From: Thiomicrorhabdus aquaedulcis
Lineage (GTDB): Bacteria; Pseudomonadota; Gammaproteobacteria; Thiomicrospirales; Thiomicrospiraceae
NCBI RefSeq assembly: GCF_004001325.1
Contig: NZ_AP018722.1
Location: 868,001-932,000 of the forward strand
DNA: 64,000 bases
Reading direction: 5' to 3'
In this document: positions 1 to 64,000 of the stretch, piece by piece
Position numbering within the stretch: position 1 is the first letter of the stretch
How the letters are laid out: the number at the start of each line of letters is the position of its first letter
Notes under the pieces: model-generated
The model's database searches: none
What the model was told of the DNA's origin: nothing
What the model saw: only the letters and a program-made list of their open reading frames with translations
Program-made: the position numbers and the translations under genes

Positions 1-1
1 G

Positions 2-256
2 TCATTTCAAGATTTAACTGGGCAAGTACTGAATCGTGTCATTTTAATCATATCGTCGTTAGAGCAAAGTTTGGTCGACTTAATCAGTCGCTCGGGTCAC
101 GATTACAACGCCATTCCGGCAAGAGTAGAAACTCTGGAACAGCAGCAAAAAAATCAAGCGCAAGGCATTGGGCCTAATGTGACTCAGGCCTCTAAGACCG
201 ATTCGGCTGGTTCGCAGGATGATGTTGATGATTTACTGAGTCAGCTAGGCATTTAG
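2..256 (+). CDS. cheZ: CheZ, 3' end (CheY-P phosphatase), partial
   Basis: The reading frame is open from the window edge and encodes the last 84 residues of CheZ, which dephosphorylates CheY-P in enteric-type chemotaxis. The piece begins with the family-typical SFQDLTGQVLNRV helix, which carries the catalytic Asp-x-x-x-Gln pattern. It then has a low-complexity linker and ends in DDVDDLLSQLGI, the amphipathic C-terminal CheY-binding peptide known from CheZ. The cheA gene follows 116 bases downstream on the same strand, the usual cheYZA order, so cheY probably lies just outside the window. The start codon is not in the window. Confidence 0.9.
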   Translation, partial: SFQDLTGQVLNRVILIISSLEQSLVDLISRSGHDYNAIPARVETLEQQQKNQAQGIGPNVTQASKTDSAGSQDDVDDLLSQLGI

Positions 257-372
257 TCGTTTGTAAGGTGTTGTGATTATGCGAGTGGCACATTGCTTGC
301 TTAATATTGTGAAATAAGAACAGTCTGCTTTTGGGTTAAGTCCCATCTGTTATTTCCAAAGGGGTGAGCATT

Positions 373-2454
373 GTGGATGAAGAAATTTTACAAGACTTTT
401 TAGTTGAAGCTTCTGAACTGGTTGAGCAACTTAATGAGCAGTTAGTGGAGTTAGAGAATTCACCATCAGATGAAAATTTGCTCAACGCCGTATTTAGAGG
501 GTTTCATACCATTAAAGGCGGAGCAGGGTTTTTAGGGGTCAAGCCGCTGATTGAGGTATGCCATCGTGCGGAAAACGTTTTTGACAAAATTCGTAACGGT
601 GAAGTTGATTATGACGCCGTAGCGGCAGATGTCATTTTGAGAGCGTTTGATGTCATTAACGATTCTATTGAGTTGTTAAAAGATGGAGAACGCGAGTTGC
701 CCGAAAACCAACCTAGTTTGCTTAAAGAGTTAGACGAATTAACCCGCCCACAGGTTGCTCATTTGCCCGATTTGGGTGTCGCTTCAAATACGGTTCAACC
801 CACCTTGCAGTTGGCACCCGGTTTAGACCCTGACGGCGATATGACTGATGAAGAGTTTGAATCCTTATTGCAACAGCGTCAAGGCGGAAGTTTGCTTGCT
901 GCTCAGTCGAGTACGCCAGTGGCTTTGAGTTTGCCAGAAGGCGTTGACCCTGATGGCGATATGACCGATGAAGAGTTTGAGGCTTTGCTTAATCAACGCG
1001 CAACCTTAGAGCCTAGTCAGGCGAGGCCGTCGAGCAGTCAACCGGCCTCGGGGTTGCAATTAAGTCCCAATTTAGATCCGGATGGTGATATTTCGGATGA
1101 TGAATTTGAGGCTTTGCTTAACCAGCGGGACATGTTTGAATTAAGCAGTCAATTAGAAGCAGAGGTTGAGCCTATTGTTGCTAAAGCCCCTATTAAACCG
1201 GTTGAAGTTGCGCGTAAAAAGCCCGTATCTAACTCAGTAGAGGACGATGGTGATGTAAAAAGTGTCGCCAATGCCGCGGGTAAAAATGCCACCGAATCAA
1301 CGGTTCGAGTGGACACTCGTCGTTTAGATGAAATTATGAATTTAGTGGGTGAACTGGTTTTGGTGCGTAATCGTCTGCTTACCTTGCGAGGTACAGAGGC
1401 CAAGAACGAGGACTTATCAAATGCAGTGGCTAATTTAGATCATGTCACTACGGATTTGCAAGCATCGGTGATGAAGACGCGGATGCAACCTGTTAAAAAG
1501 GTTTTTGGACGCTTTCCCCGTGTGGTTCGTGATTTAGCACGTAAGCTGGGCAAAGAGATTGAATTAGAGCTTAAAGGTGAAGAGACCGATTTAGATAAGA
1601 ATTTGGTTGAGGCATTGGCCGATCCTTTAGTGCATTTAGTAAGAAATTCAGTGGATCATGGCATTGAAATGCCTGATGAGCGAGCGGCCAAAGGTAAGCC
1701 ACGTTGTGGAACGGTCGTCTTATCGGCTCAGCAAGAAGGTGATCATATTTTATTGTCGATTACCGATGATGGCAAAGGAATGGATCCTGTTATATTGAGA
1801 CGAAAAGCCGTTGAAAAAGGCATGATGGATGAAATGGCGGCCAATCAATTGGATGATAAAGCGGCTTTTCAACTTATTATGGCCGCTGGTTTTTCGACCG
1901 CAGAAGTTGTAAGTGACATATCGGGTCGAGGCGTGGGCATGGATGTGGTAAAAACCATGATTGCTAAACTTAATGGCAGCATTGATATTAATTCTGTATT
2001 AGGCGAAGGTACGCAAATCAGTATAAGAGTGCCATTAACATTGGCCATTTTGCCCACATTAATGGTGTCATTTAAAAACGACAGCTATGCTATTCCATTA
2101 ACCAGTGTGCAAGAGATATTTGACTATAAATCTGAGCAAACCAATAAAATTGATGGGCAGATGATGGTACGTCTGCGTGAAAAAAGTGTTCCGCTGTTCT
2201 TTTTAGCCGACTGGTTATCACCTGAAAGTGTAAAAGATGATTATGAAGGCGATAAAGTGGTGATTGTATCCATTGGTAATCAGCGTGTTGGCATCGTGGT
2301 TGATCAGGTAAACGGACAGGAAGAAGTGGTGATTAAACCGTTAGGCGTCATGTTGAAAAAGGTTTATGGTTATGCTGGTGCCACCATTACAGGCAATGGA
2401 AATATTGCTTTAATTTTAGACATGCCTGGCGTCGTTCAGCGCTTTCAGTATTAA
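373..2454 (+). CDS. cheA: Chemotaxis histidine kinase CheA
   Basis: CheA autophosphorylates under receptor control and passes phosphate to CheY and CheB. About 693 residues. The N-terminal HPt domain has the phospho-acceptor motif FHTIKGGAGFLG near residues 44-56. A long acidic linker (about residues 140-255) holds three copies of DPDGDMTDEEFE-like motif. The P3 dimerisation helices follow, then an HATPase domain with N box LVRNSVDHGIEM, G1 DDGKGMD and G2 GRGVGMDVV, and a C-terminal CheW-like P5 domain. A GTG at 364 is possible, but the AAAGGGG at 358-364 sits 8 bases before the GTG at 373, which gives the family-typical start MDEEILQDF. cheW follows after 19 bases. Confidence 0.95.
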   Translation: MDEEILQDFLVEASELVEQLNEQLVELENSPSDENLLNAVFRGFHTIKGGAGFLGVKPLIEVCHRAENVFDKIRNGEVDYDAVAADVILRAFDVINDSIELLKDGERELPENQPSLLKELDELTRPQVAHLPDLGVASNTVQPTLQLAPGLDPDGDMTDEEFESLLQQRQGGSLLAAQSSTPVALSLPEGVDPDGDMTDEEFEALLNQRATLEPSQARPSSSQPASGLQLSPNLDPDGDISDDEFEALLNQRDMFELSSQLEAEVEPIVAKAPIKPVEVARKKPVSNSVEDDGDVKSVANAAGKNATESTVRVDTRRLDEIMNLVGELVLVRNRLLTLRGTEAKNEDLSNAVANLDHVTTDLQASVMKTRMQPVKKVFGRFPRVVRDLARKLGKEIELELKGEETDLDKNLVEALADPLVHLVRNSVDHGIEMPDERAAKGKPRCGTVVLSAQQEGDHILLSITDDGKGMDPVILRRKAVEKGMMDEMAANQLDDKAAFQLIMAAGFSTAEVVSDISGRGVGMDVVKTMIAKLNGSIDINSVLGEGTQISIRVPLTLAILPTLMVSFKNDSYAIPLTSVQEIFDYKSEQTNKIDGQMMVRLREKSVPLFFLADWLSPESVKDDYEGDKVVIVSIGNQRVGIVVDQVNGQEEVVIKPLGVMLKKVYGYAGATITGNGNIALILDMPGVVQRFQY
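811..1128 (+). repeat. Three degenerate acidic repeats inside cheA linker
   Basis: Three in-frame units of roughly 24-26 codons at about 811-879, 928-999 and 1057-1128. Each encodes L-x-L-x-P-x-x-(L/V)-DPDGD-(M/I)-(T/S)-D-(E/D)-EFE-(S/A)-LL-x-QR and they are separated by short Ser/Gln/Pro-rich spacers. They occupy the P2/linker position. Similar single DEFEALL motifs are known in Pseudomonas-type CheA. The tandem arrangement suggests multivalent docking, but the partner is not known. Confidence 0.8.
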
Positions 2455-2473
2455 GGGCTAGGAGAGTATTGTC

Positions 2474-2977
2474 ATGAGATTAAGCAGCGAAAACTTGGTT
2501 GACTCTAAATTTGTGTTAAATGATTCGGATGAAGAAGGGGCTTACTTGGGTCCTAGCGCGCGCTGTGTTTTGTTTACATTAGAGAATGAAATTTATGGAA
2601 TTCACGTTAAAAAAATTCGTGAAGTTCTCCGCGTTGGCACTATTCGCAAAGTACCGGGTACACCGCGCAATGTGTTAGGTGTTATTAATGTACGAGGTGT
2701 GATTGTTACCGTATTAGACACTCGTGCAGTGTATGGCATGGCGGCAAAGTCCATTAACGATGTATCGCGTATTATTATTGTTGAGCTTGATGATGAGCGA
2801 ACAGTGGGTATGTTAGTTGATTTTGTAATGGAAGTAAAAGACATTCCTGAAAAGCAGTTTGAGCCGTTATCGTCTACCAAAGAGAACGCGTCACGTTATA
2901 TTCAGGGTATTGCTCATTTTCAAAAAAATGTAATTATATTAATTGATGTAGACAATATGTTTGGGGATTTAGATTAG
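2474..2977 (+). CDS. cheW: CheW-type coupling protein
   Basis: A 167-residue CheW that would link receptors to CheA. After an N-terminal extension of about 28 residues comes the CheW fold (CVLFTLENEIYGIHVKKIRE, then VLGVINVRGVIVTVLDTR, ending IILIDVDNMF). The ATG has AGGAGAG about 8 bases upstream. It follows cheA by 19 bases and is surely co-transcribed. Its 3' end overlaps the stop of the convergent FlhB-like gene by 4 bases. It is one of three separate CheW genes in the window and the one expected to serve CheA directly. Confidence 0.9.
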   Translation: MRLSSENLVDSKFVLNDSDEEGAYLGPSARCVLFTLENEIYGIHVKKIREVLRVGTIRKVPGTPRNVLGVINVRGVIVTVLDTRAVYGMAAKSINDVSRIIIVELDDERTVGMLVDFVMEVKDIPEKQFEPLSSTKENASRYIQGIAHFQKNVIILIDVDNMFGDLD

Positions 2978-3267
2978 TTTTTGGAATGATTTGGAATTTC
3001 TTTGCCGCTGAGTTGATAAGCAAAAACGAGCACTTGAACGACTGCTTCAAAGAGCTCTTCGGGGATTTCTTGATTAAGCTCTACTTGGCTTAACAAGCCA
3101 AGAAGTGGCGCGTTTTTTTGAATAGGAATGTTGTGAGCCTGAGCCATCTTTATGATTTCATCGGCTATAAAGCCAGAACCTTTGGCAGTCACTTTTGGCG
3201 GGCCATCTCCCTCATATTGCAGAGTAATGGCCACTTTGTCAGATAGGCGTGGGGCGGGTGGTTTCAT
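2974..3267 (-). CDS. FlhB C-terminal-domain-like protein (FlhB2)
   Basis: A 97-residue protein matching only the cytoplasmic C-terminal part of the flagellar/type III export switch FlhB/YscU. It has VAITLQYEGDG...PPKVTAKGSGFIAD, then EIIKMAQAHNIPIQKNAPL, then LSQVELNQEIPEELFEAVVQVL. No membrane segments and no NPTH autocleavage motif are present, as is usual for these stand-alone FlhB homologues, which often accompany fliK-like genes. Such a gene (FliK-like) is upstream on the same strand. Its role in export-substrate switching is inferred from family. Confidence 0.85.
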   Translation of the reverse strand: MKPPAPRLSDKVAITLQYEGDGPPKVTAKGSGFIADEIIKMAQAHNIPIQKNAPLLGLLSQVELNQEIPEELFEAVVQVLVFAYQLSGKEIPNHSKN

Positions 3268-3314
3268 AATAAAGATCCAAAACTACGCTGTATTGAATAA
3301 CCCCAAAAATGACA

Positions 3315-3343
3315 TAAAAAAAGAGCATTTTGTGCTCTTTTTT
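3315..3343. terminator. Bidirectional-looking Rho-independent terminator
   Basis: An A-rich/T-rich hairpin with stem AAAGAGCA / TGCTCTTT and a loop of 4-5 bases, flanked by runs of A on the left and T on the right. On the reverse strand it lies just after the stop of the STAS gene and would end that transcript. The FlhB-like gene downstream would then need its own promoter or read-through. Confidence 0.65.
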
Positions 3344-3387
3344 AAATTGGTGTTTTAAATTTTATCAGTGCCTTAAAGCTTAAAAAA

Positions 3388-3663
3388 TTAAGACAGTGTC
3401 AACCCTTCTGATAAACCCAATTTTTGGGCGGCATTTAATAAAACATCTGGTGTATTTAACCAAGAAATTTGTTTGCTGTTTTGCAATGCATTTTGAACCA
3501 GTAAAAGCAAGGTTTGTAGGCCTGCTGTATCAATGGCCTCAATGAGTGCTGCATCAATAGTAATAACTTCATCCGAGTCCATAAACTGCTGATTTAACAC
3601 GTTGAAATGTTGATCTATTTGATGAATAGTCATATTTTCTGGAAGAGTGATTATATTGCTCAT
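3388..3663 (-). CDS. STAS-domain protein (anti-sigma-antagonist-like)
   Basis: A 91-residue single-domain STAS protein: TITHQ-type start (ITLPENMTIHQIDQHF), a DEVITIDAALIEAIDTAGLQ core, and a C-terminal helix. In the core, Asp-Thr-Ala replaces the usual Asp-Ser-(Ala/Ser), so the phosphorylatable residue would be Thr. It is directly downstream of a CheY-like gene on the same strand (34 bases), so the pair probably forms a receiver/STAS module. Small STAS proteins occur in several chemotaxis clusters, but their exact role is poorly defined. Target unknown. Confidence 0.8.
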   Translation of the reverse strand: MSNIITLPENMTIHQIDQHFNVLNQQFMDSDEVITIDAALIEAIDTAGLQTLLLLVQNALQNSKQISWLNTPDVLLNAAQKLGLSEGLTLS

Positions 3664-3696
3664 CGTTTTACCTGCATTAGTCTAAGCTTGGTCAAA

Positions 3697-4101
3697 TTAC
3701 AAAACACGGTCAATTACAGACAGTAATTTTTCGGGGCTAAAAGGTTTTACAATCCAGCCAGTAGCACCGGCTTCTTTACCCTTGGTTTTCATGTCGCCTG
3801 ATGACTCAGTGGTTAGGCATAAAATAGGGGTAAATTTGTAATTAGGCATGGCTCTTAACGCCGTAACCAATTCAATTCCATTCATATTGGGCATGTTAAT
3901 GTCAGTGACAATTAAGTCAAATTGATTTTGTTTGGCAATGCTCAAGGCGATGGCGCCGTCTTCGGCTTCTGTAACGTCATGTCCTGCAGACTTAAGTGAC
4001 ATGCTGACCATTTGTCTCATTGATTTAGAATCATCGACGGCTAAGATTTTGACATCTTTTGTTCTCACTGTAATGGTTTGGAAGTAGTTTTGTTTAACCA
4101 C
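3697..4101 (-). CDS. CheY-like single-domain response regulator
   Basis: A receiver-only protein of about 134 residues with the conserved acidic pair (AVDDSKS), phospho-acceptor Asp (LIVTDINMPNMNG), Thr (CLTTES) and Lys (WIVKPFSPEKL). It has no output domain, so it acts by protein contact. The start is uncertain: the longest frame begins at a GTG at 4101, and a GTG 11 codons later also works. It lies between a CheW gene and a STAS gene on the reverse strand. It is not necessarily the flagellar-motor CheY, which usually sits next to cheZ. Confidence 0.88.
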   Translation of the reverse strand: MVKQNYFQTITVRTKDVKILAVDDSKSMRQMVSMSLKSAGHDVTEAEDGAIALSIAKQNQFDLIVTDINMPNMNGIELVTALRAMPNYKFTPILCLTTESSGDMKTKGKEAGATGWIVKPFSPEKLLSVIDRVL

Positions 4102-4158
4102 TTCTTTGTTTTATTAATAACGTTAATTTACGAATAGATGGCGCTAATTATAACCCGC

Positions 4159-4680
4159 TTAATCGCTTGGAATTGTTTTTTTAATCGCGGCCAAAATGCC
4201 ATCATTAATGAGATGGTCAACGTGTAAGATTATGACCATTTTGTCACCTACGGTGGCCAATCCATTCACGTAATCTGTATGCACAGTGCCTGACATTTCT
4301 GGGGTTGATTGCAGTCCAGCACGGTTAAATGCATACACATCAGAAACGCCATCAACCACTAAGCCAATAATTTTTTGCGAACCGTCATGGTCTTCAGATC
4401 TAACAATAATAACAACGGTCGATTCATTGTAAGTGACATTTTCTAGCCCAAAGCGGACTCTTAAATCAATAATGGGCACAACTGCACCGCGTAAATTGAT
4501 AACACCCATAACGTAGTTTGGACTGTTAGGAATTGCAGTGGTTTTTTCCCACCCTTTAATTTCCTGAACTCTTAAAATATCAACACCGTATTCTTCATTG
4601 CCTAAAACAAAGCTGAGTACTTGATCATCGTGGGTGCGTTGTTCGATTTGTCCTTGAATAGAGTCAAGATTATTGTCCAT
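4159..4680 (-). CDS. cheW: CheW-type coupling protein (second copy)
   Basis: A CheW fold of about 173 residues: VLSFVLGNEEYGVDILRVQE, then GWEKTTAIPNSPNYVMGVIN, then LRGAVVPIIDLR and a C-terminal MVIILHVDHLI. The ATG at 4680, preceded by AAGAGA, is preferred over the upstream ATG at 4719, which has no ribosome-binding site and adds a 13-residue tail. It resembles the third CheW at 18552-19115 (shared RVQEI.GWE pattern) more than the cheA-linked one, so two coupling-protein types coexist. Confidence 0.9.
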   Translation of the reverse strand: MDNNLDSIQGQIEQRTHDDQVLSFVLGNEEYGVDILRVQEIKGWEKTTAIPNSPNYVMGVINLRGAVVPIIDLRVRFGLENVTYNESTVVIIVRSEDHDGSQKIIGLVVDGVSDVYAFNRAGLQSTPEMSGTVHTDYVNGLATVGDKMVIILHVDHLINDGILAAIKKTIPSD

Positions 4681-4826
4681 GAAAAGAGTCTCTTTTAGGT
4701 TGATGCTAAGTAAATGCAATTTATTGGTTAAACTAACCGATTCAATATTAAACGTCTAGTTTTTATTTACTGGATAACTCGAAATTTTAACTAAGCTATC
4801 TTAATTTGTCTCTGTGTGCACGTTTG

Positions 4827-5909
4827 TTAAATGTGAATGTCAATTAAAGCTATTTTAGTAGAGGCCACGCTTTTACTGGGTTTAATGGGGATAATTTGTA
4901 AGTTTCTAAGGTTTAATTGGTTGTCGGAAAATTGTTGCTGTAATTTTGTTAAATTATCACTAATTTGTTGCTGCAGTTGCGGTGTTTCGCACCATAAATA
5001 GCAGTTTACCTCTTGGGCGCCTTGGGTGCTTTGCAAAGTAATTTTAGTGCTTAATTGGCCGTTTGGCAGGGTTAAATCCATGTAAACCTCCCAGATGCTT
5101 TCACTGTTTTGGGTGTTGTGGCGAAATTCTAGGCTGATTTTTTCGACTGTCTTATGGCTTTCTACGGGAAGCTCAAATGGAATAATGTTTGGATTTTCTA
5201 TCATTTGCAATTGTTGAACGGTTAACCGATTAATGGCTTGCGTGAGTGTACTTGAAAGCTGCGTCAGCGCCGAAGTAGGTTTGAGATTTTGTTCATTGAG
5301 CGTCTGCTGTTGAAGTTTAAGCAGTAACGCCTTAATATCGGTTTGGGGTGAACCTTTGCTCGGTTGCGCTAGTTTAGATTCTAAAAAAAGTCCGCTGTCA
5401 GCCAGCTTTTGTTGCAGCTCTTTGGTGCTAAGGGTTTGGCTTTGTGGCTTAAGCATTGAGTCCATTAATTGATTAATAGTGCCCTGTAACGCACTGGGCA
5501 ATGTTGGCAGTAAGCTGAGTTGTTGAAAAACCTGTGTTATAGCGGTTTGATTAGGGTAAAACTGCCGGTATGCAAGTTGTAATGTCTGAAGTGTTTGACT
5601 GTTTTGCGGGGTTGGATTACTTGTGCTTGTGGTTTTGTTTGGGTTTAAAATGACCAGCTCAAGCGTTGGTTGGGTCTGTTTAACCTGAACTTGCAAGGTA
5701 CCTGTTTGAGTTATTGGCTCTTTTGCATGGGCGACATAGGTTTGGTTACCAAGGGTAAGTTGAACATTTTGCCCTTGTGTTTGCAAAATATTAACCGTAA
5801 GTTGTTGGCCAACTTTAAACATGGCAAGGCCAAGAGACGCGTTTGGCGTAGCATTGTTTGCAGAGACAGCCGAGTGCGTTCCGCTAAAGTGGCTGGAAAT
5901 GTTCGCCAT
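4827..5909 (-). CDS. FliK-like flagellar hook-length control protein
   Basis: A Gln/Thr-rich protein of about 360 residues (388 from the first ATG at 5993). It starts with a low-complexity region. A C-terminal FliK (Flg_hook) domain begins around FELPVESHKTVEKISLEF and continues with WEVYMDLTLPNGQLSTKITL and VNCYLWCETPQLQQQI. FliK measures hook length and triggers the export-specificity switch through FlhB. The FlhB-like gene in the same reverse cluster supports the assignment. Start chosen at the ATG giving MANISSHFSG, preceded by a GGA-containing stretch. The longer form adds a region unlike the family. Confidence 0.78.
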   Translation of the reverse strand: MANISSHFSGTHSAVSANNATPNASLGLAMFKVGQQLTVNILQTQGQNVQLTLGNQTYVAHAKEPITQTGTLQVQVKQTQPTLELVILNPNKTTSTSNPTPQNSQTLQTLQLAYRQFYPNQTAITQVFQQLSLLPTLPSALQGTINQLMDSMLKPQSQTLSTKELQQKLADSGLFLESKLAQPSKGSPQTDIKALLLKLQQQTLNEQNLKPTSALTQLSSTLTQAINRLTVQQLQMIENPNIIPFELPVESHKTVEKISLEFRHNTQNSESIWEVYMDLTLPNGQLSTKITLQSTQGAQEVNCYLWCETPQLQQQISDNLTKLQQQFSDNQLNLRNLQIIPIKPSKSVASTKIALIDIHI

Positions 5910-6084
5910 GTTTTTTCCGCTTGATGTAGTGGTTCTAGTGTGGAATAAGTGAGTTTTGCTTGCAACCGTTAACATTCGTATTATAGTGAGCAAAATAATT
6001 AAACCATGAAATTAAAAATTGTCCAAAAATTGTCCAAACAGAGTGGTTGGATTGTCAAAAAGACATCACAGAAATGAGTGCACT

Positions 6085-6912
6085 ATGAGCGATAGAGAGT
6101 TTGATTTTACCCAAGCCGATTTTTCAAGAGTTCAAAAGTTGGTTTACGATTTTGCTGGAATTGATTTAAACGATTCAAAAAAGAATTTAGTTTATAACCG
6201 CTTAGCAAAAAGAATTCGTTTTTTGGGTATGCAAAGTTTTGATGACTATTTAGATTTTGTGGTTGCACAAGGAGAGCAAGAGTTTGTTCAGCTTATTAAT
6301 GCAATCACCACTAATTTAACGTTCTTTTTCAGAGAAAATCATCACTTTGACTATTTAGCTCAGACCGTTATTCCTCAATTACTTAAAAAGAACAGTGGCA
6401 GTAAAAAAATTCGTATATGGTCAGCCGGTTGTTCTACGGGTGAAGAACCTTATTCGATTGCCATTGTTTTAAAGGAATGTGTACCCGCCGGTTGGGATGC
6501 CAAAGTAATTGCAACCGATTTAGACACTACGGTGGTGCAAACAGCCATTGATGGGGTGTATAAAGATGAACGTTTAAAAGGGGTGACTGAGTCGCGTAAA
6601 AAACGTTGGTTTTTAAAAGGCAGCGGTGCAAATGAAGGGTTTGTAAGGGTAAAGTCTGAACTGCAACAGATTATTGAGTTTGGACAAATTAACTTAATGA
6701 ACGATTGGCCTTTAAAAGACTCGATTGATGTTATTTTTTGTCGCAATGTGGTTATTTATTTTGACAAGCCTACGCAAACCAAATTATTTAATCGTTATGC
6801 CGATAAACTACCCGAGCACGGTTACTTATTTATCGGTCATTCAGAATCACTGTACAAGGTGTGTGACCGTTTCGAGTTGCTAGGCCAAACTATTTATAAA
6901 AAAATAAACTAA
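6085..6912 (+). CDS. cheR: Chemotaxis receptor methyltransferase CheR
   Basis: A 275-residue CheR that transfers methyl groups from S-adenosylmethionine to receptor glutamates for adaptation. The N-terminal helical domain is followed by the Rossmann methyltransferase core with IRIWSAGCSTGEEPYS (SAM-binding), VIATDLDT, VIFCRNVVIYFD and YLFIGHSESL. The start at 6085 gives MSDREFDF. An upstream ATG at 6019 would add 22 residues unlike the family. cheB follows after 12 bases, so the two opposing adaptation enzymes are co-transcribed. Confidence 0.93.
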   Translation: MSDREFDFTQADFSRVQKLVYDFAGIDLNDSKKNLVYNRLAKRIRFLGMQSFDDYLDFVVAQGEQEFVQLINAITTNLTFFFRENHHFDYLAQTVIPQLLKKNSGSKKIRIWSAGCSTGEEPYSIAIVLKECVPAGWDAKVIATDLDTTVVQTAIDGVYKDERLKGVTESRKKRWFLKGSGANEGFVRVKSELQQIIEFGQINLMNDWPLKDSIDVIFCRNVVIYFDKPTQTKLFNRYADKLPEHGYLFIGHSESLYKVCDRFELLGQTIYKKIN

Positions 6913-6924
6913 AAGGGAAAGATT

Positions 6925-8073
6925 GTGGGAAATCCAATAAGAGTATTAATTGTTGATGACTCCGCCTTAGTGCGCAAAATGCTTCAAGAGATGTTGTCTT
7001 CTGACCCTGCTTTAGAAGTGGTGGGTACGGCGTCTGATCCATTTATTGCACGCGAAAAAATTAAAGAGCTTCATCCCGACGTGCTCACTCTTGACGTTGA
7101 GATGCCCCGCATGGATGGGGTGACGTTTTTAAAAAACTTAATGCGTCTTCATCCTATGCCGGTGGTAATGGTGTCTACTTTGACCGAAAAAGGTGCTGAT
7201 GTAACCTTTGAGGCGATGGATTTGGGAGCTGTTGATTTTGTTACAAAGCCCAAAATTGATTTGGTCAACACGTTTGAAGAATACACACAAGAAATTTGCA
7301 CCAAGGTTAAAACGGCCGCACGTGTTAATCGCCAAATGCTCGAGCGTCAATACAATCGGTATGTAGCCAACAGCAACGCGCGTCCCATTGTTTCTAGAGC
7401 GTTACCTTCTTCGGTTGATTCACGTACGCTTGGGGTGCCTAATAAATTAACAACCGATGCCGTTCTTGAGAAAAAAGCCTTTAACAGTCGTCATTTTAGA
7501 ACGACCGACAAAATCATTGCCTTAGGTGCTTCAACCGGTGGAACAGAAGCCATTAAAGAGGTGTTAATGCGTTTACCGGCTAATACCCCTGGTATGGTGA
7601 TTACCCAGCATATACCCGCGGCGTTTAGCTTACCCTTTGCCAAGCGTATGAATACCGTGTCCGAGATGACTGTTTGCCAGGCGGAAGATGGTCAGCAAAT
7701 CTTGCCGGGACACGCCTATATTGCTCCCGGCGATAAGCATTTATTGGTGGAGCGCGACGGTGCTCGCTATGTGTGCCGCTTGCACGATGGACCGCCGGTT
7801 AACCGTCATAAGCCATCGGTAGACGTGATGTTTCGTTCGGTTACTCAAAACGTCGGCCCTAATGCTATTGGCGTTCTTTTGACAGGAATGGGTGCTGACG
7901 GTGCTTTGGGAATGAAGGAGTTGCAGGAGGCAGGCGCGTCAACCATTGCCCAAGACGAAAAAACCAGTGTTGTCTGGGGAATGCCAGGTGAAGCGGTTAA
8001 GTTAGGTGCAGCAGATTACATTCTTTCGTTAGAAGTCATCGCCCAAAAAATCTTAGATTTAGCAAGCCATTAA
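6925..8073 (+). CDS. cheB: Chemotaxis glutamate methylesterase/deamidase CheB
   Basis: A 382-residue CheB. The N-terminal receiver has VLIVDDSALVRKML, phospho-Asp LTLDVEMPRMDG and Lys DFVTKPK. A linker of about 60 residues leads to the methylesterase domain with ALGASTGGTEA (catalytic Ser), MVITQHIP (catalytic His) and LLTGMGADGALGM (catalytic Asp). It removes methyl groups from receptors when phosphorylated by CheA. GTG start with AAAGGGA about 8 bases upstream. Confidence 0.95.
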   Translation: MGNPIRVLIVDDSALVRKMLQEMLSSDPALEVVGTASDPFIAREKIKELHPDVLTLDVEMPRMDGVTFLKNLMRLHPMPVVMVSTLTEKGADVTFEAMDLGAVDFVTKPKIDLVNTFEEYTQEICTKVKTAARVNRQMLERQYNRYVANSNARPIVSRALPSSVDSRTLGVPNKLTTDAVLEKKAFNSRHFRTTDKIIALGASTGGTEAIKEVLMRLPANTPGMVITQHIPAAFSLPFAKRMNTVSEMTVCQAEDGQQILPGHAYIAPGDKHLLVERDGARYVCRLHDGPPVNRHKPSVDVMFRSVTQNVGPNAIGVLLTGMGADGALGMKELQEAGASTIAQDEKTSVVWGMPGEAVKLGAADYILSLEVIAQKILDLASH

Positions 8074-8233
8074 GTCGATTGGTGGCGGATTGCGGCTTAG
8101 GGTTTAAAATTTGGCATATTTACTGCTTTCAATGATTTGTAGAAATTTTAAATCCAAATCAAGTCGCATGCCATATTAAGGCGTACAAGCGTTACCGACC
8201 TTGGCAACGAACTTAAATTTAAGGAAGAATGTT

Positions 8234-9463
8234 ATGCTTCAAATCATAAAAGCCTATTGGTCTGCTTGGTTACTAACGCTGATTGGCGTGGCTTTAACTG
8301 TACTAGAAGTGCCTTATATTGGCGTAGTCATGCTGGTTGTTGTGTCTTTTTACTGGTCTTTTTTAGTGGCAATAATTGCCAGGCCTGGTCGTTTGGCCAA
8401 ACAGGAGCATGCCCCAGTAGGTGCTCAAAGTAATCAAGTAGTGGTTCGAGTGCAAACGGTAGATGAATCATTACAACTGATTATGAATGACGTTGATGCG
8501 GTCATTGGACAAGAGGTCGGCGTTGTTCAAGAAGAGTTAATGCAAGTTAAATCATTGGTTTCTGAAGCTATTGAAACACTTAATGGCAGCTTTTCTGGTT
8601 TACATGAGCAAACCCAGTCTGAGTACAAATTGGTGGTGTCATTATTGGACAATTTAGGTGGCGGTAATGACGCTAATGAAATGAGCATTCAAAAGTTTTC
8701 AACTGAAATTACCTCGGTACTGCAATATTTAATTGATTTACTGACTAATGCAAGTCAACGAAGCAATCAGACTGTCGCTAAAATTGACGATATGATTGGG
8801 CAGATTGAAGCGATTTTTACCTTGCTCGAAGACGTTAAAGGCATTGCAGACCAAACCAACTTGTTGGCATTAAATGCGGCTATCGAAGCGGCTCGTGCGG
8901 GTGAAGCGGGTCGTGGTTTTGCCGTAGTGGCCGATGAAGTACGTAAACTATCACTTAATTCAAACGTGTTAAACGAGCAAATTCGTAAACAGGCTGAAAA
9001 AGCGCGTCTAACGGTTGACCAAGTGCGCCACATTGTGAGCGAAACCGCCAGTAAAGACATGGAACACGCTGTGTCATCACAAACCAAAGTCAGCAGTATG
9101 CTAGGGGATTTGGAATCGATGAATGGCGGAATTTCGGATAAGCTGGGCGATTTATCTGGCATGATTACCGAGATTGAGCGCAGTGTTTCTAATGCAGTAC
9201 GCTCACTGCAATTTGAAGACATAGTGCGCCAACTGGTAGAGCAGGTAATGAATCATTTGCGAAATTTAAATCAATTTTCACGCGAAATTAGTCTATTTTT
9301 AGAAGAAAATAAGTCTAATCCGGCTTTGTCTGAAGAGGAGCATAAAGCACGTATTGAGGGGTTTAGACAAAAAATTCACAGTTCACGCCAGCAAATTGAA
9401 AACAGTCGCATGAGTCGTGTTAGTACTGTTAGCATGGATGAAGGTGAGATTGAGTTGTTTTAA
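8234..9463 (+). CDS. Methyl-accepting receptor without a sensory domain
   Basis: About 409 residues. Two closely spaced hydrophobic segments (about residues 8-48) with almost no periplasmic loop are followed by a cytoplasmic coiled coil with the receptor tip [20 protein letters not shown] and a C-terminal [14 protein letters not shown] segment. No HAMP or sensor domain is seen, so input must come from the membrane, the cytoplasm or a partner. ATG at 8234 chosen because AAGGAAG lies about 7 bases upstream; the ORF could open at 8201. The palindrome core CCAGGCCTGG lies in frame at 8379-8388 (phase Arg-Pro-Gly). Separate transcript from cheB (160-base gap). Confidence 0.85.
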
Positions 9464-9500
9464 TCGGCCAAAGTGCTAAGGTTTCCAAAATTTTAATCTT

Positions 9501-9533
9501 CACAAAAACCCGTTATACGGGTTTTTGTGTTTT
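9501..9533 (+). terminator. Rho-independent terminator after receptor gene
   Basis: A perfect 13-base stem, CACAAAAACCCGT paired with ACGGGTTTTTGTG, with a 3-base loop, followed by TTTTT. It is located 37 bases after the receptor stop codon. This is a strong intrinsic terminator. Confidence 0.88.
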
Positions 9534-9608
9534 TAATGTTACTGTTATTTCAATGGGCATTTAAAAGAAATCTTTGTGTGAATGGACTGTCGGTCTTAAT
9601 ATCCAAAC

Positions 9609-9645
9609 TTTACCTTAAGGGTATTTAGCCCTATCAAAGGTAAAG
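9609..9645 (+). promoter_or_regulatory. Nested hairpin in the leader of the DUF6279 gene
   Basis: A perfect 9-base inverted repeat, CTTTACCTT ... AAGGTAAAG, encloses a smaller AGGG ... CCCT pair and ends about 7 bases before the ribosome-binding site TAGGAGT. It has no T-run, so it is not a terminator. It could be an operator or a translation-controlling leader structure; no known family was recognised. Confidence 0.4.
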
Positions 9646-9666
9646 ATTTTTAGGAGTAAAAGCACC

Positions 9667-10524
9667 ATGACGTTGGTATTTAAAGTCTGGCAAAAGTGGC
9701 TGTTATTAACTGTGTTGGTTACACTTATGAGTGGTTGCACGGTAAAGTTGGTTTACAACCAGTTAGATTGGCTTACCGCTTGGTATCTTGATGACTTTGT
9801 TCGCCTAACACCCGAGCAAACGCAGTTGTTTGAGTCGCGTTTAACTCGATTTTTGGAATGGCATCGCCAGCAGGCACTGCCGCACTACGCCGATTTTTTT
9901 GAAGATATTGCTAAAGCCTCAGACGACTATTTGTCTGTGGCCGAGCTGCAAGCTTTTCAAACTCAGCTAGAAGGCTTTTTAGACCAGGCCTTGTTGCAGG
10001 TAAGCAATCCACTCACTGATGTGATGTTTGAGCTTGATGATGCACAAATTATTCAATTACAAGGTCAGTTTTTTACTGTTAATCAAGAGTATCAGTCTAA
10101 ATTTATTGATATTTCTCAGGCCGAACAACGTTCAGTGCGAGCAGAAAAAATGCAACGATTTATTGAACGTTTTAGTGGCGATTTAACGCTAGAACAAGTT
10201 GAAAAAATTACTCAATGGTCGCAAGAATTTCCTTTGATGGGCGCAGATTTTTTGCACTCTAGAATGACTTGGGAATCTCATTTTATGGCTATATTGCACA
10301 CTCGAAATAATCAATTGTCATTTAAAGAGTCGGTTTCTTCGCTGTTGTTAAACCGAAAAGCCCACCAGTCGCCAGAGCAGCAGAGCAAGTTTTCCCATAA
10401 CCAAAAGCGCATACTGGTCTTGCTGAGCGAGCTTTCGAAGAGTTTTAATGCTAAGCAGAAACAGACTTTTAAAGAAACGTTATTAGAATTGGCTGACGAT
10501 GCTCGAGCATTGTCGCGTCAATAA
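9667..10524 (+). CDS. DUF6279-family lipoprotein
   Basis: About 285 residues with a lipoprotein signal peptide: hydrophobic LLLTVLVTLM, then lipobox SGC with Cys at about residue 24. The mature part opens with VYNQLDWLTAWYLDDFV, the hallmark of DUF6279 lipoproteins, and continues as an all-helical, Gln/Glu-rich protein. The biochemical function of the family is unknown; it is expected to be anchored in the outer or inner membrane leaflet facing the periplasm. The ATG has TAGGAGT 11 bases upstream. No operon partner. Confidence 0.85.
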   Translation: MTLVFKVWQKWLLLTVLVTLMSGCTVKLVYNQLDWLTAWYLDDFVRLTPEQTQLFESRLTRFLEWHRQQALPHYADFFEDIAKASDDYLSVAELQAFQTQLEGFLDQALLQVSNPLTDVMFELDDAQIIQLQGQFFTVNQEYQSKFIDISQAEQRSVRAEKMQRFIERFSGDLTLEQVEKITQWSQEFPLMGADFLHSRMTWESHFMAILHTRNNQLSFKESVSSLLLNRKAHQSPEQQSKFSHNQKRILVLLSELSKSFNAKQKQTFKETLLELADDARALSRQ

Positions 10525-10554
10525 AAAGTATTTGGGTGCTCCTTGGTTACTCCA

Positions 10555-10569
10555 AGAATCAACTGGGGT
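10555..10569. repeat. 15-base repeat AGAATCAACTGGGGT (copy 1)
   Basis: An exact 15-base match to 21082-21096. Bases on both sides are partly similar too (TGGTTnC before, AA after). It lies 18 bases upstream of a decayed MITE copy, so it may be part of an older repeat. Confidence 0.6.
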
Positions 10570-10586
10570 AAGTTGAGGTGCTTACA

Positions 10587-10683
10587 GAGAGCTTTGCAGG
10601 AGTGTCTGCGCGAATAGAAATGGTTAAAAATCAGGTAAATTTTCCCTTATTTTTCTTTCGCAGCTCACTCGTGTAAGGCTTTT
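10587..10683. mobile_element. Decayed, internally deleted MITE copy
   Basis: The tips GAGAGCTTTGCAGGAGTG on the left and CACTCGTGTAAGG on the right resemble the terminal inverted repeats of the 159-bp MITE found at 33979, 41403 and 44071. The interior retains AATGGTTAAAA and TCAGGTAAATTTT in the order of the 44071 copy but lacks the central part, leaving about 97 bases. It lies in the gap upstream of the lipocalin gene. Confidence 0.65.
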
Positions 10684-10720
10684 TCATATAAGTTTAAAAA
10701 TTGTTAAAAGGCCTATAACC

Positions 10721-11332
10721 ATGTTTAAAAAACAACGTTTTAAAGAAGTGACTAAAACCGATGGTGCTAAACCGTTAAATCGTCTTAAGTTGTCATTGGC
10801 GAGCGTATTTACCGCTTTTGTGGCCTTAGCAACCCTAGGGTCGTTAACCAGCTTAAGTGGATGCACTCAGTTACCAGACAAAGTTGTCCCCGTTACACAA
10901 TTTGATTTGCCACGTTATTTAGGTGTGTGGCATGAAATTGCGCGCTTAGATCACAGTTTTGAACGCGATTTAATTGACGTGTCGGCCACCTACTCTATGC
11001 GTGAAGATGGTGGCGTTAGGGTCATCAATCAAGGCGTTAACCAATTGACTGGCCAAGCTAAAAGCGCTGAGGGTAAAGCGTATTTTGTCGAAACGCCCGA
11101 CATTGGTCGCTTAAAAGTGTCATTTTTTGGCCCATTTTACGGTGGCTACAACATCACAAAACTAGATGAAAACTACCAAATGGCCTTGGTGATTGGTCCT
11201 AATTTAGACTATGCATGGATACTGGCGCGCTCTACTACGCCGAGTGCGAGCCAATGCCAAGCGTATTTTGAAGCCGCCAGTGCGCTAGGGATTGATAGGC
11301 AAAAATGGATTGAATTGCGTACCTGTCAGTAA
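10721..11332 (+). CDS. blc: Lipocalin family lipoprotein (Blc-like)
   Basis: About 203 residues. An unusually long N-terminal stretch (about 47 residues) ends in the lipobox LTSLSGC, so the lipidated Cys is near residue 48. The mature domain carries lipocalin motif 1 RYLGVWHEIARLDHSFER, then VSATYSMREDGGVRVINQG and the C-terminal GPNLDYAWILARS. Blc-type lipocalins are outer-membrane lipoproteins that bind fatty acids or lysophospholipids. A start further downstream is possible, but the next ATG is inside the mature domain. Confidence in the family is high, in the exact ligand low. Confidence 0.88.
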   Translation: MFKKQRFKEVTKTDGAKPLNRLKLSLASVFTAFVALATLGSLTSLSGCTQLPDKVVPVTQFDLPRYLGVWHEIARLDHSFERDLIDVSATYSMREDGGVRVINQGVNQLTGQAKSAEGKAYFVETPDIGRLKVSFFGPFYGGYNITKLDENYQMALVIGPNLDYAWILARSTTPSASQCQAYFEAASALGIDRQKWIELRTCQ

Positions 11333-11350
11333 GCGTATAAAAATGATTTG

Positions 11351-11362
11351 ACCAGGCCTGGT
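11351..11362. repeat. Intergenic palindrome ACCAGGCCTGGT
   Basis: An exact copy of the genome-wide palindrome core, in the gap between the lipocalin gene and the convergent thioesterase gene. A second short inverted repeat (AAACCG ... CGGTTT) follows at about 11367-11385, so the gap can fold, but no strong T-run is present. Confidence 0.85.
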
Positions 11363-11381
11363 TAAAACCGGTTACAACGGT

Positions 11382-11800
11382 TTAAGTTTGGTATGGCTCA
11401 ATAAACTCGTTAGGAATCGCTTTAGGTTGGTGGGTTTGTAAATCAATGCAGACAAAGGTGGTGGTGGCGCTAAAAACCGTTTTGGCATCGCGCACTCTAA
11501 TAATTTGCGTGTGGCGATCGCGCAAGCAGCGACCGGTTTGTTTGCCAATCCACGTGCCGATCAGCAGTTGATCGTTTAAATAACAGCTCGCCAAATAGCG
11601 CATTTGGTGTTGATACACCGCCATAATACGATTGAGCTGGCTTTGCAGCTCATGAGTAATGCCCACCGACACGCTATGCGCCCAAGCCGCCTCTTCCATC
11701 CAGGCCAAATACGCCTTATTGTTCACGTGGTTCAAAAGTCTAAATCACCGGCCTGCACTTGGTAGGGCACAATAAAAGGGTTTTGGGTTTGCCAGTTCAT
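11382..11800 (-). pseudogene. Acyl-CoA thioesterase (4HBT hotdog), frameshifted
   Basis: A hotdog-fold thioesterase that would hydrolyse acyl-CoA. The ATG at 11800 (AAAGG upstream) opens MNWQTQNPFIVPYQVQAGDL and hits TGA after GDLDF. The following frame continues directly with LNHVNNKAYLAWMEEA, the second half of the family motif D-x-D-x-x-x-H-V-N-N-x-x-Y. The frames join if one T is added to the T4 run (A4 at 11734-11737 on the given strand). Without the shift, translation from a TTG at 11735 would give a 117-residue protein lacking the catalytic Asp region. It is either a real frameshift or a missed base in a homopolymer. Confidence 0.8.
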
Positions 11801-11917
11801 GCGTGTGGCCTTTGTTATTGTTTACTTGTTGCCGTTTGCTTGCAGTGGCTTGGTATGCAATGCGGTGGGTTTTAGGTAGAATATGACGATTATAACCAAT
11901 AGTAGAGAAATTCGTTT

Positions 11918-13012
11918 ATGTCTGGAAATACGCTGGGACAAAATTTTAAAGTGACCACGTTTGGCGAAAGCCACGGTTTGGCGTTAGGCTGTATTGTGGA
12001 CGGCTGTCCACCAGGACTTGCGTTGTGTGAGGCCGACATTCAACTAGAGCTTGATCGCCGTAAACCCGGGACTTCAAAGCACGCCACGGCGCGACGTGAA
12101 GACGATGTGGTGCAGATTTTGTCGGGCGTGTTTGAAGGCAAAACCACCGGCACTCCCATTGGCATGATTATTCACAATACCGACCAGCGTTCGGGTGACT
12201 ACTCTAAAGTGGCGGAAACCTTTCGTCCTTCGCACGCCGACTACACTTACACCCAAAAGTACGGTTTTAGAGATTATCGCGGCGGCGGACGTTCCTCCGC
12301 GCGTGAAACCGCCATGCGCGTGGCCGCAGGAGCGATTGCTAAAAAATACCTTAAAGAGCGTTTAGGCGTTGAAATAAAAGGCTTTTTGTCGCAGTTAGGC
12401 CCTATTAAAATCGAAAACGTCACCTGGCCGTTTGACAACGACAACGAATACTTTTGTCCAGACGCGGTTAAGTCCGAAGAAATTAGACTGTACATGGACA
12501 ATCTGCTTAAACAAAAAGATTCGGTGGGTGCCAAAATTACCTTGGTGGCAAAAAACGTCCCTGTGGGTTTAGGCGAGCCAGTGTTTGACCGCTTAGACGC
12601 CGATTTAGCTCACGCCTTAATGAGCATTAACGCGGTAAAAGGGGTCGAGATTGGCGACGGTTTTGCCGTGGCGGGTCAACGCGGCACGCAACACCGCGAT
12701 GAAATGGCACCAGAAGGCTTCCTGTCTAATCACTCGGGTGGAATTTTGGGCGGAATTTCAACCGGTCAAGACATTGTGGCGCACATCGCCCTTAAGCCCA
12801 CATCGAGCATTATGACCCCAGGTAAAAGCATCAACACGCAGGGCGAAGCGATTGAGATGGTCACTAAAGGCCGCCACGACCCGTGCGTGGGCATTAGAGC
12901 CACCCCTATTGCGGAGGCGCAAATGGCGATTGTGTTGCTGGATCATTTTATGCGAAACCGCGCACAAAATGCCGATGTAGTCGCGCCGATGATGGATTTA
13001 ATGCACCCTTAA
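11918..13012 (+). CDS. aroC: Chorismate synthase
   Basis: A 364-residue AroC, which converts EPSP to chorismate, the last shared step of aromatic amino acid synthesis, using reduced FMN. Signature motifs: [20 protein letters not shown] at the start, [20 protein letters not shown], and [20 protein letters not shown]. Length and ends match the family. It stands alone with GAGA upstream of the ATG. It is followed by a short tandem repeat and then an MFS gene. Confidence 0.97.
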
Positions 13013-13044
13013 ACATCTATAAACACCTATAAACACCTATAAAC
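13011..13044. repeat. 10-base tandem repeat after aroC
   Basis: Three and a part copies of AAACAYCTAT (AAACATCTAT, AAACACCTAT, AAACACCTAT, AAACG) run from the aroC stop codon into the gap. Such tracts can vary in copy number by slippage. No gene is affected. Confidence 0.75.
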
Positions 13045-13089
13045 GTTTAAATACGTCTTATGTAAAACCAGCAGGCCTGGTTAATTGAG

Positions 13090-14253
13090 ATGCCCATTTG
13101 TGGATATTGTAAAACCGTGCACGTATCAATCGGCCTATTCGCGTTTATCATTACACTACTTTTTTATTTTAGTGTGCTGGGCGCATTGCTGCCTTACCTG
13201 GGTTTGTATTTGCAAACGTTGCAGTTTACGCCGGTTCAAATCGGTCAGCTATTGGCGGTGTTGCTGGGCACTAAAATTATAGCGCCCAATATTTGGGGCT
13301 GGTTGGCCGATCGCTCTGGCCACAGTATTAAATGGGTGCGTTTGGCGACCGGTTTGTGTTTGCTGGCCGCGCTGGGCTTGGTGTGGTTTGAACAGTTTTG
13401 GGGACTGTTTTTTAGCATTTTGTTTTTTAGTTTTTTTTGGCACGCTTCATTGCCGCAGTTTGAATCGTATACCTTTGGCTGTTTGGGCGACGATAAACAC
13501 CGTTATGGGCAAATTAGGCTTTGGGGTTCGGTAGGCTTTATTGTTGCGGTGCTTGCGGTGGGTTGGCAAATTGAGACGTTCTCAGTGCGCGTACTGCCAT
13601 GGGATTTGTTGATTTTGCTGGCGTTGGTGTGGTTAAGCGCCTTTTTAGTCAAAGACACACATAAGGCTCCAGCGGTTACGCAGTCGCAAAACTTTTGGGT
13701 CATCTTGCGCCAGCCAACGGTATTAAGTTTGCTGGTGGTGAGCTTTTTGGTTCAGCTGTCGCACGGCGTGTATTACGGCTTTTTTACCATCCATTTAAGC
13801 GGCCTTGGGTTTGATAAAACCACCATCGCCTGGTTATGGGCGTTGGGCGTGTTGGCCGAAGTAGCGGTGTTTTTTTACATGCGCACCATTTTTAAACACG
13901 CCACGGTGCGCTGGCTTATTTTAGTCAGCGTGGCACTCACCGCCGTGCGCTGGTTAATGAACTCCTATTTGGCCGACTCTTTGGGTTGGATGACAGTGGC
14001 GCAATTATTGCATGCGGCCAGTTTTGGATTGTTTCACGCCGCTGCAATTCACTTAATTAATGAACATTTTAGCGGCGCGCATCAGGGCAAAGGACAGGCT
14101 GTTTTTGCCGCCTCCAGCCACGGTTTGGGTGGCGCATTGGGTATGTTATTGGCCGGATACGCTTGGGCGTACGGCGGGGCGCAATTAAGTTATGTATTAA
14201 GTGCCCTGAGCGTAATGCTGGCGTTTTTGATTGCGTATCGCTGGGTGCGCTAA
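13090..14253 (+). CDS. MFS transporter (HcaT/LacY-like)
   Basis: A 387-residue polytopic membrane protein with about 12 hydrophobic segments. It has the motifs of the phenylpropionate/nucleoside-type MFS branch: VLGALLPYLGLYLQTLQFTP early, NIWGWLADRSG at the loop 2-3 position, RLWGSVGFIVAVLAVGW, and FGLFHAAAIHLINEHFSG late. It should be a proton-coupled importer or exporter of a small molecule. The substrate cannot be told from sequence or context. An ATG at 13090 and a GTG at 13117 are both possible starts. Near-palindrome GCAGGCCTGG lies just upstream (13071-13080). Confidence 0.85.
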   Translation: MPICGYCKTVHVSIGLFAFIITLLFYFSVLGALLPYLGLYLQTLQFTPVQIGQLLAVLLGTKIIAPNIWGWLADRSGHSIKWVRLATGLCLLAALGLVWFEQFWGLFFSILFFSFFWHASLPQFESYTFGCLGDDKHRYGQIRLWGSVGFIVAVLAVGWQIETFSVRVLPWDLLILLALVWLSAFLVKDTHKAPAVTQSQNFWVILRQPTVLSLLVVSFLVQLSHGVYYGFFTIHLSGLGFDKTTIAWLWALGVLAEVAVFFYMRTIFKHATVRWLILVSVALTAVRWLMNSYLADSLGWMTVAQLLHAASFGLFHAAAIHLINEHFSGAHQGKGQAVFAASSHGLGGALGMLLAGYAWAYGGAQLSYVLSALSVMLAFLIAYRWVR

Positions 14254-14293
14254 GATTTGAAACATTCAAGAATTATAAACTAGGAGATGAACA

Positions 14294-14689
14294 ATGCGTT
14301 TATTACACACCATGTTACGCGTGGGCAATTTAGAAAAATCCATTGCGTTTTACACCCAAGTGCTTGGCATGACGCTGTTACGCCAAAAAGAGTACCCACA
14401 AGGCGAATTTACGTTGGCTTTTTTGGGCTACGGCAACGAAGAAGGGCACACCGTTTTAGAGCTTACCTACAATTGGGGGGTGGACACTTATACCCTAGGC
14501 AACGCCTATGGCCACATTGCTATTGAAGTGCCGGATGTTTATGCCACAGCGCAAGCGGTCAAAGAGGCTGGCGGTAAGATTATTCGTGAAGCCGGTCCGA
14601 TGAACGCAGGTACGACCATTATTGCGTTTTGCGCCGATCCAGACGGTTATCAAATTGAATTTATTGGTGAAAATCACGTTCGCGTTTAA
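14294..14689 (+). CDS. gloA: Lactoylglutathione lyase (glyoxalase I)
   Basis: A 131-residue VOC-fold metalloenzyme that turns the methylglyoxal-glutathione hemithioacetal into S-lactoylglutathione. It starts MRLLHTMLRVGNLEKSIAFY and contains the expected metal ligands: His in LLHTMLRV, Glu in TVLELTYN, His in YGHIAIEV and Glu in YQIEFIGE, the Ni/Zn tetrad of GloA. Length equals the Escherichia coli enzyme closely. AGGAG lies 8 bases before the ATG. Confidence 0.96.
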   Translation: MRLLHTMLRVGNLEKSIAFYTQVLGMTLLRQKEYPQGEFTLAFLGYGNEEGHTVLELTYNWGVDTYTLGNAYGHIAIEVPDVYATAQAVKEAGGKIIREAGPMNAGTTIIAFCADPDGYQIEFIGENHVRV

Positions 14690-14743
14690 TTTTGTCTAAA
14701 TCGAGATAACACTGGGTTTATGAGTTATAAGGTTTATGGATTT

Positions 14744-14757
14744 GACCAGGCCTGGTC
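14744..14757. repeat. Intergenic palindrome GACCAGGCCTGGTC
   Basis: A perfect 14-base copy of the consensus repeat, in the gap between gloA and the receptor gene, 36 bases upstream of the receptor start codon. There is no T-run, so it is not a terminator. Confidence 0.9.
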
Positions 14758-14792
14758 GCTTTAGGGTACCGTAATTAAAACAAGGAGTTAAT

Positions 14793-17225
14793 ATGCAATT
14801 TCATTCTTTAAAAGCCAAAGTTATGGCCATATCGGTCGTGGTAGCCACGGTAGTGTCTATCGCGGTGGGCTCTGTGCTGTACATCACTCAAGTTAGCCCG
14901 GTTAACGCCAAAGCTCAAGACACGCTAAAAGTGCAGATGGCTCAATTTATTGACGGCAAAATAGACCTCAAAATTCAAAGCGGCATTATTGGCGCTACAA
15001 TGATTTCATTGCAGTTTGAAACTCAGCAAGCTTTGTTAGACCAATACTACGATCCGCTCAAGGCAAGTTTTAAAACCTTAAAAGCCGACTACGAAGCTAA
15101 AACCAACTTTAAGGGAATTTTTAGCGAAATTATTACCCCGCAGGGTCAATCTGTATTGCGCTCTTGGGATTTGCAAGGTGAACCTAAAGACGTTAGCCAA
15201 GACTCATTGGTTAAAACTGTATTGGAGTCCAAGCAGGCCAAAGGGTCGCTAGGTTTTGGACAGCGTGGTGTGGTCATTACCTCTATCAGTCCAGTGTTGG
15301 TCGAAAAAAATATCATTGGTTTGGCGACTATGGTGCAAGGGGTAGGCTCTATTTCACGCGATTTTAGTCAAGAGCACTCGGGTGCTTGGGTCATGTTAAT
15401 TGATACAGAATACGCTAAAAAAAGTGGTTATTCTAAAGCCATTGAAACTTTAGATTCGGTAACGCCGCGCTATGTGTTGGCTAATAATAAATGGTTTTCA
15501 CCCGAAGTCATTGCGCTTGCTAAGCAGGTTTATCGTCCGGTAGATGGCCAAAATTCGGCGGTGTATTTACAAGGTGATTCGGTGGTAGTCGATTTGCCGG
15601 CGTACGATCAAGAAGGTCAAGTTTTTGGACGTCAGGTCTTTATTCAAGATAAAACTGTTTTTACTCAATATGTAACACAAGCAAAGAACCAGGCCTGGTT
15701 AACGTTGTTAAGTGTAGTGGGTGCCATTATTCTATTGGCAACGGTGTTGTTGTTAAGCGTTATTCGTTTAGTGGTTAAGCCATTAGAAAGTTTGAAAAAA
15801 ACCATGTTTTTAATTGAAGACACCGGTGATTTTAGTATGCGAAGCACTATAAAAACCCGCGATGAAGTAGGGCAAACAGCGCAAGCCATTAATCACCATC
15901 TTGATCGCGTGAGCAGCGCCATCAATGAAGCCAATGGTGCCGTAGCGGCTTTGGCGTCGGGTAATTTACAACAGCGTATTCAAGGGCGTTACGTTGGAGA
16001 TTTGCGTTTATTGCAAGACGGCATTAACCAAAGTGCCGAAAACGTGAGTGGAATGATCAGTGAAATAGGCAAAGCCATTGATAAACTTAAACAAGGTGAG
16101 TTTAATATTGAGATTAACCAGGATGCAAAAGGGGTGTTTGCCAGCATCTTACAAGACACATCTGTGGCAATGCAAAGCTTAAACAGCACCTTAAGTCAAA
16201 CCAATAATGTGATGCAACAAGTCTCTAATGGCGTGTTTCAACATCGTGTGCAAACCGCAGCTCAAGGTGAGTTGGCGATGCTTAAGAAGGCCATTAATCA
16301 AACCTTAAATAATTTAGACGAAGTGATTCAAGACATTAGTAAAGTGATGTTGGCGCAAAGTCAGGGCGATTTAACTCAAAGGGTTGAGGTGGAATGCTTA
16401 GGCGACTTATTGGCTTTAAAAACTGCAATTAACCAAAATGCAGAGCATTTAAATCGTACTATTTATGGTGTTATGGTGTCGGCCAATACAGTAGCCGGCG
16501 CAGCGGATGAAGTGGCATTGGGATCACAAAGTTTAAGCGATAGTGTGCAGCAGCAAGCCGCATCAATGGAGCAAACATCTGCGACCATGGAAGAGATGAA
16601 CGCCGCCATTAAAAACAATGCCGAAAACGCTGTAACCGTTGATCACTTAGAGCATGAGCTTGAGAATAACTCAAAAATAGCGGGTAAAGTTATGCACGAT
16701 ACCATTGAAGCTATGAATGAAATTCAGGCATCGAGTCATAAAATTGGTGAAATTGTAACTTTGATTGACAGTATCGCTTTTCAAACCAATTTATTAGCGC
16801 TAAACGCCGCTGTCGAGGCGGCGCGAGCCGGTGAGCATGGGCGTGGTTTTGCGGTAGTGGCTTCTGAAGTACGCAACTTGGCACAGAAATCGGCCGATGC
16901 AGCTAAAGATATTAATTTGCTCATTGGTAACAGCATTGCTCTTATTAATCGCGGAACCCATTTAGCGGGAGAGTCGGAGCAGGTTTTGAGTAAAATGAAT
17001 GTTAGTATTTCTGAGGTGACCGGTATGATTGCTAACATTGCGAATACCTCATCCGAGCAAGCGCGAGGAGTGGGGGAAGTGAATCAAGCCTTAAGTTTAA
17101 TGGATGATGTAACTCAACAAAATGCCGCATTGGTTGAAGAAACCTCGGCGGCGGCAGAGAGCTTAAAAGAGCAAGCTAATGTGTTAACTCAGAGGATGTC
17201 TGAATTTAAAATTGTTCGTCCGTAA
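14793..17225 (+). CDS. Methyl-accepting chemotaxis receptor with poly-HAMP array
   Basis: An 810-residue transmembrane receptor. TM1 (about residues 8-30, MAISVVVATVVSIAVGSVLY) is followed by a periplasmic domain of about 260 residues of unrecognised ligand type. TM2 (about 297-320) leads to HAMP (VVKPLESLKKTMFLIE) and then several further HAMP-like units (LQQRIQGRYVGDLRLLQ, GEFNIEINQDAKGVF, VFQHRVQTAAQGELAML, LTQRVEVECLGDLLALK). The signalling tip is [20 protein letters not shown]. No C-terminal CheR-binding pentapeptide is seen. Good Shine-Dalgarno AAGGAG. The palindrome AACCAGGCCTGGTT lies in TM2 at 15687-15700, read as Asn-Gln-Ala-Trp. Confidence 0.93.
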   Translation: MQFHSLKAKVMAISVVVATVVSIAVGSVLYITQVSPVNAKAQDTLKVQMAQFIDGKIDLKIQSGIIGATMISLQFETQQALLDQYYDPLKASFKTLKADYEAKTNFKGIFSEIITPQGQSVLRSWDLQGEPKDVSQDSLVKTVLESKQAKGSLGFGQRGVVITSISPVLVEKNIIGLATMVQGVGSISRDFSQEHSGAWVMLIDTEYAKKSGYSKAIETLDSVTPRYVLANNKWFSPEVIALAKQVYRPVDGQNSAVYLQGDSVVVDLPAYDQEGQVFGRQVFIQDKTVFTQYVTQAKNQAWLTLLSVVGAIILLATVLLLSVIRLVVKPLESLKKTMFLIEDTGDFSMRSTIKTRDEVGQTAQAINHHLDRVSSAINEANGAVAALASGNLQQRIQGRYVGDLRLLQDGINQSAENVSGMISEIGKAIDKLKQGEFNIEINQDAKGVFASILQDTSVAMQSLNSTLSQTNNVMQQVSNGVFQHRVQTAAQGELAMLKKAINQTLNNLDEVIQDISKVMLAQSQGDLTQRVEVECLGDLLALKTAINQNAEHLNRTIYGVMVSANTVAGAADEVALGSQSLSDSVQQQAASMEQTSATMEEMNAAIKNNAENAVTVDHLEHELENNSKIAGKVMHDTIEAMNEIQASSHKIGEIVTLIDSIAFQTNLLALNAAVEAARAGEHGRGFAVVASEVRNLAQKSADAAKDINLLIGNSIALINRGTHLAGESEQVLSKMNVSISEVTGMIANIANTSSEQARGVGEVNQALSLMDDVTQQNAALVEETSAAAESLKEQANVLTQRMSEFKIVRP

Positions 17226-17230
17226 CCTAT

Positions 17231-17250
17231 GGCGCACTTAATGGTGCGCC
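17231..17250. terminator. Hairpin between convergent genes
   Basis: The stem GGCGCAC / GTGCGCC with a 6-base loop lies directly after the receptor stop and 10 bases from the ygfZ stop. The following tract is only weakly T-rich, so termination is plausible but not certain. Confidence 0.45.
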
Positions 17251-17259
17251 GTGGTTTGT

Positions 17260-18363
17260 TTACTCGTCGTCGGTAATAGAGTAAGGCAGCGGTTCAATAA
17301 TAGCCGCTTTGCCACTTTGACTTATTAAGTTGCCTTCAACGGCGTCAAGTGACTTTAATGTACCAATGGCTAGACATAAAGTGCCGCTAAAAATATCTCG
17401 TTGCGCCTTAATTACGTCAAAATTGTGGTTTCGGCCGTTGGAGTCGTTTAACGTGAGTACATCACCTGGACTTAGGGGCATTTCTTCTTCTAAGTGCACT
17501 CGTAGCATGCGTTTGGTAACTTTGCCACGATAATGTACGCGGGCGATTATTTCTTGTCCTGGAAAACAGCCTTTTTTAAAGTTAATGGCGTCTAATTTAT
17601 CCAAGTTCAAAAATTGTGCAATAAATTGCCCGCTGGTTGAACTGTTTACTTCGGGTATGCCGGCGGCGATGTCTAATAAATTCCAATCGGAGTTATTGGT
17701 AACGTCACAGGTGGCTTTTAACAGTGTCCATACGTTAATAATTTGTTCAACTGGGCCAAGTATGGCGTACTTGTGATAAGGGCCTGGTACCTTAACGACC
17801 AGCACATCACGCATGCCATCAAGGTCAATGTGGCCGGTTTCATAGGTGTTTTTAACTTTGGTGTTTAATCGACGTTGAATGTCCACATCTGCAAACTCAC
17901 CTGCGTAGCCAATTTGAATGAGAGTGTTGGCCATGTCAGTAATTTGCACGTCGGCACGCATCACAAACATTTTTAAACGTTTTAAAATGGACTCTTTAAG
18001 TGAGTTTTCAAACGTTAAATAAAATGCATCTTGATGTTTAAAAATTAAAAAAATCGCTAATACTTGACCTTTTGGGTCGCAGTAAGCCGATAACTGAGCG
18101 AGTTGCTCTGTTACTTGATGTAAGTCGTTGGTGAGCTGGCCTTGTAAAAAACTGGTTGCATCGTTGCCCGATATTTTTAGCAATGCTTGATGACTCAAAT
18201 TGGCCAAAACCGGGCCGTGCTTAACTAAGTAATGCTCTAATTCGGGTTGGCCAAAGCTGTTGATGGTTCCATCGACATTCCATTGAGCGTGTTGGCTGTT
18301 TAAAAAATCGAGCCAAGTTGAGTTTGTTGCGGCTGAATCGTCAGCGGTTGCAATCGTTGGCAT
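17260..18363 (-). CDS. ygfZ: tRNA-modifying/Fe-S repair protein YgfZ (GcvT-like)
   Basis: A 367-residue folate-binding protein of the YgfZ/IBA57 family, used in assembly or repair of certain Fe-S enzymes. The diagnostic motif KKGCFPGQEIIARVHYRGKV, with its conserved Cys, is near residues 258-277. The N-terminal LANLSHQALLKISGNDATSF and FLQGQLTNDLHQV are GcvT-like. Stand-alone gene, convergent with the upstream receptor gene. Confidence 0.92.
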   Translation of the reverse strand: MPTIATADDSAATNSTWLDFLNSQHAQWNVDGTINSFGQPELEHYLVKHGPVLANLSHQALLKISGNDATSFLQGQLTNDLHQVTEQLAQLSAYCDPKGQVLAIFLIFKHQDAFYLTFENSLKESILKRLKMFVMRADVQITDMANTLIQIGYAGEFADVDIQRRLNTKVKNTYETGHIDLDGMRDVLVVKVPGPYHKYAILGPVEQIINVWTLLKATCDVTNNSDWNLLDIAAGIPEVNSSTSGQFIAQFLNLDKLDAINFKKGCFPGQEIIARVHYRGKVTKRMLRVHLEEEMPLSPGDVLTLNDSNGRNHNFDVIKAQRDIFSGTLCLAIGTLKSLDAVEGNLISQSGKAAIIEPLPYSITDDE

Positions 18364-18551
18364 GTTAAAACCTTTATTTAGTATTAAGTGCGCTGATGAT
18401 ACAACATTCGTTTGTAATCACAAAATACGTTGTAAAATTGAGATTGTCAAAAAATACTTATGACTGGGTTAAGGCGTTATTTGAATTTTGTTTGATTTAT
18501 GGTTAGTATGACGTTTATTAAAAATCAACTGTCATAAACTGGAGAGTTAGG

Positions 18552-19115
18552 GTGTCTACATTAAATAAAGAGTTTTTGACCTTTAAGCTAGGGCGCGAAG
18601 AATTTGCAGTTGAAATTTTGCGAGTGCAAGAAATTCGTGGCTGGGAAACTCCCAGTCCTTTGCCCAGTGTGCCGCCTTATGTAAAAGGTGTGGTCGACTT
18701 ACGCGGTACGGTTGTGCCTATTATTGACTTACGTGAAAAATTTAAGTTACCGCTTAGTTACAATGGAACTACGGTAGTCATTGTGGTGCATGTACTCACA
18801 TCACAAGGTGAAAAAGTGGTTGGACTAGTGGTCGATGCTGTGTCAGATGTTCACCAGTTTGATGTTAATAACTTGCAATCACCACCGGATATTTCGTCGT
18901 CGGTTGAAAACCAGTTTGTATTAGGTTTAACCACTATATACGATGAAAAGGGTCAGCAAAGTATGGTTCACAGTCGCGCTGATGACGACAAACCTGCTGT
19001 AAAAGGACGCATGGTAATTGTGATTGATATTGATAAATTGGCTTCTGAAAATTTACTGCAGAGTGTGTTAATTGATTCTTTTCAGGACGCAACAACTACT
19101 AATGAAGCCCCTTAG
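18552..19115 (+). CDS. cheW: CheW-type coupling protein (third copy)
   Basis: A 187-residue CheW: FLTFKLGREEFAVEILRVQE, then IRGWETPSPLPSVPPYVKGV, then DLRGTVVPIIDLREKF, ending MVIVIDIDKL. GTG start with GGAGAG 6 bases upstream. It is isolated, between ygfZ and nadB. A short insertion near residues 135-150 (YDEKGQQSMVHSRADDDK) lengthens the second sub-domain compared with the other two copies. Its partner receptors or kinase cannot be assigned from position. Confidence 0.9.
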   Translation: MSTLNKEFLTFKLGREEFAVEILRVQEIRGWETPSPLPSVPPYVKGVVDLRGTVVPIIDLREKFKLPLSYNGTTVVIVVHVLTSQGEKVVGLVVDAVSDVHQFDVNNLQSPPDISSSVENQFVLGLTTIYDEKGQQSMVHSRADDDKPAVKGRMVIVIDIDKLASENLLQSVLIDSFQDATTTNEAP

Positions 19116-19263
19116 TAACCTTCCTTTAGTTAACATTATTATGCAGTGCTAAGATGGGGTAATAATGGGCTATTTTAACAATGCCGCCTTGATAAAATTT
19201 AAGGCTGGCAAAGTTAAACAAAGTTAACATCATGCACTTATAAACGCTCAGGTTTAGAACACG

Positions 19264-20955
19264 TCACTTAGGTTGCAATACAGTAGGTTTGGCTGTTTTA
19301 TGCGTGTGTGGATAGTCCAAATTGTAATGCAAGCCTCGACTTTCTCGACGGCGTTGTGCGCTCATTACCATGAGTTCGGCTACTAATACTAAATTGCGTA
19401 ACTCTAGCAAATCGCTTGATAGCGTATGTTGACGATAATACTCATGCACCTCTTTATGTAAATTACGAATCCGTTGCCGCGCACGCTTTAGACGTTTATT
19501 GGTGCGCACAATGCCTACATAATCCCACATCACTCTACGGACTTCGTCCCAATCGTGCGAAATAAGTACTTTTTCTTTAGGTTCAGTTATGCCCGTGGTG
19601 TCCCAAGACTTGATGATTTGCGTGATAGGCTGGTGGGTTTTAAAGGCTTTTTCAATGCTTAAATGCGCCATTTTAGCAAACACCAAACCTTCGGCTAATG
19701 AGTTGCTGGCCAGACGGTTGGCTCCATGCAGTCCGGTGTAAGCGGTTTCGCCAATGGCGTACAATCCTGTTAAGGTGGTTCGGCCTTCTAAATCGGTAAC
19801 GACACCTCCGCAGGTGTAATGAGCCGCAGGGACGACTGGAATCTGCTCTTGGCTTATGTCAATGCCAACCTTTAAACACCGCTCATAAATAGTGGGAAAG
19901 TGCGCTTTTAAAAAGTCTTTGGGCTGGTGAGTGATGTCTAAATACACGCAATCAATACCGTGCTTTTTCATTTCTTGGTCAATAGCGCGCGCCACAATGT
20001 CGCGGGGTGCTAAATCGCCACGTTCATCGTACTGTGTCATAAAAGCCGTGCCGTCTGGCAAGCGTAATATGCCGCCTTCACCTCGCACCGCCTCACTTAT
20101 TAAAAATGAACGATCTTTTGGGTGAAATAAGCACGTAGGGTGAAATTGATTAAATTCCATATTACCCACCGCACAGCCAGCACGCCAAGCCATGGCAATG
20201 CCGTCGCCAGTCGACGTGTCTGGGTTGCTGGTGTAAAGGTACGTTTTGCTTGCGCCACCGGTGGCCAACACGGTAAAGTCGGCGGTAATATCCATCACTT
20301 TTTTGGCTTTTTTATTGAGTGCATAAGCGCCAACACATCGAGTTCGTTTGGGATTTAATATTAAATCGATGGATATGTGTTCGGGCAATAATGTAATGTT
20401 AGGATGGGTTTTTACTGCTTTGATTAAAATGTCTAACACCGATTGACCCGTGTGGTCGGCGGCGTGTATCACGCGTCGATGACTGTGGCCGCCTTCTTGT
20501 GTTAAGTGAAACGGAAAATGACTGACGGTGTGGGCTGTGCTGTTTTCGAGCTTGTTTATTTTGCTAAATGGCACGCCCAAATCAATTAATTCGGCAATTG
20601 CTTCGGCGGCATGAGTAGCCACCACGGCGACTGCTTTTGGGTCGCACAGACCAGCACCTGCGTCTATAGTGTCGGCAATATGAGCTTCAATGCTATCAAA
20701 TGGGTCTAATACTGCCGCAATACCACCTTGGGCGTAATTGGTGCTGCCCTCAGAAAGCGCCGCTTTGGCCAGGATCATTACTTGGTGACCACCCGGTTTA
20801 CCCGCCAGTTTTAAGGCCAAAGACAGGCCTGCAATGCCGCTGCCAATCACCAATACTTGTGTACGCAAACTCTGCTTAGTCGCTTTGGCCTGCGTGGTCT
20901 TGTCGGTTTTTTTGGGTGCCGATTTTTTGGGGGTGGAGTTGATTGTCTGCGTCAT
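19264..20955 (-). CDS. nadB: L-aspartate oxidase
   Basis: The first enzyme of de novo NAD synthesis: FAD-dependent oxidation of L-aspartate to iminoaspartate, which NadA condenses with dihydroxyacetone phosphate. About 563 residues. FAD-binding VLVIGSGIAGLSLALKLAG, succinate dehydrogenase-like HTVSHFPFHLTQEGGHSHRR and FHPTCLFHP, then IPVVPAAHYTCGGV and the C-terminal RRESRGLHYNLDYP. Start at 20955 (MTQTINS) has AAGG upstream; the ATG at 21027 would add 24 residues. Before the FAD site there is a Lys/Thr-rich tail of about 30 residues that most NadB lack. Confidence 0.95.
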   Translation of the reverse strand: MTQTINSTPKKSAPKKTDKTTQAKATKQSLRTQVLVIGSGIAGLSLALKLAGKPGGHQVMILAKAALSEGSTNYAQGGIAAVLDPFDSIEAHIADTIDAGAGLCDPKAVAVVATHAAEAIAELIDLGVPFSKINKLENSTAHTVSHFPFHLTQEGGHSHRRVIHAADHTGQSVLDILIKAVKTHPNITLLPEHISIDLILNPKRTRCVGAYALNKKAKKVMDITADFTVLATGGASKTYLYTSNPDTSTGDGIAMAWRAGCAVGNMEFNQFHPTCLFHPKDRSFLISEAVRGEGGILRLPDGTAFMTQYDERGDLAPRDIVARAIDQEMKKHGIDCVYLDITHQPKDFLKAHFPTIYERCLKVGIDISQEQIPVVPAAHYTCGGVVTDLEGRTTLTGLYAIGETAYTGLHGANRLASNSLAEGLVFAKMAHLSIEKAFKTHQPITQIIKSWDTTGITEPKEKVLISHDWDEVRRVMWDYVGIVRTNKRLKRARQRIRNLHKEVHEYYRQHTLSSDLLELRNLVLVAELMVMSAQRRRESRGLHYNLDYPHTHKTAKPTVLQPK

Positions 20956-21036
20956 TTGCTCAACCTTTTGTGGCCATGCCCTTGAATAAAAAACTAATAG
21001 TAGCATATTATAACTTGCCAAACGCAAACGCCAATC

Positions 21037-21052
21037 CCACCAGGCCTGGTGG
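21037..21052. repeat. Intergenic palindrome CCACCAGGCCTGGTGG
   Basis: A perfect 16-base palindrome carrying the CCAGGCCTGG core, in the nadB-rseC divergent gap. Confidence 0.88.
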
Positions 21053-21081
21053 TTGTCTGGAAGGCTTTATTAGTGGTTGCC

Positions 21082-21096
21082 AGAATCAACTGGGGT
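21082..21096. repeat. 15-base repeat AGAATCAACTGGGGT (copy 2)
   Basis: Exact match to 10555-10569. As there, a sequence with MITE-tip similarity follows (here at about 21155). Confidence 0.6.
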
Positions 21097-21149
21097 TAAT
21101 AAAGATGCCCTTTAATTGACCTTAATTGGCTTTGGTTAGTTAATGGTAT

Positions 21150-21187
21150 TTTTAGAGACCTTTACAGCTGTAAAAGTTCCTAAAAAT
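21150..21187. repeat. Imperfect inverted repeat resembling two fused MITE tips
   Basis: TTTTTAGAGACCTTTACAG is directly followed by its near-complement CTGTAAAAGTTCCTAAAAA, making a 38-base inverted repeat without a loop. The half-site AGAGACCTTTnCA resembles the MITE terminus. It sits about 40 bases upstream of the rseC start, so an operator or hairpin is an alternative. Confidence 0.5.
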
Positions 21188-21227
21188 TGAAATTAAGCGT
21201 GACGACAAAAAAGGTTTTAGAAGTTTA

Positions 21228-21791
21228 ATGCCAACGCCAAATACAAATGAAAATGCCGGTAATCTTATATTTGAAAGCTCGCAACACAATTCCACAAACA
21301 CCGAGCAATACGCCAAGCGGTTACTGCTTGAACAGGGTGTGGTTGAATCGGTAGACAAAGGCTTTGCCTACGTTGTTACCCAACGTGCAACAGGGTGTAG
21401 TGGTTGTCAATCTTCTTCAGGCTGCGGCACATCAGCGTTGTCTAAACTGTTTAGCAGTACTTCGGGTGTAAACTCGGCCATTAAAGTCAGTAACACCGAG
21501 CATTGTCAACCTGGTGATGTGGTGATGTTAAGCTTAGACGAGTCACGCTTGCTTAAGCATTCTTTTATGGCCTATGGTTTACCATTATTAGGCTTGTTTA
21601 TTTTGGCCTGGCTTAGCAGTCAAATCCTTCAAACGCTCGGCGCAAGCCCCGTGCTAATGGATGTAGGTTCCATTGTGGGCGGTCTATTTGGCTTGATTGT
21701 GGGTTGGACGTTGACACGTAAATTTTACCAACCCATTATGCCTTGCATACAAAGCGTACTCAGTCGTGTTAATGACAAAAATTTAACTTAA
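21228..21791 (+). CDS. rseC: RseC/MucC-family membrane protein
   Basis: A 187-residue RseC-like protein. An N-terminal cytoplasmic domain has the Cys cluster ATGCSGCQSSSGCGTSALSK, likely metal- or Fe-S-binding, followed by LSLDESRLLKHSFMAYGLPL and two transmembrane helices (about residues 105-125 and 133-155). RseC modulates sigma-E regulation and SoxR reduction in E. coli. The first 30 residues are extra to the family, so a later start is possible. It lies directly upstream of a DegP/MucD-type protease gene, as in mucABCD loci, although the sigma factor and anti-sigma genes are not here. Confidence 0.9.
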   Translation: MPTPNTNENAGNLIFESSQHNSTNTEQYAKRLLLEQGVVESVDKGFAYVVTQRATGCSGCQSSSGCGTSALSKLFSSTSGVNSAIKVSNTEHCQPGDVVMLSLDESRLLKHSFMAYGLPLLGLFILAWLSSQILQTLGASPVLMDVGSIVGGLFGLIVGWTLTRKFYQPIMPCIQSVLSRVNDKNLT

Positions 21792-21884
21792 AAATGAGGC
21801 CTTTGAACGAGATAATCAATGCAAAACTCATGTATTGACAATTTACTGGTGCAAAGTTTACTTAATTAATGAGAGGTGATAAAC

Positions 21885-23312
21885 ATGAAGAAAGGGTCTT
21901 TTTTTAGTTCGGTAATGTTATCGTGCTTGTTAGTGGTGCAAATCCCTTACGCCAGCGCCGACAATAACAGTCGTTATGGCTTACCTGATTTTACGCAATT
22001 GGTTGAAGAGAATAATATGGTGGTGGTCAATATTAGTACCACTAAAAAGGTAGAACGAGAGTTGCCGCCCCAATTTAAAGGCATGCCTGATGACATGCTA
22101 CGTTATTTCTTCGGTATTCCCGGCTTAGGCGCACCGCAAAGTCCACATGGAAAATCGGCTCCCGACAAAGAAGAAGTACATTCGCTGGGTTCGGGTTTTA
22201 TCATCAGTGCTGATGGCTATATTATTACCAATAATCACGTTATAGAGGGTGCCGACGAAATAGTGGTACGCATGCGTAATCGCAAAGAATTAAAAGCCAC
22301 CGTAGTGGGTACAGACAAACGCACGGACGTGGCGTTGTTAAAAATTAACGCCAAAGATTTGCCGGTTGCAAAAATTGGCCGATCACAGGGTTTAAAAGTA
22401 GGCCAGTGGGTCGTCGCGATTGGTGAACCATTCGGCTTGGATTACACTGTTACTCAAGGGATTGTGAGTGCACTTGGGCGCGCATTACCCGAAGACACTT
22501 ACGTGCCCTTTATACAAACCGATGTGGCCATAAATCCGGGTAACTCGGGTGGGCCATTGTTTGACCTAAATGGTGAAGTTATTGGGGTAAATTCACAAAT
22601 TTACAGCAAAAGTGGTGGTTCGATGGGCTTATCCTTTGCCATTCCCATTGATATTGCCATGAATGTGGTCAACCAAATAAAAGAAACTGGCAAAGTCACG
22701 CGTGGTTTCTTGGGTGTGCAAGTGCAAGAAGTCACCTCAGATTTGTCTGAATCGTTTGGCTTAACTAAGCCTATGGGTGCTTTAGTCGGTGAAACTTTTC
22801 CCAATACTCCCGCACAAAAAGCGGGTATTGAATCAGGCGATATTATTTTAGAGTTTGATGGCAAAATCATTGAAAAATCATCTGATTTACCGCCCATTGT
22901 TGGGGTTACACCGGTGAATAAAAAAGTGGACGTCAAACTCCTAAGACAAGGCAAAGAAAAAACTGTGAGCTTAACATTAGTATCACTAGAGCAAGCCGAA
23001 ATGAGCAGCGATGCTCAAGCCAGTCAGCACATCAGCAACCGCTTTGGTGCCACGGTAGAAGACATAGATAAAAATGTGCTAAACGATTTAAAGCTTCCGT
23101 TTGGTGTCATGGTGAGCAACGTAACGGGTGGACCTGCCGAGCAAGCTGGTTTACGCAAAGGCGATATTTTAGTGACCATTGATTTTAAACCCATTAAAAG
23201 CGCGCGCGAATTTGAAGCAATTGTTAAAACCTTACCAAAAGGTCGCTCTTTGCCAGTACGTGTGGTGCGAAATAATCAGTCGTTATTTTTACCGCTGGTG
23301 TTTGAAAAATAA
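21885..23312 (+). CDS. mucD: Periplasmic serine protease DegP/MucD (HtrA family)
   Basis: A 475-residue secreted protease-chaperone. Signal peptide (KKGSFFSSVMLSCLLVVQIP, cleavage after ASA), trypsin-like domain with catalytic His (TNNHVIEGADEIVVRM), Asp (DKRTDVALLKI) and Ser (NPGNSGGPLFDL), then two PDZ domains (TRGFLGVQVQEV and the last 90 residues). It degrades or refolds damaged envelope proteins. The ATG at 21885 has GAGAGGTGA 6 bases upstream; a GTG at 21876 would overlap that site. It follows rseC by 93 bases, the mucC-mucD order. Confidence 0.93.
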   Translation: MKKGSFFSSVMLSCLLVVQIPYASADNNSRYGLPDFTQLVEENNMVVVNISTTKKVERELPPQFKGMPDDMLRYFFGIPGLGAPQSPHGKSAPDKEEVHSLGSGFIISADGYIITNNHVIEGADEIVVRMRNRKELKATVVGTDKRTDVALLKINAKDLPVAKIGRSQGLKVGQWVVAIGEPFGLDYTVTQGIVSALGRALPEDTYVPFIQTDVAINPGNSGGPLFDLNGEVIGVNSQIYSKSGGSMGLSFAIPIDIAMNVVNQIKETGKVTRGFLGVQVQEVTSDLSESFGLTKPMGALVGETFPNTPAQKAGIESGDIILEFDGKIIEKSSDLPPIVGVTPVNKKVDVKLLRQGKEKTVSLTLVSLEQAEMSSDAQASQHISNRFGATVEDIDKNVLNDLKLPFGVMVSNVTGGPAEQAGLRKGDILVTIDFKPIKSAREFEAIVKTLPKGRSLPVRVVRNNQSLFLPLVFEK

Positions 23313-23477
23313 TCCAAGGCTTTTTTTGGCCGGTCATGCAACGTATTTTAAGATGCGGATTTTTAGGATATAGCGTAAAATACGCGATTATTTGATTTGA
23401 ACCAAAAATCGATGAGCTCAATAAATATATTTTAACTGCTATTTAACTGCTAAATAAGCAGGGTTGGGTAAGTGGAT

Positions 23478-23504
23478 TAAAAGGGGCTTTGGCCCCTTTT
23501 TTTA
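23478..23504 (+). terminator. Rho-independent terminator before lepA
   Basis: Stem AAAAGGGGC / GCCCCTTTTTTT with loop TTTG, ending in seven T. It separates the protease transcript from the lepA operon. Confidence 0.88.
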
Positions 23505-23569
23505 TGAGATGGTTTTTTACCAGCGGGCGACTCTAATTTAAAGTTAACCTGTTGATTTGTGGAGTTTAA

Positions 23570-25378
23570 ATGTCAGACCAGTTAAAGTTTATTCGTAATT
23601 TCTCGATTATTGCGCACATCGACCACGGAAAATCGACCATTGCCGATCGGTTTATTCATCTATGTGGCGGTTTAACCGATCGCGAAATGTCCACTCAAGT
23701 TCTAGATTCAATGGACATTGAACGTGAGCGAGGCATTACCATTAAAGCGCAATGCGTCACCCTAAACTACAAATCAAAAGACGGTAACACCTACAAACTT
23801 AATTTTATTGATACCCCAGGACACGTCGATTTTTCGTACGAAGTATCGCGTTCGTTAGCCGCCTGCGAAGGTGCTTTATTGGTGGTAGACGCTTCGCAAG
23901 GCGTTGAGGCGCAAACCGTAGCCAACTGTTACACCGCCATCGAGCAAGGCTTAGAAGTGTTGGTGGTGTTAAATAAAATAGATTTGCCAGCCGCCGATCC
24001 CGAGCGTGTTATTGAAGAAATTGAAGAAATTATTGGGGTTGAAGCCACCGACGCCGTTCGTGCCAGCGCCAAAGCGGGTATTGGTATTGAAGAAACCCTG
24101 GAAGAAATTGTTTTAAAAATACCACCACCACAAGGCGATCCAGACGCACCACTAAAAGCCTTGATTATCGATTCTTGGTTTGATAATTACCTGGGTGTGG
24201 TGTCATTAGTTCGCGTGATTGACGGCAAAATTGGCAAAAAAACCAAAATGAAGGTCATGTCCACTCAAGAGGTTTATCTGGTGGATGAAGTAGGGGTTTT
24301 TACCCCTAAACGTACGCCAAAAGACTTTTTGTCGGCCGGTGAAGTTGGTTACGTGACATCGGGTATTAAAGACATCGACGGTGCGCCAGTGGGCGACACC
24401 TTGGCGGATGCCGCAAGACCCAATATTGTGGCGTTGCCTGGGTTTAAACCCGCGCAACCACGCGTGTTTGCAGGGTTGTTTCCTATTGCATCCGATCAGT
24501 ATGAAGACTTGCGTGAATCGTTGCGTAAATTACGCTTAAACGATGCCGCGTTGCATTTTGAACCTGAAACATCCGAAGCACTTGGCTTTGGTTTTAGATG
24601 TGGGTTTTTGGGCATGTTGCACATGGAAATTGTGCAAGAGCGTTTAGAGCGTGAATACGATCTGGATTTAATCACCACCGCACCCACGGTTATCTATGAG
24701 ATTCTGACCAAAAATGGTCAAGTTATGACCATTGATAACCCATCAGAATTACCCGATTTAGGCATTGTGGCCGAAATCAGAGAACCGATTATTCAGGCTA
24801 ATATTTTAGTCCCGCACGAACACGTGGGCGCTGTAATGAAGTTGTGCATTGAAAAACGCGGCGTGCAAAAAGACATGAACTACTCGGGTGGTCAGGTGTC
24901 TATTCATTATGAACTGCCGCTCAACGAAGTGGTTTTGGATTTCTTTGATCGCTTAAAGTCTTGCAGTCGTGGTTATGCGTCTATGGATTATGAGTTTAAG
25001 CGTTTTCAGGCCGATGACTTGGTGCGTATGGACTTTTTAATTAACGGCGAACCAGTCGATGCGTTATCGGTAATTGTCCATCGAGCGTTTGCAGTTCAGC
25101 GTGGTAAAGTTATTATTGAAAAGCTCAAAGACGTTATTCCTCGGCAAATGTTTGACGTGGCCATTCAAGCGGCCATTGGTGCAAAAGTCATTGGTCGCAC
25201 CAACGTCAAAGCCTTGCGAAAAAACGTGACCGCCAAGTGTTATGGTGGTGACGTTTCGCGTAAGAAAAAATTGCTGAACAAGCAAAAAGAGGGTAAAAAA
25301 CGCATGAAGATGATTGGCAGTGTTGAACTACCACAAGAAGCCTTCTTGGCCATCTTAGATACCGGAGGAGAGTCTTAA
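23570..25378 (+). CDS. lepA: Elongation factor 4 (LepA)
   Basis: A 602-residue ribosome-binding GTPase. G1 [10 protein letters not shown]2 [12 protein letters not shown]3 [11 protein letters not shown]4 [10 protein letters not shown], then the EF-G-like domains and the LepA-specific C-terminal domain ([40 protein letters not shown]). It can back-translocate or remodel stalled ribosomes. First gene of the lepA-lepB-rnc-era-recO-pdxJ-acpS run. The stop TAA overlaps the lepB ATG by one base. Confidence 0.97.
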
Positions 25379-26148
25379 TGAGCTTTGAACTGATTTTAGT
25401 GATGATTACGGCCGTTACCGGCGTGATCACCTATGTTGATCGCATCATTTGGCGTCCTAAGCGCTTAGCGGCGGTTACCACCGAAAAAGAGCCAATTTTG
25501 GTTGAGTACGCGCGCTCGTTGTTCCCGGTGTTTTTGGTGGTATTGGTCTTGCGTTCGTTTATTATCGAGCCGTTTCGCATTCCGTCGGGTTCGATGTACC
25601 CCACGTTAGAAATTGGTGATTTTATTGCCGTGAATAAGTTTTCTTACGGCGTTAAATTGCCGGTATTGCAAACCACTATTATTCCGATCAGCCTGCCACA
25701 ACGCGGCGATGTGGTGGTGTTTAAATACCCCAAAGACCCCGATGTTGACTACATTAAACGCGTAGTGGGTCTGCCGGGTGATCGTATTACTTATTTAGAC
25801 CGTGTGTTGTACGTTAACGACCAAGCAGTCAGTTATGAACCTATTGGTAAATACGTTGGAAACGAATCGGGTTCGGTGATGAACGGCGCTAAAGAACTTA
25901 AAGAAACTTTAAGCGATGGGCATGAACACCGCATTTTGTGGGATGAAAGCAAAGCCAGCTTAGACATTCAAACACTTACGGTTCCCGAAGGTGAATACTT
26001 TATGATGGGCGACAATCGTGATCACAGTAACGACAGTCGTTTTTGGGGTACCGTCCCCGAAAAAAATCTTAAAGGCAAAGCCTTTGGTATTTGGATGAAC
26101 TGGGATAATGGCGTGCATTTTAACCGCATTGGTAAAGGGATTAACTAA
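25378..26148 (+). CDS. lepB: Signal peptidase I
   Basis: A 256-residue inner-membrane endopeptidase that removes Sec signal peptides. Two N-terminal membrane segments, then box B FRIPSGSMYPTL with the catalytic Ser, box C/D DYIKRVVGLPGD with the catalytic Lys, and box E YFMMGDNRDHSNDSRFWG. Start ATG shares its A with the last base of the lepA stop, which implies translational coupling. rnc begins 2 bases after its stop. Confidence 0.96.
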   Translation: MSFELILVMITAVTGVITYVDRIIWRPKRLAAVTTEKEPILVEYARSLFPVFLVVLVLRSFIIEPFRIPSGSMYPTLEIGDFIAVNKFSYGVKLPVLQTTIIPISLPQRGDVVVFKYPKDPDVDYIKRVVGLPGDRITYLDRVLYVNDQAVSYEPIGKYVGNESGSVMNGAKELKETLSDGHEHRILWDESKASLDIQTLTVPEGEYFMMGDNRDHSNDSRFWGTVPEKNLKGKAFGIWMNWDNGVHFNRIGKGIN

Positions 26149-26150
26149 CT

Positions 26151-26864
26151 ATGGCGGTTAAATCCTCAGATACATTCCCAGTAGAGCGCATGGCAAAATT
26201 AAATGCGTTGTCTAAAAAACTGGGTTACGAGTACCAAAATATTGACTATTTGCAACGCGCTTTAACCCATCGCAGTGTGGGTTCTAGAAACAACGAGCGG
26301 TTGGAGTTTTTGGGTGACAGTTTGGTCAATTTTATGATTGCCGATGTGTTGTTTCACCAGTTTGACCGCTTGCCAGAAGGTGACATGAGCCGTATTCGCG
26401 CTCATTTGGTTAAGGGTGACACCTTGGCGGTCATTGGCCGAGAGTATAATTTAAGCGATTATTTAGTCTTGGGACCCGGTGAGCTAAAAAGTGGCGGTTA
26501 CCGACGTAACTCGATTATTGCCGATGCGGTTGAGGCCATTATTGCCTCGGTTTATGAAGACGGCGGATTGGATGTGTGTCGAGATTTGGTTACGCGTTTT
26601 TATCAAGAGCGCTTGGCTGAATTAGACCCTAAAAATGTTGGTAAAGACCCTAAAACACGTTTGCAAGAGTGGTTGCAGTCTAATAATCAACCGCTGCCCG
26701 AATACAGTATTATTAGTGTAAATGGTGCCGCACACGCCCAAGAATTTACAGTGTCGTGTTACGTTGAAAAACTCACCTCAAAATTTGAGGCTACGGCATC
26801 AAGCCGTCGCAAGGCCGAACAATTAGCCGCCGAAATAGCGCTGGAAGCCTTAGGCGAATTTTAA
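26151..26864 (+). CDS. rnc: Ribonuclease III
   Basis: A 237-residue dsRNA endonuclease. Catalytic-domain signature NNERLEFLGDSLVNFMIADV (acidic residues bind Mg), then IIADAVEAIIASVYEDGG, and a C-terminal double-strand RNA binding domain from DPKTRLQEWLQSNNQPLPEY. It matures rRNA and some mRNAs. It lies between lepB (2-base gap) and era, the classical order. N-terminus is slightly longer than E. coli Rnc. Confidence 0.97.
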   Translation: MAVKSSDTFPVERMAKLNALSKKLGYEYQNIDYLQRALTHRSVGSRNNERLEFLGDSLVNFMIADVLFHQFDRLPEGDMSRIRAHLVKGDTLAVIGREYNLSDYLVLGPGELKSGGYRRNSIIADAVEAIIASVYEDGGLDVCRDLVTRFYQERLAELDPKNVGKDPKTRLQEWLQSNNQPLPEYSIISVNGAAHAQEFTVSCYVEKLTSKFEATASSRRKAEQLAAEIALEALGEF

Positions 26865-26926
26865 TGACCAATCATGGTCAACCTGCGTAAGCTTTGTCTT
26901 ATGCATTTGTGGTACATAAGGACGCT

Positions 26927-27913
26927 ATGACAGACAATATACTTTCACTGGAGGCTATTTTAGCCAGCGCGGAATTGGCACAATCAGCCGATGAATTGGC
27001 GGCACACTCTGATTACAAAGCCGGTTTTGCTGCGGTAATTGGCCGTCCTAATGTGGGTAAATCCACTATTATGAACGAGTTGCTGGGGCAAAAACTCAGC
27101 ATTACCTCACACAAACCACAAACTACGCGCCATCGCATTCACGGCATTCACACCACCGACACGCATCAAATTGTTTATGTAGACACGCCAGGAATGCACT
27201 TGGGTGGGCAAAAGTCCATTAACGATTATATGAACCGCACCGCCAACAGCGCGTTTGCCGATGTAGACGTCATTTTATTTGTGGTCGAAGCCGGGCGTTG
27301 GAGCAGTGAAGACCAAGCGGTCGCTAAAAAATTGCAAGGCAGTCCAACGCCGGTGGTGGTGTTGGTGAATAAAATTGATAATTTTAAAAACAAAGAAGAC
27401 CTGTTTCCGTACTTGCAAAAAGTGGCCGCTAACGTTGAATTTACGACGTTAATCCCTATTTCGGCTTACAAGCGCAATGGGTTGGATTTGGTTGAAAAAG
27501 AAGTTTTAAAATACCTGCCCAATCAAGCCAAACTGTTTCCAGAAGAGTACATTACCGACCGTTCAACGCGCTTTTTGGCATCGGAAATTATTCGTGAAAA
27601 ACTCATGCGCAGTTTAGGCGAAGAAGTGCCGTATGGCGCTACTGTTGAAATTGAACAGCTTAAGTTTAACGAGGACCAAAATCGCTGGGAAGTAAATGCA
27701 CTTATTTTGGTAGAGCGCCCTGGGCAAAAGCAAATTGTGATTGGTAACAAAGGTTCGCTTATTAAAGAGATGGGCATTCAAGCACGTAAAGATTTAACCA
27801 CCTTGCTGGACGGTCGAGTGCATTTGGAGTTGTGGGTTAAAATCAAAGAAAATTGGTCGGATGACGCACGTGCGTTGGCCAGTTTGGGTTACGACGACAA
27901 TTACAGCAGTTGA
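26927..27913 (+). CDS. era: GTPase Era
   Basis: A 328-residue GTPase that binds the 3' end of 16S rRNA during 30S maturation. G1 IGRPNVGKST, G2 TTRHRIHGI, G3 YVDTPGMH, G4 LVNKIDNF, and a C-terminal KH domain with QKQIVIGNKGSLIKEMGIQA and RVHLELWVKIKENWSDD. Start at the ATG (MTDNILSLEA) with AAGGA 6 bases upstream, rather than 11 codons earlier at 26894. The N-terminal extension of about 30 residues before the G domain is longer than usual. Confidence 0.96.
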   Translation: MTDNILSLEAILASAELAQSADELAAHSDYKAGFAAVIGRPNVGKSTIMNELLGQKLSITSHKPQTTRHRIHGIHTTDTHQIVYVDTPGMHLGGQKSINDYMNRTANSAFADVDVILFVVEAGRWSSEDQAVAKKLQGSPTPVVVLVNKIDNFKNKEDLFPYLQKVAANVEFTTLIPISAYKRNGLDLVEKEVLKYLPNQAKLFPEEYITDRSTRFLASEIIREKLMRSLGEEVPYGATVEIEQLKFNEDQNRWEVNALILVERPGQKQIVIGNKGSLIKEMGIQARKDLTTLLDGRVHLELWVKIKENWSDDARALASLGYDDNYSS

Positions 27914-27965
27914 GTTTTTAGCACCATTAACGGCGTTAACACCGTTAATTTTTGCCAGGTAACCC

Positions 27966-28709
27966 GTGGATATTGAACAAAACGCCTTTGTGCTGCATTC
28001 CAGACCCTATCGGGAAACCAGTTCGTTGGTAAGCTTGTTTACCCCGGATTATGGCAAGCTAACGGCGGTGGTGCGTGGTGTGCGTGGTGGCAAAAAAGCC
28101 GCTGCGCACAAAGTGGCCATGCTGCAACCGTTTCAAATGCTGACCATTGGGTGGCGTCACAATCCGCGCGCTACATCCGATCTAATTACCTTACAGCAAC
28201 TTGAAGCCACACCCTTACGTTTTCCGTTGTTGGGCGAAAACGCGGTGTGTGGTTTGTATGAAAACGAGCTGCTGTATCGAATGCTGTATCCTGGCGTGGT
28301 GTCTGAGGCGCTGTTTGTGGATTATCAACAGAGTTTGTACCATCTGGCCAACGCCCAAAATCGACTTGACCAGGCCTGGTCATTACGCCAATTTGAGTTT
28401 CAACTGTTGGATGCATTGGGGTTTGGTTTGGTGTGTGATGTGGATACCCAACAGCAACCGCTTGACCCACAATCCCAATACGCTTACTACCCCCAAATGG
28501 GGGCGGTGAAGTTAATGGACTCTGTGACCGAGCCGGGTCAAGCGGTGATTATACGGGGTGAATGTTTGTTAAAGTTGCCTCAGTTAAGCCTTTGCCCCAC
28601 GTGTATGAACGCGTGGAAAGCTTTATTGCGCAGCGCGTTGCAAGCGCATTTGGGCGCAAAACCCATTATGACGCGGCAACTGTTTAGCCGCGCGCCAACG
28701 ACGTATTAA
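27966..28709 (+). CDS. recO: DNA repair protein RecO
   Basis: A 247-residue RecO, which with RecR loads RecA at SSB-coated gaps. An OB-fold N-terminus ([40 protein letters not shown]) is followed by the helical domain. GTG start with AGGTAA upstream. The consensus palindrome GACCAGGCCTGGTC sits in the gene at 28368-28381, read as Asp-Gln-Ala-Trp, at a surface-helix position where RecO sequences vary. Confidence 0.94.
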
Positions 28710-28770
28710 GACGACCGATAAAGTCGACTATAAAACCTCTCTATTTGCACTTGTTAAAAGGAAAATTGCC

Positions 28771-29520
28771 ATGAAACCTATCTATTTAGGGCTAAACATT
28801 GATCACGTTGCCACCTTAAGACAAGCGCGCGGTACGCGATACCCCGACCCGATTAAAGCGGCTCTAGACGCAGAAATGGCCGGTGCCGACAGCATAACGT
28901 TGCATTTACGCGAAGACCGTCGCCATATTCAAGACAGTGATGTAACGCGAATTTGTGCGATGCGTCAAACCAAAGTCAACTTAGAGATGGCGGCCACCGA
29001 AGAGATGGTGCAAATTGCCTTAGCACATCAACCCGAAGACATTTGCCTTGTGCCCGAAAAACGCGAAGAGCTCACCACCGAAGGCGGGTTGGATGTGGCC
29101 GGCCAACTGCCATGGCTTACCCAAGTGTGCGCGCGTTTGGCGCAAGCGGGTTGTCGAGTATCGCTGTTTATTGACCCAGATGAAGTGCAAATTGAAGCCG
29201 CTAAAGAAGCCGGTGCGCCAGTAATTGAACTGCACACCGGAACCTATGCCGAGTTAACCAAGCCGGCTGAAATTGCCGCTGAGCTAGAGCGTATTCGCCA
29301 TGCCGCAGAGTACGCCACCCGTTTGGGTTTGGTGGTCAATGCGGGGCACGGCTTGCATTATCATAACGTACAGCCGCTGGCCGCCATTAAAGAGATTGAA
29401 GAGCTTAACATTGGTCATGCCATTATTGCTCACGCCGTGTTTGTCGGCTTGCCTGAAGCGATTCGTGAGATGAAGCGTTTGATGGTGGAAGCGCGTCAAC
29501 AAGCGTATCTGCCTGAGTAA
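28771..29520 (+). CDS. pdxJ: Pyridoxine 5'-phosphate synthase
   Basis: A 249-residue TIM barrel that joins 1-deoxyxylulose 5-phosphate and 3-amino-1-hydroxyacetone phosphate to form pyridoxine 5'-phosphate. Motifs: [88 protein letters not shown]. It has AAAAGG before the ATG. acpS follows after 14 bases, the common pdxJ-acpS pair. Confidence 0.97.
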
Positions 29521-29534
29521 ATTAAAGGCTTAAT

Positions 29535-29915
29535 ATGATTATTGGCATTGGCACCGACATTGTAGACGTAGCGCGGATTGCGGGTGTGTACCAGCGCCAA
29601 GGTGATGCGTTTGCCAAACGTTTATTGTCGCCCAGCGAGTTATTGGATTACACCCAGCACACCCACCCCGAACGCTTTTTGGCCAAACGTTGGGCGCTTA
29701 AAGAAGCGGTCTCTAAAGCGTTGGGCACGGGCATTAGCCAAGGGGTCTGTTTTTGCGATATGACCATTGGCCACAGTCCTTTGGGGCAGCCCATTTTAAC
29801 CTTAGCCAATCAAACACTCGCTCACGCCAACCGCTTGGGCATTACCAATTGGTCGGTGAGTGTGAGCGATGAAAAAACTCACGCGGTGGCGTTTGTCATT
29901 GCTGAACAGCGCTAA
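29535..29915 (+). CDS. acpS: Holo-[acyl-carrier-protein] synthase
   Basis: A 126-residue AcpS that attaches phosphopantetheine to acyl carrier protein. Signature IIGIGTDIVDVARIAGV (Mg-binding Asp) at the start, then ERFLAKRWALKEAVSKALGT and the C-terminal SVSDEKTHAVAFVIAEQ. Typical length. Last clearly intact gene of the lepA operon. Confidence 0.96.
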   Translation: MIIGIGTDIVDVARIAGVYQRQGDAFAKRLLSPSELLDYTQHTHPERFLAKRWALKEAVSKALGTGISQGVCFCDMTIGHSPLGQPILTLANQTLAHANRLGITNWSVSVSDEKTHAVAFVIAEQR

Positions 29916-29979
29916 GGAAGTCTTAACCCGCCTTATTCTTCACGCACTCTTTAAAAAACCATCGTTAGGAACTCATAGC

Positions 29980-30692
29980 ATGAATAAAAGTCTTATCACC
30001 AATCTAGTTGCGGCGTTGTTGCTGGTGGCCGGTGTGTTATTAAATAACACGCTATTGAGCTTGGTTGGCTTGTTTGCCTTATCGGGCGGGTTAACCAACT
30101 GGCTGGCGATTCATATGTTGTTTGAAAAAGTACCAGGCCTGGTCGGTTCTGGGGTGATTCCCGCGCAGTTTGAGGCCTTTAAAAATGCCATTAAAACGCT
30201 CATGATGGAACAGTTTTTTACCCAAGCCAACATTGATCGCTTTGTAAGCGGGCAAGATTCGCAGGTGCATTTGCACTTGCAACCGGTCATTGAAAAAGTC
30301 GATTTATCGCCTTCGTTTGACAAGCTGGTGGACGTGATTATGAACTCGTCGTTTGGCAGCATGCTCAGCATGTTTGGCGGCGCTAGCGCACTCACGCCGC
30401 TAAAAGAGCCGTTTGTGCTTAATATGAAACAGTCGTTGATTGAACTCACACAACAAGAATCGTTTATAGAACTGCTTAAAAATCAGATTGATCAGCCCAA
30501 TGTGATGGCCGAAATTCGCGCAAAATCGAAGAAATTATTGATGCCCGGCTAACCGAACTTACCCCGCAAATGGTAAAGCAAATGGTGCACACCATGATAC
30601 AGCAACACCTTGGTTGGCTGGTGGTGTGGGGTGGCGTGTTTGGTGGGCTAATTGGTTTGGTTTCGGGGCTGGTCGCCCCAATGATGGCATGA
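29980..30692 (+). pseudogene. DUF445-family membrane protein, frameshifted
   Basis: The start MNKSLITNLVAALLLVAG has TTAGGA upstream. The N-terminus has two hydrophobic stretches and GGLTNWLAIHMLFEKVPGLV, the DUF445 hallmark (GxxTNxxAxxMLF). The frame ends early at 30552. Adding one A to the A4 run at 30522-30525 restores IRAK-IEEIIDARLTELTPQM and a C-terminal transmembrane segment (GWLVVWGGVFGGLIGLVSGL) up to the TGA at 30692, as in intact family members. Function unknown. The palindrome lies at 30132-30143 (phase Pro-Gly-Leu). Confidence 0.8.
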
Positions 30693-30723
30693 TGTTGCTT
30701 TTAAGGCCTGGGCATTTTGAATG

Positions 30724-30735
30724 ACCAGGCCTGGT
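30724..30735. repeat. Intergenic palindrome ACCAGGCCTGGT
   Basis: Copy of the genome-wide repeat between the convergent DUF445 and EAL genes, 31 bases after the restored DUF445 stop. A nearby AAGGCCTGGG (30702-30711) is a partial second half-site. Confidence 0.85.
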
Positions 30736-30759
30736 TGATTGTTTTAAATAAAACTGGTT

Positions 30760-31521
30760 TTATACAAAGCCGGCCACTTCGGGTAAGGTTTCAAAGCCGG
30801 GTTTGGCAAAATAGTAACCTTGCATCAGCTCTACCCCTTCTTTGGCAAAAAAGTCTACTTCTTCTTTGCATTCAAGCCCTTCGGCCAGCACGGTAATGTT
30901 GAGTTGCTGGCAAATCGAAATCAACCCTTTGGCAATAATTTGTTTAACTGGATTTAGGTGAATGTCACGGATTAATTCCATGTCGATTTTTAATATATTG
31001 GGTATGAAATTGGCCAATAAATTTAAACCCGCATGACCCGCACCAAAGTCATCAATAGCCGTGGTAAAGCCTTGTTTTTGATAGTAATTAAAGATTTTAG
31101 TAAGGTGTTTTGAATCCACAACCACTTCAGATTCGGTAATCTCAAACATAATTTGACTAATTGGAAAATTATGCAATTTTGCGGCGCGTAAGGTGCTTTG
31201 AATGCAATGCTCTGGTTGGTAGACGGCATTGGGTAAAAAGTTAATGCTTAACATCGATTTTAAGTTAAGTTGCGCGGCTAAACCAATGGCCTTAACCCGA
31301 CAGGCCTGGTCAAAAGCGTAGCGATTTTGGTCATCCACTAGCGACAAAATGCTGTAAGCCGACTCACCATTTTCGCCACGCACTAAGGCTTCATAACCAA
31401 AAATGGTGTGCGTTGAAATGTTAACGATGGGTTGAAACGCATAACTAAAACCAAAGGGCAGTTGAGCGGCACAATGCTCACAGCCTATTTGAATGTCCGC
31501 AATTGGAAAGTAGGTTCCCAT
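30760..31521 (-). CDS. EAL-domain c-di-GMP phosphodiesterase
   Basis: A 253-residue stand-alone EAL protein. All main catalytic motifs are present: FGYEALVRGE, INFLPNA, FEITESEVV (Glu), AIDDFGAGHAGLN, LKIDMELI (Lys), VLAEGLE (Glu) and QGYYFAKP. It is therefore probably an active cyclic-di-GMP phosphodiesterase. A short N-terminal CEHC motif may bind metal or be redox-active. No membrane segment. A near-copy of the palindrome (ACAGGCCTGG at 31300-31309) encodes Asp-Gln-Ala-Cys. Confidence 0.9.
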   Translation of the reverse strand: MGTYFPIADIQIGCEHCAAQLPFGFSYAFQPIVNISTHTIFGYEALVRGENGESAYSILSLVDDQNRYAFDQACRVKAIGLAAQLNLKSMLSINFLPNAVYQPEHCIQSTLRAAKLHNFPISQIMFEITESEVVVDSKHLTKIFNYYQKQGFTTAIDDFGAGHAGLNLLANFIPNILKIDMELIRDIHLNPVKQIIAKGLISICQQLNITVLAEGLECKEEVDFFAKEGVELMQGYYFAKPGFETLPEVAGFV

Positions 31522-31665
31522 AAAAAAGGTTCCTTAAAATTAAAATGATTATTCTACGCTGTAACAAGCCAATTAGAGATGAATTTAAAAAACTTTAAGA
31601 CAACAGTCACGCTCTACACGCGTTATTTAAACAGACACCGCTAATTTGAGCTTTTAAACGGTCTG

Positions 31666-31917
31666 TTAATCCACCGAACGATTAAGCTTGTTGCTCAGCG
31701 TCTGTTTGATTTTTTGCCACAGCGGTTTGCCCAACAGTAAAATCGCCAGGTAAAACGTCACTTCGGCAAAAATAATCAGTGCCGTGATAAACGCGGCGAT
31801 TTGCCCAACACTCAGGTCTAAAAACGGCACAATAAACACCGCAATCCAAGCCAGTGTTGACAGCGCAATCAGTCCATAGCCCAACGTTTTTAGCATACGG
31901 TAATCACTTAATGTCAT
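31666..31917 (-). CDS. Small two-helix membrane protein (transporter-suffix-like)
   Basis: An 83-residue protein with two hydrophobic helices (LIALSTLAWIAVFIVPFL and AAFITALIIFAEVTFYLAIL) and a basic C-terminus. It resembles the short 'transporter suffix domain' proteins; function unknown. Its ATG overlaps the stop of the upstream RIO kinase gene by 4 bases (ATGA), so the two are translationally coupled. Confidence 0.75.
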   Translation of the reverse strand: MTLSDYRMLKTLGYGLIALSTLAWIAVFIVPFLDLSVGQIAAFITALIIFAEVTFYLAILLLGKPLWQKIKQTLSNKLNRSVD

Positions 31918-32816
31918 CTATATTCAGGTGGGCAATAATCATCGTCCACAGGTTTTTCGTCTTCTAACCCCTGGGCAATTCTTAAACGAGCCAGGCGCGC
32001 TTGTTCGGCCGCAAAAGCGGCTTTAATCTCTTCCATCACGGCGTCCACATCGGCCTCTATTTCTACTTCGTCAAATTCGCCAGTCAATTGCAAGTCACGG
32101 TCTAGTTCGCCTTTTTCAAACAGTGCCCAGATCTCTTTGGCGTACTGTGTAGTAAGCAGTTCGGGTGCGTATTGGCCATAGTATTCGGTCATGTTATTGA
32201 CATCACGTGCCAGCATGCGTTTGGCATTGTTGTTGGCCGCCGCGTACACCGCTTGGGGCAGGTCAATAATCACTGGGCCGTACTGGTCGAGTAGCACATT
32301 AAATTCCGATAAATCGCCATGCACCAAGCCCACGCACAACATGCGCATTATGTAGTGCATGACCACGGCGTGGTCTTCAAGTGCTTGTTCGTGGGTAAGG
32401 GTTACGTCGTTGAGTCTGGGGGCTACGTCGCCGTTTTCGTCGGTAATTAATTCCATTAACAACACGCCGTCAAAACAGCCGTAGGGTTGTGGCACCCTAA
32501 CACCGGCAGCGGCCAGTTGGTAAAGTGCGTCTACCTCGGCATTTTGCCAAACGGTTTCTTGTTCGGCGCGGCCAAATTTAGAACCTTTTTCCATGGCACG
32601 CGCGCGGCGACTGTTGCGAACTTTACGTCCTTCTTGGTATTCAACCGCCTTTTTAAAACTGCGCTTATTGGCTTCTTTGTAAATCTTGGCGCAGCGTATT
32701 TGAGTACCACAGCGCACCACAAATACATCGGCCTCTTTACCGCTCATTAACGGACGCAACACTTCATCCACCAGGCCATCTTCAACCAATGGCAAAATTC
32801 TTTTTGGGGTTTTCAT
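31914..32816 (-). CDS. RIO1-type serine protein kinase
   Basis: A 300-residue atypical kinase of the RIO family. ATP-binding region SGKEADVFVVRCG, then RCAKIYKEANKRSFKKAVEY, catalytic loop GLVHGDLSEFNVLLD and metal-binding PVIIDLPQAV. In archaea and eukaryotes RIO kinases act in small-subunit ribosome maturation; in bacteria the role is largely unknown. The C-terminal 60 residues are acidic and helical. Followed by the overlapping small membrane protein gene. Confidence 0.92.
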   Translation of the reverse strand: MKTPKRILPLVEDGLVDEVLRPLMSGKEADVFVVRCGTQIRCAKIYKEANKRSFKKAVEYQEGRKVRNSRRARAMEKGSKFGRAEQETVWQNAEVDALYQLAAAGVRVPQPYGCFDGVLLMELITDENGDVAPRLNDVTLTHEQALEDHAVVMHYIMRMLCVGLVHGDLSEFNVLLDQYGPVIIDLPQAVYAAANNNAKRMLARDVNNMTEYYGQYAPELLTTQYAKEIWALFEKGELDRDLQLTGEFDEVEIEADVDAVMEEIKAAFAAEQARLARLRIAQGLEDEKPVDDDYCPPEYR

Positions 32817-32949
32817 GGGGTATTTACAGCGTCCTTAGGCGTTAATAACAATATGGATGGCATCATACAATTTTTTGACTCAAAAAGGCTAAAAAGGGCG
32901 GTTAATCGGTTGGATTGGCTGAGTGTGCAAAGGTTACTACTAAAGGATA

Positions 32950-33426
32950 TTATTTATACCAAATGCGGTTAACGTACCAAACTTTTGTGCCTTCTGGAGT
33001 AATGACCGTCACTTCATCGTCCACTTGTTTGCCAATCAGCGCCCGCGCCATGGGCGAGTTGATGCTGATGGCGTTTTTTTGCGGGTCAAATTCATCCGCG
33101 CCCACAATGCGATAGTGCACCACCAGTTTGGCGTCGTTTTCAAGCTCTACCCATGCGCCAAAATAGACTTTGCCTTCTTGCTGTGGCGAATAATGCACAA
33201 TTTTAAGTTCGTCTAAGCGTTTGCGTAAAAACCGAATACGGCGATCAATCTCACGCAAACGACGCTTACCTTCTTTGTATTCGGCATTTTCTGACCGGTC
33301 GCCATGCGCAGCGGCTTCGGTTACCGCTACGGTGGTGTCGCGTCGTTCAATGCGCCATAAAAAGTCGAGTTCTTTTTCTAAGACCGCACGGCCTTCTTGA
33401 GTGATTAAATTTGCTGGGCTGTTCAT
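32950..33426 (-). CDS. greB: Transcription elongation factor GreB
   Basis: A 158-residue Gre factor that rescues backtracked RNA polymerase by stimulating transcript cleavage. N-terminal coiled coil with LITQEGRAVLEKELDFLWRI, acidic tip residues in AHGDRSENAEYKEGKRRLRE and a C-terminal FKBP-like domain (VELENDAKLVVHYRIVGADE, INSPMARALIGKQVDDEVTV). The basic-patch spacing and the motif WRIERRDTT fit GreB better than GreA. Confidence 0.94.
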   Translation of the reverse strand: MNSPANLITQEGRAVLEKELDFLWRIERRDTTVAVTEAAAHGDRSENAEYKEGKRRLREIDRRIRFLRKRLDELKIVHYSPQQEGKVYFGAWVELENDAKLVVHYRIVGADEFDPQKNAISINSPMARALIGKQVDDEVTVITPEGTKVWYVNRIWYK

Positions 33427-33451
33427 CGTATTAACTTAAATGAGTGTGGGG

Positions 33452-33904
33452 TTATTCTGGAAACCAGGGGGATTTTTCGGCTTGTTGGTAGAGTTGGTTA
33501 AACTGGTTTTGTAAGTCGTCTACTAACCCTTGGTCTTTGGCGTTTTGACAGCTGCTAAGTTGATTGAGTTGCTCGTTAAGCTGGTGTTCTAGGGCTTGTT
33601 TTAGCACTTTAATGTCTTGGTTTAGATGACGTTTAACGTAGTTGTGGGCGGTTAAACGGTATTTGGTGACAAACAAGCGGTTTACTTTGTCGTAATGTTT
33701 GTCAAAACTGACTCCGCGACAGCGTTTGTTGTAAAAGTCGTAGCGAATAGCGGTTTCAATAAGGGCTGTATGCAATGCGGCGTCGGCTAAAGGCTGCGGG
33801 GTATTTTGTGGCTGCGTGGTTTGTGCCGTGGCAGGGGTGGCCGCTTGAATGGGCAGGCTTAACATTAAAAAAGCCGTAACAATAAATAGCACTGGTGTTG
33901 ACAT
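33452..33904 (-). CDS. Secreted protein of unknown function
   Basis: About 150 residues: signal peptide MSTPVLFIVTAFLMLSLPIQ with likely cleavage after QAA, a Thr/Gln/Pro-rich linker, then a helical domain with two Cys (NKRCRG and SSCQNA) that could form a disulfide in the periplasm. The open frame can be extended to 33991, but its first residues come from the tip of the adjacent MITE. The ATG at 33904, with GGGGG 8-12 bases upstream, begins the signal peptide. Family not recognised. Confidence 0.7.
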   Translation of the reverse strand: MSTPVLFIVTAFLMLSLPIQAATPATAQTTQPQNTPQPLADAALHTALIETAIRYDFYNKRCRGVSFDKHYDKVNRLFVTKYRLTAHNYVKRHLNQDIKVLKQALEHQLNEQLNQLSSCQNAKDQGLVDDLQNQFNQLYQQAEKSPWFPE

Positions 33905-33978
33905 AAGTGTGACCCCCAAAGTTAAAACAATTTTTAAGTGTAATGGTTTTAAGGGGTAAATCCAATGTTTAACTTTAA

Positions 33979-34137
33979 GAGACCTTTGCACGAGTGGGGT
34001 GCGAGAAAAAAATGTGGAAAAATTTACCTGATTAAGGCGGGAAACGCAGTGAATAGCTGGCTATTAACAAGTTTTCCAACGAAAAGCAGGAAAATTTTAA
34101 CCATTTTTGGCCGTACATCGACTCGTGCAAAGGTCTC
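33979..34137. mobile_element. 159-bp MITE, copy 1
   Basis: Terminal inverted repeats GAGACCTTTGCACGAGT (left) and ACTCGTGCAAAGGTCTC (right), no coding capacity, and a perfect 5-base target duplication TTTAA at 33974-33978 and 34138-34142. Nearly identical to 41403-41561 and, inverted, to 44071-44229. Interior has a GTGAATAG-type hairpin. It must be mobilised by a transposase elsewhere that recognises the same ends; none is in this window. Confidence 0.92.
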
Positions 34138-34173
34138 TTTAAGGCGTTGGCTTCTTCCGCCGCGTGTCTAAAA

Positions 34174-34204
34174 TAAAAAACCGCCAAAAGATGGGCGGTT
34201 TTAA
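34174..34204 (-). terminator. Terminator of the sqr-DUF6858 transcript
   Basis: Stem AAACCGCC / GGGCGGTTT with a loop of about 8 bases, preceded on this strand by six A, which read as T6 in the reverse transcript. It is located 26 bases past the DUF6858-like stop. Confidence 0.75.
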
Positions 34205-34229
34205 GAGAGGTTAAACGTTCATTTACGAC

Positions 34230-34615
34230 TTATTTAATCAACGATTTTACCCAAGCTTCCATGGTGTCGTTGGCAATGGGATTAGGGGCTTCCATAAAGT
34301 TGACCACAAAACGATCGCCCAAATCGGTTACGCCAATAGAGCGTGGGCGCACGGCGACTGGGTCGGCCGAAGGCAGTTGCATACCAAAACATAAAATGAT
34401 GTTTTGCGCGTCTTTAATGTCGGGATTAATTTCGCCATCAATGCTTTTGGTGTGGCTGTAATGGTCAAAAATGGCGATGTTAACCGCTTTTGGGTGCGCT
34501 TCAATTAAGCCGTGCAAATAATTTAAAATGTCTTTTACGCTGGCAAATCTAGACTCGTCTTTGGTAAATTCAAGTTCAAAATAGGGTATTTTTCTTTAAA
34601 TATTTTTTGTTTCAT
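34230..34615 (-). pseudogene. DUF6858-like protein, frameshifted
   Basis: The ATG at 34615 opens MKQKIFKEKYPI and stops at a TAA after about 26 codons. If the A5 run (T5 at 34589-34593 on the given strand) had six bases, the frame would read KEKIPYFELEFTKDESRF and continue through YLHGLIEAHPKAVNIAIFDH and RPRSIGVTDLGDRFVV to the stop at 34230, about 127 residues. Small proteins of this type (recalled as DUF6858) accompany sulfur-oxidation genes in related bacteria. It lies 48 bases downstream of the sqr-like gene. Function unknown. Confidence 0.72.
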
Positions 34616-34663
34616 GGGGTAATTCTCTTAAGTTGTAATTGGTAAGTGGTTAGGGTCTTTGTG

Positions 34664-35788
34664 TTATTTGTATTGACGCAAATACAGTATTTCAAAGCCG
34701 CGTTTGGCCCAATGCAGTAGACGGCAAGGCGGTAATAAGGTGGTGCCTTTTTCGGTGCGTTTGATTAAAATGCCGTGGGTTAAGGTGTCTACAATGCAAA
34801 TAAGTTCGTGCTTAAAGCTAACAAAGTCGCTTTGCCCTTGCAGCGATTTAACCAAGTTGGTGGCGGCGGCTTTAGCTTGTAAATCGGCGGCGTGCGCTTG
34901 TTTGGGTTGCCAATCGGGTCCTGGAAAACTCCCGTTATCACCGGCGACAAAGACGTTTTGATAGCCTTCAACTTGCGTCTGCATGTTGGCGGTAATCATG
35001 CCGCCGGGTGATTTGGGCAGTTCTGATTGGTCTAACCACGCCGGGCCGGTCATGCCAGGCATAAATAAAATTAAATCGGCGTGAAACTCACCACCTTCGG
35101 TTTTAACCAGGTTGCTCTCAAAACCGACCATTTTGTGGCCAAGATGAGTGTCGATGTCTTGTTTGGCCATCATGCTGGCGAGCTTTTCGGGCACTTTTTC
35201 GCCTAAGCGTAAACCGGGTTGGGCAGACGGGTTAAAAAACACAATTTTGAAATTTTTACGGCGACCTTGTTTGCGCAGTAGGTTATCAATACCAAACAAA
35301 AATTCAAACATTGGCCCGCCGCGCATGGCCGAAGGTTCGTTGGGGTTGGCGCCAAAGCCAATGGCGATGGTGCCCGATTCCATCGCGTCTAAACGGTCAC
35401 GAATTTTTTCGGCGGCTAAAATGCCTTCGCATGGTGTAATGGCGTGTTCAATGCCGGGAAGTTTTTTAATAAAACGTCCTCCGCTGGCAATAATTAAGCC
35501 GTCGTTAGGGTAGGTGCCTTTGTCGGTCACGACTGTACGGCCTTGATTAATGACGTTTTGCACAGTGCCTTCTACAAACTGCACGCGCTGACGATTAAAA
35601 AAGTTATGCAAATTAATGCGTAAATCGTCGCCCTTGCGTAAACGCGCCGGAATCCAAATTAAACTGGGGTAATACACCAGTTCTTCGGTAGGGGCAATAA
35701 CGGTGATGTTGGCGTTGGGGGCTAATTTACGAGTTTGTTTAATTGCGGTGAGTGCGGCAAAACCGCTGCCTAAAATGGTGATGTTCAT
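34664..35788 (-). CDS. sqr: Sulfide:quinone oxidoreductase-like flavoprotein
   Basis: A 374-residue FAD enzyme of the Sqr/FCSD family that would pass electrons from sulfide to the quinone pool at the membrane. FAD-binding ITILGSGFAALTAIKQTR, YYPSLIWIPA, PNDGLIIASGGRFIKKLPG, GPMFEFLFGIDNLLRK, NVFVAGDNGSFPGPDWQPKQ. Only three Cys are present (about 120, 331 and 355); the central Cys of types I-V is replaced in SAMRGGPMFEF, a pattern like the less-studied SqrF group. A basic, aromatic C-terminus could bind the membrane. A polysulfide or other substrate is possible. Confidence 0.75.
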   Translation of the reverse strand: MNITILGSGFAALTAIKQTRKLAPNANITVIAPTEELVYYPSLIWIPARLRKGDDLRINLHNFFNRQRVQFVEGTVQNVINQGRTVVTDKGTYPNDGLIIASGGRFIKKLPGIEHAITPCEGILAAEKIRDRLDAMESGTIAIGFGANPNEPSAMRGGPMFEFLFGIDNLLRKQGRRKNFKIVFFNPSAQPGLRLGEKVPEKLASMMAKQDIDTHLGHKMVGFESNLVKTEGGEFHADLILFMPGMTGPAWLDQSELPKSPGGMITANMQTQVEGYQNVFVAGDNGSFPGPDWQPKQAHAADLQAKAAATNLVKSLQGQSDFVSFKHELICIVDTLTHGILIKRTEKGTTLLPPCRLLHWAKRGFEILYLRQYK

Positions 35789-36046
35789 GGGTGATACTCT
35801 GTGGTTTAATCATTAATTAATTTGATGCATTATAGAAAATATTTATAGGATAAGCATCTTAAAGTTGTTTATGAATCTTACCAAAATTAACTTATGAGTT
35901 GATGTCTAACTCAAGCAAAATATTGATTTGTTTGCTGTTTTTAAATGCCAATCCGTTAGAATAACGCCCCGTGTGCGCCGGAGTGCGTAGCGTACAATGA
36001 CGCAAAACGCTTGTTTAACATAAAAACATTGAAAAGGAGGCGTTGC

Positions 36047-36598
36047 ATGCTGCAGTTGGTTTTAGGAGGCGCTCGTTCGGGTAAAAGTCGGTTTGCTGAG
36101 CAGTTGGCGCAACAGCATGCGCAAGCAGGATTGCAGGTGGTGTATGTGGCCACCGCGACTGCGTACAGTTTGAGCCACCCCATTGATTTACCCCTTGCGC
36201 ACGACGTTGAAATGTTGGCGCGCATTGCACAGCATCAAGCCGACCGGCCAGATGATTGGCAAACGGTCGAAACCCCGCTTAACTTGGCCAGTACCTTGGC
36301 GCAATTTAATCACCCTCAATACTGTATTTTGGTGGATTGTTTAACGCTGTGGACGCTCAATGTTTTAGAAACTGAGCAGCTCCAAACACAAGCCGATGCG
36401 CTGTTTGTGCAGTTAGAACGCATGAACGTGCCGCTGATTTTAGTGAGCAATGAAATTGGTTTGGGGGTTATGCCACTGGGGCAACTTACACGCGAGTTTG
36501 TTGACGCTTTGGGGCGTTTGCATCAGCGTCTGGCGCAGCGCGCCGATAACGTAACGTTAATGGTGGCCGGCTTGCCGTTGCCGCTTAAAATACAATAA
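36047..36598 (+). CDS. cobU: Adenosylcobinamide kinase / guanylyltransferase
   Basis: A 183-residue bifunctional enzyme of the B12 nucleotide-loop pathway that phosphorylates adenosylcobinamide and then adds GMP. P-loop LVLGGARSGKSRFAEQLA, VVYVATATA, and CILVDCLTLWTLNVL, VSNEIGLGVMPLGQLTREFVD near the end. Perfect AAGGAGG site 6-7 bases before the ATG at 36047. First gene of the cobU-cobT-cobC-cobS operon. No cobalamin riboswitch was recognised upstream. Confidence 0.94.
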   Translation: MLQLVLGGARSGKSRFAEQLAQQHAQAGLQVVYVATATAYSLSHPIDLPLAHDVEMLARIAQHQADRPDDWQTVETPLNLASTLAQFNHPQYCILVDCLTLWTLNVLETEQLQTQADALFVQLERMNVPLILVSNEIGLGVMPLGQLTREFVDALGRLHQRLAQRADNVTLMVAGLPLPLKIQ

Positions 36599-36616
36599 AA
36601 CTCATTAGGAACGTTA

Positions 36617-37669
36617 ATGCAAGTAACCTTAAAACCCATAAAATCGATTGACCAGGCCTGGTCAGAACGCGCCGCGATTCGTCAACAAAGTTTAACCAAG
36701 CCCGCCGGTTCGTTAGGCGTGTTAGAGGCGTTGGCGATTCAATTAGCCGGTCATCAAGGCTGTGAATGTCCTAGCATAGTGTTGCCGTGGATTAGCGTGT
36801 TTGCCGCCGATCATGGCATTGCCCAGCAGGGTGTGTCGGCGTATCCTGCTGTGGTAACCGCTGAGATGGTTAAAAACTTTTCGGCCGGCGGTGCGGCCAT
36901 TACGGTGCTGGCGCGCGCGCATCAAGCGGCGTTTGAGGTGGTGGACGTGGGCGTGCTGGCCGATGTCGCACCGCTCAAAAATTTAGTGTCAAACCGTGTG
37001 GCGGCCGGTACGTTTGATTTTTCGGTGCAACCGGCCATGACCCCCGACATGTTGCAAAGCGCCTTGCACGCCGGAGAACAAGCGGTGGCGCGGGCACTGG
37101 CCGCCGGCGCCGATGTGTTTGTCGGGGGCGAAATGGGCATTGGCAATACGTCATCGGCCGCCGCCATGATTGCCCAGCTTTGCGCCCAACCGGTTGCTCC
37201 CTTGGTGGGCTTGGGCACGGGCATTAATGCCGCGCAAAAAGCTCATAAAATAGTGTTAATTGAACAGGCTTTGCAGTTGCATGCTGCGCAGATGACCAAT
37301 CCCATGGCGGTGTTGCGCTGTGTGGGCGGGTTAGAAATCGCCGCCTTGGTGGGGGCGTATTTTGCCTGCGCCCAACACGGTTTAACCATGGTCATTGACG
37401 GGGTCATTGCCTGTGCCGCCGCCTTGGTGGTGTGCCAAACCGCACCGCAGGCGCAAGCGTGGATGGTGTTTGGACATCGTTCGGTTGAGCCGGCACAAAT
37501 GGCGGTCTTTAAGGCCTTAAAAGCCCAGCCCGTATTAGATTTGCAGATGCGCTTGGGCGAAGGTTCGGGCGCTATGATGGCCGTTGGTGTGCTTAAAATG
37601 GCCTGCGTATTGCATCAAAATATGGCCACGTTTGAGCAGGCTGGGGTGAGTCACGGCGATGAGAGTTGA
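36617..37669 (+). CDS. cobT: Nicotinate-nucleotide:DMB phosphoribosyltransferase
   Basis: A 350-residue CobT that makes alpha-ribazole phosphate from nicotinate mononucleotide and 5,6-dimethylbenzimidazole. Motifs: QQSLTKPAGSLGVLEALAIQ, VFAADHGIAQQGVSAYPAVV, GGEMGIGNTSSAAAMIAQLC, VFGHRSVEPAQ, LGEGSGAMMAV with the catalytic Glu. The consensus palindrome at 36650-36663 encodes Asp-Gln-Ala-Trp near residue 12. The 3' end carries a 16-base duplication shared with the cobC start. Confidence 0.95.
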   Translation: MQVTLKPIKSIDQAWSERAAIRQQSLTKPAGSLGVLEALAIQLAGHQGCECPSIVLPWISVFAADHGIAQQGVSAYPAVVTAEMVKNFSAGGAAITVLARAHQAAFEVVDVGVLADVAPLKNLVSNRVAAGTFDFSVQPAMTPDMLQSALHAGEQAVARALAAGADVFVGGEMGIGNTSSAAAMIAQLCAQPVAPLVGLGTGINAAQKAHKIVLIEQALQLHAAQMTNPMAVLRCVGGLEIAALVGAYFACAQHGLTMVIDGVIACAAALVVCQTAPQAQAWMVFGHRSVEPAQMAVFKALKAQPVLDLQMRLGEGSGAMMAVGVLKMACVLHQNMATFEQAGVSHGDES

Positions 37670-37689
37670 TTTAGATGAGAGTTGATTTA
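37658..37689. repeat. 16-base tandem duplication at the cobT/cobC junction
   Basis: GATGAGAGTTGATTTA occurs twice in immediate succession (37658-37673 and 37674-37689). The first copy holds the cobT stop, the second holds the cobC start and its first five codons. Before duplication the two genes would have overlapped. Confidence 0.9.
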
Positions 37690-38283
37690 ATTAGACACGG
37701 CCAATGCGCCGACGACGTTTTTTTACGCGGCCGCTGTGATTCGGTGTTAAGCGAAAAAGGCCAACGCCAAATGCGTGCGGCGTTGGCCAGTGTGCCGCCC
37801 AGCGCACAGCGTATCGTCTGTTCGCCCGCCAGACGCTGTGTTGAGTTTGCCACCGAGTATTTTAATGCGCACAGCATCGATGTGGACGCGAGCTGGCAAG
37901 AACGCGATTTTGGCGCGTGGGACGGCTTAAGTTACGCCCAAGTTGACGCTTTAGACGCGCTTGGGTTGGCGCAGTATTTAGACCAACCGTTTGACTACAC
38001 GCCACCCAATGCCGAACCGTTTAACGATTATCAGCAGCGCATTGACCAGGCCTGGTTAAGTTTGTTGGACAGTGCAATGGCTAAAAATCAACAACACCTT
38101 GTGGTGATTGGCCACGGCGGGCCGATGCGTTTACTGGTGCGCTCGCTGCTGGGTTTGAGTTTGCCCAGTTTGTTTCAGTTGCACATTGGCTACGGCGCTC
38201 GGATAACGTTTGAGATGAGCGCCACGCAATGGGGCACTTTTAGCAAACTCATAGAAGTGGTGCAATACGATGAGTCTGTTTAA
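37675..38283 (+). CDS. cobC: Alpha-ribazole phosphatase (histidine phosphatase family)
   Basis: A 202-residue phosphoglycerate-mutase-like phosphatase. RHG motif DLIRHGQCADDVFLRG, ERDFGAWDG and the second catalytic His in VVIGHGGPMRLLV. In this operon it should dephosphorylate alpha-ribazole 5'-phosphate before or after joining to the corrin. Palindrome at 38045-38056, read as Asp-Gln-Ala-Trp. Its 3' end overlaps cobS by 14 bases. Confidence 0.9.
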   Translation: MRVDLIRHGQCADDVFLRGRCDSVLSEKGQRQMRAALASVPPSAQRIVCSPARRCVEFATEYFNAHSIDVDASWQERDFGAWDGLSYAQVDALDALGLAQYLDQPFDYTPPNAEPFNDYQQRIDQAWLSLLDSAMAKNQQHLVVIGHGGPMRLLVRSLLGLSLPSLFQLHIGYGARITFEMSATQWGTFSKLIEVVQYDESV

Positions 38284-39025
38284 GTCATTTAAACCATTTA
38301 AATCATTCTGGCTGGCGGTGCAGTTTTTAACCCGTTTGCCCACGCCGCACTACGCCACCGTCAGCGCTCAAGACATGGGCAAGGCCATTGCTTGGTTTCC
38401 GCTGGTGGGCGCAATTATCGGGGCGGGATTGGTGGCAGTGGCGCAGTTTAATGCGGTGTTGCCCGCACACATTGTCGCCGGCTTGGTGTTGGCGTTTTGG
38501 GTCTGGGTGACCGGTGCATTGCATTTAGACGGCTTAGCCGACACCGCTGACGGCTGGCTGGGCGGTACGGGCAATCCACAACGCGCGTTAGAGATTATGA
38601 AAGACAGCCGCATTGGCACTGGCGGCGGCGTGGCGCTGGGCTTAATGCTGCTGCTTAAATGGTCGGTGTTGGTGGTTATTATAGAACACCAGGCCTGGTG
38701 GTTTTTGGCGCTTGCCCCCGTTATTGGACGCATTGCCAGCATCGCTTTAATGCCGGTTACCGCTTATGTAAGTGCCAATGGCATCGCCGAACAGATGTTT
38801 AATCACCTCAATCGCGGGTGGGTTGGCCTGTGGGTTTTGGGGTTGCTATTGGGTCTGCTATGGCTACACCCAGGCCTGGCCATTGGGCTAAGTTTAGCGT
38901 GGCTGTGGATTCGCAAAACAATGCAAACCATCACCGGCGGCATGACTGGCGACACCGCCGGAGCCACCACCGAACTTATGGAGTTATTCTGGTTAATGGG
39001 CGTGATTGGGGTTTTGCTTAATTAA
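38270..39025 (+). CDS. cobS: Adenosylcobinamide-GDP ribazoletransferase
   Basis: A 251-residue integral membrane enzyme that joins GDP-cobinamide and alpha-ribazole to finish cobalamin. FLTRLPTPHYATVSAQDMG, WFPLVGAIIGAGLVAVAQ, metal-binding ALHLDGLADTADGWLGG, and several hydrophobic helices. Two palindrome copies lie within it (38687-38700, phase His-Gln-Ala-Trp; 38870-38879, phase Pro-Gly-Leu), the densest cluster in any gene here. The N-terminus has a short Phe-Lys-Ser repeat. Confidence 0.94.
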   Translation: MSLFKSFKPFKSFWLAVQFLTRLPTPHYATVSAQDMGKAIAWFPLVGAIIGAGLVAVAQFNAVLPAHIVAGLVLAFWVWVTGALHLDGLADTADGWLGGTGNPQRALEIMKDSRIGTGGGVALGLMLLLKWSVLVVIIEHQAWWFLALAPVIGRIASIALMPVTAYVSANGIAEQMFNHLNRGWVGLWVLGLLLGLLWLHPGLAIGLSLAWLWIRKTMQTITGGMTGDTAGATTELMELFWLMGVIGVLLN

Positions 39026-39040
39026 ATTTAACTTGAATGG

Positions 39041-39088
39041 AACTGAACTGAACTAAACTGAACTAAACTGAACTGACCAGGCCTGGTC
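39041..39088. repeat. Pentanucleotide tract joined to palindrome
   Basis: Seven consecutive AACTR pentamers (39041-39075) run straight into the consensus palindrome GACCAGGCCTGGTC at 39075-39088. It lies between the convergent cobS and PLP-enzyme genes. A related CTAAACTGAACTGGCCTGGT occurs at 53282-53301. Confidence 0.88.
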
Positions 39089-39110
39089 AATTCGATTTAG
39101 ATGTTTTTAA

Positions 39111-40070
39111 TCATTCTTTTGTAAGTCTTCCTTGCAAGCCGCCAGTGTGCAAGATAATGATGTTGTCGCCGGCTTTAAAGGCATTTTGTGTCAGCAGGTC
39201 GTAAAATCCGGCCACCAGTTTGGCGGTGTAAATAGGGTCAAGTGGGATGTTAAAGTCGTGTTCAAATTGGCTTTGTGCTGCGGTAATGTTGGGCGCTGTT
39301 TTAGCGTAGCCGCCGCCGTGGTAGTCGCCTAACAGTTGCCAGGGGTTAACCTGCTCGTGTGGGCTGTTTTGTGTAATCCATTGGGTAATCTGTGGGCGCA
39401 AATAGTCGGCTTGTTTTAATACGGCCACGCCTAAAATATGCCGTCCCACTTTGGGTGGTGCGTAACTGACCAGGCCTGCTAAGGTGCCGCCGGTGCCAAC
39501 TGCGGTTAATAGATGCGTCCAACTGGGGCATTGGTTTTCTAGGTCGTGTATTAACGGCGCAAAGCCTTGCACGGCTAAGTCGTTAGAACCGCCTTCGGGC
39601 ACAATATAGGCGTTGGGGTATTGGCGTTGCAGTTGCGCTAAAAAGGGCGCTTGGTCTTTTAAGCGATAGTCGGCACGGCTTATAAACTGCAATTGCATGC
39701 CGTTGCGCTGAGCCAAATTAAGGGTGGCACCCCAGTCTTTTGCGTTATTTTGCAGTTCGTCGCCGCGGATTATGCCAATGCTGTGCAGGCCATTTGCTTT
39801 AGCGGCGGCGGCCGTGGCCGCGATGTGATTGGAGTAAGCGCCGCCAAAGGTGAGTAAGGCGGTTTTTTGGGCGTTTTGCGCCGCCAAAATGTTGTAATGC
39901 AGCTTGTGCCATTTGTTGCCCGAAATGTCGGGATGGTTTAAGTCATCGCGTTTTACCCATACCCGCACACGGCGTTGTGCAAAATGGCGGTGGTGCAGTT
40001 CGGTTAAGGGTGTTGGTCGGATGGCATTATAAAGTGCATTACAAGGTGCACTATTTGAGTGGTTAGGCAT
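39111..40070 (-). CDS. PLP-dependent deaminase (ACC deaminase / D-cysteine desulfhydrase type)
   Basis: About 319 residues, fold type II PLP enzyme. RPTPLTELHHRHFAQRRVRV and VKRDDLNHPDISGNKWHKLH carry the PLP-binding Lys, followed by FGGAYSNHIAATAAAAKANG, VPEGGSNDLAVQGFAPL and LTAVGTGGTLAGLVSYAP. Whether the substrate is D-cysteine or aminocyclopropane carboxylate cannot be decided; D-cysteine fits a sulfur bacterium. ATG at 40070 chosen over a TTG at 40103. A one-mismatch palindrome occurs at 39469-39480. Confidence 0.87.
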   Translation of the reverse strand: MPNHSNSAPCNALYNAIRPTPLTELHHRHFAQRRVRVWVKRDDLNHPDISGNKWHKLHYNILAAQNAQKTALLTFGGAYSNHIAATAAAAKANGLHSIGIIRGDELQNNAKDWGATLNLAQRNGMQLQFISRADYRLKDQAPFLAQLQRQYPNAYIVPEGGSNDLAVQGFAPLIHDLENQCPSWTHLLTAVGTGGTLAGLVSYAPPKVGRHILGVAVLKQADYLRPQITQWITQNSPHEQVNPWQLLGDYHGGGYAKTAPNITAAQSQFEHDFNIPLDPIYTAKLVAGFYDLLTQNAFKAGDNIIILHTGGLQGRLTKE

Positions 40071-40160
40071 ATTTTGCTCGTGGGTAAGGGCGATTTGATA
40101 CAATTCGCGCTCGTGTTAAAACACGCTTTATTTCGGTTGCCATTAGTCGGAGAGTGAGTC

Positions 40161-41378
40161 ATGGAACAGTTAACCACCAGTGTGGATGTGTTGTTTATTT
40201 TATTGGGCGCTATTTTAGTGCTGTTTATGCATGCGGGGTTTGCTTTTTTAGAAGTGGGCACGGTGCAGCATAAAAACCAGGTAAACGCCTTGGTTAAAAT
40301 TATGACCGATTTAGCCGCCTCAACGGTCGCCTATTTTTTTGTAGGTTATGGCATCGCGTACGGGGTGTTTTTGGGGTTAAACCTAGACGGCGCGCTTACG
40401 CAGGCCATGACCGAGCGTTCGGGCTATGATTTGGTTAAGTTCTTCTTTTTAATGACGTTTGCAGCGGCCATTCCCGCCATTGTGTCGGGTGGTATTGCCG
40501 AGCGCGCTAAGTTTTATCCGCAATTGGCGGCCACTTTTTTAATTGTGGCGCTGGTGTATCCACTGTTTGAAGGTCTGGCCTGGAACGGAAATTTTGGTGT
40601 CCAGGCCTGGTTAGAAGCCAGTTTTGGCGCTAAGTTTCACGACTTTGCCGGTTCGGTGGTGGTGCACGCTGTGGGCGGTTGGATTGCCTTAGCCGCCATA
40701 TTATTACTGGGCGCGCGCACGGGTCGTTACACCAAAGACGGTCACATTAAAAACGCCCATCCACCGTCAAGCATTCCGTTTTTAGCCTTGGGGGCGTGGA
40801 TTTTAACCGTGGGCTGGTTTGGTTTTAACGTGATGTCGGCACAAGCCATCGAAGGCATTCAAGGTCTGGTGGCGGTTAACTCGCTTATGGCGATGGTAGG
40901 GGGAATTTTGGCCGCTACGTTTGTGGGCGATAAAGACCCTGGTTTTGTGCACAACGGCCCTTTAGCAGGCCTGGTGGCAATTTGCGCCGGTTCGGACGTG
41001 GTAAATCCCTTAGGGGCCTTGGTGATTGGATTGGTGGCCGGCGCGTTGTTTGTTAAAGCGTTTGTTTGGACGCAAAAAAATCTTAAAATCGACGACGTAT
41101 TGGGCGTGTGGCCACTGCACGGTTTGTGCGGCGTGTGGGGTGCGATTGCCGCCGGAATTTTTGGGGCGCAAAGTCTCGGTGGCTTAGGCGGCGTGGCGCT
41201 CGAATCGCAAATTATTGGCACCTTAATTGGCGTAAGCATCGCGTTAATCGGCGGGTTTTTGGTGTATGGTCTGGTTAAATTGGCCGTAGGCATTCGCCTA
41301 ACCCCCGAAGAAGAGTACGCCGGTGCCGACTTAACTTTGCACCGCATTCACGCCAATCCGCGCGCGGACGATTATTAA
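40161..41378 (+). CDS. amt: Ammonium transporter (Amt family)
   Basis: A 405-residue Amt channel with about 11 membrane helices and no signal extension. FLEVGTVQHKNQVNALVKIM, GGIAERAKFYPQLAATFLIV, DFAGSVVVHAVGGWIALAAI with the first pore His, GWFGFNVMSAQ, WPLHGLCGVWGAIAAGIFGA with the second pore His region. No glnK gene is adjacent, which is unusual for amt. Exact palindrome core at 40601-40610 (phase Val-Gln-Ala-Trp) and a near copy at 40966-40975. Confidence 0.95.
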   Translation: MEQLTTSVDVLFILLGAILVLFMHAGFAFLEVGTVQHKNQVNALVKIMTDLAASTVAYFFVGYGIAYGVFLGLNLDGALTQAMTERSGYDLVKFFFLMTFAAAIPAIVSGGIAERAKFYPQLAATFLIVALVYPLFEGLAWNGNFGVQAWLEASFGAKFHDFAGSVVVHAVGGWIALAAILLLGARTGRYTKDGHIKNAHPPSSIPFLALGAWILTVGWFGFNVMSAQAIEGIQGLVAVNSLMAMVGGILAATFVGDKDPGFVHNGPLAGLVAICAGSDVVNPLGALVIGLVAGALFVKAFVWTQKNLKIDDVLGVWPLHGLCGVWGAIAAGIFGAQSLGGLGGVALESQIIGTLIGVSIALIGGFLVYGLVKLAVGIRLTPEEEYAGADLTLHRIHANPRADDY

Positions 41379-41402
41379 TTTACTTAACCGAATTATTTAC
41401 CA

Positions 41403-41561
41403 GAGACCTTTGCACGAGTGGGGTACGAGAAAAAAATGAGGAAAAATTTACCTGATTGAGGCGGGAAACGCAGTGAATAGCTGGCTATTCACAAGTTTTC
41501 CAACGAAAAGCAGGAAAATTTTAACCATTTTTGGCCGTACATCCAGCCGTGCAAAGGTCTC
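41403..41561. mobile_element. 159-bp MITE, copy 2
   Basis: Same length and orientation as copy 1, with ends GAGACCTTTGCACGAGT and CGTGCAAAGGTCTC. Target duplication TACCA at 41398-41402 and 41562-41566. It is placed between amt and the Lon-like gene. Confidence 0.92.
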
Positions 41562-41595
41562 TACCAGATCATCTACATAGGAACGCCTTTAAAAC

Positions 41596-43985
41596 ATGCA
41601 TAAACTCACGGCCGAACAACTTTACCGTTACACCCGTTTAGATCCAAACACGCTTAATTCTGAAAAAATTCAGGACCGCGATGCCGAAATCTTAGATTTT
41701 ATGCAACGTTTTCACCCCCGTGCGTATCAATCGCTTAATTTTGGCTTGCACTTACGGCGCAGTCAAAATCATATTTTTATTATGGGCGAACCCGGCGTAG
41801 GGCGCATTGGCATGACCAAAGCCATGCTAAAAAATCGGCTTTGCAAAAACCTATTCCGCCTGACGTGGTGTTGGTGTCGGACTTTAAAGAGAGCAATAAA
41901 ACCCTGTATCTGTATTTTGAAGCCGGGCAAGGCTATCTGTTTAAGGGCGCGGTAGAGGCGTTTGTCACCCAGTTAAAAACGCAATTGCCGGTGTTGTTTG
42001 ACGGCCACGCCTACCAATTACGCAGCCAACAACTTGAAGACGAACTTGACGACAAGCAACAACAAGCCTTATTGCCGGCCTATGATTTGGCCGAAACCTT
42101 AAACATTGAAATCACTCAAACCGAAAACAACTTTTTACTGCACGCGCTCATAGACGGTAAACCGTACCGCGCCGCCGAACTTAAAGGCTTTGATGAAGAG
42201 ATTCAAAAACAGTGCATTGACGGCTTTGACCAAGTAGAAGAGGCGCTTAACCAAGGTTTAACGCATTTTCCGTTGCTGCAACACGAATACATGGACGCAG
42301 GCAAACGGTTAAACACCGAAGTGGCCAATAAGCACCTTGACCCACTGATTAACGCGCTGAAACAACAATTTGCCAAATCGCCCGAAATCACCGCGTATTT
42401 AGACGCGTTGCAAGAAAATTTGGTGTCTAAATTGCATCTGTTTTGGGATCAAACCGACGATCAAGTTACCTCAAACACCCAGTCGAGCATGGACGAACTC
42501 TTGGCCGAACAACAAGGTTTGGCCGTGTTTGAAGTCAACGTCTTGGTCGACAATCGCGATCTTAAACACGCGCCCGTTATTTACGAACAAAACGCCACTA
42601 TGCCCAAACTGTTTGGCTACGCCATTAATTCGGCCAGCGCCAATTCAACCGACTCGGTAAGCCTGGCCATGAACCATCAAGCCGGTTTGTTGCAACAAGC
42701 CAATGGTGGCTATTTAATTTTAAGCATTCAAGCGCTGTTAAAAGACCCCGAAATTTGGTCGAACTTAAAAGCCGCGCTGATGAGCCGCAAACTCAGTTTT
42801 GAAATTCCGTCCACCAGCAATGTCGTAGCCTACCATCTGCCCGATTACCCATTAAGCTTAACCTTGGTATTGGTTGGGCAATCGGTGCATTTTTACACCC
42901 TGCAAGAAATTGACGCGCAATTTAGTCGCCTGTTTAAAGTGCAAGTCGAGTTTGAAGTAGAACTGGCGCGCACCCCAGAACACGAAATGACCTTGGCGCA
43001 ACAGTTGGCCTCTGAAATTGATATTTGGGACGATTTACCGGTCGATTTATCGGCCTACGAGCGTTTAATTGAATTTGCCTCACGCATGGCTGAAGACGAA
43101 AACCGCTTGTACACCAACAAAGCCATTTTGCGTGACGTTTTGGCCGAAGCCAACGCCTTTGCGCGCGCCAACGGTCAAGAATGTGTTACCCGCGACACGG
43201 TCGAGGCCACCATTTTGCAACGCGAGTTTCACACCGGCTTAATGGAAGAATACTACCACCGCGCCATCACCGAACAACAAGTGCTGATCACTACTCAAGG
43301 AGAGCACATTGGCATGGTCAATGGGTTAACGGTACTCACCGTCGGTCGTCAATCGTTTGGTCAGCCAGTGCGCATTACCGCCCAAGCCTCGGCGGGCGAC
43401 GAAGGGGTGTTGGACATTGAGCGCGAAGTTGAAATGGCCGGCCCAATCCACTCAAAAGGCATGTTGATTTTGTCGGGCTTTTTGCGTGGTCGTTACATGA
43501 AACAACGTGCATTAGGGTTTAGCGGATCGATTGTGATGGAACAATCCTACAACGGCGTAGACGGCGACTCGGCCTCGTCGGCTGAATTATTGGCGTTGTT
43601 ATCGTCACTGGCGCAACTGCCCATGCGTCAAGACATTGCCATTACCGGCTCTATCAATCAATTTGGCGATATTCAACCCATTGGCGGGGTCAATGAAAAA
43701 ATCGAAGGGTTTTACAAAATCTGCTCGGCACGCGGCTTAACCGGACAGCAAGGGGTTATTATTCCCCAAGCTAATGTCTGTCATTTAATGCTTAACGCCG
43801 AAGTGATTAACGCCGTAAGTCAAGGGCAGTTTCATGTATACACCATGAGCCACATAGACTTTGCCCTAGGCCTGCTTACCGGCGTAGACGCCGGCCAACC
43901 CAACGAACTAGGCGACTTTCCCGAAGGCTCGGTTAACGCACGCGTGGTAAAAGCACTCGAAAAAATGAACGAAAAAGACGACTAA
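41596..43985 (+). pseudogene. Lon-like ATP-dependent protease, frameshifted
   Basis: A Lon-family protease of about 796 residues if intact, of the LonB/'Lon-like' group. The 5' part has HIFIMGEPGVGRIGMTK (P-loop). Its frame shifts at the A6 run 41829-41834; with seven A it would read MLKKSALQKPIPPDVVLVSD and continue into the second frame. The C-terminal protease domain has the catalytic Ser in GVDGDSASSAELLALLSSLA and Lys in PIGGVNEKIEGF. An AAA insert region lies between. Unshifted, only a 714-residue piece without the P-loop could be made from 41841. Confidence 0.85.
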
Positions 43986-44032
43986 CACCGGTTTATTGGT
44001 CGTTTTAAACACAGTTAAAAAACTAAGCGTAA

Positions 44033-44062
44033 GACACTTTAACCAGGCCTGGTTAAAGTGTC
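44033..44062. repeat. 30-base perfect palindrome after the Lon-like gene
   Basis: GACACTTTAACCAGG paired with CCTGGTTAAAGTGTC, centred on the CCAGGCCTGG core. It lies 48 bases past the stop codon and could act as a transcription stop, though no T-run follows. MITE copy 3 inserted 9 bases downstream. Confidence 0.92.
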
Positions 44063-44070
44063 ATAAATTG

Positions 44071-44229
44071 GAGACCTTTGCACGAGTGGATGTACGGCCA
44101 AAAATGGTTAAAATTTGCCTGCTTTTCGTTGGAAAACTTGTGAATAGCCAGCTATTCACTGCGTTTCCCGCCTCAATCAGGTAAATTTTTCCTCATTTTT
44201 TTCTCGTACCCCACTCGTGCAAAGGTCTC
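44071..44229. mobile_element. 159-bp MITE, copy 3 (inverted)
   Basis: Reverse orientation relative to copies 1 and 2, 159 bases, perfect ends GAGACCTTTGCACGAGT and ACTCGTGCAAAGGTCTC. Target duplication AATTG at 44066-44070 and 44230-44234. Confidence 0.92.
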
Positions 44230-44234
44230 AATTG

Positions 44235-44999
44235 GATTAAACGGGCTCAGAATAAGTTTATTTTGAGCTGTCTTCTATTGATATTAGTTGTGCAAATGCG
44301 GCACCTAAAAGTGCAAGTAATGCTCTTAGATAAATGCCAAGCATGTGTTGGGAAAGAATCACAAATCATAGAAAATCCAATGACCAAATAAGCGAATCAC
44401 CAAGATAAGCGAAGGCTTGTTAAAGCAGTCAGTCTAAAAAATTCTTTGCCTTTTTAAAGCGCAATGCTTAAGGCGGTTAAATATTTTGCCTAAACCCTGT
44501 CTGACCTCAATTATGTTATTTTTGTTCGAAACCTTTATTCAATACCCTCGTTACATTCATAAAAATATTCATAAAAATAATGGCCGTTAATAGTTATTAT
44601 TTATATGCAATCCCAGCTTCTTTTTACTTATAACCTTTGTTTTATGCAGTGCTCACATTTTTAACACTATGTTTCATAACAGAAAAATAAGCTTATCTAT
44701 CCATAAAAAACTTTAGTGCCCAGCCGCATGATTTTCATTAAATATAGTTTATATTGATATCAAATATCTTTATGTTCGTTTTTTTACGAAAAAAAAGTAA
44801 AAGCTTAGCAGGGTGTGGCGGGAATCTCTTTGAATCGAGGGCTGTTCATACGTTTTTAAACGAAAAGCAGAAATATTTTAACTGTTTTAGGCCGTAATTT
44901 TACCCGTACAAAGATTTTTAGGTATGCTTTTTAAATCAGAAAACAACAAAAACCAAAAAAATAAAAACCCAGATCAGCTACCTAAATGTGAGCATTATC
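44235..44999. other. AT-rich gap with no intact gene
   Basis: About 760 bases between MITE copy 3 and the PAS/CZB receptor. A decayed MITE lies at about 44785-44918. A 28-codon reverse frame at 44258-44344 has a hydrophobic sequence but no convincing start signal. Otherwise nothing was recognised, and base composition is clearly more AT-rich than the neighbouring genes. Confidence 0.6.
44785..44918. mobile_element. Decayed MITE copy
   Basis: In order it shows TACGAAAAAAAAGTAAAA, GGCGGGAA, AACGAAAAGCAGAAATATTT, TTAACTGTTTTAGGCCGTA and CCGTACAAAG, matching MITE copy 2 with many substitutions. Both terminal repeats have eroded and no target duplication is visible. Confidence 0.6.
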
Positions 45000-47555
45000 A
45001 TGTCAACAGAATATTTACTACCGCCCAGCACCGTTATTCTTTCTACTGCTGATTTACAAGGCAGAATTCTCACATTTAATCAAAGCTTTCTGGAGGCATC
45101 AGGCTACACTATTGATGAAATTCAGGGAAAGCCGCACAGCATTCTGCGTCATCCAGACATGCCCAAAGAAGCTTTTAAAGACATGTGGCAAACCATTCAA
45201 GCCGGTAAACCTTGGTTTGGTCTGGTTAAAAATAAACGCAAAAATGGTGACTTTTATTGGGTGGCTGCCAATGCGAGTCCCATTTTTACAGATGGGAAAA
45301 TAACCGGCTTTGTATCAGTACGCTATCCTGCAAGCAGCGCCCAAAAAACGATGGCAGAAAAACTCTACAACCAAATTCGTAATCAACAAGCCAAGATGCC
45401 TTGGACAAAAACACGCCCCGCCTATTTAAATCATTTTATGGGTTCAGGTCTGCTTGTGTTGACGGGAGCACTTTTACCAACGCTGACCACTTTGCCATCT
45501 TTAGTCGCTACCTTAGTAACCTTAGCGGGTTTGGCTTGGGTTAGTATCTTCTATTTTAAAGCAAACAAACCCAATGCAGTTCAAAGCAGAGCGATTGAAG
45601 ACCTGAGCAATGGCATTTTTCGCGAACCTATAGTGGGTCATGATGCCTGGTCAAATGCACTTAACCTACTTCGCACCCGAGTTGGGCAAAATGCCAGTGA
45701 TACTCTTGATGCCGCTCGCCAAAGTGCCATGCTTACTACGGCCATGAATGCGGCAAGCACAAACTTAATGGTTGCCGATAGTGATTTTAATATCGTAAGC
45801 ATCAATACAACGCTGGCTGAGATGTTTCAGCGCAACGAGACAACCTTGCAAACTGCGTTGCCCAATTTTAGTGCAAAAAGCATTGTTGGCAGTAATATGG
45901 ATATTTTTCATAAAGACCCAAGTCATCAAAGAAAAATGGTTGGAGCGCTTCAAACGACTTGGAGCGGTCGTTTAGATGTCGCCGGACTGAGCTTAGACCT
46001 TACGGTCGTACCGGTGTTAAACCAAGGTGTTAAACAGGGCTTTGTGGTCGAGTGGCGCGACATGACGGCTCAAGTGCAAATTCAAAACCAACTTGCGCAA
46101 GCAATACAGGCCGCAAGCACCGGTGTTTTAACCAGCCAAATTAATCTTAAAGGACAAGATGGGTTTTATTTACAGGTTGGACAAGGCATTAACGCGCTCT
46201 TAATTGGCTTGCAAGACTTTATGGCTAAAACCATTTATAACATTGGCGAAATTGCGTTTAATCGCTTAAACGGTCAACTGGATGGTCAATTTGATGGCAG
46301 TTATCGTATGACTCAAGACGCTATTAACATAGCGTTGCGAGGCTTAAATGAAATGGTTGGACAAGTGCAGTTTTCGGCCAACCTTGTTAATAATGCTATG
46401 CGCCAATTATCCTCTGGCGTCAATGAATTTTCGAGCCAGGTACAGCAGCAGGCGGCGGCCATAGAGCAAACATCGGCGGCTTCACAGCAAATGCTGGCCA
46501 GCGTTCAACAGAATATGAGTACTATTCATCATGCAAACAGCGTGACTCAAAATGTAACCCTTCAAGTTAAGTCGGGGAGCGGGGTCATGGACAAAGCATT
46601 AATCAGCATTCAAGCGGTAGAAGCTTCGGGTCATAAAATTGGCGAGATCGTCATTTTAATTGATAGCATTGCTTTTCAAACCAATCTATTGGCGCTCAAC
46701 GCCGCCGTTGAGGCCGCTCGTGCGGGGGAACATGGCCGTGGTTTTGCAGTAGTCGCCAGTGAAGTGCGTGCCTTGGCAGGTAAGTCTGCACAAGCCGCTA
46801 AAGAAATAAAAAACCTTATTGACACCAGTGTTCAGCAAATTGATGAGGGCACTCAACGAGTTAAAGAAGCCAGTAATGCCCTGAATGAAATCATGTCATC
46901 TACCAATGAAGTCAGCAGCATTATGCTTGAGGTTACCAATGCCAGTGCTGAACAAGAACAAGCTATTCACGAAGTAACCAATGCTATGACCATTATGGAC
47001 AGCGCCATTCAGCAAAGTGCTGCACTGGTTGAGCAGACCGCTGCCAGCGCTGAACAGGTTTCAGATAATATGAATACACTAAATCATTTGATTTCAAGTT
47101 TTGAATTATCAAACGAGGCAAAAGCCATTAGCCAATCTGGACGCTCACCTTTGGCAGATATGAAGCAAATTCACCTTAATTGGCGCTTAAGCATCGCTAA
47201 TGCATTAACAGGTTTTGATACAAGCGTTTCTGTAGAAGATGCGGTTGACATCCATATATGTGAACTGGGTAAATGGCGTTACAGCGAAGGCAGTCAATTA
47301 GAACATTTACCCTTAATGCGTCAGCTTGATGAAAAACACATTCATTTCCACCAGTTAGTAGGACAGGCGCTTGGTTTTGCAAAAAAAGGCGATTATGCGA
47401 ACGTTGATCCTATGATGCCGCAAATAAATCTTTTATCTACCGATATTGTTGAATTGCTGACCGAACTGGAAAAAAACATTATTACACCCTTAGGAATCGC
47501 TGCTAATTTACCCGCTTGTAAGGGTCAACCACATGGTTGCGCTCAAAAATACTAA
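45000..47555 (+). CDS. PAS-containing chemoreceptor with C-terminal CZB domain
   Basis: About 851 residues. An Aer-like N-terminal PAS domain ([36 protein letters not shown]) is followed by a membrane hairpin (about 150-195), a second PAS-like domain ([20 protein letters not shown]), the receptor tip [20 protein letters not shown] and a C-terminal CZB zinc-binding domain with [26 protein letters not shown] and HIHFHQLV. It probably senses redox or energy state through the PAS domains; CZB domains bind zinc and respond to zinc or hypochlorite in other receptors. A GTG at 44988 is an alternative start. A gene for a PAS-GGDEF-EAL protein follows after 53 bases. Confidence 0.92.
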
Positions 47556-47608
47556 ATTATTACCCAAAAATTGGGTGAGCTTAAATCAGAAAAAATGAGC
47601 AGATTTTA

Positions 47609-49572
47609 ATGGATAAAAATGACCTTGCAAGACATAGCAACCACGCTATAACGATTGATCAACGACTTTTGGAGCAACGGCGTGCCCTTGATGAAGCGGC
47701 CATTGTTTCAGAGACCGATTTAACCGGCAACATCACTTACTTTAACGATAAATTTGTTGAAATTTCTGGTTACAGTCGTTATGAACTGATTGGCCAAAAC
47801 CACCGCATCATAAACTCAAACACGCATAACCCAGCTTTTTTTCAGCACATGTGGCACACCATTTTAATGGGCGATACATGGCAGGGAGATATTTGTAATC
47901 GCAAAAAAGATGGGCAACTATATTGGGTTAAAAGCACTATTGTGCCAATTATGGATACCAACACACACAAGCCCGTGCGCTTTCAATCCATTCGCTTTGA
48001 CATCACCCCCCAAAAAGAACTCGAACAATCTCTAATTCACCAAACGACCACCGACCCGCTTACGGGGATTAATAATCGTTATGCTCTTAATAGACTGTTT
48101 AACATCGCAAAAAACCTTGCAGAGAGCCAGAACACACTTCTTGCAGTTTGCCTAATCGACCTTGATGACTTTAAATCAATCAACGATCAATTAGGTCATA
48201 AAGAGGGTGATCAAGTTCTTATTCAGTTAGCACTAAGGTTAAAGCACACCTTGCGTGACCATGACATGGTTGCGCGACTGGGTGGTGATGAATTTGCCTT
48301 AATACTTAATAATTTAAAAAGCAAAGATGAAATTAACGTTTGTCTTCATCGGCTATCTCAAGCAATTGAACAGCCACTCCATCTTGACGGTTACTCCGTT
48401 ACTCTGAGTGCTAGCCTTGGCGTGGCTATTTACCCTGAGCATAACGATGAATTTGATGTTTTAATTCGCCAAGCCGATTATTCGATGTATCTCGCCAAAC
48501 AAAAGGGCAAAAATCAATTTGTTTTTTTGATCATTCTGAAAATTTAGAACAAAAAGACCTCAACAACCTTTTTAACGACGTACACAATGGCATGATTGCA
48601 AACGAATTTTTATTGCATTATCAACCCAAAGTTAATATGCGCACTGGGAGCATCTTTGGCATGGAAGCCTTGCTGCGCTGGCAACATCCAACACAAGGCA
48701 ACAGACCCCCTTTAAGCTATCTTCCCAAAATTGAGCAACATGACATTATCATCGAGCTTGGTAATTGGATTCTCGACAGTGCGCTGAGTCAAATTGCAAA
48801 GTGGCATCAACAAGGTAACAGCTGGGTGGTGAGTGTCAATATTGCAAGCCATCACCTGCAACATCCCGATTTTTTTACAGTGCTAACACAAACCTTAGCG
48901 CGTCATCCCAATGCACCGGCACATTTATTAGAACTAGAAATTTTGGAGACTGTTGTATTAACCGATGTTACTTATGTCAAAGATCTGATTAATAAATGTC
49001 AGTCACTAGGGGTACATGTTGCGCTGGATGATTTTGGGACAGGATATTCATCACTTAGCTATTTAAAAAACTTGCCGACAGAAACCATAAAAATAGATCA
49101 AAGCTTTGTGAGAGACATGCAAACTGACCAAGGTGATTTGGCCATTATTGAAGCCATTATCAGCATTGGTAAAGCGTTTAATCGTAAAGTCTTAGCAGAA
49201 GGCGTTGAGACGGATGAACAAGGGGTAATATTAATGCGGCTAGGTTGCGACCTAGCGCAGGGCTATGGAATCGGCAGACCCATGCCTGCCGAACAAGTGC
49301 AAGTTTGGGCTAATGCCTATCAACCAAGTGAGCTTTGGCAACAATGGAACAGTCAAAACTGGTCTTTGGAAGATATGCCTTTAGTCATGGCGCAACGCGA
49401 CCATGCCCAATGGGTACAACAAATTGAACGTTATGTTTGTTCACCCAATAGCCAGCAAATGCCTGAAATTGAGTATCATCATCATTGTCGATTTGGGCAA
49501 TGGTATTATGGCGCGGGCAAATCCTATTCTTTATTACCTGTGGAGTGGTTACACTATTTCGTACCTAGATGA
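47609..49572 (+). pseudogene. PAS-GGDEF-EAL(-CZB) protein, frameshifted and cut by IS
   Basis: Domains in order: PAS (SETDLTGNITYFNDKFVEIS), GGDEF with intact VARLGGDEFALIL, EAL with MEALLRW, LEILETVVL, ALDDFGTGYSSLS, VLAEGVE, and the beginning of a CZB domain (YHHHCRFGQWYYGAGK). The frame breaks after KGKNQFVF at the T7 run 48522-48528; with eight T it reads FFDHSENLEQKDLNNLFND straight into the EAL frame. The last ten codons (from 49539) belong to the IS end, so the CZB domain is truncated. Both c-di-GMP domains would be active by motif. Confidence 0.85.
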
Positions 49573-49605
49573 TGTTATAAAATCACCATCCAAAGGAGAC
49601 CCGAA

Positions 49606-49893
49606 ATGGCCAATGCAAAATACGACCTTGAACTTAAAAAAGAAGTTATTGACGCCATCGTCAATGGTGGAAGAAGTTCAGCTCAAGCCGCAAGAGATTA
49701 TGAGTTACCCGTTACCGTTGTTTACACTTGGGTTCGTGCACATAAACTTAAAAATGATTTGGCTGTGATTCCAAAACTCTCGGAATCTCTAGAACAAGAA
49801 AATAAACGGCTTAAAAAAGAACTCGCTCAAGCCAAAATGGAGCGAGACATCTTAAAAAAAGCCACCGCATACTTCGCCAGTCTCGAGAAATAA
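49606..49893 (+). CDS. IS3-family transposase OrfA
   Basis: A 95-residue protein with an N-terminal helix-turn-helix (DLELKKEVIDAIVNGGRSSA, QAARDYELPVTVVYTWVRAH) and a leucine-zipper-like coiled coil ending KKATAYFASLEK. It binds the IS ends. RBS AAAGGAGA. Near its stop, GAGAAATAA allows ribosomes to slip -1 into the orfB frame. Confidence 0.94.
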   Translation: MANAKYDLELKKEVIDAIVNGGRSSAQAARDYELPVTVVYTWVRAHKLKNDLAVIPKLSESLEQENKRLKKELAQAKMERDILKKATAYFASLEK

Positions 49894-50798
49894 AGTATGC
49901 GTGGATACAAAAGCATCGAGAAGAATTCCCGCTTGTACTGATGTGTAAGGTATTAAACGTGCCCGTCAGCAGCTTTAATAGCTGGCTAAAATTAGACCCC
50001 ACAGATAAGGCAGCCGAACAAAAAGAGAATACTGATTTGGTTAAAGAGACCTTCGGCATCTTAAAAGGAAATGCAGGAGCAAGAGGCATAAAAGGTTATT
50101 TAACCAACGAAAAGAAAGTGACGATGAGTCGGCGTAAGATTGCTCGAATCATGCGAGAACAAGGCCTAATCGTCCACACTCGTAAGAAGTTTAAGAAAGC
50201 CAGCAGTGCGGCCATTAATGACCCAAAAATACAGCCAAACTTACTCAAACGGGAGTTTAAAGTCAGCTACCTCAACCAAGTATGGGTCGGTGACATAACG
50301 CAAGTTAAAACCCAGCAAGGCTGGATGTACTTGGCCACCTACATTGACCTCTACTCAAGAAAAGTAGTCGGATGGGCATTGGAATCGCATATGCGCTCAG
50401 AGCTCATCGAAACCGCATTAAAAAGAGCACTGTGGAATCGTAAACCACCAAAAGGACTGATGGTTCACACGGACCAAGGCAGTCAATTTATCAGTAATGC
50501 TTACCGCAAGCTGATTGCCCATTGGGGCATTAAGCAAAGCATGAGTCGTCGCGGAAATTGTTGGGATAATGCCGTTATTGAAAGCTTCTTTAAGTCTTTC
50601 AAAACAGAAACCGTTTATCAGCTTACAAAATTAATCGACCAACAAGAAATGCGTTGGCTGGTTTCGGAATATATGGGGCACTACAACCACATCAGGCCAC
50701 ACAGCTCGAACGGTTATATTGCGCCTGCAAAATTCGAGCAAATAAGGCTAGACCGACTAAAAGAAATTGAAGAAAATCTAGGTACGAAAAAGTGTTGA
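49887..50798 (+). CDS. IS3-family transposase OrfB (made by -1 frameshift)
   Basis: DDE integrase-type transposase. The -1 frame from about 49887 reads EIKYAWIQKHREEFPLVLMC, the usual OrfB start, and continues to 50798; a separate ATG lies at 49941. HTH_21 region MSRRKIARIMREQGLIVHTR, then catalytic residues in QVWVGDITQVKTQQGWMYLA (first Asp), LMVHTDQGSQFIS (second Asp) and NCWDNAVIESFFKSFKTE (Glu). Appears intact, so the element could still be mobile. Confidence 0.93.
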   Translation, partial: EIKYAWIQKHREEFPLVLMCKVLNVPVSSFNSWLKLDPTDKAAEQKENTDLVKETFGILKGNAGARGIKGYLTNEKKVTMSRRKIARIMREQGLIVHTRKKFKKASSAAINDPKIQPNLLKREFKVSYLNQVWVGDITQVKTQQGWMYLATYIDLYSRKVVGWALESHMRSELIETALKRALWNRKPPKGLMVHTDQGSQFISNAYRKLIAHWGIKQSMSRRGNCWDNAVIESFFKSFKTETVYQLTKLIDQQEMRWLVSEYMGHYNHIRPHSSNGYIAPAKFEQIRLDRLKEIEENLGTKKC

Positions 50799-51847
50799 CA
50801 CTCCACAGTTTCTACCCTGCGACTTGGCTTTATACAATTTAATGTCAGCTCTGTGAATGGCTGATAACAAGGTTTCGTTTTGAGTTAACGGCACCAGTCC
50901 GGCGCTAAAGGTAACCTTTTTTGCTTGAGGATCGTAAAGGTTTAAGTTTTGCCTAAAGGCATCCAAAATACTAAAGGCTTTTTGTAACGGCTGTTTTAAC
51001 AAAATCAAAAACTCTTCGCCACCATATCGAGCAACTAAAAATTCTTCATCCTCGTTTATTGTTCTTAAACGTTTTGCAAAAGTAACCAGCACCTCATCAC
51101 CACACTGATGTCCATAGGTGTCATTGAGTAATTTAAAATTATCCAAATCTAAAATGGCCAAACTATAGTCGCTCTTGTCATTTATATTGTTGTACAACTG
51201 AGCAAATGCACTCCGATTATAAAGCTTGGTGAGTGAATCGGTTTCTGCAAGCACGCGTAACTGCTGTGCCAGTCGTTCAGACTTTTCGCGTTGCAAACGA
51301 TAACGCTTGCCATACATTTTCATTATAAATATAGACATGCCAACCGTAACGGCATAACTTACCCAAATATCCAACTGTTTGGCTTGAACGTTAGGATATG
51401 AATAAATCCAAGGTTGAAGGCTAGTCTCACTAAATACCAATCCGGCTGGAATAACAATAATTAGCATCGTAAAAAAATAACGTGATTTTGGGTAATCCGC
51501 TAACAAAAAGCTAAAATAAAACGCCGCAATAAGATAGAGCAACAATGTCGGACCGGCAGAGCCGCCATTATAAAACCAGTTAGCTGGAAGAACGAATACA
51601 ATCGCTATCACTAGAAAAAGGAGTGACATTTAAAAAACTGTCCCTTAAAGCGAGAGTAATAAAAAATTACGACGTGTGATAGAGCAATAAAAATTAAAAC
51701 GAGGTTGAATTCAAGCTTTGTTGTTAAAAACGCCATATTAAAAAATGCAAAACCCGAGTACAAAAAAATACCCGCTAAAAGCAATATATGATGCGTATAC
51801 TCCTGCGAACGCTCTGGATCACCTAATAACCATCTAAGTTTATTCAA
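50778..51847 (-). pseudogene. Membrane diguanylate cyclase (GGDEF), frameshifted, 3' end replaced by IS
   Basis: An N-terminal membrane region of about 6 helices is followed by a GGDEF domain (ETDSLTKLYNRSAFAQLYNN, VARYGGEEFLILLK with the active GGEEF signature). The 5' part (from 51847) stops after FKGQFFK; the main frame starts MSLLFLVIAIVFVLPANWFY in the -1-shifted frame. One extra base in the T3/A6 run 51629-51637 would join them. The last eight residues (GVSTLFRT) come from the IS right end at 50808, so the native C-terminus is lost, although the GGDEF domain is almost complete. Confidence 0.8.
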
Positions 51848-51917
51848 TCTAATTTGCCTTATGCTGCTGAGTTTTTATCGCTAAACCGAAGATTCTAAAC
51901 TATTTTTTTTAAAAAAG

Positions 51918-52143
51918 TAAATAGGGTCAACTCAATGGAGGCATAGAAAAAAGGGGATGATTTCTATCCAGTGTCAATTCCTCTGTCGTACGCTTTAAAC
52001 AGCGTTTGTAAAAATTAGTTTCACTCTAAACCAGCCAGGCCTGGTCAAGTTGGCGGTTGAATAAAAAGGTAGCGTCGTCCTTTATGCTAACGCGGATTCA
52101 AGTAATAACTGCAGTTTGTATTTAATTTGACCCTGTTTATTCC
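51918..52143. repeat. Possible GGGTCAA-ended repeat element
   Basis: The left end TAAATAGGGTCAA and right end TTGACCCTGTTTATTCC form an imperfect inverted repeat about 226 bases apart. The right end and the upstream AAAAAGGTAGCGTCGTCCTTTA recur in diverged form at 55881-55904 and 56014-56043. GGGTCAGAGTAAAATTA-like strings of this kind are often found near REP-associated (RAYT) repeats, but no such transposase is here. Confidence 0.45.
52035..52044. repeat. Intergenic palindrome CCAGGCCTGG
   Basis: Exact core copy inside the repeat debris upstream (3' side) of mtfA. Confidence 0.8.
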
Positions 52144-52233
52144 ATGGCTTATTACGCTTCATAGTCAAAAGTCAAACAGTCAAAAAGTCAAAAAAAATCA
52201 AACGCTTAATATCTTACTGCAAGCCGTTGTTAA

Positions 52234-53010
52234 TTAAATGCGCTGTGCGTTAGGATCTTGTTGATAAAACAATACCAACTGCTGATAGACCGCCGGAAAA
52301 TGGTGAATTAACAGATTGGGTGCGGTAAAAAAGTATTCTGTACAGACGGCAAAAAATTCAGCCGGATCGGTGGCGGCATAAGAATTTATAACCGCATGAT
52401 GCCCATGTTCAACTTGATGTTGTAACCGTTCAAACGCCTGGCTAAAGGCTTGAGTCCATGGCTCGCGTGTCATCTTGTTATGCAGTGGCGGCATGCCGTT
52501 GGCGCGGCCATTCAACATATCCAACTTATGTGAAAATTCGTGCAACACCAAATTGTGCCCTGGCTTAATTTGGTCTGATTCGGCTTTAAAACTTTGCCAA
52601 TCCAACACCACCGGTCCGTTTAACCAAGCCTCACCCTCCAATACCTCTTGTTGGTGCGATACAACTCCCCATTGGTCTATTTCATCGCGTTCTACAAAAA
52701 ATGCACTTGGATAGACGACAATATCATGCCAACCCTGGTAATACTCCAGCCCCAATTCTAAAATTAATAAACACGCATAGGCCGAGATGGTTAAGGTCAT
52801 TGGTCTAGATAAACTGAAATCATTGCTGGCACTAAAGTTTTTTTGATGTGTAAATAAAATCGTTAACTCGCGCAATTGCACTTTTTGCAGTGGCGTTAAA
52901 TGGTCAAAAATGCGGTGATCGGTCATTAACTGATGCCAAAACGCGTGCGAAATTGGATAACGCTTTAATATACGTTGTGTTTGCCAATCTTTAAGCCAGT
53001 TAAAAATCAT
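52234..53010 (-). CDS. mtfA: Zinc peptidase MtfA-like
   Basis: A 258-residue M90-type metallopeptidase. The zinc motif LVLHEFSHKLDMLNGRANGM gives HExxH and the third ligand glutamate is in ATDPAEFFAVCTEYFF. In E. coli, MtfA binds the repressor Mlc and thereby affects the glucose phosphotransferase system; in this organism the partner is likely different. An N-terminal basic region precedes the domain. Stand-alone gene. Confidence 0.9.
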   Translation of the reverse strand: MIFNWLKDWQTQRILKRYPISHAFWHQLMTDHRIFDHLTPLQKVQLRELTILFTHQKNFSASNDFSLSRPMTLTISAYACLLILELGLEYYQGWHDIVVYPSAFFVERDEIDQWGVVSHQQEVLEGEAWLNGPVVLDWQSFKAESDQIKPGHNLVLHEFSHKLDMLNGRANGMPPLHNKMTREPWTQAFSQAFERLQHQVEHGHHAVINSYAATDPAEFFAVCTEYFFTAPNLLIHHFPAVYQQLVLFYQQDPNAQRI

Positions 53011-53453
53011 CTATACGCTCACGTATTTTAGGTATTTAAGTTACAAGCTTAACCTGGTTTTTGATGGCGTGAGGTTTTATGGGTTAAATTTTAATGAGGG
53101 TTTCATGTTCTTATTGGGCTTTAACGCCCACGCCGTTGTCGATTTGATTGCTGGGGTGGTTGATGAGTATTTTTTGGTTAAGCTCGTTCGTCACTTGGGC
53201 GTGCAGTCCGTTGATGCGAGCAATGGTTACCAATAGAAAAATAGGAACGTTTTCTTGCCCAATTAAAAAATTAAAACACAGCTAAACTGAACTGGCCTGG
53301 TGGGTTTAATTTGTAATTTTGTCTAAAAAACCCAGTTTAGATTATGGAGCATGAGTCTAAATTAGAATAATAGAGTGGCGTTTAGCTTTTTTATGATGGC
53401 TTGTTGCGTTGAGAGCCTGTAAACAACGGGCTCCTAAAGCAATATTTTGGCTT
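53011..53453. other. Gap with an HlyD-like gene fragment
   Basis: A gene-free stretch of about 440 bases. Its middle (about 53112-53240) is a decayed copy of the 3' end of the membrane fusion protein gene at 57897. At 53282-53301 is CTAAACTGAACTGGCCTGGT, a relative of the pentamer tract plus palindrome at 39041. The rest is unremarkable. Confidence 0.7.
53112..53240 (-). pseudogene. Remnant of membrane-fusion-protein gene 3' end
   Basis: Closely similar, with small indels, to 57903-58030: shared ACGCCGTT-TCGATTTG and GCTGGGGTGGTTGATGAG, then TCACTTGGGCGTGCAGTCCG. The encoded end (Asn-His-Pro-Ser-x-Gln-Ile-x-Asn-Gly-Val) matches, but the frame is broken and the 5' part is missing. Confidence 0.8.
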
Positions 53454-55534
53454 TTAGTTTAGCCGTGCGACATGGCCGGTATTAAAAAATGCCATTTCTT
53501 TTTGCAATAAATTGGCCTGCTCGTTCAGACTTTCTGAGGCTGCACTGGTTTCTTCTACCAGTGCGGCATTTTGTTGAGTCGCCCCATCTATTTGAATAAT
53601 GGCGTGGTGGACTTGGCGTACACCCTCGGCTTGTTCGGACGAGGCAGTTGCGATCTGAGTAATCATTTGTGTCATTAACCGAACGGACTCATTGATTTCT
53701 TTTAAAACCCCTCCTGATTCCGATGCCAAATTTGCCCCTTGATTAACGCGAGTCACCGTTTGATCAATCAGCAGTTTTATACTTTTTGCCGCATCGGCTG
53801 ATTTTTGAGCCAATTGACGCACTTCGCTGGCAACTACGGCAAATCCACGTCCATGTTCGCCAGCTCTTGCTGCTTCAACTGCGGCATTTAAGGCTAATAA
53901 ATTGGTTTGAAAGGCGATGCTGTCAATCAACGTGACTATTTCTGAAATTTGATGACTCGAATCTTGAATCATTTGCATGGCTTGTAGGGTTTGTTGCATG
54001 ACCTCAACCCCTTGATGCGCTTTACCTTGTACTTGTTGGCTTACCTGCGTTGCCTGTTTAGCGTTATCGTTGGTGCTTTGTACTTGGCTACTCATTTGGT
54101 GTATGGCTGACGAAGTTTGTTCTAAAGCCGCGGCTTGTTCTTGTACTCGCTCACTTAAATTTAAAGAGCCTTGCGACACTTCATGAGCTGCGCCACTGAC
54201 CACTTCGGCGGCGGCCAAAGCGACATTAACCACGGTTTTAATTTTGGCAGTTGAATCATTCATGGCGTGTTGCAAGGTTTGCAACTGCCCTTTAAAGCCA
54301 TCGCCGGTTAAGGTCTGAGTTAAGTCGCCGGCCGCTTGCGCAGTAACAACGCCATTGATGGCATCAACGGTATGCGCTATAGAATCCATGGCTTGATTGA
54401 CTCTATCTTTGAGTTGCGCCAAACTGCCACGGGCACTGACTTTAACTTGACCTGTAAAATCACCTTGCGCCATTTGATGCATGACTTGGTTAATTTCGGC
54501 CATCACCGTGTCTAACGCAGTCATGGCATTTTGCACCAGATTTCGAAACTCTCCCGGTACCTTAGCGTCCATTCGGGCTGAGAAGTCACCTTCATACAGC
54601 GCTTGCATGACCTTTGCCAGTTCATTCATGCTAAATGCGACAGACTCGGCCGAGCCATTTACACCCAATTTAAGGGTGGCTAAGTCGCCAATATAATCGC
54701 CTTGCATGCGCTGATTAAACTCGCCTTTGGCAATCCCATTGACCACTTGATTGGCTTCATTTATGGATTTTCTAAGTCGGCCAATAAGCCATTTAGACTT
54801 TGTCCTACTTGGTCTAGCTCATCTTTGCGCGGTTCAAATCGTAAAGAAAAATGCATTTCGCGTGATACGTGACTGACTTGATTGGTCATGCTCGCAATGG
54901 CTTTTTGAGAGAGCGCACCAGCAACCCACCCATAAAAATAACGACCAGCAGTATTAGGGCAATAACGACGACTTCACTTTTTAGCTTTTCGATAAACTGT
55001 GCATTAATATCGTCAATATAAATCCCGGTTCCAATAATCCACCCCCAAGGAGCAAACTCTCTGACATAGGATAATTTTCAACGGGTGTATCACTGTTGGG
55101 TTTAGGCCAAAAATAATGAACAAATCCTCCTGCCGCATTCGCCTTAACCGCTTTAACCATATCGACAAACAAAAAATTGCCCACTTTATCTTGGTTTGTA
55201 GACAAGTCTTGACCATCCAGTTTTGGGTTGGTGGGGTGCATAATCATTTTAGGCTGGTGATCATTTATCCAAAAATAATCCCCCTGACCGTACCGCAGAG
55301 TTTTAATGTAAGCCACGGCTTGTTGTTGCGCCTGTGCCTGTGACAGTTGACCCTCTTTTATTTTTTGTTCATATAAAAATAATTGACTAAACAAAGTGTC
55401 GGTTAACTTGGTTAATTGCACTTCTTTTCTTGCAGCATATTGGCACGTAAAGAATTTAAAGAATAAGCACTTAACACCAGCAGCCCTAACAAAGCGGTGG
55501 CTATCATTAGCCACACTCTACTCTGAATCGTCAT
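53454..55534 (-). pseudogene. Cache-type chemoreceptor with several frameshifts
   Basis: The ATG at 55534 follows a perfect AAAGGAGG and opens MTIQSRVWLMIATALLGLLV (TM1). It should continue through a single Cache domain (AVAYIKTLRYGQGDYFWIND, HPTNPKLDGQDLS, FAPWGWIIGTGIYIDD), TM2, HAMP repeats and the tip [20 protein letters not shown]. Four single-base losses break it: near 55425-55428 (T4), 55071-55078, 54902-54906 (T5) and 54768-54775. Unshifted, two pieces (54981-55514 and 53454-54746) remain. Either a pseudogene or a region with several sequencing errors. Confidence 0.85.
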
Positions 55535-56101
55535 ATATCCTCCTTTGGATGGTTTAAACAGTTTGTATAAAATGATTTAAATGAAACCTTTTTTAGGCAT
55601 AATTACATCCATGGAAATGGTTAAAATTCATTTATTTTTAGTAGTAAATTTTCTAGCAGTCTGCTGTTAGCTTAATTTTGCCGTAGAAATCGGAAATCGG
55701 AAGACGAAAAGGCCATTCAATTCTTTTCATTTGTGTGCGTGGATTCGACATCAAAAACCATCAAAAAAATATTTTATGAATTCTATACCAAAAAAACTGG
55801 TTTGGCTGGATTAAGTGCGTACCCTATTACGGCTAAAAAAGAAAGGGACTTAATTCTTTAGAGTAAGGCGCACCTTTTTACGTAAAAAGGCAGCATCCTC
55901 TTTTAGACAAACTTGTTTAGTACCATATGTTTTAATTTAGGGTGCTGGCTGAGAGAGAAGGGGATTCTTAAGTTTTATTTTAGCGTTGCTTAATTAAATT
56001 TACCGGTTATGAGTTTAATTTTACTCTGACCCCGTTTATTCCGTTTATGTGCCGTTGGTGCAAGGTCTCTAGTTGATTAAATTTTATTAAAAGGATAAAA
56101 A
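55535..56101. other. AT-rich gap with repeat fragments
   Basis: About 567 bases without a convincing gene. It contains an 18-base palindrome CCTTTTTACGTAAAAAGG at 55874-55891, a TTTAATTTTACTCTGACCCC segment (56014-56033) like the element end at 52121, and GTGCAAGGTCTC at 56059-56070, which looks like a solo MITE end. The LemA-like gene follows. Confidence 0.6.
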
Positions 56102-56665
56102 ATGAGTAAAACAGCGATGTTATTTGTTGGCACAACGATAGGTGGCCTTATTTTGCTACTGGTTATATTGGCGTCCTCTTACATTTCAGCAAACAATTAT
56201 GGTGCAAAAACAGAGGCTTCAATTGAGGCTCAATGGAAAAACAATAAAAATATCCTAGCTCAATACGAGCAGAAAGTGTTTGAAGTCGTTCAAGTGCCTA
56301 GCATGTACAAGGATGATATGAAGGAGGTCATTACATCCGCAATGACGGGTCGATATGGAGACGATGGATCTAAAGCTTTATTTCAATGGATTCAAGAGAA
56401 AATGCCCAACTTTGACTCTAATATTTATTCTGAAATTCAAAGGATTATTGCGTCAGGGCGTAAAGATTTTGAATTAGGTCAAACTAAGCTGCTTGATATG
56501 CAATCTCAATATGAAGCACAGTTAGGTTTTTTTTGGCGTGGATTATGGCTAAATATAGCGGGATTTCCAAAGAAAGATTTAAGTGAATTTACAATTATAA
56601 CCACTGAGCGTACAGAGAATGTCTTTGAAACTGGTATCGAAAAAGCGCCCTTAAAGTTGCGATAA
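56102..56665 (+). CDS. LemA-family protein
   Basis: 187 residues: one N-terminal membrane anchor (MLFVGTTIGGLILLLVILAS) with a short tail inside, then a helical LemA-like domain ending NIAGFPKKDLSEFTIITTER and the sequence TENVFETGIEKAP. LemA proteins are widespread membrane-anchored helical proteins of unclear function, often beside a TPM-domain protein. RBS AAAGGAT. Codon use is AT-rich compared with flanking genes. It is paired with the next gene after 17 bases. Confidence 0.78.
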   Translation: MSKTAMLFVGTTIGGLILLLVILASSYISANNYGAKTEASIEAQWKNNKNILAQYEQKVFEVVQVPSMYKDDMKEVITSAMTGRYGDDGSKALFQWIQEKMPNFDSNIYSEIQRIIASGRKDFELGQTKLLDMQSQYEAQLGFFWRGLWLNIAGFPKKDLSEFTIITTERTENVFETGIEKAPLKLR

Positions 56666-56682
56666 GAATAGGTGGCAGTGCA

Positions 56683-57756
56683 ATGGATTTAGCGTTAATA
56701 GTTTTGGCACTGCCATTAATTTATCTCATCTTTATTAAGCTCTATTTAAAAGAAACCATTACATGGACAGAATGGGCTTTGAATGTGTTTATCGTTGTTG
56801 TATCTGTCATTGCGGTGCTTGAATTTAGTAAATACATCCAGCATCACGACATTGAAATTTGGAATGGTGCCGTTGTGAGCAAGCATGATGAGAAGGTTTC
56901 TTGCACGCACTCATATTCTTGTGACTGCACAACTTATAAAAATTCAGATGGATCCACCTCTGAGTCATGTGCTACTTGCTACAAACATGATTTTGATGTT
57001 GATTGGATAGTGAAGACTACTGCAGGCAATATTAAAATTGACAGGGTTGATGAACAAGGTATTGTTGAACCTAAAAGATATTCTAATGTTCAAATAGGTG
57101 AGGCTGCTTCGTTAGAGCATCGTTTTGAAAATTATATTAAAGCTGTGCCAGAAAGTTTATTCAACGATCAAAATACGTCTATCAAATCAATAGATCGGGT
57201 TTTGCCTTTGTACCCTAAAGTGTTTGATTATTATAAGATAAATCGTGTTTTAGTGGATGCTCAAGCCATCGATGCAAAATATGTTTCGGATTTAAATGCG
57301 GCACTTAATGCTGGATTAAAAGAGCTCGGTAGTAAAAAAGAGGTCAATGTTATCGTTGTTCTGACAGATTATCCAGATGGGTTTTCTTATCGTGATTCGT
57401 TAAGATCAAAATGGCTAAATGGCAAAAAAAATGATGTTGTCGTATTAATCGGGGTTGGAGAAAATTACGAAGTAAAATGGTCGCATGTTTTTGGTTGGTC
57501 AAAAAATGAGTTAACAAATCTATCCATTTCAGAGGACATAATAAAGCTTAAAAAAGTCGATGATGCTCTTAATCTTTCAAGCGTTATTTTAAGCAACATT
57601 GAAAAATATTTTGAACGTGACTCTATGCAAAATTACGAGTACTTAAAGGATTCTATTGAGCCACCTTTATGGGTCATTTTATTAGCCTTATTTTTAGGAT
57701 TGAGCTTTTCTATTGGACTTTCAATTTACTTCCATAAAAGCATAAGATTTGAATAA
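56683..57756 (+). CDS. Cys-rich membrane protein with TPM-like region
   Basis: 357 residues, not matched to a named family with confidence. Two N-terminal membrane helices (about 2-18 and 30-48) are followed by a Cys cluster KVSCTHSYSCDCTTYKNSDG, SESCATCYK (six Cys, about residues 72-98) suggestive of metal binding or disulfides. A central alpha/beta region (NVIVVLTDYPDGFSYRDSLR, NDVVVLIGVGENYEVKWSHV) looks like the TPM domain that often partners LemA (as in YgcG), and a final helix (WVILLALFLGLSFSIGLSI) lies near the C-terminus. It is AT-rich and probably acquired with the LemA gene as a two-gene cassette. Confidence 0.65.
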   Translation: MDLALIVLALPLIYLIFIKLYLKETITWTEWALNVFIVVVSVIAVLEFSKYIQHHDIEIWNGAVVSKHDEKVSCTHSYSCDCTTYKNSDGSTSESCATCYKHDFDVDWIVKTTAGNIKIDRVDEQGIVEPKRYSNVQIGEAASLEHRFENYIKAVPESLFNDQNTSIKSIDRVLPLYPKVFDYYKINRVLVDAQAIDAKYVSDLNAALNAGLKELGSKKEVNVIVVLTDYPDGFSYRDSLRSKWLNGKKNDVVVLIGVGENYEVKWSHVFGWSKNELTNLSISEDIIKLKKVDDALNLSSVILSNIEKYFERDSMQNYEYLKDSIEPPLWVILLALFLGLSFSIGLSIYFHKSIRFE

Positions 57757-57827
57757 ACGTCTATTATAAACGGTAGCGCTTAGAATCATCATGCAAGTGC
57801 AACACTAAATAAACAGTTTCCTTTTAC

Positions 57828-57868
57828 AAAAACCCATATGACCAGGCCTGGTCATATGGGTTTTTTTT
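57828..57868. terminator. Terminator built on the 38-base palindrome
   Basis: A perfect palindrome, AAAAACCCATATGACCAGG and CCTGGTCATATGGGTTTTT (57828-57865), centred on CCAGGCCTGG and ending in eight T. It serves as an intrinsic terminator in both directions between the LemA cassette and the convergent export operon. Confidence 0.9.
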
Positions 57869-57896
57869 GGGATTTGTTGGGTTTATTTTAAACGTT

Positions 57897-59161
57897 TTAT
57901 TTTTGGGGTCGGGCTTTTACGCGCACGCCGTTTTCGATTTGGTCGCTGGGGTGGTTGATGAGTATTTGGTTTTGGTTTAGCCCGCTTATCACTTGGGCGT
58001 GCAGTCCGTTGTTGCGTCCAATGGTGACCGTTTGGCGTTGGGCGCGGCCGTTTTTAAGGATAAACACCGCCCAGTTTTGGTTGTTATGACCGTCACGACC
58101 TTCGCGAAATAGGCAACTGGCGGGAATTTGTAACACATCGTCTTGGTGCCATAGGGTAAATTGCGCTTCTACCCGATAGCCATCGCCCAAATTTTGCCAC
58201 TCTTGTGCGGGTGAGGTTATTTGGGCGATGACCCAAACCCGTTGTTCTTCTAAGCCCAGAGCCGACAATTTGGTGAACCCCGAAGGTTCAATTAAACGTA
58301 TTACGCCGTTAAGGGTTTGTTGGCCTCCCCAACGATTAAAACGGACGCTCATGCCCGGTTTGAGTTGCACGGCGTCGGCCGAGAGTACGTCTATTTGAAC
58401 TTCGAGCGCGCTTGGATCGCCCAGTTCTAAAAGGGTTTGTCCTCGGTTGATGGGGTTTTGACAGGTGCGCTCGACATTGAGAATTTTGCCTTTTATGGGG
58501 CTGGTGATGGCGAAGTGGGCGCTTAAATCAGTTGTATCGGTTGAGCTGGTTGAGTCGGTTGAATCGCTTGAGTTGTGATCTTTAGGGTTAATGTTTTTAA
58601 GGCGGCGCGGGCGGCTTGCAGTTCGTAGTGCGCCACATCGACTTTAAATTGTGCGCTGCGTTGATGGGCGGCGGCGGTGAGTGCGGCGGTGTTACTTTGG
58701 TCGTAGGTGTCTTGGGCGATTAGGCCTTTTTGCAAGAGAGTGTGGTGGCGGGTAAGTTGAACTTGCGCCATGTTGCTGTTGGCCAGCGCGATGTTTACTT
58801 GCGTTTTGGCCGATTCAAGTGCGGCTTGGGCGGCGGCAACCTGCGCTTGGGCTTGGGCGTAATGGCGTGCGTCTAACGCGGGTGCGTGTTGCGGTGTAAT
58901 GGTGAGCAGGTGTTGGCCTAGTTCAACCGAATCGCCGACGTTTAAGTGCATTTTGCAGGTTTCGCCGTCGATGGGGGCGGTGATAATGTAGCGGTTCATT
59001 AGCCGTGTCTGGCCGTCTTCTTCTAAGGTTTGGGTGAGCGGTGCGCGTTGTACGGTGGCTACCTCGACCCATTGGGCTTGTGGCCAAAACCCCCAAATAA
59101 GCAAGGCTACGGTTAGGCTGCTGCCAATGACCAGGCCTGGGTAACGTAAAATGTGCGCCAT
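57897..59161 (-). pseudogene. HlyD/MacA-like membrane fusion protein, frameshifted
   Basis: Periplasmic adaptor of an ABC export system, about 420 residues if intact. TM anchor (VIGSSLTVALLIWGF), biotinyl-lipoyl half (ITAPIDGETCKMHLNVGDSV), coiled coil (AQAQVAAAQAALESAKTQVN), and a C-terminal half starting SAHFAITSPIKGKILNVERT and ending QIENGVRVKARPQ. The 5' frame stops just upstream of 58523; one more A in the A5 run (T5 at 58594-58598) would give ALKNINPKDHNSSDSTDSTS, a Ser/Thr-Asp linker, and join the halves. Start at the ATG with AAGGA 7 bases upstream. Palindrome core at 59131-59140 (phase Pro-Gly-Leu). Confidence 0.82.
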
Positions 59162-59226
59162 ATCATGTTCCTTATTCTCTTTATTATCTTCTGTTTTATT
59201 CATTCGTTCAGTTATTCAGTCAGTTT

Positions 59227-61653
59227 TTATTCGTTGGCTTTTAAGGCCTTTACCATATCCAGTTGGCTTAAATTACGCCAAATGAGTAACGCCGATAACA
59301 GGGATGAGCCTATTACCACCAACGCGGCAAAGGCGTACACTTGGGCATCAAGCACCAGCGGAATTCGGTATAAGTCGCTTGCAAATTGCATGGCCAAATA
59401 GTGGCACAGTCCAACGCCAATTAAAAACCCCAGCGGAATCGCCAGTAGGGTGAGCAGGGCGTGCTCGCCCAATAAAATGTAGGCCACTTCGTGTTTATAA
59501 AAGCCTAATACTCTTAAACTGGCCAATTCGTGCTGCCGTTCGGACAGCGCAATTCGCAGACTGTTGTAAATAACGCCAAACGCAATGCTGGCACCCAAAA
59601 GGGTGGTAATAAAGGTGAAAAATAAAATGGTGTCGTCCATGGTTTGGTAAAAAGCCTTAATGGCCGAAGATTGCTCGGTCACGCTGACAATTTTTGGCCA
59701 GCCTTTAAGGGTTTGAATCAGTTGCGCTTGATGTTCACTGTCCACTTTGAGTCGCGCGCCCGATATCACGTCGCCTTCGCGCAGCAGTCGGTTTAGGTGG
59801 TGGCGCGGCAAATAAACGTTTAACCCAAGGTACTCTTTAATGGTGCCAATCACCGGAATTTGTAGGGTAGGTCGCCGACCTTCTAATACATAAACGGTGA
59901 GCATGTCGCCGGGTTTAATGTGCAGCCACGCGGCCAAATGGTCGGTGATGATAACGCCCGTGGCGCTAATGGCGGGCGTTTGCAGGGTTTCCAGTGGGTT
60001 AAAGGTTTTAGAGGTGATGGGGTTAAGGTGTTGGTCAAGCAGTCTAAATAACCCCATATTGTGTTGCCCGGCATCACCGTTGTGTTCCAGTCCGGTGAGT
60101 GCGGTGGTGTAGTGGCGATGGGCAAACTCTACTTTAGCCATTACGCTGCGAAAGCCTTCAATTTGTTGCACGCCTTGCAGGCTTTTAATAGAGTGCAGTG
60201 AGGTTGTGGCGCTGGGTTCGGTGTAAAGCACTTTAAAGTCTTCACGTTGGCTTAGCGTGTAGTGCACCTCAATCATTTTGTTGATAGCACCTTCTTGAAA
60301 CCCACCCACCATCATAATGGCGCACGCCATGCTAATGCCTAATACGGTCAGCAAGGCTTTAAATGGCCGACGTTCAAGGTGCCTAAAAATCATGCGCGTG
60401 GGTTGCGATAAGCTGTTTTGCAGCCCCAAACGTTCGATAAGCGTTGCCCGATAAAGTGTGGGGGTTTGGCCGTGCATGGCTTGCGCGGGCGGTTGTTGCG
60501 CGGCGCGAGTAACGACCATAATGGTGCCTATTACGGCCGCCCCTAAGCTGATGAATACCGCCCATACTATTAATATGGGTTTAAGTTGATAGTGCATGTA
60601 GGGCAGGCTGTAAATGTCCATGTAAAGTTGGCTCATGGCGTGCCCCATCCATGCGCCAAGGGCAATGCCGAGCAACGTGCCCAGGCTTACCATAAGCACC
60701 ACCAGTTTACTGTAATGCACCGCAAGTGCCCATGAGCTGTAACCAAAGGCTTTTAGGACGGCAATTTGTTGGCGCTCTAACGCCATTAAACGCCTAATCA
60801 CCACGTTAAGTAAAAAGGTGGCAACGCCTAAAAAAATAATCGGAAAAACGTGTGCCATTACCTTGAGCTGTCCCAACTCGGCGCTTAAAAAACGGTTGGA
60901 CAATTGATCTTTGCGCGCGTAAGCACCTTGGCCGCCATAGGGTTTTAGCAGAGTGTCTAAGCGATCAATGACCGCTTGGGTATTGGCCTGCTTGCTGAGC
61001 GTTAAGGTGACATTGTTAAACGCGCCTTGCATGTCGTATGCACTGGCTAAGGGCGCGCGTGCCATCCACAAAACACCGTAACTTTGGTAATCTGGAAACA
61101 TGGCACCTGGGGCAATTTGGTAAATGTATTCGGGCGATAAACCGGTGCCCACCAGGGTAAGCGTTTTGCGATGGCCATTAATGGTGGCGCTGAGCGTGTC
61201 GCCCGTGCTTAAGCGATGAGCGCGGGCAAATTCTTCGCTCACAATGACCTCGGTGCTGGCCATGTCCTCAATAAAACGACCCTGACGCAAATAGAGTTGA
61301 TTTAATTCGTCCGACGCCGAACTGTCTAACGAGATTAGATGCGCGCTGATGGGTTTTGAGTGGTCTTTTAGGCTTAAATTAACGTAGCTGATGACGCGAG
61401 TTTGTACGGTTTGCACACCCGGAATGGCTTGAATGCGTTGCACCAGCGACAGTGGGGCGCGTTTTAAATCGGCAAATACATCGGCAAAATGGTGGTCGCG
61501 GTAATAGCGTTCGCGGGTTTCGAACAGTGAATCGTAGGTGCTTAACGACATAATAAAAATGGCCACACCACTGGCAATCACTAGCCCAATTGCAAGGGCT
61601 TGCAAGCGCATGCCCCAGAGTTGCCGGCCTATTTTTAAATTAAGCGCGCGCAT
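59227..61653 (-). CDS. ABC transporter permease with two FtsX domains
   Basis: 808 residues: N-terminal helix, a large periplasmic domain, three helices (first FtsX core around PIIFLGVATFLLNVVIRRLM), a second MacB-like periplasmic domain and a second FtsX core (FFTFITTLLGASIAFGVIYN, SLRVLGFYKHEVAYILLGEH). Such duplicated permeases work with an ATPase and an HlyD-like adaptor in export or mechanotransmission. The start at 61653 is one base after the ATPase stop TAA; a longer frame to 61719 lies inside the ATPase gene. Confidence 0.88.
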   Translation of the reverse strand: MRALNLKIGRQLWGMRLQALAIGLVIASGVAIFIMSLSTYDSLFETRERYYRDHHFADVFADLKRAPLSLVQRIQAIPGVQTVQTRVISYVNLSLKDHSKPISAHLISLDSSASDELNQLYLRQGRFIEDMASTEVIVSEEFARAHRLSTGDTLSATINGHRKTLTLVGTGLSPEYIYQIAPGAMFPDYQSYGVLWMARAPLASAYDMQGAFNNVTLTLSKQANTQAVIDRLDTLLKPYGGQGAYARKDQLSNRFLSAELGQLKVMAHVFPIIFLGVATFLLNVVIRRLMALERQQIAVLKAFGYSSWALAVHYSKLVVLMVSLGTLLGIALGAWMGHAMSQLYMDIYSLPYMHYQLKPILIVWAVFISLGAAVIGTIMVVTRAAQQPPAQAMHGQTPTLYRATLIERLGLQNSLSQPTRMIFRHLERRPFKALLTVLGISMACAIMMVGGFQEGAINKMIEVHYTLSQREDFKVLYTEPSATTSLHSIKSLQGVQQIEGFRSVMAKVEFAHRHYTTALTGLEHNGDAGQHNMGLFRLLDQHLNPITSKTFNPLETLQTPAISATGVIITDHLAAWLHIKPGDMLTVYVLEGRRPTLQIPVIGTIKEYLGLNVYLPRHHLNRLLREGDVISGARLKVDSEHQAQLIQTLKGWPKIVSVTEQSSAIKAFYQTMDDTILFFTFITTLLGASIAFGVIYNSLRIALSERQHELASLRVLGFYKHEVAYILLGEHALLTLLAIPLGFLIGVGLCHYLAMQFASDLYRIPLVLDAQVYAFAALVVIGSSLLSALLIWRNLSQLDMVKALKANE

Positions 61654-61654
61654 G

Positions 61655-62383
61655 TTACCAGCGTATTTGTTGGGCAGCCACGCGCGTTGCGTTGACCGCA
61701 ATGTGGGTGATTTGGCCATCGGCCATGTGAATAACGCGGTCGGCCATTTGCGCCATGCTTACGTTGTGGGTAATGATAATGGTGGTGGTGCTCAAGGTTT
61801 TATTGATGCCTTGTAAGGCCTCCAATACCTGAACGCCCGTGTGCGAATCGAGCGCGCCAGTGGGTTCGTCGCACAACAACACCTTGGGGTTTTTGGCCAA
61901 CGCACGCGCCAAAGCAACCCGTTGCTGTTCGCCACCCGAAAGTTGCGCCGGAAAATGATTCAGCCGATGGCTTAATCCCACTTTGGCTAAAGCGTCTTGC
62001 GGTGGCATGGGGTTGTGGGCAATTTCGGTGACGACGGCCACGTTTTCGAGCGCGGTTAAGCTGGGAATAAGATTGTAAAACTGAAACACAAAGCCCACAT
62101 CAAACCGCCGATAGTCGGTAAGTTGCGGTTGGCCGGCGGCGGCTAAATTTTGCAGGCCATACCAAACTTGGCCGGTGGTGGGTGAGTCAAGGCCGCCCAA
62201 AATGTTTAAAAGCGTGGATTTGCCACTGCCCGATGCGCCTAAAATGACCACAAACTCACCGTGATATAAGGTTAAATCAATGCCTTGCAATGCCACGACC
62301 TCAACCTGTCCCATTTGATAGACTTTGGTGACGCTCTTTAGGGTAAAAAGCGCGGTTTGAGCAGGGTTGGTGTGTTGAGTCAT
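61655..62383 (-). CDS. ABC transporter ATP-binding protein (MacB/LolD-type)
   Basis: 242 residues. Walker [22 protein letters not shown]-loop [18 protein letters not shown], signature [15 protein letters not shown], Walker [14 protein letters not shown] and H-loop [10 protein letters not shown]. It energises the FtsX-type permease that follows after one base and the adaptor downstream. The order ATPase-permease-adaptor resembles the DevA/LolD-type exporters. The substrate (peptide, lipoprotein, siderophore or antibiotic) cannot be inferred; no TolC gene is present. Confidence 0.94.
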
Positions 62384-62552
62384 GAGGCGACTTACCGAGC
62401 ATGGATTGAGTTTTAGTATAGCAAATCCAGGTTAGGCTAAGGCTTTCTAAGCCTGTCTGGCTTAGGATTTGGGGGAGATTTGGCGAAAGGCTTGTTTTAA
62501 GATAATTTTTTAAATAATCCTAAAAAGACGGGTAGATTTTGTTGGCGGTGGT

Positions 62553-62632
62553 TATAAGATGTTTATTACTGCTTATAATTGCTTATTACTAATTATAACT
62601 GCTCATAACCGCGTATGATTGCTTAGAGTTGT
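62553..62632. repeat. Low-complexity TTATAATTGCTTA-like tract
   Basis: A run of degenerate 13-15 base units (GCTTATAATTGCTTATTAC, AATTATAACTGCTCATAAC) in the gap upstream of the ABC genes and downstream of the DUF2062 gene. Slippage-prone; no function recognised. Confidence 0.5.
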
Positions 62633-63175
62633 TTATAGAGAGGTATCGGTTTTTTTGCGTTTGCGTGCGGCAATGCGTTCTTGCCAGCTTTTAACCACAT
62701 GCCAGCGCCACACAAGGTTGATTGTAAAATAGGCGACAAACGCCAGCACCACACCCACCACAAAACTGCCTAAATACAGCGGTTGCCATAAATCGCCCAG
62801 CACGTTGATTATCCAATGCCAACTGAGTTCAAAATCAATGGATTCATCGGTTTTTTGCCCTAATAAATACGTACCTATTGTGTAATTAAAGTAGAAAATA
62901 GGCGGCATGGTCAGTGGGTTGCTTATCCATACTAATGCAACACTTAAAGGCAAGTTAGCACGAAACACAATTGCCGCCAGTGCGGCAAACAGCATTTGCG
63001 AGGGAATGGGAATGGACATCCAAAACAGGCCAATAAAAAAAGCTTTAGCCACACTGTGGCGATGCAGGTGCCACAGTGCTGGATTGTGCAGCCAAGTGCC
63101 TAAAAACCCTAACCCTTTCATGGACTTGATTTTTTCTGGTGTAGGAAGGTAACGCTTAATGAATTTTCTAGGCAT
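62633..63175 (-). CDS. DUF2062-family membrane protein
   Basis: 180 residues: MPRKFIKRYLPTPEKIK start, LGTWLHNPALWHLHRHSVAK, then membrane segments (AFFIGLFWMSIPIPSQMLFA, ALVWISNPLTMPPIFYFNYT) and a C-terminal helix with a basic tail. DUF2062 proteins are small inner-membrane proteins of unknown role, often divergent from comEC as here. The start at 63175 fits the family better than 63211. It overlaps the comEC start region by 17 bases. Confidence 0.88.
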   Translation of the reverse strand: MPRKFIKRYLPTPEKIKSMKGLGFLGTWLHNPALWHLHRHSVAKAFFIGLFWMSIPIPSQMLFAALAAIVFRANLPLSVALVWISNPLTMPPIFYFNYTIGTYLLGQKTDESIDFELSWHWIINVLGDLWQPLYLGSFVVGVVLAFVAYFTINLVWRWHVVKSWQERIAARKRKKTDTSL

Positions 63176-64000
63176 GTTTATTCTTTTTGTTTTGGCGTGG
63201 ATTAGCGCCATTATTCTGTTTTTTCAAATGCCTAGTTTTCCACCGGTTTGGGTGGGCTTGCTGGGGCTGTTGTTAAGCATTGTATTGGGGTCTATGATTT
63301 GGCTTAAACCTTTTAAAAGCCGCTTGACGCTCGGTTATTCAAGGTTAACCATGGCACTTTACAACATTTTTTTGGGTTTTATTATAGGCGGGACGTGGGT
63401 GTTTTGGCAGTCTTTTTTTCAACCGAATGTGGCACCCGAATTTTTGAATCAATCGGTGATGGTATCGGGGCAAATCATCGAGCTGCCGGAGCTGACTAAT
63501 TTAAATTTAAACGGCACTCAAAAGCGCCGAGTTCGTATGACCATGGCGCTTAATTCAATTAGTACAATTCCTTTAAATTTTAAACCTGACCAGGCCTGGT
63601 CAGGTTTAAAACCTATTTTGATTATTAATTGGTATCAAACGCAAGCCGATACCGTGGCATTTTTGGCACCCAAATTAGGCGAAACCTGGCAGTTTAAGGT
63701 TAAGTTGTCGTCTAATCATGCGGCCATTAACCCTGCAGGAATGGATTACGAACGCTGGTTGTTTGGGCAGTATGTAAGCGCCAAAGGCTATGTGCAAGGC
63801 CAGTCACCCAAAAATGCACAAAGTCAGGTGCAAGACCTCTCCCCCATTAATGACCACTACGCAAAGCGAATAGACGATTGGGGAGTGTGGAGTTGGCGCG
63901 CTTCAATGGCCGAGCATTTAAGCATGACCTTGGCGCACAGTCCGTATCAAGGCGTGTATAAAGCCTTGTTGTATGGCGACGACTCGGCTATTGAACCCAG
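63159..64000 (+). CDS. comEC: ComEC/Rec2-type DNA uptake channel, 5' part
   Basis: The frame is open from the ATG at 63159, with AGGAAGG 9-10 bases upstream, to the window edge (280 codons). It has N-terminal membrane helices (MFILFVLAWISAIILFF, NIFLGFIIGGTWVFWQSFF) followed by the OB-fold DUF4131 region with INPAGMDYERWLFGQY, the ComEC signature. ComEC forms the inner-membrane channel for single-stranded DNA in natural transformation. The longest in-gene copy of the palindrome (34 bases, 63578-63611) lies here and encodes Pro-Asp-Gln-Ala-Trp-Ser-Gly. Remaining part is outside the window. Confidence 0.9.
   Translation, partial: MNFLGMFILFVLAWISAIILFFQMPSFPPVWVGLLGLLLSIVLGSMIWLKPFKSRLTLGYSRLTMALYNIFLGFIIGGTWVFWQSFFQPNVAPEFLNQSVMVSGQIIELPELTNLNLNGTQKRRVRMTMALNSISTIPLNFKPDQAWSGLKPILIINWYQTQADTVAFLAPKLGETWQFKVKLSSNHAAINPAGMDYERWLFGQYVSAKGYVQGQSPKNAQSQVQDLSPINDHYAKRIDDWGVWSWRASMAEHLSMTLAHSPYQGVYKALLYGDDSAIEP
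63578..63611. repeat. 34-base perfect palindrome inside comEC
   Basis: TTTTAAACCTGACCAGG and CCTGGTCAGGTTTAAAA, centred on the CCAGGCCTGG core, fully within the comEC reading frame. It is the second-longest of the palindrome family in the window and the longest in coding sequence. Confidence 0.95.

Follow-up and report, generated by a model that had tools for sequence, protein, structure and literature searches.

The window, a stretch of 64,000 nucleotides from the genome of Thiomicrorhabdus aquaedulcis, contains two intact, co-directional open reading frames on the + strand at 56102-56665 (gene 1, 187 aa) and 56683-57756 (gene 2, 357 aa), 17 bp apart, exactly where the initial annotation had placed them. 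Based on profile matches and AlphaFold2 models, gene 1 encodes a LemA-like membrane protein that has no Cys (phrog_1383), and gene 2 encodes a TPM-like membrane protein with a Cys hairpin (phrog_2087). The pair is AT-rich, as had been noted, with a GC content of 0.37 for gene 1 and 0.34 for gene 2. A codon bias unlike that of the surroundings had also been claimed, and for GC3, the sole measure used, this holds (0.33 and 0.29 vs 0.38-0.64 in 16 other window ORFs). Putative ribosome-binding-like sequences can be read 5´ of both genes, the one preceding gene 1 being AAAGGA at 56090-56095 on the + strand. A palindromic terminator-like hairpin with a 17-pair stem and a T-run is found at 57828-57865 (strand not assigned); the 66 nt folded have an energy of -28.8 kcal/mol (z -5.46) and none of 200 shuffles was as stable, in agreement with the strong terminator reported previously. 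The hairpin is missing from the terminator-like sites of a consensus scan, and neither these sites nor the promoter-like sites (11 vs 9.0 expected) were commoner than in shuffles. The repeat debris described at the flanks was not recovered on the left side: the stretch 55530-56101 occurs just once in the genome, its sole other match being a weak one of 80 bp at 73%.

The pair is an AT-rich orphan among ordinary chromosomal genes. We considered a surrounding prophage and set this aside, given that the neighbours named by Pfam in a scan of the 17 longer ORFs across 37.7-62.4 kb are of ordinary chromosomal type: histidine phosphatase, CobS, a PLP enzyme, an ammonium transporter, a LonB-like protease, MCPs, GGDEF and EAL proteins, an M90 peptidase, an FtsX/MacB-type permease, and an ABC ATPase. 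An rve-type transposase at 49941-50798, ~5 kb left of the pair and presumably IS3-like, is the sole mobile gene among them, and there is no tRNA in the window. Within 4.6 kb at 44988-49572, a PAS/MCP protein and an EAL protein each carry a CZB zinc-binding domain near the C-terminus and possibly are both zinc-responsive signalling proteins. The MCP gene to the left of the pair is split on the - strand, with its Cache part at 54981-55514 and its HAMP/signalling part at 53454-54746, reflecting either a pseudogene or sequence errors. At 57897-59203 on the - strand, there are two ORFs with no Pfam match, which we read as one split HlyD-like gene; the gap between the tblastn pieces may be due to divergence rather than to a break, since six relatives also give two pieces. 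For an empty-site comparison, we used six stretches of relatives chosen for holding the permease. In all six, both HlyD-like pieces lie next to this gene, and five also show the ATPase (one stretch ends earlier). The MCP and the M90 peptidase have no match in these six stretches, so that the left border is not syntenic and we set no insertion boundary.

Gene 1 has an N-terminal transmembrane stretch at residues 2-31 (56105-56194, + strand; Kyte-Doolittle), and its AlphaFold2 model (pLDDT 88.9, from a 61-row alignment of the window protein and relatives) opens with a single long helix at residues 3-63. The protein had been called LemA-like, and the structural comparison is compatible with this call: the top match of the model is the LemA protein 2etd (Z 8.1, rmsd 4.4, 121 residues), although this value is not decisive alone, because unrelated helical chains follow at Z 7.7 and below. 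Gene 1 itself has no Pfam LemA (PF04011) match, and 14 of the 61 gene-1 relatives match PF04011 at E<=0.01 (best 8e-5). The phrog_1383 model also matches the genome's own LemA (E 1.5e-18), and the phrog_1383 and Pfam LemA models match in the same 6 of 14 control genomes. A profile comparison against that LemA gave a weak result (probability 6%, E 0.0059). LemA is the best fit for gene 1. Some relatives carry a Cys pair that is jointly present or absent in all 17 rows of alignment A2 (10 with the pair) and all 61 rows of alignment A5 (5 with); the other gene-1 Cys columns of A5 do not co-vary. The window gene 1, having no Cys, is without this pair.

For gene 2, membrane helices had been assigned to both termini, and hydropathy and the model (pLDDT 94.3, 61-row alignment of the window protein and relatives) bear this out. 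Kyte-Doolittle analysis gives hydrophobic stretches at residues 1-24, 25-53 and 324-351, and the model has helices at 2-21, 28-54 and 329-354, corresponding to two N-terminal transmembrane helices within residues 1-53 (56683-56841, + strand) and one C-terminal helix at residues 324-351 (57652-57735, + strand). The N-terminal helices are followed by a beta module at residues 55-112 (56845-57018, + strand) with model strands at 55-72, 77-86, 92-100 and 105-112, which holds the Cys hairpin, and by a TPM domain at residues 168-312 (57184-57618, + strand).

The assignment of the TPM domain, also put forward in the initial annotation, comes from the structural comparison rather than from sequence profiles. 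Foldseek alone gave weak support: a single PDB chain passed E<=0.001, namely 2kpt (TM-scores of 0.26 and 0.55 by query and by target), with 2kw7 as the next chain of interest at E 0.04. In a second ranking of Foldseek's own matches by Z score, 3ptj was the best chain (Z 10.1, rmsd 3.3, 128 residues), and 5anp (9.9), 3pvh (9.9), 2kw7 (9.5), 8c7i (9.2), 7tbr (9.2) and 2kpt (8.6) also aligned over approximately residues 168-312; the next chains were mycobacterial respiratory-supercomplex subunits at Z 8.1 and 8.0, followed by lower rows. Only 7tbr of the seven is titled a TPM domain; plant TLP18.3 accounts for 3ptj and 3pvh, and Psb32 for 8c7i. We take TLP18.3, Psb32, BA41 (5anp), PG_0361 and cg2496 all to be TPM proteins. 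Among viral models, Foldseek returned five matches at E<=0.001, one of them named "TPM domain-containing protein". The profile search gave 13.1 bits for Pfam TPM (PF04536), below the gathering cut-off of 22.1, and five of 61 gene-2 relatives match PF04536 at E<=0.01 (best 1.9e-4). By its model, gene 2 thus has the TPM fold, but by score it is no member of PF04536. No relative was found by sequence among solved structures at E<=1, and neither protein has a match in NCBIfam.

Both proteins instead match phage families over their full length: in PHROGs v4, gene 1 matches phrog_1383 with E 1.9e-59 (profile 3-182 of 187) and gene 2 matches phrog_2087 with E 7.9e-104 (profile 4-355 of 360). This bears on the earlier reading of the locus as a LemA/TPM pair, for which the TPM fold stands and LemA remains the best fit for gene 1, but kinship with ordinary bacterial pairs does not hold. 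A pair of that kind, inherited with the genome, would have the same two folds, but we consider this explanation extremely improbable given that the best families are phage ones matched end to end, that the canonical LemA of the genome lies elsewhere (G000:C1:510756-511241), and that gene 2, the sole phrog_2087 match of the whole genome, was found in none of 57 other relatives and, of 369 genomes sampled from the class, in this one alone. It was likewise found in no other of 398 genomes of the phylum (the three samples overlap), apart from a weak partial match (E 5e-4, 58 positions) that has stops inside and was set aside.

The phage connection, for which a survey had been suggested, proved extensive. 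Of 50,697 phage records, 452 contain a relative of gene 2 and 465 one of gene 1, with identities that are all <60%. The carriers include the T4-like Aeh1, the T5-like DU_PP_V and KIT04, Det7 of the Ackermannviridae, ICP1, PhiW-14, 121Q, Ea35-70, phiM12 and Bacillus phage G, with very large phages among them. No title on a phage LemA/TPM pair appeared among the literature matches listed. A viral-contig scan with a single protein found no relative. Loci were collected from the annotated records, one genome-contig scan and three viral-contig scans (best 80 of each viral scan), yielding 270 loci, of which 269 have a TPM-like frame of at least 200 aa and 129 are left after removal of sequences at least 80% identical. 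A LemA-like match is present in the same locus as the TPM-like gene in 124 of these 129 non-redundant loci. Three of the five loci without such a match hold at most 120 bases beyond the gene; the other two, with 5.6 and 7.9 kb there, truly lack the LemA-like gene at the sensitivity used. The LemA-like gene was placed downstream by script in 121 loci, always within 1 kb, and upstream in three. For one of the three (L112), the LemA-like match in fact lies downstream, which leaves the window and Bacillus phage G as the only loci with the LemA-TPM order. Judged by this co-occurrence, the pair is a phage two-gene module.

Apart from a frame found at 16 loci, whose example is antisense to the LemA-like gene, no other neighbour family occurs in more than four of 80 loci of an earlier set, a count that could miss a divergent third partner, because the blast clustering united the LemA-like gene itself in only 57 of the 80. 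In 121Q, a metallopeptidase-annotated gene lies directly before the pair and after a TelA-like gene; a gene annotated in the same way is near the pair in DU_PP_V, and a protein of locus L005 clusters with the 121Q one. Prevotella phages account for 15 of the gene-1 records and are not among the ten genera listed of 27 for gene 2; they may carry the LemA-like gene without a detectable TPM-like partner.

We examined the Cys region of gene 2 across these loci. Six Cys had been counted in the window protein; the spacing C-x5-C-x-C ... C-x2-C is correct, but there are five, at positions 74, 80, 82, 96 and 99. The counts cover 126 of the 129 non-redundant sequences; L091, L112 and L113, in which the region is missing or broken, were dropped. 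The full set of C74, H76, H102 and D105 is found in 99 of the 126, a share that is inflated because one of the viral-contig scans harvested loci by motifs inside the Cys cluster (the two others did not). The four residues also tend to be lost together: the other 27 sequences retain D105 in no case, H76 in one, H102 in three and C74 in ten.

The number of Cys follows a parity pattern. Besides C74, the 99 intact sequences have six hairpin Cys in 47 cases, four in 43, two in six and seven in three, and thus an even number in 96. In the 27 non-intact sequences, it is the total of hairpin Cys that is even in every case: the ten that keep C74 have three further Cys, for a total of four; where position 74 is Y or H (15 sequences), the total is four or six; and it is two and zero in the last two. 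In the best tree, built without the Cys region, the tetrad changes seven times, but well-supported branches hold just two independent pairs, which is not enough for a test. On the simplest reading of this co-occurrence and parity, C74 would be a metal ligand together with H76, H102 and D105, and the remaining hairpin Cys would form disulphide rungs between strands 77-86 and 92-100. In the window protein, the predicted metal site and rungs fall at 56902-56997 (+ strand); the rungs would involve C80, C82, C96 and C99, and positions 82 and 96 would be opposite each other in the model, provided that the 77-86/92-100 hairpin is regular. Such disulphides would place this part in an oxidising environment, the periplasm, and our inference is a periplasmic hairpin that is laddered by disulphides and has a metal site at its base. 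The Cys region also gave weak Pfam matches to a family of knottin toxins (E 0.058), which are far under the cut-off and were rejected. The cluster had been called unusual for such proteins; it instead characterises the phage TPM-like family and is not peculiar to the window copy.

Chromosomal copies of gene 2 are rare. A motif scan of an 84,980-genome collection gave 14 loci, several of them in metagenome-assembled genomes. One further copy (L105) likewise lies among cellular genes (CorA, a Na/H exchanger and an MCP; five neighbours scanned), and another (L106) adjoins RecA- and YqaJ-type genes. Gene 2 is present as well on nine large replicons filed as plasmids, from Variovorax, Vibrio and Photobacterium (three inspected). 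Two trees were examined for a donor phage, and in neither does the window row have a well-supported neighbour; it groups weakly with four cellular records (82/44), a grouping on which we do not rely. The pair could be decaying cargo, a phage or mobile-element remnant that has no present function in this bacterium. The absence of gene 2 from all 57 relatives, the low GC3, the reversed gene order, the transposase 5 kb away and the adjoining split MCP gene all fit such a history, but both ORFs are full length compared with their families, all four residues of the site are in place together with four further Cys, and the putative ribosome-binding-like sequences precede both genes. We regard decay as improbable.

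The public annotation suggests another role. PHROGs labels phrog_1383 "virion structural protein" while giving no function for phrog_2087, many public records repeat this label for gene-1 relatives, and gp20 of Acibel004, the virions of which were reportedly analysed by mass spectrometry (PMC4128745), is labelled a structural protein in its record. The LemA-like protein accordingly might be packaged and enter the membrane with the DNA. However, the pair of LIMEstone1 (ORF194/195) is not among the 39 virion proteins listed in the accessible text of PMC3296691, and that of Sajous1 (gp97/gp96) is absent from the virion table in the portion of PMC10892097 available to us. The label is doubtful for the Ackermannviridae, and we judge a virion or ejected protein to be very unlikely.

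Our preferred reading, which we hold tentatively, is that the window pair is a chromosomal, out-of-phage copy of the phage module and that the module serves as a periplasmic scaffold for membrane complexes. Both proteins would be anchored in the inner membrane, their soluble domains facing the periplasm, a topology suggested by the three helices, the paired Cys and the lysines (in the helix 1-2 loop and at the C-terminus) of gene 2. In gene 2, the disulphide-laddered beta-hairpin, with a C-x-H ... H-x2-D metal site at its base, would lead into the TPM domain, and together with the LemA-like partner the protein would form a scaffold that assembles or stabilises membrane protein complexes. In two published reports, TPM proteins are proposed to help assemble membrane-linked complexes (PMC11237479, PMC12419801). 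Phages might make the scaffold to keep the inner membrane working during infection, and the captured pair might do the same for this host or for an absent element. The scaffold role is the most likely one in our view and also the least certain step of the proposal. A bolder version, in which large lytic phages from many lineages bring their own periplasmic, metal- and redox-responsive membrane-guard complex (the LemA-like protein plus the TPM-like one with its C-H-H-D site on a disulphide ladder), seizing inner-membrane quality control while they infect, with occasional capture by bacteria as a stand-alone cassette, is a speculation that we think rather unlikely to be right.

The main and serious rival to the scaffold role is superinfection exclusion, whereby the two inner-membrane proteins would block DNA entry or a membrane step of other phages; phages would employ it once they have infected a cell, and the chromosomal copy would protect the bacterium. 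An autonomous two-gene cassette whose products are membrane-anchored and predicted to be periplasmic would suit this function; the pair is widespread in lytic phages, lies at most 2.5 kb from rIIA in Det7 and Sajous1, and occurs as chromosomal cassettes here and in UBA6503. Exclusion proteins, however, are generally small single proteins, while here a fold common to assembly factors is kept with a partner, and neither protein matches any family of known anti-phage defence in PADLOC at E<=1. We therefore consider exclusion possible, if on the unlikely side, and retain the scaffold as the working proposal.

The interest of these observations lies in the phage module rather than in the window copy. 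Two phage families of unclear function, present in several hundred phage genomes, become one module with recognisable folds, which offers a specific predicted metal and disulphide site, and the result speaks against the public "virion structural protein" label on one half of the pair. The rare chromosomal copies would provide a simple system for study outside the phage.

The pair can be compared with several known systems. PspA-associated TPM proteins of the YdjH type, described in PMC11237479, resemble gene 2 in being membrane-linked TPM proteins with a proposed part in membrane-complex assembly, whereas no PspA/band-7 Pfam match was found among the 17 window ORFs near our pair. LemA (PF04011; Thermotoga maritima TM0961, 2etd) has an N-terminal membrane helix and a helical bundle, as is predicted for gene 1, which in contrast has no Pfam match. 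The TPM domain (PF04536; TLP18.3, Psb32, BA41) shares its fold with gene 2 residues 168-312 (Z 9-10), but in gene 2 the domain is preceded by additional N-terminal helices and by a Cys/His hairpin module. The closest likeness is to phrog_2087/phrog_1383, the same pair with full-length matches and the same Cys signature as in the window; nearly all of those loci have the TPM-LemA order, whereas the window has LemA-TPM and is located in a chromosome.
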